The notes beneath the pieces were generated by a model, which saw only the letters and a program-made list of their open reading frames with translations, was not told where the DNA came from and made no database searches. The translations under genes were made by a program, and so were the position numbers. This document shows positions 1 to 37,860 of a DNA stretch of 37,860 nucleotides, in pieces. Each line of letters begins with the position of its first letter. The first letter of the stretch is position 1. The stretch spans positions 1-37,860 of the forward strand of contig JAFQXY010000018.1 in NCBI GenBank assembly GCA_017406745.1. The letters run 5' to 3'. Origin of the DNA: Candidatus Saccharimonadota bacterium (lineage in GTDB: Bacteria > Patescibacteriota > Saccharimonadia > Saccharimonadales > Saccharimonadaceae).

Positions 1-1
1 T

Positions 2-130
2 GGTCCGTATACTGGTAAATGCCTCCAAGATGTGGCTAAAAATATAAAGAACTATCTAGTTTATTATAATTATGCTAGAATACATACAACACTAGGTATG
101 ACGCCTATGCAAGTGTTGCAAAGCTTTTGA
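2..130 (+). pseudogene. IS transposase C-terminal end (cut by window edge)
   Basis: The window opens inside a reading frame that ends at TGA 128-130. Its last 42 residues contain YYNYARIHTTLGMTPMQVL, the typical C-terminal end of a DDE/integrase-core transposase (IS3/IS481-like; family not decidable from this piece). The upstream catalytic part lies outside the window, so whether the element is intact is unknown. It is one of only two frames here that stop with TGA. A 26-bp sequence repeated at 1295 begins 30 bp after the stop and could be the IS end. Confidence 0.75.
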
Positions 131-159
131 ACCCTTTATGCTGCACCTCTATTAATCAT

Positions 160-185
160 TTTGCGTGCGATATTGAAAAAGTGGG
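160..185 (+). repeat. 26-bp direct repeat, copy 1
   Basis: This copy matches 1295-1320 at 25 of 26 positions (T versus C near the middle), in the same orientation; flanking bases are unrelated. It starts 30 bp after the transposase stop. It could be an IS terminal repeat or an attachment-like repeat bracketing the 328-1230 gene. Confidence 0.8.
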
Positions 186-234
186 ATAGGTAGGGGTGAT
201 GGACTAGTAAATTCTAGCTATTATGATTTTATTA

Positions 235-263
235 TTGACAAAAATAAGCATATGTGCTATAAT
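235..263 (+). promoter_or_regulatory. Strong sigma70-type promoter for the 300-aa gene
   Basis: TTGACA at 235-240, a 17-bp spacer and TATAAT at 258-263 form a perfect consensus promoter. A start near 270 gives a leader of about 58 nt that contains the CGGCGC/GCGCCG hairpin at 288-304. Confidence 0.8.
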
Positions 264-287
264 TAGGATAGTAGTTCATTGAGCCAT

Positions 288-304
288 CGGCGCAGTGGGC
301 GCCG
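288..304 (+). other. Leader hairpin before the 300-aa gene
   Basis: CGGCGC (288-293) and GCGCCG (299-304) form a 6-bp GC-only stem with loop AGTGG. It lies 11 bp upstream of the GGAGG Shine-Dalgarno at 316-320, so it may insulate or tune translation. It has no T-run and is not a terminator. Confidence 0.5.
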
Positions 305-327
305 TACATTAAAATGGAGGAATATAT

Positions 328-1230
328 ATGTTAAAAATTAGTGAATTCTTTTTATCCACTAGCGCAAAAAAAGCAGCAACAAACATCGTTCGCCTTTTTA
401 GGCGCGAGTTTAGGGCTATCACCCTGGGGCCCGTTGATGAATTCGAAAATCACAACCATCACCCCATCACTCCCCCGCGATGCGAAATCACAGTTTTCTC
501 CACTGCGGGAAAAACTGATGACGAGATTTTCGACGCAATGATGTGTCGGAATCCAAATAATGTTATAATGTTCATGATCGCCTACGGGCGTGATGGAGAA
601 CAGGAAGTTTGCGAAGTATCCTTTAACGGGGATTTCGCGAACTTGACAGGTGGGAAAACCCACAAAATGGTGCTGTCGGGCGCTGAGCAAGATGAAATCA
701 ACGAAGACATCATGCTCATCCCATTCGAAGACCAGCATAAGGGCTGGAAGAGGAGAATCGCCAACGGCGAAACAATGTGGCCCATAAAAGGGCTCCCCAC
801 TCGTTTTCAAGCGAGCGCGGCATGTGTCCGCGCTGACGGAACCATAACTCCACTCTCTTATTGGAGAGAATCTCTTATAAACCTTTTGGACTTGGAGCCC
901 GAAAAGGAGCTCCGTAAGACTAAAAAGGAGTTGGAGGAGAGCAAGAAAAGGCTGGAGGAAATTAAACTTCAGCGTCAGGCCACAGAGGAAGCACTCAAGA
1001 AAGAAGCTTCTGCGGTTCACACCGCAGAAAAGATCTTATATGATTACGTGGAGGAAGAAGGCATTATTTATGAATACGGTGGTAATATTGATAAAACCAT
1101 CGTATTCGAACATTTCGATAGCGAAGATCATATCGCCATCGATGTGTATGCCTATGGCATACGCACAAAAGATAGGTATATCTTTGCCAAGGACGGTAAG
1201 TCTTTGGTAAAGATTGAGAAAAACGTTTAA
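328..1230 (+). CDS. Orphan 300-aa protein with coiled coil, function unknown
   Basis: I do not recognise this family. The start is supported by GGAGG 8 nt upstream. There is no signal peptide or membrane segment. Residues about 192-235 are Lys/Glu-rich with heptad-like spacing (KKELEESKKRLEEIKLQR), predicting a coiled coil. The N-terminal half is mixed alpha/beta, and the last 60 residues look like a small beta-rich domain. The gene has a perfect-consensus promoter and its own terminator, lies beside an IS remnant and is bracketed by 26-bp direct repeats. It uses many C-ending codons (CCC, ATC, CTC), unlike the G/T-rich neighbouring genes. Together these suggest recently acquired accessory cargo; transfer is inference. 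Confidence 0.75.
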   Translation: MLKISEFFLSTSAKKAATNIVRLFRREFRAITLGPVDEFENHNHHPITPPRCEITVFSTAGKTDDEIFDAMMCRNPNNVIMFMIAYGRDGEQEVCEVSFNGDFANLTGGKTHKMVLSGAEQDEINEDIMLIPFEDQHKGWKRRIANGETMWPIKGLPTRFQASAACVRADGTITPLSYWRESLINLLDLEPEKELRKTKKELEESKKRLEEIKLQRQATEEALKKEASAVHTAEKILYDYVEEEGIIYEYGGNIDKTIVFEHFDSEDHIAIDVYAYGIRTKDRYIFAKDGKSLVKIEKNV

Positions 1231-1240
1231 ACCTCCTGAC

Positions 1241-1267
1241 CCCCCACACAGCCAGTGTGGGGGTTTT
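1241..1267 (+). terminator. Intrinsic terminator after the 300-aa gene
   Basis: CCCCCACAC (1241-1249) pairs with GTGTGGGGG (1255-1263) around a 5-nt loop and is followed by TTTTATT. It isolates the orphan gene from the ribosomal operon. Confidence 0.9.
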
Positions 1268-1294
1268 ATTCCTTAAAACATTTGAAGAAAATAC

Positions 1295-1320
1295 TTTGCG
1301 TGCGATATCGAAAAAGTGGG
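1295..1320 (+). repeat. 26-bp direct repeat, copy 2
   Basis: Second copy of the repeat at 160-185, same orientation, one mismatch. It ends just before the TTGTAA -35 box of the ribosomal operon promoter, so whatever inserted here ended at the edge of that promoter. Confidence 0.8.
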
Positions 1321-1349
1321 TTGTAAAAGGGAAGGAAGTATGGTAGAAT
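1321..1349 (+). promoter_or_regulatory. Promoter of the rplC-rpsH operon
   Basis: TTGTAA (1321-1326), a 17-bp spacer and TAGAAT (1344-1349), the latter preceded by TGG (extended -10). Predicted start about 1356. Confidence 0.6.
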
Positions 1350-1355
1350 AAAAGA

Positions 1356-1547
1356 GTTACATCTAGACATAAGGATAGGTCCCGTAAGGGAAACCAGCCT
1401 AAAAGTCTAGTTTTAATAGTGCAGTTTTGCCTGTTGTACAGAGGCAAAACTCACAAGCTCACTAGAGGTGAGCAAGCCTACTAGGATATTTGGTGTGGAA
1501 TATCTTAGCAATAAAACAACAGAGATAAACTTAAAGGAAAGGAAAGC
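1356..1547 (+). ncRNA. Structured 5' leader of the ribosomal-protein operon
   Basis: About 190 nt before rplC hold four consecutive potential hairpins: (A) CTAGAC 1363-1368 with GTCTAG 1405-1410, enclosing TCCC-GTAA-GGGA; (B) GTTTTGCCT 1424-1432 with AGGCAAAAC 1442-1450; (C) GCTCAC 1457-1462 with GTGAGC 1468-1473; (D) CTAGGATATT 1481-1490 with AATATCTTAG 1499-1508 (one G-U). The Shine-Dalgarno (AAAGGAAAGGAAA) follows in unpaired sequence. Ribosomal operons are often controlled by a ribosomal protein binding such a leader (L4 on the S10 leader in E. coli). I see no specific known leader class; autoregulation is inference. With the preceding repeat and promoter, this accounts for the gene-free stretch 1231-1547. 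Confidence 0.6.
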
Positions 1548-2168
1548 ATGCAAGTAATTCTCGGCACCAAAATTGGTATGACCCAGATTATCGGCGAAGA
1601 TGGCGTGGTTACTCCTGTAACTATTCTACAAGCCGGTCCCTGCACAGTGACTCAGATAAAGACCACTGATACAGATGGTTATAATGCTGTGCAAGTGGGC
1701 TACGGTCAGGGTAAGAATCTGAGCAAGTCGGTGGCTGGCCATGTGAAAAAGGCTGGCGAAAATATTAGCCCTAAAACTCTGAAGGAGTTCCGTGTAGGGG
1801 AAATTCCTGAAGGCATAAAACTTGGCGACACTCTCACGGTTGAAAGTTTTAAGTTGGGCGATAAGGTAACGGTGACTGGCACTAGCAAAGGCAAAGGTTT
1901 TGCTGGTACGGTGAAACGTTGGAATTTTAACGAATCGCGTAATACGCATGGTTTTAAGGGGAATATTCGTAGAGTCGGTTCTATTGGTTCTATGTATCCA
2001 CAAAAAGTCTGGAAGGGCAAAAAGATGCCTGGGCGGATGGGGCATGATACCGTGACGGTAAAAAACCTAGTAGTGGCATACATTGATGTAGCAAATAACT
2101 TGATTGGATTAAAGGGTGCGGTGCCTGGCCCGAAAAAAGGTATCGTAAGCGTGGAGGGAAAGGAGTAA
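1548..2168 (+). CDS. rplC: 50S ribosomal protein L3 (uL3)
   Basis: Assembly protein of the 50S subunit near the peptidyl-transferase centre. The 206-aa length is normal. It opens MQVILGTKIGMTQI, the usual L3 start, and residues about 125-165 carry the typical loop with GFKGNIRRVGSIG and the GKKMPGRMGHD motif. The ATG follows an AAAGGAAAGGAAA Shine-Dalgarno. It is the first gene of the operon: rpsJ (S10), which normally precedes rplC, is not here, and a long structured leader takes its place. rplD follows after one base. Confidence 0.97.
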   Translation: MQVILGTKIGMTQIIGEDGVVTPVTILQAGPCTVTQIKTTDTDGYNAVQVGYGQGKNLSKSVAGHVKKAGENISPKTLKEFRVGEIPEGIKLGDTLTVESFKLGDKVTVTGTSKGKGFAGTVKRWNFNESRNTHGFKGNIRRVGSIGSMYPQKVWKGKKMPGRMGHDTVTVKNLVVAYIDVANNLIGLKGAVPGPKKGIVSVEGKE

Positions 2169-2169
2169 T

Positions 2170-2769
2170 ATGGCTACACTAAATAAAGACATTTTTGGCC
2201 TAGACGTAGAAAACCATGAGCTCGTGAAACTCGCTTATGATGCGTATTTGGCAAATTCGCGTAGTTCGCACGCTAAGACTTTGAAGCGTGGTGAAGTGCG
2301 TGGTGGTGGTAAGAAGCCATGGAAGCAGAAAGGTACCGGTAGAGCACGTTTTGGTTCTACGCGTAACCCAATTTGGCGCCATGGTGGTGTGGCGTTTGGT
2401 CGCACTGGTAATGAGAACTTTACCAAGAAGATTAGTAAAACTAGTAAGAAATTGGCAGTACGCCAAGCTTTGAGTATGAAAAATGCAGAGAAGGCAGTAT
2501 TGATACTAGATGCTAAAGTAAAACTAGATGGTAAGACCAAGACCGCTGCAAAAGTACTAAAAGATATGAAAATAGATGGTAAGAAAGTATTGGCTGTAGC
2601 TAATGAGAAAACCCCAGAGGTATTACGCTCTACCAATAATTTGCCAAATGTAAAATTGGTACGTGCTACTTATCTAAATGTGTTTGATATTATGAATGCA
2701 GATGTAGTAGTATTTTCTGAAGACGCTTTGAAGGCTGCCGAAAAATGGTTAATGGGAGAGGAGAAGTAA
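2170..2769 (+). CDS. rplD: 50S ribosomal protein L4 (uL4)
   Basis: 23S rRNA-binding protein lining the exit tunnel; in E. coli also the repressor of the S10 operon. The length of 199 aa is normal. The tunnel loop is recognisable in GGGKKPWKQKGTGRARFGSTRN (quoted here as GGGKKPWKQKGTGRARFG and following residues), about residues 45-66, followed by the usual PIWRHGGVAFG. Shine-Dalgarno AAAGGAG lies in the end of rplC. If the leader upstream of rplC is autoregulatory, L4 is the first candidate ligand by analogy. Confidence 0.97.
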   Translation: MATLNKDIFGLDVENHELVKLAYDAYLANSRSSHAKTLKRGEVRGGGKKPWKQKGTGRARFGSTRNPIWRHGGVAFGRTGNENFTKKISKTSKKLAVRQALSMKNAEKAVLILDAKVKLDGKTKTAAKVLKDMKIDGKKVLAVANEKTPEVLRSTNNLPNVKLVRATYLNVFDIMNADVVVFSEDALKAAEKWLMGEEK

Positions 2770-2770
2770 G

Positions 2771-3223
2771 ATGGCAAAAGATGATAAAACCAATATTGAA
2801 CTCCACATCCTAGAGCCTAGGGCTACAGAGAAGACTTATCGCGAGCAAACCAAGCGCACTTATGTGTTCCCAGTAGAAAAAGGTACTTCCAAGCAAGAAG
2901 TAGCAAAAATAGTGGAAAAAGAATTTAATGTAACAGTAACTGACGTGCGAACTTTGTTACGCAAGGGCAAGAAAACACGCTATTCCAAGGGTAAGCATGC
3001 TTATCCTGGGACAACTTATCGTCAAGATAAGAAATACGCATATGTTACATTAAAGGAAGGCGATTTTATCAAGGTATTTGAAGAGCCAGAAGATGAAAAA
3101 GCCAATGCGAAAAAAGATAACAAAACCAGCGCAAAGGATGCCAAGGTAGCTGAAAAGGAAGCTAAAAAAGCTGAAAAAGAGGCTAAGAAGGCAGACAAGA
3201 ATGCAGGTAAGGAGAATGAATAA
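2771..3223 (+). CDS. rplW: 50S ribosomal protein L23 with long charged C-terminal tail
   Basis: L23 sits at the tunnel exit and docks trigger factor and SRP. Residues about 8-105 form the L23 domain (ATEKTYREQTKRTYVF near the N-terminus and KKTRYSKGKHAYPGTTYRQD in the middle). The protein is 150 aa against about 95-105 usual. The last 45 residues are a Lys/Ala/Glu-rich tail with EAKKAEKEAKKA repeats, absent from standard L23. The start has a GAGGAG Shine-Dalgarno. The stop TAA shares one base with the rplB ATG, so translational coupling is likely. Confidence 0.95.
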   Translation: MAKDDKTNIELHILEPRATEKTYREQTKRTYVFPVEKGTSKQEVAKIVEKEFNVTVTDVRTLLRKGKKTRYSKGKHAYPGTTYRQDKKYAYVTLKEGDFIKVFEEPEDEKANAKKDNKTSAKDAKVAEKEAKKAEKEAKKADKNAGKENE

Positions 3224-4059
3224 TGGCAATTAAAGCATATCGCCCAATTACTCCAGCGCAACGTCAAAAGACGACCGAAGATTACGATCAGATTACGACG
3301 AAGAAGCCGTTGAAGTCATTGTTGAAGGCGAAAAAACAACAGGCTGGTAAAAACAACCAAGGCCGAATTACAGTGCGCCACCGTGGTGGTGGGGTGAAGC
3401 GCCACTATAGGATTATGACTTACAATCTACCAAAGGGTTTAACTTTGACGGTAGAGGAAATTGAGTACGATCCAAATCGTAGTGCTAGGATTGCACGGGT
3501 AAAAGACCAAAACGGTGTTTATTACTATGTTTTGGCTGATACCAAGATGACTAAAGGTACTACTTTTAAGACTGGGGCTGAGGCAGAGGTGGAGGAATCC
3601 AACCGGATGCCATTAGAGAATATTCCAGTAGGTACGTTTGTGTACGCGATAGAATTAAAGCCCGGTAGAGGTGCACAGATGGTGCGTGCTGCAGGGGCAA
3701 GGGCACAGTTGATGGCAAAGGAAGATGGCTATGCCACCTTGAAGATGCCATCTGGTGAAATGCGTAAAGTATTAGTGAGTTGTGAGGCTTCTATTGGTAC
3801 AGTATCTAATATTCAGCATCAGAACGTAAAGATTGGCTCTGCTGGACGTCGTCGCCGTAAGGGTATTCGTCCAACAGTGCGTGGCGTAGTGATGAACGCA
3901 GTAGATCACCCACACGGTGGTGGTGACGGTGGTAGGCATGGTTCTGGTAAGGCACCACGTACACCATGGGGTCAGCTAACGCTTGGTTATCGTACGCGTC
4001 ATAATAAGCAAACTAATAAATATATCGTGCGCAGTCGTCACGAAGGAAAGAGGAAATAA
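3223..4059 (+). CDS. rplB: 50S ribosomal protein L2 (uL2)
   Basis: L2 supports subunit association and the peptidyl-transferase centre. Its 278 aa equal the family norm. The N-terminal RNA-binding domain carries [17 protein letters not shown] (about residues 47-63), and the C-terminal part has the invariant [20 protein letters not shown] loop. The ATG overlaps the rplW stop by one base and its own stop overlaps the rpsS start (TAATG). Confidence 0.98.
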
Positions 4060-4352
4060 TGTCTAGGAGTTTAAAGAAAGGTCCTTTTGTGGACTTTAAA
4101 CTAGCCAAAAAGATTGCTGCTCTCTCCACAGAAGACCGTACCGTAATAAAAACTTGGGCGCGCCAATCTACGATTTCACCAGAGATGGTGGGGCGGACGA
4201 TTGCCGTACATAATGGCAAGGTGCACGTACCAGTATTTATTTCTGAAAACATGGTAGGTCATAAGTTGGGTGAGTTTGCGCCTACACGTAAGTTTAAACG
4301 GCATGGTGGCAAAAAAGCTGCTGAGGCTGCCGCCGCGAAAGGAAAGGGGTAA
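4059..4352 (+). CDS. rpsS: 30S ribosomal protein S19 (uS19)
   Basis: Head protein of the 30S subunit that works with S13. The 97-aa protein begins [18 protein letters not shown] and contains [19 protein letters not shown] and [15 protein letters not shown], all classic S19 blocks. A short Ala/Lys tail ([13 protein letters not shown]) ends it. One-base overlap with rplB; Shine-Dalgarno GAAAGAGG. Confidence 0.97.
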
Positions 4353-4355
4353 AAT

Positions 4356-4805
4356 ATGGCTACGCATTTTGCACATGCATACGAAAAAGGCGTGGATTCC
4401 CAACCTCGCAAGACCAATATAGTGGCATCGCTAGTGCGTGACCGCTATGTAGCAGATGCTGTGGTGATTTTGGAAAATACGCCAAGGCGGGCGGCTTTGC
4501 CAGTACGCAAGGCAATAGAATCCGCCAGTGCTAATCTTATTAATAATTCTGGGGTAAGCATTGATCCTAAAACCATTAGAATTGCACGTTTAGTAGTGTC
4601 TAGTGGTACGCGAATGCGGCGTTATAAGCCAGCATCGCGGGGTAGAGCATTGCCTTACGAGATAATTACCAGTAATATATTCGTCGAGGTGGCCGGCGAA
4701 GAAAAAGTTAAGAAGACTACTTCTGAGAACAAAAAAGACGCTAAAGCAAGCGCGTCTGAAAGTTCCGATAAAACAGGGGTAGAAGCGAAAAAGGAGAAAA
4801 AGTAA
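4356..4805 (+). CDS. rplV: 50S ribosomal protein L22 with C-terminal extension
   Basis: L22 contributes the beta-hairpin of the exit tunnel. The domain spans about residues 15-112, with SLVRDRYVADAVVILENTPR and the RGRALPYEIITSNIFVEV C-terminal strand. The usual length is about 110 aa; this protein has 149, because of a Ser/Lys/Glu-rich tail of about 35 residues. Part of that tail (bases 4743-4786) is nearly identical at DNA level to the tail of rpsE (15114-15157). Shine-Dalgarno GGAAAGGGG. Confidence 0.95.
   Translation: MATHFAHAYEKGVDSQPRKTNIVASLVRDRYVADAVVILENTPRRAALPVRKAIESASANLINNSGVSIDPKTIRIARLVVSSGTRMRRYKPASRGRALPYEIITSNIFVEVAGEEKVKKTTSENKKDAKASASESSDKTGVEAKKEKK
4743..4786 (+). repeat. 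Tail-coding segment shared with rpsE (copy in rplV)
   Basis: These 44 bases match 15114-15157 at 39 of 44 positions and are read in the same frame: KASASESSDKTGVEA here, KASASKSSEKTEVKA in rpsE. The two genes are not homologous, so this looks like a copied tail module. Confidence 0.8.
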
Positions 4806-4806
4806 T

Positions 4807-5433
4807 ATGGGTCAGAAAGTTAATCCCATCTCTTACCGCCTCCAAATCAGCAAGGATTGGTCTTCTAAGTGGTTCGCTAAGAAGGCAGACTTTAGACGCT
4901 GGCTAACGGAGGATGATAAAATTCGCAAAATAATTGAGAAGCGATATAGTAGTCGCCCAACAATTGCGCGGATTAATATTGAACGTTCTGCTAATCTTAC
5001 TACAATTACCATTTTAACGGCTAAAGCAGGCGCTGTAATTGGAAAGCAAGGAGCAGGCATCAATGAGCTAAAGAAAGAGTTGGAAAAATTTGTAGAAGGG
5101 CCAATTCGTATTAACGTAGAAGAGGTAAAAAAACCAGAGTTAAACGCAAAATTGGTAGCTGAAAACATTGGTTTTCAACTAGGTAAACGGATGAACTTCC
5201 GTCGTGCCGTAAAGATGGCTTTGCAATCTACAATGAACGCAGGAGCTAAAGGTGTGCGCATTGAAGTAGCAGGGCGTTTGAACGGTGCAGAAATGAGCCG
5301 TCGTGAAAAGTTTATTGAAGGTTCGGTGCCTCTACATACTTTGAGGGCGGATATTGATTTCTACTGTCATCATGCACAAACAATTGCTGGTGTGGTAGGT
5401 GTAAAGGTCTGGATTTATAAGGGGGAGAAATAA
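4807..5433 (+). CDS. rpsC: 30S ribosomal protein S3 (uS3)
   Basis: Part of the mRNA entry channel and its helicase function. At 208 aa it is close to the usual 210-230. It starts MGQKVNPISYRLQISKDWSS; the KH domain carries the GxxG loop in GAVIGKQGAGINELKKEL (about residues 77-94); the C-terminal domain has EVAGRLNGAEMSRREKFIEG. There is almost no C-terminal tail, unlike several neighbours. Shine-Dalgarno AAGGAG in the end of rplV. Confidence 0.97.
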   Translation: MGQKVNPISYRLQISKDWSSKWFAKKADFRRWLTEDDKIRKIIEKRYSSRPTIARINIERSANLTTITILTAKAGAVIGKQGAGINELKKELEKFVEGPIRINVEEVKKPELNAKLVAENIGFQLGKRMNFRRAVKMALQSTMNAGAKGVRIEVAGRLNGAEMSRREKFIEGSVPLHTLRADIDFYCHHAQTIAGVVGVKVWIYKGEK

Positions 5434-5434
5434 T

Positions 5435-5854
5435 ATGGCATTACTATTACCAAGAAAAGAAGCTCACCGTAAGGTGCGTAAAGGTAAAAATGAGGGGGTG
5501 GCTACACGTTGCAATACTGTAGCGTTTGGTGATTTTGGCTTGATGTCGTTAGACAACGAGCGGATTACTTCGCGTCAGATAGAGGCGGCTCGTCAGGCAA
5601 TCAACAGGTATGTAAAACGTGGTGGTAAGGTGTGGATTCGGATTTTCCCACATACACCAGTTACCAAGAAACCATTAGATGTAAAAATGGGTTCTGGTAA
5701 GGGCGAGCCACAATTCCATGTAGCCAAGGTAAAAGCTGGCACAGTGATGTTTGAAATTGCGGATGTAACCGAAGCCCAAGCTAGGGAAGCATTGCGTTTG
5801 GCATCTCACAAATTGCCAGTAAGATGTAAAATAATAAAGAAAGAGGAGTTTTAA
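5435..5854 (+). CDS. rplP: 50S ribosomal protein L16 (uL16)
   Basis: Late-assembly protein near the A-site tRNA. Length 139 aa, normal. It shows the L16 pattern: a basic N-terminus, TVAFGDFGLMSL, ITSRQIEAARQAINRYVKRG and FPHTPVTKKPLDVKMGSGKG, ending with LRLASHKLPVRCKII. Shine-Dalgarno GGGGGAG. The next gene downstream is rpsQ after one base; rpmC (L29), which normally lies between them, is missing from this position. Confidence 0.96.
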   Translation: MALLLPRKEAHRKVRKGKNEGVATRCNTVAFGDFGLMSLDNERITSRQIEAARQAINRYVKRGGKVWIRIFPHTPVTKKPLDVKMGSGKGEPQFHVAKVKAGTVMFEIADVTEAQAREALRLASHKLPVRCKIIKKEEF

Positions 5855-5855
5855 A

Positions 5856-6233
5856 ATGGCACACACACTCATAGGTATAGTGACCTCAGATAAGCGTGAT
5901 AAGACCATTACTGTCGCAGACGCACGTCGCGAAACTCATCCGCTATACCGTAAGCAGTATACCAAAACTCGCAAATATACGGCACATGATGAGAAAAATG
6001 AGGCTCATAAGGGTGACAAGGTGGAGATTGAATCTTGTCGTCCAATCAGCAAAACCAAGTCTTATAAGCTTGTGAAAGTGCTAGAGCGTGCTCATGGTAC
6101 AGTAGAACTAAAAGAGGGCGTAACGGCAGTAGTAGAAGAAAAGAAAATAGGTGCAGATGCCGAAGTGGCTGAGGCACGTAAAGCTGAAAAGGCCAAGGCC
6201 GATATGGTTGAAGCTGATGGAGGGGAGGTATAA
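5856..6233 (+). CDS. rpsQ: 30S ribosomal protein S17 with C-terminal extension
   Basis: Primary 16S rRNA-binding protein. The OB-fold core covers about residues 1-85 ([55 protein letters not shown]). The protein is 125 aa against about 80-90 usual; the last 40 residues are an acidic/Lys/Ala-rich tail. It follows rplP directly. Shine-Dalgarno GAGGAG. Confidence 0.95.
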
Positions 6234-6234
6234 G

Positions 6235-6603
6235 ATGATTCAGCAAGAAACTAGATTAAAAGTAGCAGATAACAGTGGCGCCAAGGAATTAGGTGTAATT
6301 CGCGTGCTAGGTGGTACGAGGGCGCGATATGCTCATGTGGGCGACATCGTAACCTGTTCTGTTAAGGAAGCATCGCCAAATGGCAACGTGAAGAAAAAAG
6401 CCGTAGTGAAGGCAGTGATTGTGCGCACAGTAGCGCCAATTCGCCGGCCAGATGGTTCTACGATTCGGTTTGACGAAAACGCAGCGGTACTAGTAAATGA
6501 GGATAAGACTCCTAAGGGTACACGTGTGTTTGGCCCGATTCCACGGGAATTACGCGATGCTGGTTTTACTAAAATTATAAGTCTTGCACCGGAGGTACTA
6601 TAA
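6235..6603 (+). CDS. rplN: 50S ribosomal protein L14 (uL14)
   Basis: 23S rRNA protein at the subunit interface. I chose the ATG at 6235, which has GGAGGGGAGGT just upstream and gives exactly the family length of 122 aa; a longer in-frame start at 6151 would lie inside rpsQ and add residues foreign to L14. Conserved blocks: [50 protein letters not shown]. The stop overlaps the rplX ATG by one base. Confidence 0.97.
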
Positions 6604-6899
6604 TGAAAAGTTTGAAAGTAAATGACAAGGTGCGAGTAATTGCTGGTGATAATAAAGGCACAGAGGCGGTAATTGTTAAAATTGATCGTGCAAATCATAA
6701 AGCAATGCTAGAGGGCGTAGAGGTGCGCGAGCGCCACATGAAGAAAACTCAGTATAATCCAGCTGGTGGCAAAAAGACAATTCATGTAGGTATTGATTTA
6801 TCTAATTTGAAATTAGTGGAGCCTGCAAAAGTGACCACCAAAAAGGATACAGCAAAGAAAGAAGATAAGAACGCTAAGGCTAAGAAAGGAGCTAAATAA
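6603..6899 (+). CDS. rplX: 50S ribosomal protein L24 (uL24)
   Basis: Assembly initiator of the 50S subunit. 98 aa. The KOW motif is seen in NDKVRVIAGDNKGTEAVIVK (residues 6-25). The rest of the L24 fold follows (ERHMKKTQYNPAGGKKTIH), and about 25 Lys/Ala-rich residues end the protein. ATG overlaps the rplN stop and is preceded by GGAGGT; its own stop overlaps the rplE ATG. Confidence 0.95.
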   Translation: MKSLKVNDKVRVIAGDNKGTEAVIVKIDRANHKAMLEGVEVRERHMKKTQYNPAGGKKTIHVGIDLSNLKLVEPAKVTTKKDTAKKEDKNAKAKKGAK

Positions 6900-7540
6900 T
6901 GGCGGAAAAGAAAACGGCTGCTAAGGCTACAGCAGAGTCTGCTAAGTCTACCAAGACCACCAAGACTCAGGCTAATGCTAAAGCACAACCACGCCTCAAA
7001 GCTCTCTATAATACAGAGCTAAAGGCGAAGCTCATGAAAGAGCTAGATATTAAAAATATCAACCAAGTGCCAGAGCTAGCCAAGGTGATTGTGTCATCTG
7101 GTGTAGGCAAAAAGCGCGAGGATAAGAAATTCGTAGAGACAGTAGAACTGACTTTGGCCAAGATTACGGGTCAGGCGCCAACTTCTAGATTGGCGAAGAA
7201 ATCTATCGCTACATTTAAGATTCGTAAAGGTATGGGTGCGCCAGTAGGCTATCTAGTAACTTTGCGCAATGACAAGATGTACGAATTTGTAGACCGCTTG
7301 ATCAATGTTGCGTTGCCACATGTACGTGATTTTCATGGTGTGCCACGTGGCTCATTTGATAAGCAAGGTAATTACAGCTTAGGGCTTAAAGAGCAAACTG
7401 TGTTCCCAGAAATTACTTTTGAGGACGCTTCGGTGTTGCACGGGCTAGAAGTAACGTTTATTATTAAAAATGGTTCAAAGGAAGGAAGCTTTAAATTGCT
7501 AGAATCTTTTGGGATGCCGTTTGAAAAGGAGGCAAAGTAG
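6899..7540 (+). CDS. rplE: 50S ribosomal protein L5 with N-terminal extension
   Basis: 5S rRNA-binding protein of the central protuberance. 213 aa against about 180. The first 33 residues are a Lys/Ala/Thr-rich extension, after which the normal start of L5 ([18 protein letters not shown]) begins. Core motifs: [46 protein letters not shown]-like [16 protein letters not shown], and [19 protein letters not shown]. Start supported by AAAGGAG and the one-base overlap with rplX. It is the only gene of the cluster with the extension at the N-terminus. Confidence 0.95.
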
Positions 7541-7541
7541 T

Positions 7542-7811
7542 ATGGCAAAGAAATCTGCAGTACTTCGCGATGAAAAACGGCGCAAAATGTACGAAAAATA
7601 TAAAGACAAACGCGCAGAGCTTAAGGCGGCGGGTGATTTAGAGGGGTTACAGAAGTTGCCACGCAATAGCTCGCCAACGCGGTTAAAAAACCGTGATATG
7701 CTGGACGGACGTCCACGTAGCTATATGCGCCGTTTTGGATTATCACGTATTAATTTCCGGGAAAAAGCATCTAAAGGTGAGATTCCTGGTGTAACTAAGA
7801 GTAGCTGGTAG
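7542..7811 (+). CDS. rpsN: 30S ribosomal protein S14, zinc-free type
   Basis: 30S head protein. The ATG at 7542 has AAGGAGG upstream and gives 89 aa starting [20 protein letters not shown]; an earlier in-frame start at 7509 would overlap rplE and is unlikely. Conserved C-terminal half: [20 protein letters not shown], then [18 protein letters not shown] and the KSSW end. There is no cysteine, so this is the C-minus form, which does not bind zinc. Confidence 0.96.
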
Positions 7812-7826
7812 GAGAAAGGAGAAAAT

Positions 7827-8228
7827 ATGTCATTACAATCTACTGATCAAATTGCTGACTTGATTACGCGTATTCGTAACGCTATTATGGTAGGCAAAAA
7901 TGAGATTCTCGTACCAACCTCCAAATTGAAAGTACAGGTGGCAGACGTGCTTGCTAAAAATGGTTATTTGGTAAGTTATGACGTGGTGGAGGGGAAACCA
8001 CGTGGGATGCTACACGTAGTGATAGCTGGTGAAGGCGAGAATGCCAAAATTAACGAGATTACTAAGGTTTCTAAGCCTGGGCGCCGTGTGTACGCTGGCG
8101 TAGAGGAATTGCCTACAGTAAAATCTGGGCGGGGAACATTGATTATTTCTACATCCAAAGGGTTGATGACTACGCGCGAGGCGCGAAAGAATCGCCTAGG
8201 TGGTGAAATACTAATCCGCGTGTGGTAA
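7827..8228 (+). CDS. rpsH: 30S ribosomal protein S8 (uS8)
   Basis: 16S rRNA central-domain protein; in E. coli the repressor of the spc operon. 133 aa, normal. Begins with DQIADLITRIRNAIMVGKNE and ends with the S8 signature STSKGLMTTREARKNRLGGE and VW. Shine-Dalgarno GGAGAAAGGAG. It is the last gene of this transcription unit: a strong terminator follows at once, although in standard spc operons rplF would come next. Confidence 0.97.
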   Translation: MSLQSTDQIADLITRIRNAIMVGKNEILVPTSKLKVQVADVLAKNGYLVSYDVVEGKPRGMLHVVIAGEGENAKINEITKVSKPGRRVYAGVEELPTVKSGRGTLIISTSKGLMTTREARKNRLGGEILIRVW

Positions 8229-8237
8229 TTTTAGAAA

Positions 8238-8270
8238 AATAACAGGGCTTTAAAACCCTGTTATTTTTTT
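8238..8270 (+). terminator. Intrinsic terminator interrupting the spc operon
   Basis: AATAACAGGG (8238-8247) pairs with CCCTGTTATT (8256-8265), followed by more T. It separates rpsH from the inserted surface cassette. Confidence 0.92.
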
Positions 8271-8338
8271 GTGGTTTTTAATAGTTTTGGCGGTGGTTTT
8301 ATGGTTTTTATAGTGGTTGTTTATTATTGTGGCTATGC

Positions 8339-8367
8339 TTGCATGGGAGTGGAGGATGCGATATAAT
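8339..8367 (+). promoter_or_regulatory. Promoter of the 485-aa surface protein
   Basis: TTGCAT (8339-8344), 17-bp spacer, TATAAT (8362-8367). Predicted start about 8374, leaving a leader of about 100 nt. Confidence 0.65.
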
Positions 8368-8412
8368 GAGGGCAAAATAAAGTATGGATAGGAAGCTTGG
8401 GTGGGTATCCAG

Positions 8413-8454
8413 GTTTATTTTGGGCTTTGGGGGGATAAGTCTCGAAGAATAAAC
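8413..8454 (+). other. Leader hairpin with G-rich apical loop
   Basis: GTTTATTTT (8413-8421) pairs with AGAATAAAC (8446-8454; one G-U), and GGCTT (8423-8427) with AAGTC (8437-8441), leaving a TGGGGGGAT loop. The Shine-Dalgarno GAGGAGGAG follows shortly after. It may be a cis-regulatory element; no known class recognised. Confidence 0.4.
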
Positions 8455-8474
8455 TAATAAGAGGAGGAGTATAA

Positions 8475-9932
8475 ATGGCTCAAAAAATATCAAAACTAAA
8501 AAAAGCTGGTTATGCGGCTGTGGCAATGGCGATGGCTTTGCCAGTGGCGACGTTTTTGCCAGCAGGAAGTGCATTTGCAGATGCGGGTTGCCCAGCTAGT
8601 ATGGCTGATTTAACGGAGGCTTTGAGTGGTACCGAGGCTACAATTTCGCTTTGTGGTGACATCACGCTCACAGATGCCCCAATAACCGTAAGTCGCAGTG
8701 TAACGCTTAATCTTGGTGGCTACTCAATTACGCGGGAAAGTGGGGATATATTTGCAATAAGTGGTCGTAATACTAGGTTAACGATTACTGGTGATGGGAA
8801 TGTGAATGGTTCTCTAGGCAATTCGAATAATATAAGGTTGCAGGGTGGTACTTATACTAGTTCAAGGGCGCAACAGTTGGCAGATTTTAGGAATGGCTAC
8901 ATGGCATATTCGGTGGACGGGGCTTATGTGGTAGATCAGATGATTTGGGGTATTAGCGTATCATCTCCAGCTGAATTCAATGAAGATGGGATTTTCCTTT
9001 ATGAAGGACAGACGGCTACAATTACGGCGGTTCTAAACCCTGAAACTTCTAAATCTGGTATAGTATTTGAATCTGATGACCCAGAAGTTGCCACGGTTAG
9101 TGAAGATGGTACAATTACCGCAGTAGCGGCCGGTACGACTTCTATCGTTGCTAGCGCAGAATATTCTCCACGGTTTATTCGCGCCACTATGCCAATTACG
9201 GTTTATGCCGTAAATCCAGCAACCGAGGGTGATGTGGCGGATACCAGTGCAGCTGATAGTTTGAAAGATTTGATCAGCGGAGCCTTAGATCCAGAGGCCG
9301 ATGAAGATCTTTATGATAGTTTGTACAAGTCTTTTGGTGGTGACGATGACTATGCCGAGGACACGATTGACTATTTGCAATGGGCTGTAGTGTATGAAGG
9401 TGGAATTGTGAAAACTGCAGTATATGTAGATCCGGCAGATGACTATTTGACCGATGAGGAAAAAGAGGCTATTATTGCGCAAATGGACGGCGATGTAGAC
9501 CCAGAGAATGTAAAATACTATGACGTGAACGTGGATATCGAAGATGAAGAGGGTGAAAGAATTGGTGGTATCCATGAGACAAATAAACCTATTAGAGTAA
9601 TTATTGCTCAGGTTGAAAAGCCAGATGATGGATATGCACGTAAATATTATGTAGTAGCTTACCATAATGACGAAGATCCAATACCGCTAACTGAAGGTGT
9701 TGATTGGGAAATTGATAAAGATGGTAACATTGTCTTGATTTCTAACAGATTCTCTATCTTTGCAGTGGGTTACGAAGATGTATTGGTACCAGTGGTAACC
9801 ACTCCTAATACTGGTGTGGCTACTGTTGAAGGTGATAGTGCAACTCAGAGTAGTATGAGTCTAGCTGTAGCGGCTGCTCTAGCTGCTGTTGTAGCGATGG
9901 TAGGTATAGCTAAGTTTGCGAAGCGTAAATAA
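8475..9932 (+). CDS. Secreted wall-anchor-type surface protein, Big_2 domain
   Basis: 485 aa. A signal peptide spans residues 1-35 (cleavage after AFA). Residues about 37-150 look like short beta-helix/pectate-lyase-type strands (TLNLGGYSITR, RLTITGDGNVNG). Residues about 175-246 match a bacterial Ig-like group 2 domain (YEGQTATITAVLNPE, SDDPEVATVSEDGTITAVAA). An acidic central part follows. The C-terminus has a sorting-signal layout: TPNTG at 443-447, a hydrophobic segment at about 463-480 and KRK. The motif is TPNTG rather than LPXTG. Ligand unknown; host or surface adhesion is inference. First gene of the cassette that splits the spc operon. Confidence 0.75.
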   Translation: MAQKISKLKKAGYAAVAMAMALPVATFLPAGSAFADAGCPASMADLTEALSGTEATISLCGDITLTDAPITVSRSVTLNLGGYSITRESGDIFAISGRNTRLTITGDGNVNGSLGNSNNIRLQGGTYTSSRAQQLADFRNGYMAYSVDGAYVVDQMIWGISVSSPAEFNEDGIFLYEGQTATITAVLNPETSKSGIVFESDDPEVATVSEDGTITAVAAGTTSIVASAEYSPRFIRATMPITVYAVNPATEGDVADTSAADSLKDLISGALDPEADEDLYDSLYKSFGGDDDYAEDTIDYLQWAVVYEGGIVKTAVYVDPADDYLTDEEKEAIIAQMDGDVDPENVKYYDVNVDIEDEEGERIGGIHETNKPIRVIIAQVEKPDDGYARKYYVVAYHNDEDPIPLTEGVDWEIDKDGNIVLISNRFSIFAVGYEDVLVPVVTTPNTGVATVEGDSATQSSMSLAVAAALAAVVAMVGIAKFAKRK

Positions 9933-9962
9933 CCACTGTTAGGGTGGACAATAGTGGTAATC

Positions 9963-9991
9963 TTGACAAAATAGCATAAGTGTGCTATAAT
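9963..9991 (+). promoter_or_regulatory. Perfect-consensus promoter upstream of the signal peptidase
   Basis: TTGACA (9963-9968), 17-bp spacer, TATAAT (9986-9991) with TGC before it. Predicted start about 9998, only a few bases before the hairpin at 10005. Confidence 0.75.
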
Positions 9992-10004
9992 GGAAAGATA
10001 GAGC

Positions 10005-10032
10005 AAAAATCCTCCAGAGATGGGGGATTTTT
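10005..10032 (+). terminator. Promoter-proximal terminator/attenuator hairpin
   Basis: AAAAATCCTCC (10005-10015) pairs with GGGGGATTTTT (10022-10032; one G-U), loop AGAGAT. RNA starting near 9998 would be about 35 nt long if terminated here, so this is either an attenuator for the signal peptidase gene or the end of a tiny RNA. Confidence 0.6.
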
Positions 10033-10151
10033 GGTGGGTTGATGATAAGACAGTGATAGATTGGCGAACATAAAAAGGTGGTATAAAAAAGGTGCCGTAA
10101 AGTAGTATTGTAAAACGGTGGAAAAGTTTAAAAATCTATTGAAAAATAAGC

Positions 10152-10180
10152 TTGTGCTAAAACGTAAAATGGACTATAAT
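10152..10180 (+). promoter_or_regulatory. Second promoter of the signal peptidase gene
   Basis: TTGTGC (10152-10157), 17-bp spacer, TATAAT (10175-10180). The ATG lies 10 nt after the -10 box, giving an almost leaderless mRNA; no Shine-Dalgarno is seen. Confidence 0.6.
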
Positions 10181-10190
10181 AAATATATAC

Positions 10191-10970
10191 ATGAGTGAGG
10201 GTGTGAGAAAAATAGATGTTATAATTCGCAGTGAGATTTATTATCCTACGGTATCTGTTGCGGGGGCAAAGAATGCTGAGATGATTACGCTAGCTGATGA
10301 TACGGCAGTAGACACAATTGAGGTGACTAGCGATGTAGCGGAGGTTAAAGTAGACGAAGCAAGATCTCGGGAGCCAGAGCAGAAAGAGCCGGTAGTATTA
10401 GTAGACGCAGTGAAGAAAATGAGTGAGGTCAAGCAGAGATCGCGTGGCTTGAGGGTGTGGGGCTCAAGGTTAGGAATGTTAGCGACAATAGCAGTGGCCG
10501 TGGTGGCGGTGACATTGGTAGGGTTGAAATTACTAGGTTTTAGAACTTTTACTGTGATGTCTGGTTCGATGGAGCCGAATTATCCGGTAGGGGCAATGAT
10601 CTATGTGCAGCCGGTAAATTATCAAGATTTAAAAATAGGTGACGTGATATCGTACGTAGCTAACGATGATAAAACAGTGGTGACACACAGAATTGTGGAG
10701 GTTAAGGTGGATGAAAATGATGCGAGCGTGTTGAGATTTAGGACAAAGGGTGATGCTAATGACGTGGCTGATTCCAATTTGGTGCATTATAAAAATGTAC
10801 TAGGCACACCAATTATTACTATACCGCTTATTGGCTATATCGCACATAATATCCAGCAACCGCCTGGTATATATATCGCACTAGTAGTGGGCACTCTCCT
10901 ACTGGCGTGGACGTTTTTGCCAGACACTCTGGAAGAAAGGAGGAAAACTGCGAGAAAAAATGTAGTATAA
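10191..10970 (+). CDS. sipW: SipW-type signal peptidase I (Ser/His, S26B)
   Basis: Membrane signal peptidase, 259 aa. The Ser box is TVMSGSMEP, with S126 catalytic, and the second box is VVTHRIVEV with H166 where ordinary bacterial enzymes have Lys. Ser/His is the signature of the archaeal/ER/SipW type, which in Bacillus matures TasA-family fibre proteins. GDVISYV and TKGDANDVAD are further family motifs. Transmembrane segments lie at about 95-116 and 226-245. Residues 1-85 form an unusual hydrophilic N-terminal extension. Two TasA-like genes follow at once, so they are the likely substrates. Activity is inferred from family and context. Confidence 0.88.
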   Translation: MSEGVRKIDVIIRSEIYYPTVSVAGAKNAEMITLADDTAVDTIEVTSDVAEVKVDEARSREPEQKEPVVLVDAVKKMSEVKQRSRGLRVWGSRLGMLATIAVAVVAVTLVGLKLLGFRTFTVMSGSMEPNYPVGAMIYVQPVNYQDLKIGDVISYVANDDKTVVTHRIVEVKVDENDASVLRFRTKGDANDVADSNLVHYKNVLGTPIITIPLIGYIAHNIQQPPGIYIALVVGTLLLAWTFLPDTLEERRKTARKNVV

Positions 10971-11011
10971 GCTATGAGAATATTAAAGTTAAAGGTAGAG
11001 AAAGGAGGTAA

Positions 11012-11704
11012 ATGTATCACAAGATTAGAATCACAGTGGTTTCGCTGGTGGTAGTAGTGACGTGTATGCTGAGTTCGGTTGCGACACTATCATACTTCAC
11101 AGATTCCGACATAAAAACGAATAGTTTTACAATCGGAAATGTATCAACGACGCTGGCGATTTATGATGATGTGACTGGTGAAGTTAAGCATGTATTTGAT
11201 GCTGATAGTCATGGGCCATTAGAGAGCAATGTAGAGAATATACCATTTTATCTGCAAGCTGAAAATACTGGCAATATACCGGTCTATCAAAGATTCCGCG
11301 TAGTGATTCCAATTACCTTAGCTGGCGTAGTGACGCTAAATCTACCAACGATGAACGAGGATTGCGTAATAGATACTACAGCTGAAGCTGGAAGTACATG
11401 TAGCAATGATGATTATACTGTGACTTATAAGCCGTCTGTAAATGTAGGCGATGTGCCGACATATGCAGAATACTATATTATAAGTAATAGTGTAATAGAT
11501 GCGAATGGGTTGACTAGTGAATGGCCAACAGAGGGAATTCGCACTGGCGAGATTCCTACCGATATAGCAGAGTCATTACCTACATGTGATGCAAATAATA
11601 GCAACAACTGTGTATTAGGAATTAAAGTTTATTCCGATGCGATTCAAACAACTGGGTTTGAGAATGCAATTACGGCATTCGCAAGCGTAGGGGAAACATA
11701 TTAA
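11012..11704 (+). CDS. TasA/camelysin-like fibre protein 1
   Basis: 230 aa. The N-terminus has a hydrophobic segment (residues 7-25), then ATLSYFTDSDIKTNSFTIGN, the SipW-dependent signal seen in TasA/camelysin proteins, with cleavage expected just before the YFTD region. The rest is beta-rich (ENTGNIPVYQRFRVVIPITL), has two Cys pairs (about residues 126/137 and 194/201) that could form disulfides, and ends with the family-like VYSDAIQTTGFENA. Shine-Dalgarno AAAGGAGG at 11001 is near-perfect. It follows the SipW-type peptidase by 41 bases. Probably a minor or accessory fibre subunit; polymerisation is inference. Confidence 0.8.
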   Translation: MYHKIRITVVSLVVVVTCMLSSVATLSYFTDSDIKTNSFTIGNVSTTLAIYDDVTGEVKHVFDADSHGPLESNVENIPFYLQAENTGNIPVYQRFRVVIPITLAGVVTLNLPTMNEDCVIDTTAEAGSTCSNDDYTVTYKPSVNVGDVPTYAEYYIISNSVIDANGLTSEWPTEGIRTGEIPTDIAESLPTCDANNSNNCVLGIKVYSDAIQTTGFENAITAFASVGETY

Positions 11705-11742
11705 ATTAGTTTAATATTAATTAATAATAAAAGGAGAAAAAA

Positions 11743-12735
11743 ATGAAAGTAAATAAAAAAGTAGTGCTATCTACAGCAACCGTACTAGGTGTAGCAGCGC
11801 TGGTAGCTGGTGGGACGATTGCGTACTTTACGGATAGTGATAGTAAAACAAACACATTTACGGTAGGCGATGTAGATATTACTCTATATGAATCGCAATT
11901 ACACCGTGAAAACTCTGGTATTCAAGGTACTGTAGGTGCATTGGCTTCTGACGCGAATTATTGTGATTATACACAGCAGTATCCCGGCGTAAATTATAAC
12001 CGTACTGGGGCTCAGTTGACCTCGATGCTTACTTATGATGGCATGCGTTATTGTACTCCTAATGCAGATGCTAATAATACCGATGGGATTTCGGCCGTAA
12101 CTAATGTTCACACGCGTACAGGCTTCAATAACGCAAATCGTACTTGGGGTTATTCTGACGAAACAATTATTGCTGATTCCGAAAATAACTTTGCTACATA
12201 TTTTAATGCTGAGGCTAATGCTGTGGTGCCTGGGCAGTGGATTCGTAAATTCTCCTATGTTCAAAACGATGGCGATAGCGATGCATTTGTGATGATTCGC
12301 TACATGGTTCCAGAAGATCTCGTGGATAAAGTCACCCTCAAGATTCCTGGTACTCCATATGAGGAAGACGAAGACGCTAATACTGATGGTGTTCAGCCAT
12401 ATTTCTATGCAGTGAATAAGGATGATACTACTGGTGCATATTCTGCATATGAATTAACAGCTAACGGTGTTGATGATTACGAGGGTTACACTGTAGATAT
12501 TGAAGATGAAACTACTCATACGACTACTACCTATAGAGTTTATGCAGCAGTCACTCGCCAAGCTTTGAAGGCAAACGAAATGACTTTCTGGAGCCCAATC
12601 AATGCTATCAATATTGCAAAGACTGCAACTGAGGCTGATTTCGCTGGTTACCAAAACTTTGGTGTTATTGTTGAGGCGGATGCTATCCAAGCCTTTACAT
12701 TTGCCGATGCAATTGAGGCTATCAATAACCTTTAA
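11743..12735 (+). CDS. TasA/camelysin-like fibre protein 2 (probable major subunit)
   Basis: 330 aa. Its start is strikingly TasA-like: a hydrophobic segment at about residues 7-25, then GGTIAYFTDSDSKTNTFTVG and DVDITLYE. The body contains the family's NDGDSDAFVMIRYMVPE strand region and the end has FGVIVEADAIQAFTFADAIE, matching the AEAIQ motif of TasA relatives. It is larger than TasA (about 260 aa) because of a Tyr/Asn-rich insert at about 60-150. AAAAGGAG precedes the ATG. A 34-bp perfect palindrome follows the stop, which could protect this message 3' end. Major-subunit status is inferred from position and palindrome. Confidence 0.82.
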   Translation: MKVNKKVVLSTATVLGVAALVAGGTIAYFTDSDSKTNTFTVGDVDITLYESQLHRENSGIQGTVGALASDANYCDYTQQYPGVNYNRTGAQLTSMLTYDGMRYCTPNADANNTDGISAVTNVHTRTGFNNANRTWGYSDETIIADSENNFATYFNAEANAVVPGQWIRKFSYVQNDGDSDAFVMIRYMVPEDLVDKVTLKIPGTPYEEDEDANTDGVQPYFYAVNKDDTTGAYSAYELTANGVDDYEGYTVDIEDETTHTTTTYRVYAAVTRQALKANEMTFWSPINAINIAKTATEADFAGYQNFGVIVEADAIQAFTFADAIEAINNL

Positions 12736-12753
12736 TAGCAGAAACAAAACGTT

Positions 12754-12787
12754 TAGACTAAGGAACTTTATAAAGTTCCTTAGTCTA
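12754..12787 (+). other. 34-bp perfect palindrome after the fibre gene
   Basis: Bases 12754-12770 are the exact reverse complement of 12771-12787. No T-run follows (GGGGG comes next), so it is not a standard terminator. In RNA it gives a 14-bp or longer stem, a candidate RNase barrier or processing site that would raise the upstream fibre message relative to the downstream gene. Confidence 0.75.
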
Positions 12788-12816
12788 GGGGGACTTAAGA
12801 AAGGAAAAGAAACGAG

Positions 12817-13482
12817 ATGACTAAAAGAAATGTATTTAGTGTAGTGATTTGTGGGGTGGCCTTGGTAGTTAGTGGTTTGGTTTCTGTTCCTGTCTTTGCG
12901 GAGGGGCCAGTGGATATTCGTATAGTGGAAATGGGAGATGATGGTGCAGGTAACTTGATTAGTGAGTGGCAAGATATTACGGGTGCAATGCCGGGCATGA
13001 CTTATAATGCGGTGCCGAGGATTCAGAATAATGGTGCTGTGGCAACGTCGGTGAAAATGTGCCTTGCAGAGTCTGGTATGGATGCTTTGGGAAATGTAAT
13101 TGAATTAGACAATGGAACTTTTGCAATTGAAATCAATGATGAATATTGGACGCTAGACACTGGGGAAGATAATAGTGGAGTGGTAAGTTCGCCAATTGAT
13201 GTTTGCTATAAGTATAATACGGAACTTACTGCTGGTGGCGTGACAGAGCCGTTGTTCTACGAGGTAAGTTTAAGTAGTGAGCTAGGCAACGAGCATAAAA
13301 ATGCAACATTTAACTTGCACCTTTATGCGGAGGCGGTGGGGGGTTTGCCGGAAAATCCAGATACTGGCGTAAATAATGTTTCATATTTTGACATTGTAAG
13401 TCCGGTTTTGTTTGCTACGGGTGGTATAATTTTGTTTGCTGTGGTGGCATATATGCTTCATAGCGTGCGTAGAAGAAAATGA
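12817..13482 (+). CDS. Anchored TasA-like surface protein
   Basis: 221 aa. Signal peptide residues 1-28 (VPVFA then EGPVD). The body resembles the TasA/camelysin fold: RIQNNGAVATSVKMCLAESG, FYEVSLSSELGNEHKNATFN and LHLYAEAV. Unlike the two preceding proteins it lacks the YFTD maturation motif and instead ends with a sorting-type signal: NPDTG at 180-184, a hydrophobic stretch at about 194-214 and RRRK. It therefore looks like a wall or membrane anchor for the fibre. Stop codon TGA, rare in this window. No sortase gene is in the window, so covalent anchoring is unproven. Confidence 0.72.
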   Translation: MTKRNVFSVVICGVALVVSGLVSVPVFAEGPVDIRIVEMGDDGAGNLISEWQDITGAMPGMTYNAVPRIQNNGAVATSVKMCLAESGMDALGNVIELDNGTFAIEINDEYWTLDTGEDNSGVVSSPIDVCYKYNTELTAGGVTEPLFYEVSLSSELGNEHKNATFNLHLYAEAVGGLPENPDTGVNNVSYFDIVSPVLFATGGIILFAVVAYMLHSVRRRK

Positions 13483-13576
13483 GGCAATATTTATTAAATC
13501 GTGACTGTTGAATTGTGATAAAATGCGGTTTTGTTGGAGTGATAGGTGAATAGTTGCAGATTGAGCTGGTTAATGC

Positions 13577-13605
13577 TTGCAATTAGGGGTGATTGGTGAT
13601 ATAAT
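13577..13605 (+). promoter_or_regulatory. Promoter of the rplF-rplO unit
   Basis: TTGCAA (13577-13582), 17-bp spacer, TATAAT (13600-13605) with TGA before it (extended -10). It lets the distal half of the spc operon be transcribed independently of the proximal half. Confidence 0.7.
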
Positions 13606-13634
13606 TAGTAGTAATATTAATTAAAGGAAAAGAT

Positions 13635-14171
13635 ATGAGTCGTATCGGAAAACAACCCATCGAGATTCCGGCGGGAGTGACAATTACGGTCGGCGAGAGT
13701 GAGATTACTGTCGCTGGGCCTAAGGGTCAGCTCATAGTGCCGGTGCAGCCAAAAACAAAGGTTGCGATAGATGGAAGCGTGGCTACTGTTACCCGTGAGG
13801 ATGACGAGCCAAAATCTCGGGCTTGGCATGGCTTACAACGTGCATTACTCAACAATGCTGTGGTAGGTGTAACCAAGGGCTACGAGAAAAAACTAGAAAT
13901 TAATGGTGTGGGTTTCCGCCTATCTGGTGGTGGCCAAGACATTGAAATGGCGTTAGGGTTTTCGCATCCTGTGAAATACCATGCTCCAGAGGGTGTCCAG
14001 CTTACTACCAATAAGATGGAGATTACGGTATCTGGTATAGACAAGCAAAAGGTTGGTCAGGTAGCGGCGGAAATTCGTAGCTTAAAGAAGCCAGAGCCAT
14101 ATAAGGGTAAAGGCATAAAGTATGTGGATGAAGTAATTATCCGCAAGGCTGGAAAGGCAGGTAAGAAGTAA
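13635..14171 (+). CDS. rplF: 50S ribosomal protein L6 (uL6)
   Basis: Protein at the factor-binding site of the 50S subunit. 178 aa, normal. Starts SRIGKQPIEIPAGVTITV; has the tandem L6 folds and ends with the signature RSLKKPEPYKGKGIKYVDE. Shine-Dalgarno AAAGGAAAAG. It should follow rpsH directly in a standard spc operon but is about 5.4 kb away, behind its own promoter. One-base overlap with rplR. Confidence 0.97.
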   Translation: MSRIGKQPIEIPAGVTITVGESEITVAGPKGQLIVPVQPKTKVAIDGSVATVTREDDEPKSRAWHGLQRALLNNAVVGVTKGYEKKLEINGVGFRLSGGGQDIEMALGFSHPVKYHAPEGVQLTTNKMEITVSGIDKQKVGQVAAEIRSLKKPEPYKGKGIKYVDEVIIRKAGKAGKK

Positions 14172-14500
14172 TGGATAAGGTATTCAGAGCAAAACGGACA
14201 CGTGCTAAAATCCACGGTACCGCAGAACGGCCAAGGTTGAGTGTACATTTTTCCAACCAGAATATTATTGCACAAGTAATTGATGATGACAAGAAAGTTA
14301 CTTTGGCTTATGCTACTACGGTTGGTAGTAAAATAACTGGTACAATGACCGAAAAGTCCGCCAAAATTGGTGAGGAAATCGCTAAAAAAGCAAAGAGTGC
14401 TAAGGTAAAACAGGTGGTGTTTGACCGCGGTGCTAAATTATATGCAGGCAGGATGTCAGCACTTGCTGATGCCGCTCGCAAGGAAGGATTGGAGTTTTAA
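14171..14500 (+). CDS. rplR: 50S ribosomal protein L18 (uL18)
   Basis: 5S rRNA-binding protein. 109 aa. Contains GTAERPRLSVHFSNQNIIAQ and the C-terminal VFDRGAKLYAGRMSALADAA, typical of bacterial L18, although the basic N-terminal tail is short. Start codon overlaps the rplF stop (TAATG). Confidence 0.96.
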   Translation: MDKVFRAKRTRAKIHGTAERPRLSVHFSNQNIIAQVIDDDKKVTLAYATTVGSKITGTMTEKSAKIGEEIAKKAKSAKVKQVVFDRGAKLYAGRMSALADAARKEGLEF

Positions 14501-14501
14501 T

Positions 14502-15218
14502 ATGCCAGAAGCAGAGAAAAAAGCCCCAAGAGTAATTAATAAATCCGGCACGTTAAAGATGGACGATAAGGTGGCTGCTACTAAGCAAGTGCGTGATATT
14601 TCTGGAAAAAAGATGGAACGCAGGAATCGTCGCGATCGGGTGCGCGGTGCTGATGCGGGGCCAAAAGAATTTGAAGAAATTACTATTGCGGTGGACCGTG
14701 TATCGCGGACAGTGGCAGGTGGTCGCAGAATGCGGTTTAAGGCACTGGTAGCAGTAGGCAACCGTAAGAATAAAGTGGGCGTGGGGGTAGCAAAAGGTAA
14801 TGATGTAACTACGGCTGTGGCTAAGGCTACTACTAAAGCAAAGAAGTCCATGGTGACTTTTGCGATGAGCGGTGATACGATTTGTCACGAAACTCGTACC
14901 AAAATAACTGGTGCAGACGTACTAATGAAGCCAGCGGCACCCGGTACTGGTATTATTGCTGGTGGGACAGTGCGTTCCATTATGGGTTTGACTGGGGTAA
15001 AGAACTTAATCTCTAAGTCGCTAGGTTCTACCAATAAAGTGAATATTGCCTATGCGGTAATTGAGGGGCTAAAACAGCAGATTCCTAGGGCGGAATGGGT
15101 AGGCGCCAAGGACAAAGCAAGCGCGTCCAAAAGTTCCGAAAAAACAGAGGTAAAAGCCACTACGAAGGCGAATGCCAAAGTTGCACCTAAAAAGTCCACA
15201 AAAAAGGAGGACAAGTAA
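14502..15218 (+). CDS. rpsE: 30S ribosomal protein S5 with N- and C-terminal extensions
   Basis: S5 lies at the mRNA entry and affects fidelity. I chose the ATG at 14502, one base after the rplR stop and preceded by GGAAGGATTGGAG; an in-frame start at 14421 lies inside rplR. The product is 238 aa against about 167. The core (about 50-200) has RRMRFKALVAVGNRKNKVGV, VAKGNDVTTAVAKATTKAKK and AAPGTGIIAGGTVRSIMGLTG. About 45 charged residues precede it and about 35 Lys/Ser/Thr-rich residues follow, sharing a DNA segment with the rplV tail. rpmD (L30), which normally follows, is absent, as is general in CPR. Confidence 0.95.
   Translation: MPEAEKKAPRVINKSGTLKMDDKVAATKQVRDISGKKMERRNRRDRVRGADAGPKEFEEITIAVDRVSRTVAGGRRMRFKALVAVGNRKNKVGVGVAKGNDVTTAVAKATTKAKKSMVTFAMSGDTICHETRTKITGADVLMKPAAPGTGIIAGGTVRSIMGLTGVKNLISKSLGSTNKVNIAYAVIEGLKQQIPRAEWVGAKDKASASKSSEKTEVKATTKANAKVAPKKSTKKEDK
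15114..15157 (+). repeat. Tail-coding segment shared with rplV (copy in rpsE)
   Basis: 39 of 44 bases match 4743-4786 in rplV, in the same reading frame. Confidence 0.8.
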
Positions 15219-15683
15219 ATGAAATACAATGATTTGGTGGTAGAGAAAAACACTCGTCCTAGCAGGGTTGGCCGAGGTATTTCGGCTGGGCAGGGTAAGA
15301 CTGCTGGGCGTGGTACTAAAGGGCAGAAAGCTCGTACTGGTCATCGCAAGATGCCAGCTGGGTTTATGGGCGGTCAGCGTGCTATTATGCAGGCTGTACC
15401 AAAGCTCAAAGGCTTTAAATCTTTTCATGCCAAGGCTGAGGTGGTTTACACTGACCGCCTAAACGATTTAAAAGGCAAGGTAGATAACTACACTTTAGCG
15501 GAAAATGCGTTAATTTCTTCGCCGTTTGTTAAGGTAAAAATTATTACCCGTGGTGAGTTAACTACTAAAATTGACTTAGAGACTCAATTTGCTTCGGCTT
15601 CGGCAGTGGAGGCGATCAAAAAAGCTGGTGGATCGTTTAAGAAAGTAGCGATTCTAAAAAGACCTGCTAGCAAAAAAGATTAA
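15219..15683 (+). CDS. rplO: 50S ribosomal protein L15 (uL15)
   Basis: Late-assembly protein of the 50S subunit. 154 aa. Signature regions: RPSRVGRGISAGQGKTAGRG, TKGQKARTGHRKMPAGFMGG and a C-terminal VEAIKKAGGSFKKVAILKRP. The ATG directly abuts the rpsE stop; Shine-Dalgarno AAAGGAGG. A terminator follows; secY, adk and map, common next genes in spc operons, are not present here. Confidence 0.96.
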   Translation: MKYNDLVVEKNTRPSRVGRGISAGQGKTAGRGTKGQKARTGHRKMPAGFMGGQRAIMQAVPKLKGFKSFHAKAEVVYTDRLNDLKGKVDNYTLAENALISSPFVKVKIITRGELTTKIDLETQFASASAVEAIKKAGGSFKKVAILKRPASKKD

Positions 15684-15710
15684 GTCTAGGATTGGGTCTA
15701 TCAAAATACG

Positions 15711-15737
15711 AAAATAGCTCCTTGAAGGGCTATTTTT
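15711..15737 (+). terminator. Terminator of the rplF-rplO unit
   Basis: AAAATAGCTC (15711-15720) pairs with GGGCTATTTT (15727-15736), a 10-bp stem with one G-U. The T-run runs straight into the extended -10 box of the next gene, a very tight terminator-promoter joint. Confidence 0.88.
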
Positions 15738-15738
15738 G

Positions 15739-15747
15739 TGTTATAAT
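15739..15747 (+). promoter_or_regulatory. Extended -10 box, leaderless FKBP mRNA
   Basis: TGT then TATAAT at 15742-15747, 6 nt before the ATG at 15754; no Shine-Dalgarno. Expected start at the A of ATG. Confidence 0.7.
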
Positions 15748-15753
15748 ATTTTT

Positions 15754-16482
15754 ATGGAAGAGAAGGAGCTAAAAACAAGTGTAGGTCAACGCATAGTAAT
15801 AGGTGGGATAGCAGTTTTGATGCTGGGGGCTACTATTATGGCTTATGCCGGTATAGTGGCTGGCGGTAGTGCAAGTAGTTCGACTGAGAGCGAGGGCATA
15901 GGTAATGAGAAGATGGCTGAGTACGAGAACGCTTACGCCGAAAAGTCTGAGGAGCTTGGCAAACTAACAGCAGATGATTTCAAGACTTTTTGGAGCTATC
16001 ACGACAAGATCAAGGCTTACAATGAAACTTCTGCCAACGAAGATGGCTTAAAGACAGAGGATTTATTAAAAGGTGATGGTAAGAAACTAGAGTCTGGTGA
16101 TAAAGATTATTTGGCATATTATGTAGGATGGTGTGCGGATGAATCAATTTTTGATTCATCGCTTGACGACGATGCTAACCCAACGGCGTTTGTGAGTGCA
16201 CTCGATCCATCGCAAGGTTTGATTGCGGGTTGGGAATCTGGTGTAGTGGGGATGCGGTTGGGTGGTGTGCGTATAATTACTGTTCCTAGCGAGTTGGCTT
16301 ATGGTGAAGATAGTGAGATTTGTGGTGGCACAAATAAACCTTTGAAATTTATGATTATGGCGGTGGCAAATGAAGATCCGCTAAAGACTTTAGCAAAAGA
16401 GGTATCTACGGCTTATATGAAATTATACTATGCATCTTACGGTATAGACTACGATGCTGAGTATGGTGGTAGTAGCGATTAG
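15754..16482 (+). CDS. Membrane-anchored FKBP-type peptidyl-prolyl isomerase
   Basis: 242 aa. The ATG at 15754 is chosen because it lies 6 nt after a -10 box and no ribosome site precedes it; a TTG at 15736 would sit upstream of the predicted start of transcription. One N-terminal membrane segment (about residues 14-37), a linker with low-complexity Ser, a helical charged region (about 50-100), then an FKBP fold at about 105-204: SALDPSQGLIAGWESGVVGM, GGVRIITVPSELAYGE and PLKFMIMAV. Probably a folding factor for exported proteins on the outer face of the membrane. Some active-site aromatics differ from classical FKBPs, so isomerase activity is uncertain. Confidence 0.85.
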   Translation: MEEKELKTSVGQRIVIGGIAVLMLGATIMAYAGIVAGGSASSSTESEGIGNEKMAEYENAYAEKSEELGKLTADDFKTFWSYHDKIKAYNETSANEDGLKTEDLLKGDGKKLESGDKDYLAYYVGWCADESIFDSSLDDDANPTAFVSALDPSQGLIAGWESGVVGMRLGGVRIITVPSELAYGEDSEICGGTNKPLKFMIMAVANEDPLKTLAKEVSTAYMKLYYASYGIDYDAEYGGSSD

Positions 16483-16592
16483 TAGACTTGGTTGACGTAG
16501 CTTAAAGATTGTGATGCGACACTATATTTTATAGGGATATCAAATAGTCGTAAAAAGATAACAAAAAGTACTTGATTTTTCAAAAATGGTTA

Positions 16593-16601
16593 TGCTATAA
16601 T
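16593..16601 (+). promoter_or_regulatory. Extended -10 box, leaderless mRNA of the 207-aa protein
   Basis: TGC then TATAAT at 16596-16601, 6 nt before ATG 16608; TTGATT 18 bp upstream may act as -35. Confidence 0.7.
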
Positions 16602-16607
16602 GGTGGT

Positions 16608-17231
16608 ATGAAGAAGGCAAATAAACACATAATAGCAATTTTGGGGATAGTCTTGGGTGGATTAGCTTTTGCTGGTGGAGCCAAGGCTAATGAGTCATAT
16701 CAAACAGGGGCGGAGGTGCAGTTTACATTTGCTCCCGAGATGTCTGTTGCATTAAAAGATGCTACCTGTACCAATAGTTTGACCGATGCTGCTTTTGAGA
16801 TAGATAGTTTGTCTCCTGGTAATTCTGGCGATAGCGATGCGATTTGCATAAGCGTTTCTACTAATAGTGCAAGTGGCTATCAGATTTTGGGTTCCGTCGG
16901 TACTTCTAGCAATGCCACTACGGCATTGGAGCATTCTAATGGTAGTTCTAGTTTGAGCTCTGTGGCTACGAGCTATAACTCAAGTACTCTGACTGCTGGG
17001 ACTTGGGGCTATACTACTAGCACAAATAATGGCACAAGCTATGGAAATTATTCTGGTTTGCCAGCTTATACGGCGGTTGATGCTGGTAAAGCTATTAGGA
17101 CTAATGATTCTGGCGTAGTGGGGACCGAGAATACTTTGATGAAAATCGGCGCTTATGCAACTACTGGCCAAGTGGCAGGTGATTATACCAATACGATAAA
17201 TTTGTATATTGTGCCTTATTCTGCTTCTTAA
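16608..17231 (+). CDS. Secreted beta-rich surface protein, unknown function
   Basis: 207 aa with a clear signal peptide (residues 1-27, GGAKA then NESYQ). The mature part is Ser/Thr/Gly-rich and beta-like (AICISVSTNSASGYQILGSV, IGAYATTGQVAGDYTNTINL) with two Cys, about 30 residues apart, and no C-terminal anchor. The layout resembles small secreted pilin- or WxL-like proteins, but I cannot assign a family. The start at 16608 is set by the -10 box 6 nt upstream; a frame-extended start at 16572 precedes the promoter. The partial protein at 37540 has a similar layout. Confidence 0.7.
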   Translation: MKKANKHIIAILGIVLGGLAFAGGAKANESYQTGAEVQFTFAPEMSVALKDATCTNSLTDAAFEIDSLSPGNSGDSDAICISVSTNSASGYQILGSVGTSSNATTALEHSNGSSSLSSVATSYNSSTLTAGTWGYTTSTNNGTSYGNYSGLPAYTAVDAGKAIRTNDSGVVGTENTLMKIGAYATTGQVAGDYTNTINLYIVPYSAS

Positions 17232-17245
17232 CTATGTAATGTCAG

Positions 17246-17267
17246 CACACCGCTTGCCGGCGGTGTG
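17246..17267 (+). promoter_or_regulatory. Inverted repeat overlapping the sbcB promoter
   Basis: CACACCGC (17246-17253) and GCGGTGTG (17260-17267), loop TTGCCG. It ends inside the TGT of the extended -10 box. It could be an operator, or the terminator stem of the gene before it; no T-run of its own. Confidence 0.5.
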
Positions 17268-17274
17268 TTATAAT
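17266..17274 (+). promoter_or_regulatory. Extended -10 box, leaderless sbcB mRNA
   Basis: TGT then TATAAT at 17269-17274, 6 nt before ATG 17281. Confidence 0.7.
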
Positions 17275-17280
17275 GTAGTT

Positions 17281-18654
17281 ATGAAGCAGACTTTTTTCTT
17301 TTACGATTTGGAAACCAGCGGGTTAAAAGCTCGCGAAGATAGGATAATGCAATTTGCTGGGCAAAGAACTGATATGAATCTAGAACCGATAGGCGAGCCA
17401 GTAAACATTTTGATAAAAATGACCGATGATGTTTTGCCTAGCCCGAGTGCAATTATGGTGACAAAAATTACTCCTCAGCAGACTTTGGCGGATGGGATTA
17501 GTGAATCAGAGTTTGCGCGATTTGTCACCGAAGAAATATTTGTGCCAAATACGGTGGCGGTAGGATACAATACGGTGCGATTTGACGACGAGTTTATGCG
17601 GGCGCTTTTGTGGCGTAATTTTTATGATCCGTATGAGTGGGAGTGGAGAGATGGTAGAAGTAGATGGGATATTTTGGATGTGGTAAGGCTTACGAGGGCT
17701 ATTCGTCCAGAGGGTATTAATTGGCCTTTTACGGAGGATGGCAAACCTACTAACCGGCTTGAATTAATTACAAAACTAAATGGAGTTTCGCATGAGCATG
17801 CGCACGATGCACTTTCTGATGTATATGCTACGGTGGCGGTGGCGAAGCTTATTCGCGAGAAACAACCGGATTTATTTGACTTTTTATTTAAATTGCGGGA
17901 TAAAAGAGAGGTGAAAAAATATGTGAACCTAGACAATAAGCGTCCGTTTGTGTATGCGAGTGGTAGATATAGTGGGGAGTTTAACAAAACTACGGTGGCT
18001 TTTCCGTTGACGGCTGGACGTAATGGTAATTTATTGGTGTACGATTTGCGATACAATTTAGAAGAATTGGTAAAAGGAAAAACAGACGAAAAAGATGAAA
18101 AAAAGCAAAAAACTTTTTTTCCGGTAGTGAAAGAGCTGTGCTATAATAAATGCCCGGCCGTAGCGCCACTTGGTGTTTTGGGAAAAAATAATGGTTGGGA
18201 AAAAATAGGGCTTTCGCGAGAGATAATAGAAAGAAATTTGACAACGCTTTTGGCTCATCCAGAGTTTGCAGAGCAAATGCGCACAGAGTGTGAGGGGCGG
18301 ACGGAGTTCCCGCCAGCAGAGGAGCCAGAGATGGCGTTGTATGATGGGTTTTTGGGGGATGCTGATAAAATTAAAGTGATGGCGGTGCGTAATGCTGATG
18401 ACGATAGGCTAGCTGATTTTCATCCAGATTTTGATGATGCTAGATTGCCGGAATTATTATTACATTATAAGGGGAGAAATTTTCCGCAAAGTTTGAGTGA
18501 AGCGGAATCGGTAAAGTGGGAGGAATATCGTAGGGCGCGCTTACAAAAACAGGCAAATAAATTTATGCAAGAGTTGAAAGATAACTATGAGCGTGATAAA
18601 TTTATAGCAGAAGAATTAAAGTTATATTTTGAGAGTTTGTGGGATTTTAGCTAA
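17281..18654 (+). CDS. sbcB: Exodeoxyribonuclease I
   Basis: 3'-to-5' single-strand DNA exonuclease of the DnaQ/DEDDh class, acting in repair and recombination. 457 aa, near the family's 465-480. Catalytic set visible: D9 and E11 in YDLETSG, D102 in NTVRFDDEF, H175 and D180 in HDALSDV, matching the E. coli spacing. The C-terminal part (about 200-457) corresponds to the SH3-like and helical domains of ExoI (YVNLDNKRPFVYASGRYSGE). The ATG at 17281 lies 6 nt after the -10 box. It forms a single-gene unit, perhaps under an operator-like inverted repeat. Confidence 0.93.
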   Translation: MKQTFFFYDLETSGLKAREDRIMQFAGQRTDMNLEPIGEPVNILIKMTDDVLPSPSAIMVTKITPQQTLADGISESEFARFVTEEIFVPNTVAVGYNTVRFDDEFMRALLWRNFYDPYEWEWRDGRSRWDILDVVRLTRAIRPEGINWPFTEDGKPTNRLELITKLNGVSHEHAHDALSDVYATVAVAKLIREKQPDLFDFLFKLRDKREVKKYVNLDNKRPFVYASGRYSGEFNKTTVAFPLTAGRNGNLLVYDLRYNLEELVKGKTDEKDEKKQKTFFPVVKELCYNKCPAVAPLGVLGKNNGWEKIGLSREIIERNLTTLLAHPEFAEQMRTECEGRTEFPPAEEPEMALYDGFLGDADKIKVMAVRNADDDRLADFHPDFDDARLPELLLHYKGRNFPQSLSEAESVKWEEYRRARLQKQANKFMQELKDNYERDKFIAEELKLYFESLWDFS

Positions 18655-18716
18655 TAAATAGTTAGGGTGGTTTTGGTAGGGATTTTTGTTGTTTTTTGTG
18701 TAAAATAAAATGATTA

Positions 18717-18725
18717 TGTTATAAT
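18717..18725 (+). promoter_or_regulatory. Extended -10 box, leaderless ldh mRNA
   Basis: TGT then TATAAT at 18720-18725, 6 nt before ATG 18732. Confidence 0.7.
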
Positions 18726-18731
18726 AATAGT

Positions 18732-19646
18732 ATGGATAATAATAAAGTAATGATTGTGGGCACTGGTAATGTGGGGGCTAGTATTGCTTTTGCTTTGGTA
18801 AATCAGCGGACGGCTGTAAATGAGATTATTTTGACTGATATAATCGCTAAGGATGCGGAGGGTGAGGCGATGGATTTGCGAGATGCTTTGGCGGTGGCGC
18901 CAAGCTATGTAAAGATTCGCAATGGCACTTACAAAGATGCAAAAGATTGTGATGTTGTGGTGATTACGGCTGGTGTAGCACAAAAGCCCGGTGAAACGCG
19001 GTTGCAGTTGCTACGCAAAAATGTGAATATTTTAAAGGGCATGATTGAACAGATTATGGATAGTGGGTTTGACGGCATTATCTTGATGGTGACGAACCCT
19101 ATGGACGTGATGACATATTTTGCATTAAAGTTTTCGGGGTTGCCAAGTGAGCGCGTGATTGGATCTGGTACTGTGCTAGATTCGGCCAGATTAAGACAAC
19201 GCGTGGCTGGGTATTTAAATGTAAATCCTAAATCTGTGCATGCATATCAGGTGGGGGAACATGGTGATTCGGAGGTGAGTCTGTGGTCTTTGGCAGATAT
19301 TGGTGGACAGAGGGTGCTTGATATGCTCCCAAAGGAAAGTTTGGAGCAGATTTCGGAATTCGTTCAGCACGAGGCTTATGACATTATCGAGAAAAAAGGC
19401 GCCACTTATTATGGGATTGCTACTTGTGTGGCGCAAATATTGAATTGTATCTTAAATGACGAGATGCGAGTGTTGCCGGTGTCGTCTTATGATGGGTTTT
19501 CGGGAACGTGTTTTGGGTGGCCATCAGTAGTGGGGCGCAAGGGGGTAATGCGCAGATTGGATGTAAAAATCTCTGAGCAAGAGGGTATTTCGCTACAAAA
19601 ATCAATAAATGTGCTGCAGAAAGCTATAAAATCTGTTAAAATGTAA
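18732..19646 (+). CDS. ldh: L-lactate dehydrogenase
   Basis: Reduces pyruvate to L-lactate with NADH, regenerating NAD in fermentation; cytosolic tetramer or dimer. 304 aa, normal. NAD-binding GTGNVG at 10-15 with D36 after the second strand (NAD preference). The specificity loop reads AQKPGETRL: Gln at position 84 marks lactate rather than malate dehydrogenase, which has Arg there. Substrate Arg R154 (DSARLR) and catalytic H178 (GEHGD), with D151, complete the active site. Start fixed by the -10 box. The promoter of the next gene lies inside the last codons. Confidence 0.93.
   Translation: MDNNKVMIVGTGNVGASIAFALVNQRTAVNEIILTDIIAKDAEGEAMDLRDALAVAPSYVKIRNGTYKDAKDCDVVVITAGVAQKPGETRLQLLRKNVNILKGMIEQIMDSGFDGIILMVTNPMDVMTYFALKFSGLPSERVIGSGTVLDSARLRQRVAGYLNVNPKSVHAYQVGEHGDSEVSLWSLADIGGQRVLDMLPKESLEQISEFVQHEAYDIIEKKGATYYGIATCVAQILNCILNDEMRVLPVSSYDGFSGTCFGWPSVVGRKGVMRRLDVKISEQEGISLQKSINVLQKAIKSVKM
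19634..19642 (+). promoter_or_regulatory. Extended -10 box inside the ldh 3' end
   Basis: TGT then TAAAAT at 19637-19642, 6 nt before ATG 19649. The box overlaps the last codons of ldh, so the next gene can be transcribed separately although only 2 bp lie between them. Confidence 0.6.
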
Positions 19647-19648
19647 GT

Positions 19649-21547
19649 ATGAAGAAGAGGAGCTTGTATTCTTATTATATCATACTTTTTATGTTTTTGC
19701 AAGTGCTTGGGGGTCTTTTTGGTGTTTTTACAGGGGTAGAGGCATCAGCAATAGATACAGAAAACTTTTATTTTGAGGATTATACGGGAGATTATTATCT
19801 TTCTCGAGATGATGATGGTATATCGCATTTGAGAGTCGTAGAGGATTTTACAGTAATTTTCCCTAATTATAACCAGAATAAAGGAATATGCAGAGATATT
19901 TCTTTTACGAATCAAAACGATACGAATGTAACGTTATCTGGACTGGATAGGACGAGTCTAAAACTATTGAGAAATGGTGCGGTTGAACCGATTTATAGCA
20001 TAGACAAATATGACGGATATTATGAAGTGTGTACCGGAGATGATGATTATGTGTTAGGCAAACAGGTCTATACTTTTGAATATGAATTTGAGAAAGTTAT
20101 AACGGACTTTGGTGATTTTCAAGAATTATATTGGGATACAAATGGTAATGGGTGGACTCAGAGATTTGATAAAGTGACTGCTAGGGTGCATTTTTTGGGA
20201 GATGTAGCAAATGGTTACACTGGTAATAATTGGTGCTATGTGGGGGCGTATGGCGAAAATGGACAAGATAGGTGCAGTGTAAAAATGATTTCTGGTGGTG
20301 TAGAATTTAAGGCTGAGAATTTGAAAAGTTATGAGAATTTGACTTTTGATGTGGAATTGGCACCGAACACTTTTGTGGTGCCGGAAATACCAGAGAACTA
20401 TACTTATATATGGTTGACTTTAATATTGGCAGTGATTTGTCTGTTGTGTATGGGTTTGGTTACGAGGAAATTAATAAAGTCTCGCGATAAAACAAACTAT
20501 TATAAAAGTATTTTTGTGAAGCCGGAATATCAGCCGAGCGTAGAATATAGTTTGCCAGAAATGGCGGAGATTTACCTTGGTAAAAAAGAAGATATGAAAG
20601 TTGGGATGATTCTTGAACTAATTGTTATGCGTAAAATTGTGTTAAAAAAAGACGGTTCAAAAAAATGGAGTATTTTGGTGAAGAATTTGGATGGGGTGGG
20701 TGAAGAATATATAGACTTATTAAGTATTTTAAATAACGGAACAAGAGTAAAAGATGGCGATGAAATAAAGGTAAAAGTATATTCGGCGTCTAACCGCCTA
20801 ATGACACTAAAAAGATCTATAGATAGTAAGATTTTGGGTGATTTAAAACGAGATGGGTTGGTGGAAGAAAAATACAGTATGGGTTACAGTGGTAGAAGCG
20901 GGCCTGTAAATATGCTGGTATCGGTGGTGATTGCAGTGCCAGTGATGATTATGATGGGGATGTTTATTCTGTTTTCTGTTGAGGATATATTGGGATTAAA
21001 TAATAGCTACGCTGGAAAGATGGTATTGGATGGTGTGCATTTTTATCAAATTGCGTTGATTATGATTACCATTACAACTGTAGTTTGCGTGATTATTAAC
21101 GATAGGGCCAGTAAGTATATAAAGCACACTCTTAAAGGTCTTGAAGCGGTGCGGTATATGGAGGGTTTGAGGCTATATATTGATATGGTGGAAGCAGATA
21201 GGATGAGGATGTTGCAAAGTGTGGAGGGGGCCGACACTTCGCCGACTGGGATAGTCAAACTATATGAAAAGCTATTGCCATACGCCGCTATATTTGGATT
21301 GGAGGATAGCTGGATGAAAGAAATGAAGCGATATTGTAAAGTGGAAGAAATTGAAGAACCGGATTACTTGATGACTGGGCTCGCGGTTTCCGAAATGACT
21401 AGAGGGATACATAATGTTGCTAGAACTGCAATAAGTTCTACCACTATGTCTAATTCTGGTGGAGGATCTTCATCTGGGTTTTCTGGCGGCGGAGGGGGAG
21501 GATTTTCTGGCGGGGGCGGAGGTGGCGGAGGGGGACATGGCAGGTAG
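19649..21547 (+). CDS. DUF2207-family membrane protein with Gly-rich tail
   Basis: 632 aa, layout of the DUF2207 (predicted membrane protein) family: signal peptide (about 1-33), an extracellular beta domain (about 35-245; VVEDFTVIFPNYNQNKGICR), membrane segment at about 250-272, a cytosolic domain, two more membrane segments at about 427-446 and 464-484, a second cytosolic stretch, and a C-terminal tail of nearly pure Gly/Ser with Phe (GGGGGGFSGGGG) ending in HGR. The Gly-rich end is a known trait of this family, whose function is unknown. No Shine-Dalgarno in the usual place; a leaderless start from the box in ldh is likely. Confidence 0.85.
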   Translation: MKKRSLYSYYIILFMFLQVLGGLFGVFTGVEASAIDTENFYFEDYTGDYYLSRDDDGISHLRVVEDFTVIFPNYNQNKGICRDISFTNQNDTNVTLSGLDRTSLKLLRNGAVEPIYSIDKYDGYYEVCTGDDDYVLGKQVYTFEYEFEKVITDFGDFQELYWDTNGNGWTQRFDKVTARVHFLGDVANGYTGNNWCYVGAYGENGQDRCSVKMISGGVEFKAENLKSYENLTFDVELAPNTFVVPEIPENYTYIWLTLILAVICLLCMGLVTRKLIKSRDKTNYYKSIFVKPEYQPSVEYSLPEMAEIYLGKKEDMKVGMILELIVMRKIVLKKDGSKKWSILVKNLDGVGEEYIDLLSILNNGTRVKDGDEIKVKVYSASNRLMTLKRSIDSKILGDLKRDGLVEEKYSMGYSGRSGPVNMLVSVVIAVPVMIMMGMFILFSVEDILGLNNSYAGKMVLDGVHFYQIALIMITITTVVCVIINDRASKYIKHTLKGLEAVRYMEGLRLYIDMVEADRMRMLQSVEGADTSPTGIVKLYEKLLPYAAIFGLEDSWMKEMKRYCKVEEIEEPDYLMTGLAVSEMTRGIHNVARTAISSTTMSNSGGGSSSGFSGGGGGGFSGGGGGGGGGHGR

Positions 21548-21577
21548 TTTATAAACTATGTAATAATATTGATACTC

Positions 21578-21606
21578 TTGCATAAAAAAGACATAAGCGG
21601 TAAAAT
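21578..21606 (+). promoter_or_regulatory. Promoter of the 276-aa Pro/Ala-rich protein
   Basis: TTGCAT (21578-21583), 17-bp spacer, TAAAAT (21601-21606); start about 21613, with AAAAAGGAAAAAA before the ATG. Confidence 0.6.
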
Positions 21607-21647
21607 GTAGATAGAGATTTATTTAGTATAGTAAAAAGGAAAAAACG

Positions 21648-22478
21648 ATGGATCCAACAATTAGTCAAACTCCAACACCAACTCCTGCGCCAGCGCCTAC
21701 GCCTGTGACGCCTTCTATGCCGGTGATGAATCCGGCTCCTAGTGCGGAGCCGGTAGCGCCGGTAACGCCTGCAGTGTCGGCGATGCCACAGATGAACATA
21801 CCTGAGCCGGTAGCTCCAGTAGTGAATCCCGCAACTGTGGCTACGCCAAATATTGATACTACGGCATCGCCAGCCACTAATACTGGTGCATTGGTAGGGC
21901 CAGCCGTGGTGGGCGATGCTACTGCTTCGCCTGTTTCGGCTACTCCAGTTGTATCTACTGTTCCGGTGGTTAGTAGTGAAACAGTAGGTGCTAGTGGGGC
22001 GGATTCTTCGGCTAACTTGCCAGAGGCGTCGGATTTGCCAGATTTGGCTGGCATTGTGCAAGAGGTGACTATGTCTGCTAATAGTAGTACTGCATCATTA
22101 TCTGATGCAAATGCTCCTCAGCCTTTATCTTTTGGAAACAGCGGAAGTGGGTTGGCTGATACGGCGCCATTAACCATGCCAGATGCTCCAGTGGCGCCAG
22201 ACCCAGTAGAAGAAGAGTTAAAAGCTCCACTTAAGCCAGCAGATCCGGTGCCTGGGTCTATTGGTAGCTCGATTTCTGGACCAGCGTTAAATACGCCCAG
22301 CGTAGCATTTAATGATCCAGCCAATGCTAATATGATGGCAAACGCAAATACTCCCGCAAAAAAACGTGGTAAAAAGTTTGGTGGCAAGATGGATAAAACC
22401 ACTTTGATTTTGTTGTGCGTGGTGGGTGGTATGGTAGTGGTGGCGCTGATAGTAGTGTTAGTGATGCAGTTTTTGTAG
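21648..22478 (+). CDS. Tail-anchored Pro/Ala/Val/Thr-rich protein, unknown function
   Basis: 276 aa. Residues 1-230 are low complexity (TPTPTPAPAPTPVTPSMPV and similar), with no signal peptide. A basic stretch (AKKRGKKFGGKMDK, about 235-250) precedes a single C-terminal membrane segment (TLILLCVVGGMVVVALIVVL) ending at the C-terminus. The polarity suggests a tail-anchored protein with the long disordered part in the cytosol. Such segments occur in scaffold or division-linked proteins, but no function can be given from sequence. Shine-Dalgarno AAAAAGG. Confidence 0.7.
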   Translation: MDPTISQTPTPTPAPAPTPVTPSMPVMNPAPSAEPVAPVTPAVSAMPQMNIPEPVAPVVNPATVATPNIDTTASPATNTGALVGPAVVGDATASPVSATPVVSTVPVVSSETVGASGADSSANLPEASDLPDLAGIVQEVTMSANSSTASLSDANAPQPLSFGNSGSGLADTAPLTMPDAPVAPDPVEEELKAPLKPADPVPGSIGSSISGPALNTPSVAFNDPANANMMANANTPAKKRGKKFGGKMDKTTLILLCVVGGMVVVALIVVLVMQFL

Positions 22479-22533
22479 TTTTGGGGTTGAGAGCGAGCTT
22501 GATTTTAGAGGTGTTTTATTGTAGTATATTATT

Positions 22534-23949
22534 ATGAAGAACATTTATATAACTACAGCAATCCCTTATGTGAACGGCGAGCCGCATATTGGCCATGCGT
22601 TGGATTATTGTTTGGCTGATGTTTGTGCTAGATATCAAAAGATGCTAGGCAATAAGGTACGCTTGCAAGCTGGTACCGACGAACATGGTAGTAAGATTTG
22701 GCAGAAAGCCACTGATTTGGGTGTGCCGGTAAAAGAATACGTAGACGGAAATGTAAAAAAATTCCAAGATTTTATCCATAGTATGGGTGTGGAATATACT
22801 GATTTTGTGCGAACTACTGATACCGAACACGAAAAGCGATGTCAAGAAATTTGGGGGCGTTTGCGGAGCCATATATATAAGAATAAATATGAGGGGTGGT
22901 ATTGTGCTGGTTGCGAGCGTTTTGTGACGGAAAAAGAGCATGTAGAAAATGGTGGAGTTTGCCCAGATCACGCAAAGCCTTATGAGTGGCTACGGGAGGA
23001 AAATTATTATTTGAGATTTTCGGATTTTAAAGAGCAGATAAAAGAAGCAATAGAATCCGATGAAATGATGATTTTACCAGAGTTTCGTAAAAAAGAGATG
23101 CTAGCTTTATTGGCGGACTCGCCAGATGTTTCGGTGTCGCGTCCACGAGAACATTTGGAGTGGGGTGTGGCCGTACCTGATGATGCTGAACAAGTGATGT
23201 ATGTATGGATAGATGCTTTGGCTAATTATATTACTGTGCTAGGATATCCAGAAAGAGATATTAGTGGATGGTGGCCTGCAGAGGCGCAATTTGTAGGTAA
23301 GGACATTTTAAGATTTCATGCTATTATATGGCCGGCTATGCTACTAGGTTTGGGATTGCCGTTGCCACGCGCAATGATATCGCATGGTTTTATTCTGTCC
23401 GATGGCCAGAAAATGAGTAAGTCGATCGGTAATGTAGTAGCCCCAATGGATGTAATAGAAAAATATGGAGCGGAGGCATTTAGATATTATTTCTTGAGAC
23501 ATATAGATACATTTTTGGATTCGGATTTTACTTGGGCAAAATATGATAACGCCTACAATAATGAGCTTGCAAACGATTTGGGTAATTTAGTACAACGTTT
23601 GGCGACATTGGCAAAGAAAAATAATTTTGAGCTAAAGAGTGATTTTGATGCAAAACTGCCCAATGAGTTTTGCGACTTAATGGATAAATACGAGTTTACC
23701 AAGGCTTTTGATTTTGCGTGGGGTAAAATACAACAAATTAATCATGATATAGACGAGCAAAAGCCATGGAGTTTAGCAAAAAATGGTGAAAAGGAAAAAT
23801 TAGACAGTTGTTTGCAAGGGCTGATAGTTGATTTACTACGTGCAAAACAAATGCTTTCACCGTTTTTACCGGTTACGTGTGAGAAAATTACTGGAATATT
23901 TACTAATCCGATTGCACCTCCAGAAACACCATTATTTCCAAAAAACTAA
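22534..23949 (+). CDS. metG: Methionyl-tRNA synthetase
   Basis: Class I synthetase charging tRNA-Met. 471 aa. HIGH motif as PHIGHA (18-21), KMSKS at 293-297 (GQKMSKSIGN), and a zinc-binding insert with C124/C127 (CAGCERF) and C143/H146. The C-terminal helical anticodon-binding domain (about 330-471) is present, but the extra EMAP-like tRNA-binding domain found in many bacterial MetRS is lacking; the protein ends at PLFPKN. No clear Shine-Dalgarno; TAGTAT at 22522-22527, 6 nt before ATG, fits the leaderless spacing but is a weak box. Confidence 0.95.
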   Translation: MKNIYITTAIPYVNGEPHIGHALDYCLADVCARYQKMLGNKVRLQAGTDEHGSKIWQKATDLGVPVKEYVDGNVKKFQDFIHSMGVEYTDFVRTTDTEHEKRCQEIWGRLRSHIYKNKYEGWYCAGCERFVTEKEHVENGGVCPDHAKPYEWLREENYYLRFSDFKEQIKEAIESDEMMILPEFRKKEMLALLADSPDVSVSRPREHLEWGVAVPDDAEQVMYVWIDALANYITVLGYPERDISGWWPAEAQFVGKDILRFHAIIWPAMLLGLGLPLPRAMISHGFILSDGQKMSKSIGNVVAPMDVIEKYGAEAFRYYFLRHIDTFLDSDFTWAKYDNAYNNELANDLGNLVQRLATLAKKNNFELKSDFDAKLPNEFCDLMDKYEFTKAFDFAWGKIQQINHDIDEQKPWSLAKNGEKEKLDSCLQGLIVDLLRAKQMLSPFLPVTCEKITGIFTNPIAPPETPLFPKN

Positions 23950-23981
23950 GTTTTGCTGTTTTATGGAAATAAGGCAGTGTA

Positions 23982-24015
23982 AAAAATAAGCTAGAAGTGA
24001 ATCTAGCTTATTTTT
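23982..24015. terminator. Bidirectional terminator between metG and the channel gene
   Basis: A 14-bp perfect stem (23982-23995 with 24002-24015), loop AGTGAA, with A-run on the left and T-run on the right, so it can end both the + strand metG message and the - strand channel message. Confidence 0.9.
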
Positions 24016-24042
24016 ATATTGATCCTTTTGGTGGACAGTAGT

Positions 24043-25029
24043 TTATTCTTTTTCGCCAGAAAGACGAGCGGTGAAATCAGATAGATAGAACCCGATAATA
24101 CCACCAATCATTGGGAATAAGCAGTAAACGGTAAGAGCTTGTCCTACGCCACCCATGATTTCGCCGAAACCTTCGCCGGCTGTGGGGAAGATTTGGAGCA
24201 TGAGTGCGGCTGCTGGGTTGAACACGAAATTGTTGTTTAGCCCCAAGAAAGCAGCTGATACCACATAACCAATAATGATAGCGAGGGAAAGACCACCTGC
24301 AATGATGGCGCCAAAAGTAAATACACTGCGTTTGTATTTGAGGGCGCGAGCAAAGAAGAATGCAATGATGATAGCACCAAGCAATTCTATTAAAGTGACA
24401 ATCCAGAATTGGCCGTCGGCGATTTCTGCCATGGCGGGAATATCGTAGGCGGTGTCGCCACCTGCTAGGTGGAACGAATTAAAGATGAGCCAGCCGAGCC
24501 ATGCACCGATAATTTCGGCGATGATATACATTACCCCGCGGATAACAGACATACGGCGAGAGGCCATCATGCCAATAGTAACGATTGGGTTGAGGCAGGC
24601 GCTGGAAAATGCGTAAACCGCAACAAAGATGGCGACTACAGCAAATGAGTAGGTGGCCATGCTGTAAAGTCCCATAAGCGATAGTGAGAATAGCAATAAC
24701 GACAAGAGTAATGTGCCGATAACTTCGCCAAGTAGAGCTCCGTAAAATTTATGGTTTTTAAATATGGTAAGAATACTTTCTTTTTCTTCATATTTTTTGG
24801 CAAAGAAGCCTTTAAGGCAAGATTTGCCGGTGTCGCCAGAAGAAGTGACGGTTGTTTTGATTGTAGTTTCTTCCACTGCACTAAAAGTGGTGGTTGTTGT
24901 GGTTGCTTCCACAGTATTGATTGTAGTGCCCTCGGATACTGGTTCTTCTACAGTTTTCGTGGCAGTTTTTGGTTTCGTCGTCTTAGACTTTGCAGACTTA
25001 GCCGATGATTTTGGCTTTTTGGTTGCCAT
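24043..25029 (-). CDS. Divergent aquaporin (MIP) family channel
   Basis: The only confidently called gene on the - strand. 328 aa: an N-terminal Lys/Thr-rich cytosolic tail (about 1-92), then six membrane segments of the MIP fold. The two half-loops are recognisable: CLNPIVTIG (N147-P148-I149, NPI instead of NPA) and FNPAAAL (N271-P272-A273). In aquaporins the second motif is NPAR and the Arg lines the selectivity filter; here Ala follows, so the pore should be wider or less selective. Substrate unknown (water, glycerol or larger solutes). GGAGG lies 8 nt upstream of the ATG. Transcribed divergently from the 78-aa gene. Confidence 0.88.
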   Translation of the reverse strand: MATKKPKSSAKSAKSKTTKPKTATKTVEEPVSEGTTINTVEATTTTTTFSAVEETTIKTTVTSSGDTGKSCLKGFFAKKYEEKESILTIFKNHKFYGALLGEVIGTLLLSLLLFSLSLMGLYSMATYSFAVVAIFVAVYAFSSACLNPIVTIGMMASRRMSVIRGVMYIIAEIIGAWLGWLIFNSFHLAGGDTAYDIPAMAEIADGQFWIVTLIELLGAIIIAFFFARALKYKRSVFTFGAIIAGGLSLAIIIGYVVSAAFLGLNNNFVFNPAAALMLQIFPTAGEGFGEIMGGVGQALTVYCLFPMIGGIIGFYLSDFTARLSGEKE

Positions 25030-25062
25030 TTCTAACCTCCAAAATTTAATGATATTAATGCT

Positions 25063-25090
25063 ATTATATCACACTTTTGTGTGATATAAT
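25063..25090. promoter_or_regulatory. Palindromic back-to-back -10 boxes, divergent promoter
   Basis: ATTATATCACAC (25063-25074) and GTGTGATATAAT (25079-25090) are exact inverted repeats around TTTT. Each arm reads TGA-TATAAT outward, so it is an extended -10 box for the channel gene (- strand) and for the 78-aa gene (+ strand). Only 16 bp separate the boxes, so the two promoters should compete. Confidence 0.7.
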
Positions 25091-25122
25091 AAAAAAGTTA
25101 TAAAATTTATTTAGGAAAAAAT

Positions 25123-25359
25123 ATGGCGGTAATAGTAAATAAAAATCAAGATCAAAATGATGCTTTGACGCAAAGAATAACAGCGGATCTACGTAATAAG
25201 ATGGCAGAAAGTGCTGATGTGTCTGGAGAAAAAGATCCAGACATGGTAGAGGATTCGGAATATGTAAAAAACATGAAACACACTAGTAAGTTTGGGTGGG
25301 TGTGGATAGTGTTGATTGTTTTAGCAATAATTGCGCTAATTATAATAATAGTGCCTTAA
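25123..25359 (+). CDS. Small membrane protein, 78 aa, unknown
   Basis: A hydrophilic, charged N-terminal part (residues 1-55, rich in Asp, Lys, Asn) is followed by a single C-terminal membrane segment (VWIVLIVLAIIALIIIIV) that ends the protein: a tail-anchored layout. A weak TAGGA lies 9 nt before the ATG; transcription probably comes from the palindromic promoter. It precedes the 917-aa gene by 28 bp and shares with it an acidic N-terminus, so a joint role is possible but unproven. Confidence 0.65.
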   Translation: MAVIVNKNQDQNDALTQRITADLRNKMAESADVSGEKDPDMVEDSEYVKNMKHTSKFGWVWIVLIVLAIIALIIIIVP

Positions 25360-25371
25360 ATAGCGTAAGCG

Positions 25372-25380
25372 TGTTATAAT
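25372..25380 (+). promoter_or_regulatory. Extended -10 box of the 917-aa gene
   Basis: TGT then TATAAT at 25375-25380, 7 nt before ATG 25388; no Shine-Dalgarno, leaderless or nearly so. Confidence 0.65.
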
Positions 25381-25387
25381 ATATAGT

Positions 25388-28141
25388 ATGGACGAACAGC
25401 CAGATAGTGATTCTTTGTACGATTCGAATAGCTTGGTGGAACAAGAAAAAGGCGCTACTAAGCTTGGGTTAGGAGTGGGTGGTGTTGGCACAATGGGTGC
25501 CCTAAAGGGCAAAGATAAAGGTGTGGTTGATAATGTAGGTTTAGCCAAAGGTGCCGAAGAGGGGGTTGCTCCTTTAGGAAATAAGGCCAGTGGATTGTTT
25601 ACCGGCAATGGGAAACCTAGCAATGAGATAGCTGGTGCAAATGGTAAAAGTGGTGGCTTGATGGGCAGATTTGGCTTTGGAAGGAGGGGTAGCGGAAAAA
25701 AATCTGCTGGCAAAGGCGGGATGTTAAAGAAAAAGCCAACAGTGGCAATAGTGGTTCTACTTGCGATAGGGGTAATAGGGATTGTAGTTGTGGGAGTGCT
25801 TGGCTCGCCAATGTACATGATTTCGGCAATAGATTATGGGTTGCAGGATTCGTCTGGAATTACGCCTACGGTGGCGGTGTTAGAGGAGCAGGGGGAGTAT
25901 GTAACTGCAGAACAGATGGCGAAAGGTAGAGTAAATAGCGAATATGCAAATAGGTTGGCAATGAATAATATTGAGGTGGGGCAAGTAACGGCATCAGGGG
26001 ATTTTGTAAGGACAAACACGTATATTGCAAATTTAGATGAGCTGGATGAAGTTGCAGTAGTGGAGGGCGATTATCGTAAAGTTGGTGGCGACGGTGAATT
26101 AGTGATTTTGTTTAAAAATGAGATAATTACGGCTGGAGAGTTTGTGGCAGCTGTAGAATCTGATCCGGAGTTACAAGAAAGTTATTCGGAATCAGCAAAT
26201 TTGAGTGGACTATATTATTATAGTAATGAAGTAAATGATGTTTACCAGAATGATTTGGGAATTTCTAGAGGAAACTTTAATAGTTGGCAACAAACTGGTG
26301 ATTATGAGGCGGATCAAGAAAGTTACGATCAGTTAGTGGTTTCGATGTTGGATAATGCATCAAATGTGACTGCAAATGGTGGTGGCAACATAAAGGAATG
26401 TGGAGACGATGAAGAAGATTGTGACGAGTGGGGTACGTATGCCTTATCAACATCTGGCGATGGTGCGAGTATAGTAGATAGTGTGGCAGATATAAAAAGT
26501 ACTGATGCTACTGATAGAGCGGCAGCTTTATTAAATGTGGCAGTTTCATCTAGCGAGCCATATTTGGCAGCGAGTGCTTTTATGGCGGTAGAGGAACCCA
26601 TACAGCGGGCGCGGATAGATGGCGATGGGCCAGTAAATGAGGCGATAAATATGATTTCTCGCCAGACGGAGGTGACTTATTCTGATTGCGAAACAGGCGA
26701 AGACGTAACTGTGACAAGATCAATTCTTGATACTTATAATTTTGGTGCGGCGGTGGCAAATTCAGATTTTTCTTTGTGTGAGGCAAAGAGTTTTTCTCGC
26801 GATAGGGTAATTGATTTCACGGATACAGAGAATCAAGAAGTGACAGGCGATACGGTAGTTGGCGATGCTGGTAAAAGAAAGTCAAATATTTTGGTTAAAC
26901 TATTTAAAAGTGATGAAGAGGTAGATAGAGAAGTTTTGGATAATGCGACAACTAGCGTGTCGGTGGCATTTAGCCAAAAGAACTCAGAGGTATTTAATAG
27001 TATAATTGGTGGAAACCGTGTGCCGGAGGGTGGAGCGTTTATTTCTGGCACCATAAACAAAAAAGTATTATTGGCCTTACCGTCTGATGACACAGCGGTG
27101 GAATCTTACCATGAAAAAACAGAAGAGAGATTGGCGCTTAAAGCCGAGGCGGACCGCGCCACCAAAAACCCATTTGATATTTCTTCTCCATATACTTTTA
27201 TGGGTAGCTTGGTGCGAAATTTGGGAGTTAGCATGGTAAAGATGGGTAGCAGTAATGGTCTGTCGCCGCTTAAAATGACGGCTGGTACGGTGATGGGTGC
27301 AACAAGTGATTCTGTGGATAAGATTCTAGTTGGTGTTTATGCGGATGGTAGTGGACAGGATTATGCTAACACTAATGGTGACTGTCCTACATCAAAATCT
27401 GCATATGGCGTAGTTGCGGATATTTATTGTACAGAGCATAACACAATATACACTGGCTATATAAGTAATACTTTGGAAGATTGGAAAAGAGATTTAGCTG
27501 GAGAAGTGGGTAGTGACGGTGAGATTTTAGACAATACTGGTTTGGCGGAGGCTTTGGCGTATGGAGGAGGGCGTGGTGCTACTGTAGGTGTAGAGAGCGC
27601 GGAAGTTTGCGAGGCATGGAATGATGAAAATAGGAGCCTGCTTGGCAAGCTTAAAGATTCAATATTGGATGCAGTGGGGTTGTTTGAAGTTTGTAATAAT
27701 GTTCCTTCTGAAGTAGCTACGAGTGCTAAATACACTCTGAGTAGTAGTAACCCAGATAATGGGAGTATGCAGAAATATTCTGCATATGTACTGTACGATA
27801 CGGTGTCTTCTTTGTTGAGTGGTCAAGAAAGTCAGACTGCTATATGGAAGAAGAAATACTACGAGGAGCATCCAAGGGATAATTCTAGAGCCGGAGTGAT
27901 AGCTAGAAGGTCTGGTATGACAAAGGCAGAGGCGGAAATAGTACTAGCATATGCTGATTATTTGACGTTTTTGGCTAATTATGATGCTTCGGGGCTGTAT
28001 ATATTTGGGCAAAATATAATAATAGATAATAATAAGTTTGATTTTATTGAAGCTAGCGATGAGAAAATTGCGATGATGGCATTGGTGGTTGGAAGACGTG
28101 ATGTTTTAGGTGTAAAGCGCGAGGCTGTATTTAGTGCCTAG
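25388..28141 (+). CDS. Large single-pass surface protein (917 aa), unknown family
   Basis: The largest protein in the window. Residues 1-118 are cytosolic, Gly/Lys-rich and disordered (GKKSAGKGGMLKKKP near the end). A membrane segment spans about 119-140 (TVAIVVLLAIGVIGIVVVGV), and about 775 residues then lie outside the cell. The outer part is acidic, with Cys pairs in short loops (ECGDDEEDCDEW; YSDCETGEDV), repeated helical stretches, and YAxYLxFLANY-like sequence near the end. I recognise no domain. The architecture (short inner tail, one segment, huge ectodomain) suits a contact or secretion-apparatus protein in an epibiont; this is conjecture. Stop TAG. Confidence 0.75.
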   Translation: MDEQPDSDSLYDSNSLVEQEKGATKLGLGVGGVGTMGALKGKDKGVVDNVGLAKGAEEGVAPLGNKASGLFTGNGKPSNEIAGANGKSGGLMGRFGFGRRGSGKKSAGKGGMLKKKPTVAIVVLLAIGVIGIVVVGVLGSPMYMISAIDYGLQDSSGITPTVAVLEEQGEYVTAEQMAKGRVNSEYANRLAMNNIEVGQVTASGDFVRTNTYIANLDELDEVAVVEGDYRKVGGDGELVILFKNEIITAGEFVAAVESDPELQESYSESANLSGLYYYSNEVNDVYQNDLGISRGNFNSWQQTGDYEADQESYDQLVVSMLDNASNVTANGGGNIKECGDDEEDCDEWGTYALSTSGDGASIVDSVADIKSTDATDRAAALLNVAVSSSEPYLAASAFMAVEEPIQRARIDGDGPVNEAINMISRQTEVTYSDCETGEDVTVTRSILDTYNFGAAVANSDFSLCEAKSFSRDRVIDFTDTENQEVTGDTVVGDAGKRKSNILVKLFKSDEEVDREVLDNATTSVSVAFSQKNSEVFNSIIGGNRVPEGGAFISGTINKKVLLALPSDDTAVESYHEKTEERLALKAEADRATKNPFDISSPYTFMGSLVRNLGVSMVKMGSSNGLSPLKMTAGTVMGATSDSVDKILVGVYADGSGQDYANTNGDCPTSKSAYGVVADIYCTEHNTIYTGYISNTLEDWKRDLAGEVGSDGEILDNTGLAEALAYGGGRGATVGVESAEVCEAWNDENRSLLGKLKDSILDAVGLFEVCNNVPSEVATSAKYTLSSSNPDNGSMQKYSAYVLYDTVSSLLSGQESQTAIWKKKYYEEHPRDNSRAGVIARRSGMTKAEAEIVLAYADYLTFLANYDASGLYIFGQNIIIDNNKFDFIEASDEKIAMMALVVGRRDVLGVKREAVFSA

Positions 28142-28194
28142 ATTAAATAGTCGTCCAGTTTTTACGGTAAGCAAGGCAATTTATTTGGTGGGTG

Positions 28195-28203
28195 TGATAT
28201 AAT
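28195..28203 (+). promoter_or_regulatory. Extended -10 box of pheST
   Basis: TGA then TATAAT at 28198-28203, 9 nt before ATG 28213; leader of only about 0-3 nt, no Shine-Dalgarno. Confidence 0.6.
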
Positions 28204-28212
28204 ATATTATAT

Positions 28213-29172
28213 ATGGTAGAGCTGGATAGGTTAAAATTAGAATTAAAAAATCTAAATACAGAATATGCTAAAATTCGTGAAATAGCGCCGGAAAAGCGGG
28301 CGGAGTTTGGGCGCAAAATAAACGCACAAAAGCAAGATATTTTGGAGCGCATTAAGATGGCAGAACAAGCTATGTTGGATGTAGAGGTGGAGCCTCTAGA
28401 TATTACGGCGCCATGTGCGCCAAATGAAGAATTGCCACAGGTGTATTCGGTGTTTGATGGTTCGCGCCATCCGTTAATGACAGAATTAGATAGGGTAGTA
28501 GAGATTTATCAGTTGATGGGTTTTGATGTGGTAGAATCGCGACAGCTTGATGATGAATATCATATGTTTGATTCTTTGAATTTTGCTAAGGAACATCCAG
28601 CTAGAGATGGATATGATACTTTTCGTACAGAAGAGGACTTGATTCCGCCAGCACATACTTCTACGATGCAACATAGAGTTCTAAAAGCAAATCGTAAAAA
28701 ATTAGAGCAAGGTAAAGAAATTGCAGTGGTGGTACCTGGTAGAGTGTTTCGTAATGAAGATGTGGATGCTACGCATGAACATACTTTTTATCAGTGCGAG
28801 GGTGTGTATGTGTCGCGCGATTGTAATATGGGGCAAATGCTAGGCATTTTAAGAGAATTTTTTGAAAAATATTATGGGCAAAAATTGGAGATACGTACGC
28901 AGCCTGGGTATTTTCCTTTTACGGAGCCATCATTGGAATTTTTGATTGAAAAACCAAAAACTTTGGGTGGTAAAAAAGGTGATTTCTTAGAAATGTTGGG
29001 GTGTGGAATGATTCACCCAAATGTACTAAAAATGGCGGGAATAGACCCTAAGGAATATCATGGTTTTGCTTGGGGTGGCGGGATAGACAGATTGGTGATG
29101 CTAAAATATGGTTTGGATGATGTGCGTTATTTTGAATCTGGGAATCTTAATTTCTTAAAGGAGTTTAAATAA
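28213..29172 (+). CDS. pheS: Phenylalanyl-tRNA synthetase alpha subunit
   Basis: Catalytic subunit of the alpha2-beta2 PheRS (class II). 319 aa. An N-terminal coiled coil (about 1-60; shorter than the usual about 85 residues) precedes the class II core: motif 2 region GRVFRNEDVDATHEHTFYQ, FPFTEPSLE and the motif 3 GFAWGGGIDRLVMLKYGL. Its stop shares one base with the pheT start. Confidence 0.95.
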   Translation: MVELDRLKLELKNLNTEYAKIREIAPEKRAEFGRKINAQKQDILERIKMAEQAMLDVEVEPLDITAPCAPNEELPQVYSVFDGSRHPLMTELDRVVEIYQLMGFDVVESRQLDDEYHMFDSLNFAKEHPARDGYDTFRTEEDLIPPAHTSTMQHRVLKANRKKLEQGKEIAVVVPGRVFRNEDVDATHEHTFYQCEGVYVSRDCNMGQMLGILREFFEKYYGQKLEIRTQPGYFPFTEPSLEFLIEKPKTLGGKKGDFLEMLGCGMIHPNVLKMAGIDPKEYHGFAWGGGIDRLVMLKYGLDDVRYFESGNLNFLKEFK

Positions 29173-31640
29173 TGAAGATTTCATTAAATTGGTTAAAAAA
29201 ATATGTAAAAATTGATGTTTCTGATGAAGATTTGATTAAGCTGATTGGCGCAAGATTGGTGGAAGTAGAAGGGGTAATTGATGAAAACGCAAAATATAAT
29301 AATATATATATAGTGCAAGTGAAATCTTGTGAAAAAATACCTGACACACATTTGACACTTTGCCAAATAGATGTTGGAATCAAAGATGTTGCTGGCGTGG
29401 AAAAGAGTGATTCTGGACTAGTGCAGGTGGTGTGTGGGGCGCCAAACGTAAGAGAGGGAATGTTGGCGGTATGGATAGCCCCCGGTGCGATTGTGCCGGC
29501 ATCGGTACATGAGGATGCGCCTTTTGTGATTGGGAAACGCAAAATGCGTGGGTACGAGTCTAATGGTATGCTGGCTGGGGCAGACGAACTAGATTTTGGT
29601 GATGATTACAGCGGTATTGTAGAAATTGATCCTGCGACGGCTAGTGCAGGTGATTTATTAGCAGATGTATTTGAACTTAAGGATTTGATTTTAGAGATTG
29701 AAAATAAATCATTGACGCATCGGCCAGATTGTTTTGGGCTGATTGGGCTTGCAAGGGAGGTTGCCGGGATATTGGGCGTACGTTTTAATGAACCCGATTT
29801 TTCTTCATCTGAACTTGATTTTTTGAAAACGCCATACGCTGGTCAACTTCCATTGAGTGTTGATATTGCAGATTCTAGCATTTGCTCGCGCTATACTGCA
29901 ATTGTGCTAGAAAAACATGGGGAAATCAAAAAGAAATATTTAACGTGGCAGGACACGATTTTGAGCAAATCTGGTATGCGACCAATAGACCCAATTGTTG
30001 ACGCTACAAATTATTTAATGCTTCTTACTGGCCAGCCCTTGCATGCTTTTGATTATGATAAGTTTGTGGCAGTGAGTGGAGCGAGTAGGCCGAGGATTGT
30101 TGTGCGATTGGCTCGTGAGGGCGAAAAATTAATTTTGCTAGATGGAAAAGATGTTGTATTGCAATGTAATGACATTGTAATTACAAGCAATGATGTGCCA
30201 GTGGCGTTAGCTGGGGCGATGGGTGGAGCATCTACGGAGATTGACGAAAACACGCATAAAATAATTTTGGAATCTGCTACGTTTAGCTTGTATAATTTAC
30301 GTAAAACACAAATGGCACACGGTATATTCTCGGAGGCAATTACGAGATTTACTAAAGGGCAACCAGCTTGTCAGACTATGATGGTGGCGGAGAAATGCGC
30401 AGAGATGTTGTCGGGCGGGTTTAAAATAGTAGGAGGCGTAGATGAATATCCGGAGCCAGAAAAACGTAATGTTGTAAAAGTTACTGTTTTTGAAATAAAT
30501 GTACTTTTAGGGACTAAGTATAGTAAAGATTTAATAATAAAAACACTGGAAAATGTTGGTTTTGAAATTAAGACGATTGAACGCACCAGGCAAAAAGAAC
30601 AAGAAAAGTTATCCGCAAAAAATAATGACGGGATAAATAAAAATGATTCTGAACTAGAAATTGTTGTACCAGCTTGGCGGACGGATATTCATATAAAAGA
30701 GGATGTTATCGAAGAAGTGGGGAGATTACTGGGCTATGAAAATATTGTGCCGACTTTACCATCACATGGTACGGCAGTAAAGAATGAGATGCTGGAATTA
30801 AAAACTAGTACGCGTGATATTTTGAAAAGCTATGGTGCAAATGAACTTTTGACCTATAGTTTTGTGAGTGAAAGATTGCTTACGCTAGCAAAACAGGATG
30901 CGAAAAATTCTTATAGGATTATTAATTCTATTTCACCGGAATTGCAATATGTGCGACAATCTATTGTGCCGAGTTTACTAGAAAAAGCCTATTTAAATCA
31001 AAAATTACCAGTAGATAATTTTGCGCTATTTGAAATGAATAAAGTATACCAAAAAGAGTGGGGCATGGATAAAGAGGGGGTGCCGGTAGAAAGAACAAAT
31101 CTTGGGTTTGTAGTGGCGGAACGCAAAACTAGTGGTACGGCTTTTTATAAAGCAAAAATGTTTGTAGAAAGGTATTTGGCAGAAAATAATATTTTGGCAA
31201 AATTTGTACCGCTAAAAGAAAAAAGTGCATGGGCGGAACCATTTGAACCAAAACGTTCGGCGGAAATTTTGGTAGATGATGAATGCATAGGTGTGGTAGG
31301 TGAGTTTAAAAACTCGGTACGTCATAATTTTAAATTGGCAGAATATTTGGCTGGGTTTGAACTGGATTTGGAAAAAGTGTTGAAATATGCAAGATCACAC
31401 AGAGATATAAAAATATCAAAAGAACACGAATCGCGTGATATCACAATCAAAACACACAGTACTTATGGTGAAGTAGTGGAAGCGGTAGAAAAGATTTTGG
31501 CGGAGGAAAAATTGGTGGCAAAAATTACACCTATAGCAATTTATCAGCCAAAAGATGTAAAGCATATTTCTTTGCATTTGGAGTTTGATACTAAAATCAA
31601 TGAAGAAATAATGCACAAACTAGAAAGTTTTACAAAATAA
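29172..31640 (+). CDS. pheT: Phenylalanyl-tRNA synthetase beta subunit
   Basis: 822 aa, normal for bacteria. Order: N-terminal B1 (MKISLNWLKKYVKIDVSDED), an OB-fold tRNA-binding domain (about 42-160; VVCGAPNVREGMLAVWIAPG), B3/B4 editing domain (about 215-395), B5 (about 420-530, with a Lys/Asn-rich insert near 480), the catalytic-like core, and a C-terminal anticodon-binding FDX-ACB domain (SREHE-like SKEHESRDITIKTH at about 750). AAAGGAG and overlap with the pheS stop indicate coupled translation. Confidence 0.95.
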   Translation: MKISLNWLKKYVKIDVSDEDLIKLIGARLVEVEGVIDENAKYNNIYIVQVKSCEKIPDTHLTLCQIDVGIKDVAGVEKSDSGLVQVVCGAPNVREGMLAVWIAPGAIVPASVHEDAPFVIGKRKMRGYESNGMLAGADELDFGDDYSGIVEIDPATASAGDLLADVFELKDLILEIENKSLTHRPDCFGLIGLAREVAGILGVRFNEPDFSSSELDFLKTPYAGQLPLSVDIADSSICSRYTAIVLEKHGEIKKKYLTWQDTILSKSGMRPIDPIVDATNYLMLLTGQPLHAFDYDKFVAVSGASRPRIVVRLAREGEKLILLDGKDVVLQCNDIVITSNDVPVALAGAMGGASTEIDENTHKIILESATFSLYNLRKTQMAHGIFSEAITRFTKGQPACQTMMVAEKCAEMLSGGFKIVGGVDEYPEPEKRNVVKVTVFEINVLLGTKYSKDLIIKTLENVGFEIKTIERTRQKEQEKLSAKNNDGINKNDSELEIVVPAWRTDIHIKEDVIEEVGRLLGYENIVPTLPSHGTAVKNEMLELKTSTRDILKSYGANELLTYSFVSERLLTLAKQDAKNSYRIINSISPELQYVRQSIVPSLLEKAYLNQKLPVDNFALFEMNKVYQKEWGMDKEGVPVERTNLGFVVAERKTSGTAFYKAKMFVERYLAENNILAKFVPLKEKSAWAEPFEPKRSAEILVDDECIGVVGEFKNSVRHNFKLAEYLAGFELDLEKVLKYARSHRDIKISKEHESRDITIKTHSTYGEVVEAVEKILAEEKLVAKITPIAIYQPKDVKHISLHLEFDTKINEEIMHKLESFTK

Positions 31641-31648
31641 AATGTTTA

Positions 31649-31657
31649 TGCTAGAAT
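31649..31657 (+). promoter_or_regulatory. Extended -10 box, leaderless ftsE mRNA
   Basis: TGC then TAGAAT at 31652-31657, 6 nt before ATG 31664. Confidence 0.65.
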
Positions 31658-31663
31658 TAGAGT

Positions 31664-32437
31664 ATGATTTTGCTCGATTCTGTTACGAAGAAATATCCCG
31701 GCGATGCTAAGCCGGCATTGGAAGAAGTCTCATTGCATATTGAGCCAAATGAGTTTGTGTTTTTGGTGGGTAAATCTGGGGCTGGTAAATCTACTCTGAT
31801 GAAGATGATTACTAAGGAAGAAATTCCAGATTCTGGCAAAATTATTATTGGTGGGATTGATTTGGATTACGTAAAAAAACGGCATATCCCTAGCTATCGC
31901 AGAAGGCTTGGCGTGGTCTTTCAAGATTTTAAATTGTTGCCTCGGCGGACGGTTTATGAAAATGTGGCATTTGCGTTAGAGATTGCTGGTATGAGTGGCA
32001 AAGAGATAAGAAAGACAGTTCCAAAAGTGTTGGAGCTGGTAGATTTGCTGGACCAGCAGAAAAAGTTTCCGGATCAACTATCTGGTGGACAACAACAGAG
32101 GGTATCTATTGCGCGTTCTATTGCAAGACAGCCAAAGATTTTGATAGCAGATGAGCCTACGGCAAATTTGGACAAATTAACCACAGAAGAAATCATTGCA
32201 CTACTTAAGAAAATAAATGATTTTGGTACCACTATTTTGGTAACTACACATAACGAGGGGATTGTTAATAATTTACAAAAGAGAGTGGTAACAATGAAAG
32301 ATGGTAGAATAGTGGATGACCAAAAAGACAACGGTATTTATAAATTGGATGAAAAGCCACAAGCAAAGGTGATGACTGGGCGAGCAATTCAGACGCCTGG
32401 GCACGCGTTAAGACCTAGAAAAAGGGTGATTCAATAA
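31664..32437 (+). CDS. ftsE: Cell-division ABC transporter ATPase FtsE
   Basis: ATPase of the FtsEX complex, which drives peptidoglycan hydrolases at the division site. 257 aa; standard FtsE has about 222-230. Walker A GKSGAGKST (36-44), FtsE-type RRLGVVFQDFKLLPRRTVYE, signature LSGGQQQR, and Walker B ILIADEPTANLD. The extra C-terminal 30 residues are basic (RPRKRVIQ). Followed by ftsX after 16 bp. Confidence 0.95.
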   Translation: MILLDSVTKKYPGDAKPALEEVSLHIEPNEFVFLVGKSGAGKSTLMKMITKEEIPDSGKIIIGGIDLDYVKKRHIPSYRRRLGVVFQDFKLLPRRTVYENVAFALEIAGMSGKEIRKTVPKVLELVDLLDQQKKFPDQLSGGQQQRVSIARSIARQPKILIADEPTANLDKLTTEEIIALLKKINDFGTTILVTTHNEGIVNNLQKRVVTMKDGRIVDDQKDNGIYKLDEKPQAKVMTGRAIQTPGHALRPRKRVIQ

Positions 32438-32453
32438 AATAAAAAGGATAGAA

Positions 32454-33494
32454 ATGAAAAAAGATGATTCACTAGACATAAACGATAAAAGCCTAAAAAA
32501 AGCCGCAAAGCGTGGTCTTAAGACTATGCGCAAAACAAAAGCGCATCATCCGGTAAGAAATAAAAGCAGGATAATAAAATATGGTACTAGTGGTTTTGCA
32601 AGAAATATTTGGTTGTCTACGGCGGCTACTATAGTAATGATGATTACGTTAATTATTTCTTTTGTGACAGTGGTGGCTAGCGTTATTTTGACTAATACCG
32701 CCGATATGATGCGGGATAAAATTGACATTACGATTTATTTCAAGCCAAATACTGGCGAAAAAGAATTGCAAGAGTTAACAGATATTATATCAGAAGATAG
32801 CAACATTAAGTCTGTGGTAGTGTCTACTTCTGAGGAGGAGTACAATAAGTTTTTAGAAGAAAATGCAGAAAGTGATGATATTATAAATGTACTCGATGAA
32901 GAAATGCGTACGCTTATGGTATCTAAAATGCAAGCTACGATGAGAATAAAAGTTTACAATATAGATAATTTGGATAGTGTTAAAAGTATAGTAGATACTG
33001 ATGAGATGTTTGTGGCGTATGTGGATGAAAGTATGCCACCAACATATGATGTAAACCAAATTGAAATTGCTACGATTACTTCGTGGGCGCGGATTGCGCG
33101 GACAGGCGGGCTAATATTGGCTGGGGTGTTTTTGGTAATTTCGGTATTAATTATATTTAGTACAATAAGGATGGCGATTTTTTCGCGTAGGGAAGAAATC
33201 TATATGATGAAATTGGTGGGTGCAGACAAACATTTTATCCGTGGGCCGTTTTTGGTGGAAGCGGAGATTTGTGGAGTAATAGCTGGTGTGTTGGCTAGTA
33301 CGGTAAGTTATTTTGGTTTTATGTGGTTGGCGCCCAAATTAACTGGGTATGGTGTAGATATAAATGTGATTGTGGATATTTTGGAATCTAATAAATTGAT
33401 TTTAGTATACTTGGTGTTTGTAGGCGTAGGTATGATAATTGGTAGAGTGTCTGCATGGTTAGCGATTTCAAAATACTTGCACAAGAGTACTTAG
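32454..33494 (+). CDS. ftsX: Cell-division protein FtsX
   Basis: Membrane partner of FtsE. 346 aa. A basic cytosolic N-terminus of about 50 residues precedes membrane segment 1 (about 63-85), a large extracellular domain (about 90-215) as in hydrolase-activating FtsX proteins, and three C-terminal membrane segments (about 222-245, 272-295, 315-338) with the FtsX REEIYMMKLVGA motif. AAAAAGGA precedes the ATG. Its stop lies just before the promoter of the hydrolase gene, the likely partner. Confidence 0.94.
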   Translation: MKKDDSLDINDKSLKKAAKRGLKTMRKTKAHHPVRNKSRIIKYGTSGFARNIWLSTAATIVMMITLIISFVTVVASVILTNTADMMRDKIDITIYFKPNTGEKELQELTDIISEDSNIKSVVVSTSEEEYNKFLEENAESDDIINVLDEEMRTLMVSKMQATMRIKVYNIDNLDSVKSIVDTDEMFVAYVDESMPPTYDVNQIEIATITSWARIARTGGLILAGVFLVISVLIIFSTIRMAIFSRREEIYMMKLVGADKHFIRGPFLVEAEICGVIAGVLASTVSYFGFMWLAPKLTGYGVDINVIVDILESNKLILVYLVFVGVGMIIGRVSAWLAISKYLHKST

Positions 33495-33496
33495 TA

Positions 33497-33505
33497 TGCT
33501 ATAAT
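33497..33505 (+). promoter_or_regulatory. Extended -10 box, leaderless hydrolase mRNA
   Basis: TGC then TATAAT at 33500-33505, 6 nt before ATG 33512 and directly after the ftsX stop. Confidence 0.7.
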
Positions 33506-33511
33506 GAGCTT

Positions 33512-34696
33512 ATGCTAAAAATACAAAAACAAAAATTTGCAATTCTCTTGGTGGTGGGCGTAGTATTGGTTTTGCCGGTGATGGGTAATGTGGTATTGAC
33601 GCAAGATGTGCAGGCAATATCCAGAGCGTGTCAAAATAGTGCAGAGTGTATGGCGGCGGTGGAAGCAGAACAGGCAGCAAACGAAGCGGCGGCAAACGCT
33701 AGTGAAACTGCAAGTGAATACCAAAAAGCCGTAGCGAATAAAGATGTAGAAATAGCAGAAAAAAAGCGCGAGATTGCTAGTACGCAGGCAGAAGTAAACG
33801 ATTTAAATAAGCAAATCAAAGAAACCGAGCAAAAGTTGGAAGACGAACAAGAGGCTTTGGCGGAATTATTGGTAAATATGCATTTTGAGGGGGATGCGGA
33901 GCCAATTACGATTTTGGCGGGTTCTACTTCTATTTCTGATTTGGCGGAAAAGTCTGCACGGAGCGAGGTGGTAAAACAGCAGATTAGTGCTACTGCGCAA
34001 AGTATTAAGGATGCTAAGAAAAAATTGGAAGATGACAAAGCTCAAGTGGAGACACTACTAGCACAACAAAAAAAGGATAAGGAAGAACTGGCAACTGTAA
34101 GAGCAGAACAACAAGCTTTGGTGGACAAATACCAAAACGATGCAGATGCTTATGAAAAAGTTGCCGAGGCGGCGCGAGAAGCTCAGCGTGCGGCCGAAAA
34201 AGCCGAACAAGAAGCACACCCAGAGCTATATCGTGGTAGTTCTTATACTGGAGCAAATACCTATCCTTGGCAGGCGGATTGTCCGGCTAAACAAGATTAT
34301 TATATTACTTATTGGAATGACGGTGTTAGTACTTATAAGATTGGAGGGTATGTATGCGAGTGTGTGAGTTATGCTGGCTGGAAAGCTTACGAAGCCTGGG
34401 GCGTGGGACTTGGTTGGGGAAATGCTTATTCTTGGGACGATGGTGCTAGGGCAGATTCTAGGTTTTATGTAGACCATACACCGGCGGCGAATACTATTGG
34501 CCAGATGGATAGTGGACCATATGGGCATGTGTTTTGGGTGGAGAGTGTAAACGCAGATGGTTCTATAAATGTTACAGAATATAATAATTCATATGCTACA
34601 TATTTATATTCTGGTAGTTCACATTTTGGAGATTTTGGCGCACGTAAGATTTCTGCAAGTGATTTATGGCAATATAACTTTATTCACTTAAAATAG
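33512..34696 (+). CDS. Coiled-coil CHAP peptidoglycan hydrolase (PcsB-like)
   Basis: 394 aa. Signal peptide about 1-35 (QAIS boundary), a long coiled coil at about 45-236 (KKREIASTQAEVNDLNKQIK; KKKLEDDKAQVETLLAQQKK), then a CHAP domain with C284 (CECVSYAGW), H339 (YGHVFWVE) and the TEYNN segment at 356-359 as catalytic set. The combination of FtsEX, coiled coil and CHAP is that of streptococcal PcsB, where FtsX binds the coiled coil and releases the hydrolase. Acting on this organism's own septal wall is expected; action on a host wall is possible but unsupported. Start at 33512 chosen from the -10 box; a longer frame start at 33455 lies inside ftsX. Confidence 0.92.
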   Translation: MLKIQKQKFAILLVVGVVLVLPVMGNVVLTQDVQAISRACQNSAECMAAVEAEQAANEAAANASETASEYQKAVANKDVEIAEKKREIASTQAEVNDLNKQIKETEQKLEDEQEALAELLVNMHFEGDAEPITILAGSTSISDLAEKSARSEVVKQQISATAQSIKDAKKKLEDDKAQVETLLAQQKKDKEELATVRAEQQALVDKYQNDADAYEKVAEAAREAQRAAEKAEQEAHPELYRGSSYTGANTYPWQADCPAKQDYYITYWNDGVSTYKIGGYVCECVSYAGWKAYEAWGVGLGWGNAYSWDDGARADSRFYVDHTPAANTIGQMDSGPYGHVFWVESVNADGSINVTEYNNSYATYLYSGSSHFGDFGARKISASDLWQYNFIHLK

Positions 34697-34702
34697 TTTT
34701 TG

Positions 34703-34711
34703 TGCTAAAAT
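34703..34711 (+). promoter_or_regulatory. Extended -10 box, leaderless S41 protease mRNA
   Basis: TGC then TAAAAT at 34706-34711, 6 nt before ATG 34718. Confidence 0.65.
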
Positions 34712-34717
34712 ACTATT

Positions 34718-35911
34718 ATGACTAGAGTAGAGTGGAAAGAAAAAAAAGTTGGCCTTGGTAACGCCATAATTATTGGTGCGGTATTGGCTGTAATCGGTGT
34801 GGTATTAGGGATAAATTGGAATAGTTGGTTTGGTGGATTTGCGCCATATTTGGGGTTGGAAAATGTAAATAATTCTAAAATAGATTGGTCGTCATTAGAT
34901 GAGGTCTATGACAGTTTGGCACAAAATTATAATGGTGATATTTCAAAAGAAGATTTGGTAAATGGCGCCAAAAAAGGCATGGTGGACGCATTGGGCGATG
35001 CATACACTATATATATGACCGCGGAGGAAAGCGCAGATTTTTATGACGATTTGCATGGAAATGTGGGGTCTGGAATAGGTGTGGAGATTGGCCTGCGCGA
35101 TGGTTATGTAAGGGTACTACGTACTTTGCCGGATAATCCTGCTAGAAAGGCAGGGATTTTGGCGGGGGATATATTTTATAAAATAGATGGCGAGGATGTC
35201 TATACGCTGTCTTCGGATGAGGTTGCCAAAAAAGTGCGAGGTGAAGAAGGATCTAAAGTTACAGTAACTGTAGTACGTGATGGCGAAGAATTGGATTTTA
35301 CGATGACACGCGAAACCATAAATAATGTTTCTGCCTACGTGGAATATGATGGAAAAACAGCTATTGTAACAGCAACGCGATTTGATTCTGATACTGGCAC
35401 GATGATACAAAACATGGCAAAAGAGTTTTCTAGTAAGGGTATAAATAAAGTGATTTTAGATCTTAGAAGTAATGGTGGTGGATATGTGTCGGCGGCAAAA
35501 GATCTACTAAGCTTGTGGATAGATGGAGAAACTATATTGCAACAAAAGTCGAAACATTTTGGTGATACCACTACAGAGGCGTTATCTGGCAAAGCTATTT
35601 TAAAAGATATGAAAACAATAGTATTAGTAAATGGCACTACGGCGTCGGCGAGTGAGATAGTGGCCGGAGCTTTGCAGGATTATAAAAAGGCTACAATCTT
35701 GGGTGAAAAAACTTATGGTAAGGGAGTAGTGCAAACTTTATATAATTTGTCTGGTGGGGCCGTACTTAAGGTAACTACGGCTGATTGGCATACGCCACTA
35801 GATCGTTCTATAAATAAGGAGGGGGTTACGCCAGATGTAGAGGTGGAGCGTTCTTATGACGATATAAACGCAATGCGTGATCCGCAAATGGACAAAGCGA
35901 AAGGGTTATAA
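34718..35911 (+). CDS. C-terminal processing protease (S41, CtpA-like)
   Basis: 397 aa. One N-terminal membrane segment (about 13-33), a helical cap, a PDZ domain (about 117-200; SGIGVEIGLRDGYVRVLRTL, RKAGILAGDIFYKIDGED), and the S41 domain: NGTTASASEIVAGALQD with S310 and GEKTYGKGVVQ with K335, the 25-residue Ser-Lys spacing of the family. It acts outside the membrane and trims or degrades exported proteins; in several bacteria Ctp proteases control peptidoglycan hydrolases. Its place right after the CHAP hydrolase suggests such a role here (inference). Confidence 0.95.
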   Translation: MTRVEWKEKKVGLGNAIIIGAVLAVIGVVLGINWNSWFGGFAPYLGLENVNNSKIDWSSLDEVYDSLAQNYNGDISKEDLVNGAKKGMVDALGDAYTIYMTAEESADFYDDLHGNVGSGIGVEIGLRDGYVRVLRTLPDNPARKAGILAGDIFYKIDGEDVYTLSSDEVAKKVRGEEGSKVTVTVVRDGEELDFTMTRETINNVSAYVEYDGKTAIVTATRFDSDTGTMIQNMAKEFSSKGINKVILDLRSNGGGYVSAAKDLLSLWIDGETILQQKSKHFGDTTTEALSGKAILKDMKTIVLVNGTTASASEIVAGALQDYKKATILGEKTYGKGVVQTLYNLSGGAVLKVTTADWHTPLDRSINKEGVTPDVEVERSYDDINAMRDPQMDKAKGL

Positions 35912-35944
35912 TTATATGGACGATGCGCGGTGGAGGATGTGGCA

Positions 35945-37189
35945 ATGAAAATAGTAATTGCGACAGCTGTGTATTACCCAATGATAAATGGTATAGCGGT
36001 ATTTTCGCATAATTTGGCGGTAGGGCTGGCTAAGCGGGGCCATGAGGTGCTGGTGCTGACGCCTAGCCAGAGTGGACATAAATATACTAGGACGCAAGAT
36101 GGGGTAAAAGTTGCCTATTTAAAATCTTCAGAAGTAAAAGTTTATCCGGATCAAATCCACGATGTGCCACCACGTAAAAAAATTGGTAAGGTAGAATTGC
36201 CCAGAGCGTTTTATAAAGATGGGTTTAAGGTGGCAGTTTTTCCGAAAAAATCTATCAGCAAAGAACTAGACAAATTCAAGCCCGATGTAATCCATGTGCA
36301 AGTATCTGATCCGATTGGGCTGTCTTGTGTGGCGTATGCAAAGGCGCATGGTGTGCCGGTAGTAACTACTGAGCATAATCAGCCAGAAGTAATTACGGAT
36401 CCTTTGGGCGTGCCAAGAATCATAAAAAAGCCAGTAAATGCGTTGTTGGCGGTGTATATGGCGAACCGGCAAAGTAAGAGTGATTATGTGACGATGCCAA
36501 CGCAAAAAGCAATAGATATATTATTAAAACGGCGTGATGGGCTGGGTGTACCGATGGAAGCGGTGTCCAATGGGGTGGATTTGGTGAATTTTAAACCTGG
36601 AGTGGCTAGCGATGCGATTTATAAAAAATATAAGATACCGCGTGACGTACCTGTGGTGTTATATGTGGGCAGAGTGGATCCAGAAAAAAATGTGGGATTA
36701 TTGTTGAGGGCTTTTCAGAGAGTTTTGATTGATGTGACATCTGCTATTTTGGTGGTGGTAGGTGATGGCGTAGATAGATTGCGTTTGGAAAAAGAGGCTT
36801 TGTATTTGGGGATTGCCGATAATGTGAAGTTTTTGGGGCGAGTATTGCCACCTAATTTGTATGAATTATATAAAATAGGTACGGTGTTTGCGACGGGGTC
36901 GGAAGTGGAAACGCAGGGGATAGTTTTGATTGAGGCTGCTGCCACGGGGCTTCCTTTGATAGCGGTAGACAAAGGTGCGGTGAGTGAGGTGTGTTGTAAT
37001 GGTGTAAATGGTTTTTTGTGCAAGCCCGGTGCGGTGGATGAAATTGCTAGTGCGATGGTGCGAATTTTGAGTGATAAAGTTTTAAGAAGAAAGTTTTCTA
37101 AAGAATCCGTGCGGATTGCGAGTGAACATGATTTTGAGAGGACGCTAGATAAGTTTGAGAGAATTTATCAAGAAGTGTGCGAACAGTAA
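35945..37189 (+). CDS. GT4-family glycosyltransferase
   Basis: 414 aa. I chose the ATG at 35945, with GGAGG 8 nt upstream; GTG 35930 in the same frame has none. N-terminal Rossmann domain with IATAVYYPMINGIAVFSHNL and GHEVLVLTPSQSG, then a C-terminal domain with VVLYVGRVDPEKNVGLLLRA, VVVGDGVDRLRLE, and the donor-binding SEVETQGIVLIEAAATGLPL (E..G-VLIEA). This is the alpha-mannosyl/glucosyltransferase pattern, often for glycolipid or surface glycan synthesis. The donor and acceptor cannot be told. No membrane segment; a peripheral membrane location is typical. Confidence 0.9.
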   Translation: MKIVIATAVYYPMINGIAVFSHNLAVGLAKRGHEVLVLTPSQSGHKYTRTQDGVKVAYLKSSEVKVYPDQIHDVPPRKKIGKVELPRAFYKDGFKVAVFPKKSISKELDKFKPDVIHVQVSDPIGLSCVAYAKAHGVPVVTTEHNQPEVITDPLGVPRIIKKPVNALLAVYMANRQSKSDYVTMPTQKAIDILLKRRDGLGVPMEAVSNGVDLVNFKPGVASDAIYKKYKIPRDVPVVLYVGRVDPEKNVGLLLRAFQRVLIDVTSAILVVVGDGVDRLRLEKEALYLGIADNVKFLGRVLPPNLYELYKIGTVFATGSEVETQGIVLIEAAATGLPLIAVDKGAVSEVCCNGVNGFLCKPGAVDEIASAMVRILSDKVLRRKFSKESVRIASEHDFERTLDKFERIYQEVCEQ

Positions 37190-37260
37190 TGAATGGGGGT
37201 TTGGCTTGTGGTGTGGGGCGTCTATTAAATTGATTGGTTTGGTTTTATATGAGGATTAAT

Positions 37261-37303
37261 TTTTGTGTGTTGTAAAAATTACAATACTTTTTTACACACA
37301 AAA
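37261..37303 (+). terminator. AT-rich terminator-like inverted repeat after the glycosyltransferase
   Basis: TTTTGTGTG (37261-37269) pairs with CACACAAAA (37295-37303) and TAAAAA (37273-37278) with TTTTTA (37289-37294), with a 3-nt bulge; T-rich sequence follows at 37308-37313. The stem directly precedes the extended -10 of the structured RNA, so an operator role is also possible. Confidence 0.45.
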
Positions 37304-37314
37304 CATATTTTTTA

Positions 37315-37323
37315 TGCTATACT
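37315..37323 (+). promoter_or_regulatory. Extended -10 box of the candidate structured RNA
   Basis: TGC then TATACT at 37318-37323. The 6-nt rule seen at the genes places the transcription start at G37330, the first base of the closing stem. Confidence 0.65.
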
Positions 37324-37329
37324 GAGAAT

Positions 37330-37478
37330 GCAATAGTTAAATATGTTTACAATAGGGCTCGCGTTTTTAGCGTAGGGCGTTTTACAGAACACAAAAATGG
37401 CATCGTGGGGATGTTGATGTGTTTTGTAGGCGTAGCCTGTGAGCATGTTTAACTATTGCACCTCGCGGTGCCATTTTT
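37330..37478 (+). ncRNA. Candidate structured small RNA, possible pseudoknot
   Basis: About 149 nt. Stem 1: 37330-37345 with 37444-37459, 16 bp, one G-U. Stem 2: 37393-37410 with 37461-37478, 18 pairs with three G-U, crossing stem 1 as in an H-type pseudoknot. Alternatives inside: ACAGAACACA (37384-37393) with TGTGTTTTGT (37418-37427), and a 3' hairpin GCACC-TCGC-GGTGC (37458-37471) followed by CATTTTT, a terminator. Stem 2 and the terminator exclude each other. Length, start and end fit a free-standing RNA. A 6S-like RNA is one reading (long hairpin with internal bubble) but no conserved 6S sequence is seen. With the preceding repeat and promoters, this accounts for 37190-37539. Confidence 0.6.
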
Positions 37479-37480
37479 AG

Positions 37481-37489
37481 TGATAAAAT
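37481..37489 (+). promoter_or_regulatory. Extended -10 box before the last gene
   Basis: TGA then TAAAAT at 37484-37489; start about 37496 gives a 44-nt leader with AGAAAGG before the ATG at 37540. Confidence 0.5.
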
Positions 37490-37539
37490 TTGCTTAGCAA
37501 GGTGACACCACCAAGATTAACATAATAGAAAGGTACACC

Positions 37540-37860
37540 ATGTCACAGGCCATACAAAATAATCACAACAAACTAATATTCCTCCCACTTGGCATATTAG
37601 CATTAATCACCACCATCAGCTTCTTTTCATTAAGTTCTAGTACCACCAGTGCAGATACTAGCACCAGCTCCACTGCCAAAGTAAATGTAGCGGTAGCCTG
37701 TACACTAAGTGGTAGTACCACTACCCATGCAGTAGAAGTACTAAATGGTGCATATAATGATAATATCACTGGCACTACACTAAGAACTATTTGTAATGGT
37801 AGCGGTAACTATAATATCTATGCAGTAGGCTATACCAACAATACAGAAGGCAATAATACA
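37540..37860 (+). CDS. Secreted surface protein, N-terminal part (cut by window edge)
   Basis: 107 codons are visible and the frame is open at the window end. A signal peptide or membrane segment spans about residues 11-38 (KLIFLPLGILALITTISFFS, then TTSADTST). The mature start is Thr/Ser/Asn-rich and beta-like, with two Cys (in ACTLSGS and TICNGS) and NYNIYAVGYTNN. This resembles the 207-aa secreted protein at 16608 in layout; the relation is tentative. The coding strand is rich in A and C (ACC, AGC, ATC, CTA codons) whereas nearly all other + strand genes here are G/T-rich, so its origin or replication strand differs. AGAAAGG precedes the ATG. Confidence 0.7.
   Translation, partial: MSQAIQNNHNKLIFLPLGILALITTISFFSLSSSTTSADTSTSSTAKVNVAVACTLSGSTTTHAVEVLNGAYNDNITGTTLRTICNGSGNYNIYAVGYTNNTEGNNT

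Follow-up and report, generated by a model that had tools for sequence, protein, structure and literature searches.

A SipW-type signal peptidase, two proteins carrying its cognate signal and a wall-anchored TasA-like protein are encoded together between rpsH and rplF in a Saccharibacteria genome. On balance, and with moderate confidence, we favour the view that these genes form a self-contained, sortase-anchored TasA-like fibre operon situated inside an insulated cargo site of the genus. The two ribosomal protein genes are adjacent in nearly all bacterial spc operons, and a genus-wide insulated site for surface genes inside that operon is more surprising than the cassette that it holds here. 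A literature search, which covered few subscription journals, found no published description of TasA or SipW in Saccharibacteria, or of the rpsH-rplF junction.

The window analysed here is the whole stretch of 37,860 nt (contig JAFQXY010000018.1). All reading frames, motifs and the strong terminator after rpsH that the initial annotation had placed between rpsH and rplF were found where it had put them (Table 1). Chance open reading frames as an account of the cassette are ruled out by the family matches and by conservation. A search of Rfam gave zero matches within the window.

Table 1. Features of the rpsH-rplF interval in the window, and partial gene copies at the same junction in three other genomes.
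Feature	Position	Strand	Remarks
rpsH (S8)	7827..8228	+	PF00410 match 7845-8225; last gene, upstream half of split spc operon
Intrinsic terminator directly 3' of rpsH	8232..8271	+	16-bp stem and T run; -18.5 kcal/mol, z -4.85
P1, 485 aa, secreted, Big_2 Ig-like domain, TPNTG anchor	8475..9932	+	PF02368
Putative sigma-70-type promoter with TAGCA-N6-TGCTA inverted repeat in spacer	9963..9991	+	consensus matches 12/12; pattern search
Hairpin and T run, probable P1 terminator	10004..10033	+	-19.2 kcal/mol, z -4.76
Putative sipW operon promoter, TTGTGC-17-TATAAT	10152..10180	+	same form ahead of sipW in several relatives
SipW-type (Ser/His, ER/archaeal-type) signal peptidase	10191..10970	+	TIGR02228, 98 bits
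P3, SipW-signal TasA-like subunit, LSYFTD	11012..11704	+	TIGR04088, 27.1 bits; homologous to P4
P4, SipW-signal TasA/camelysin-like, AYFTD, probable major subunit	11743..12735	+	TIGR04088; PF12389; predicted beta sandwich
Intercistronic hairpin, gap between P4 and anchor gene	12754..12787	+	z -6.4; place and shape conserved, sequence not
P5, TasA-like domain, ordinary signal peptide, NPDTG anchor, probable fibre base	12817..13482	+	profile match; beta-sandwich model
Putative promoter of rplF and downstream spc half, TTGCAA-17-TATAAT, extended -10	13577..13605	+	sequence pattern
rplF (L6)	13635..14171	+	PF00347 match; first gene, downstream half of split spc operon
rpsH 3' end and its copy, G018	L003:1876-2139 and 3452-3715		copy from S-T-S-K-G codons; cargo between
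rpsH 3' end and its copy, G150	L002:1772-1855 and 7206-7289		copy from S-T-S-K-G codons; cargo between
Truncated rplF 5' end copy, G071	L044:970-1035		start and ~22 codons, just upstream of intact rplF

The rpsH-rplF junction in the genus

The adjacency of rpsH and rplF, from which the initial annotation set out, is true of bacteria generally but does not describe this genus. We compared rpsH-rplF spacing across Saccharibacteria by S8-L6 distances, in 151 genomes of the family and 118 of the genus. Of the 71 genus genomes in which a single contig carries both genes, 61 have an interrupted junction, as have at least 38 genomes of the wider family. The interval in interrupted genus genomes measures 0.8-55 kb; the 55-kb case, the largest seen, may be a rearrangement. 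Neighbouring spc junctions, by contrast, are intact in every locus read (0/12 to 0/45 interrupted). Among 40 genus islands read for content, the cargo includes genes for capsule and exopolysaccharide (Wzz, CpsB/CapC, LytR-CpsA-Psr, glycosyltransferases), and about half of the islands encode large PxTG-anchored proteins. The split had been taken as an event specific to the cassette; instead it is genus-wide and holds many different cargoes, and the junction reads as a cargo site for varying cell-surface genes in most of the genus.

Some intervals hold genes of other kinds. Look-alikes of arginine deiminase, ornithine carbamoyltransferase and an antiporter, named by eye, lie in three of them (L166, L167, L179). 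In four genus genomes (L159, L161, L162, L164) the interval contains two genes of 1131-1289 aa that resemble rpoB and rpoC, which suggests that the ribosomal superoperon has been rearranged there. In the window itself, rplO is followed at 15684-17231 by two small exported proteins and not by secY, so the end of the spc operon also departs from the usual order; the one of these proteins that was tested has no Pfam match.

The boundaries of the site show a recurrent pattern. In 39 of the 40 genus islands an intrinsic terminator follows rpsH within 130 nt (11% of random windows), and in 39 of 40 rplF is preceded within 95 nt by an extended -10 promoter (2.1% of random windows). The latter keeps a near-constant distance of about 30-47 nt to rplF under unrelated cargoes, which suggests that the promoter belongs to rplF. 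Taken together, these patterns make the spc operon of the genus look like two transcription units flanking an insulated cargo site: transcription would end at the terminator behind rpsH and restart at the promoter before rplF, leaving a neutral space in which genes could be exchanged without harm.

The opposite order of events is a tentative but serious alternative. Here insertion came first, each island bringing its own terminator and promoter, and no older division of transcription made room for the cargo. A convincing rplF promoter is missing from twelve compact junctions in the wider family, and two of the nine empty junctions in the genus lack the promoter too; those empty genus junctions that do bear the promoter could be sites that have lost an island. 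We also dropped the idea that the whole family inherited the promoter from its ancestor, as these compact family junctions show none. Nevertheless, of the nine empty junctions in the genus at least six have the promoter where there is no island, and promoters brought in separately with each island are hard to reconcile with the spacing described above. Within the genus, either the promoter or the first insertion may have come first.

The SipW operon and its products

The family profile supports the initial assignment of a SipW-type peptidase, exceeding the TIGR02228 cut-off of 51.85 bits, and S126 (SGSM), H166 (VTHR), D188 and D194 are invariant in an alignment across 15 relatives. With a profile score over cut-off, the SxSM serine and a catalytic His replacing Lys, the protein is a Ser/His signal peptidase I; against the Bacillus-specific equivalog NF046067 it scores 102.8 bits, below the cut-off of 190. 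The maturation signals reported for P3 and P4 are also borne out: TIGR04088, the profile of the cognate SipW signal (curated cut-off 19 bits), detects both, P4 with 36.4 bits. A search of this genome, which is 85% complete, found no SipW-type signals besides these two, and both lie beside the SipW gene, as expected of SipW-dependent substrates. P3 and P4 are homologous to each other (hhalign 99.2%, E 5e-20).

P5 carries a signal of the ordinary type, unlike P3 and P4, although profile comparison places it in the same broad group. Its TasA-like character, noted from the sequence at the outset, is supported by profile comparison, in which it matches TasA/CalY-type proteins of Bacillus (E 6e-11). 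The anchors proposed for P1 and P5 are likewise present, each motif standing ahead of a hydrophobic stretch that leads into a positive tail, and a profile search finds two sortases over cut-off in the same genome; both proteins thus have the sequence features expected of the sortase-anchored class. The PDTG/PNTG motif is conserved among relatives of P5. In some operons P5 is replaced by two genes, one for a TasA-like protein with a SipW signal and one for a separate PDTG-anchored partner, which points to a fission or fusion event and connects the TasA-like part with the wall.

A SipW-type gene occurs in 21 of the 118 genus genomes, and we read the gene order around it in 16 of these and in G062. 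The order SipW, P3, P4 and a TasA-like protein, either the anchored P5 type or the split form, recurs in at least 12 other genus genomes. This upholds the link between peptidase and substrates that had been proposed from the window, and since the operon recurs at several unrelated loci, peptidase and substrates appear to travel together. Only in the window, G062 and G200 does it lie within the rpsH-rplF interval (3/21 SipW-bearing genomes). In the remaining 18 the operon, or another SipW locus, lies outside, which indicates that the position between rpsH and rplF is unnecessary for its function. L061 (G205), L067 (G165) and L064 (G219) represent another kind of SipW-type locus, in which the peptidase is accompanied by other exported proteins.

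The Saccharibacteria sequences make up a single clade (100/96) in a SipW tree; this clade groups with gut Clostridia (97/94), away from Bacillus. The nearest relatives in the named collection are other Saccharibacteria, many of them from ruminant gut (goat, sheep, roe deer), followed by gut Clostridia. Both observations fit a transfer between gut Clostridia and Saccharibacteria, in either direction, and our best reading of the sequences is that the putative fibre is nearest to the TasA/camelysin-like fibres of gut Clostridia.

The view of five genes as one cassette stands only in part. The sipW-P3-P4-P5 operon is a real unit, but P1 is separate: it has its own 3' hairpin, and sipW is immediately preceded by a promoter of its own, with a CTTGYGYT...TATAAT of the same form at this place in several related operons. 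A single transcription unit of all five genes therefore seems unlikely. The 485-aa P1 does contain the Ig-like domain ascribed to it (Big_2, 33 bits, cut-off 22.8). Its proposed role as the adhesin of the fibre system is not supported, however, since among the SipW loci read only G200 has a relative of P1 at the same place, and its C-terminal part resembles several giant anchored proteins from other islands. We therefore count P1 among the genus's variable adhesins and not as a part of the fibre operon. We also note that at 9963-10033 a perfect TTGACA-17-TATAAT promoter runs straight into the terminator-like hairpin, which would give an RNA of only ~40 nt; the hairpin assigned to P1 could instead end this very short RNA.

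Within the operon, a hairpin separates P4 from the anchor gene. It was seen in all 11 anchored-P5 operons read and in G062, that is in 12 operons, each time with a different sequence (z -2.8 to -7.1 in ten of them), while the SipW-P3 and P3-P4 gaps have essentially no hairpin; apart from G062, the five operons of the split form are without it. In C. perfringens sipW-bsaA, a terminator behind the subunit gene gives rise to short and read-through messages (PMC7395162). As that terminator yields two messages, control of the ratio of subunit to anchor is the natural reading of the hairpin here, which may thus set the relative amounts of the two messages and would keep that of the subunit above that of the anchor. 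The hairpin carries no T run and may therefore protect messages instead of ending them.

Structure prediction against TasA, proposed as a check in the initial annotation, gave a mixed answer. The AlphaFold models of P4 (pLDDT 74) and P5 (pLDDT 81) are beta sandwiches, and Foldseek lists the TasA fibre 8aur at rank 3 for P4 (E 0.014), but this match is below significance, as is that of P5 to the same entry (rank 38, prob 0.90, TM 0.38), and a TasA fold is not established by them. Other beta sandwiches score as high as TasA; the bundling pilus of the archaeon Pyrobaculum (7ueg) ranks sixth for P4, not significantly, and VIA-align picks out assorted beta sandwiches with no more than middling Z values (best 6.3 and 7.0). 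In the monomer model of P4, residues 22-39, the N-terminal arm, are unfolded, and residues 75-93 and their vicinity are poorly modelled. In TasA the N-terminal arm is the donor strand (PMC9674648). By sequence, P4 matches camelysin (Peptidase_M73, PF12389; 32.2 bits, cut-off 22.5) over residues 3-50 only, and scores 18 bits against the TasA equivalog NF046066 (cut-off 450). A profile score of E 8e-24 between P4 and Bacillus proteins was discarded, because the alignment itself held Bacillus rows; with those rows removed, the match covers the first 51 residues only, mainly the signal. A sequence-profile search of the PDB gave no match for P3 or P4 and no meaningful match for P5. The models thus suggest a TasA-type fold for P4 and P5, and given the unfolded arm of P4 together with the lack of a significant structural match, we regard this fold as likely rather than proven.

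Based on these data, we suggest the following course of assembly. SipW would act in the membrane, cutting the special signal peptides from P3 and P4. The N-terminal arms freed in this way would let the beta-sandwich subunits join head to tail, through the kind of donor-strand exchange known from TasA. One of the two genomic sortases would link P5 to the wall through its PDTG anchor, where it could act as base or starter of the fibre, and the fibre might then serve in contact with a host or a matrix. Of what the initial annotation called a complete surface-fibre system, the linkage of SipW, its two putative substrates and the anchored TasA-like P5 is supported, but not P1 as its adhesin.

It is also conceivable, if rather unlikely, that the SipW substrates are processed but do not polymerise, for instance as camelysin-like matrix or coat proteins bound to anchored P5. 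The camelysin family shares the signal, as the PF12389 match of P4 illustrates, the fold match to TasA is weak, and the poorly modelled stretch of P4 is not required in TasA. However, three TasA-like proteins per operon, one of them anchored, and a hairpin at the boundary of subunit and anchor fit a filament better, and the studied SipW operons of B. subtilis, B. cereus and C. perfringens all make filaments (PMC9674648, PMC13082335, PMC7395162). We therefore keep to an anchored fibre as the probable product.

Proposed exchange of cargo at the junction

Saccharibacteria are naturally competent (PMC10633639). The rpsH and rplF genes are well conserved across species, and we propose that they thus act as homology arms in natural transformation; homologous recombination through these conserved flanks is a plausible and, in our view, the most economical hypothesis for how cargo is exchanged, with modest support. 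In its full form, this model holds that the spc operon of the genus is split in two units, that the gap between them is a main site for surface-gene cassettes, that competence drives the exchange of capsule, adhesin and fibre genes across the two arms, and that the partial copies of rpsH and rplF (Table 1) are scars of such events. We put it forward as a possibility which may well prove wrong in one or more of its parts.

A mobile element integrated by a site-specific recombinase at the rpsH 3' end, as many elements are at tRNA genes, might seem to be indicated by the second rpsH ends downstream in G018 (264 bp, 97%) and G150 (84 bp, 87%), which start at nearly the same codon, but we disfavour this explanation as very improbable: no tyrosine integrase was found in any interval (PF00589, which covers tyrosine and not serine recombinases, has matches in 43 of the 48 genomes searched and zero inside the rpsH-rplF interval), clear rpsH duplications occur in these two genomes only among roughly 260 searched, the G018 repeat extends into non-coding sequence, and the duplicated rplF 5' end in G071 is left unexplained by an att site in rpsH. 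Apparent rpsH tails in G217 and G218 lie where contigs end and were discarded; the remaining partial S8 matches were likewise contig ends, or weak hits attributable to chance.

Other bacteria serve Saccharibacteria as a surface to live on, and to our knowledge little is known of their means of attachment beyond type IV pili. A predictable site that holds capsule, adhesin and fibre modules is a place to seek factors of host choice and of changes in the cell coat. For genetic work in these naturally competent bacteria (PMC10633639), the junction is also a candidate neutral site. More generally, it would mean that one of the most conserved bacterial operons tolerates a split, with a terminator-promoter pair as insulation, and can serve as a site for cargo.

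Relation to known systems

The pneumococcal cps locus is a variable capsule locus between the fixed genes dexB and aliA. The rpsH-rplF junction resembles it in its conserved flanks, its swapped surface cargo and its occurrence in naturally competent bacteria; unlike cps, it is flanked by ribosomal protein genes in an essential operon.

With B. subtilis tapA-sipW-tasA, the operon described here shares a SipW-type peptidase beside TasA-like AYF[ST]D substrates and an accessory protein as probable base, and in one relative from the genus, G062, it adjoins exopolysaccharide genes as in B. subtilis. It differs in that the base would be a PDTG-anchored TasA-like protein and not TapA, that the subunits are only distantly related, that a conserved hairpin precedes the anchor gene, and that its SipW groups with gut Clostridia.

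The C. perfringens sipW-bsaABCRSD operon similarly begins with sipW and encodes several secreted proteins, and the terminator predicted behind its subunit gene, with two message lengths, can be likened to the hairpin found here (PMC7395162). In contrast to the anchored P5, BsaA lacks an LPXTG-like motif, the sortase encoded nearby is not needed, and the C. perfringens operon contains a two-component system (PMC7395162), whereas the operon here has none. In B. cereus TasA-CalY-CapP, two related filament subunits are combined with a third protein at the wall, an arrangement much like that suggested for P3, P4 and P5; the B. cereus system is, however, explicitly sortase-independent (PMC13082335), while the fibre proposed here would be tied to the wall by a sortase.
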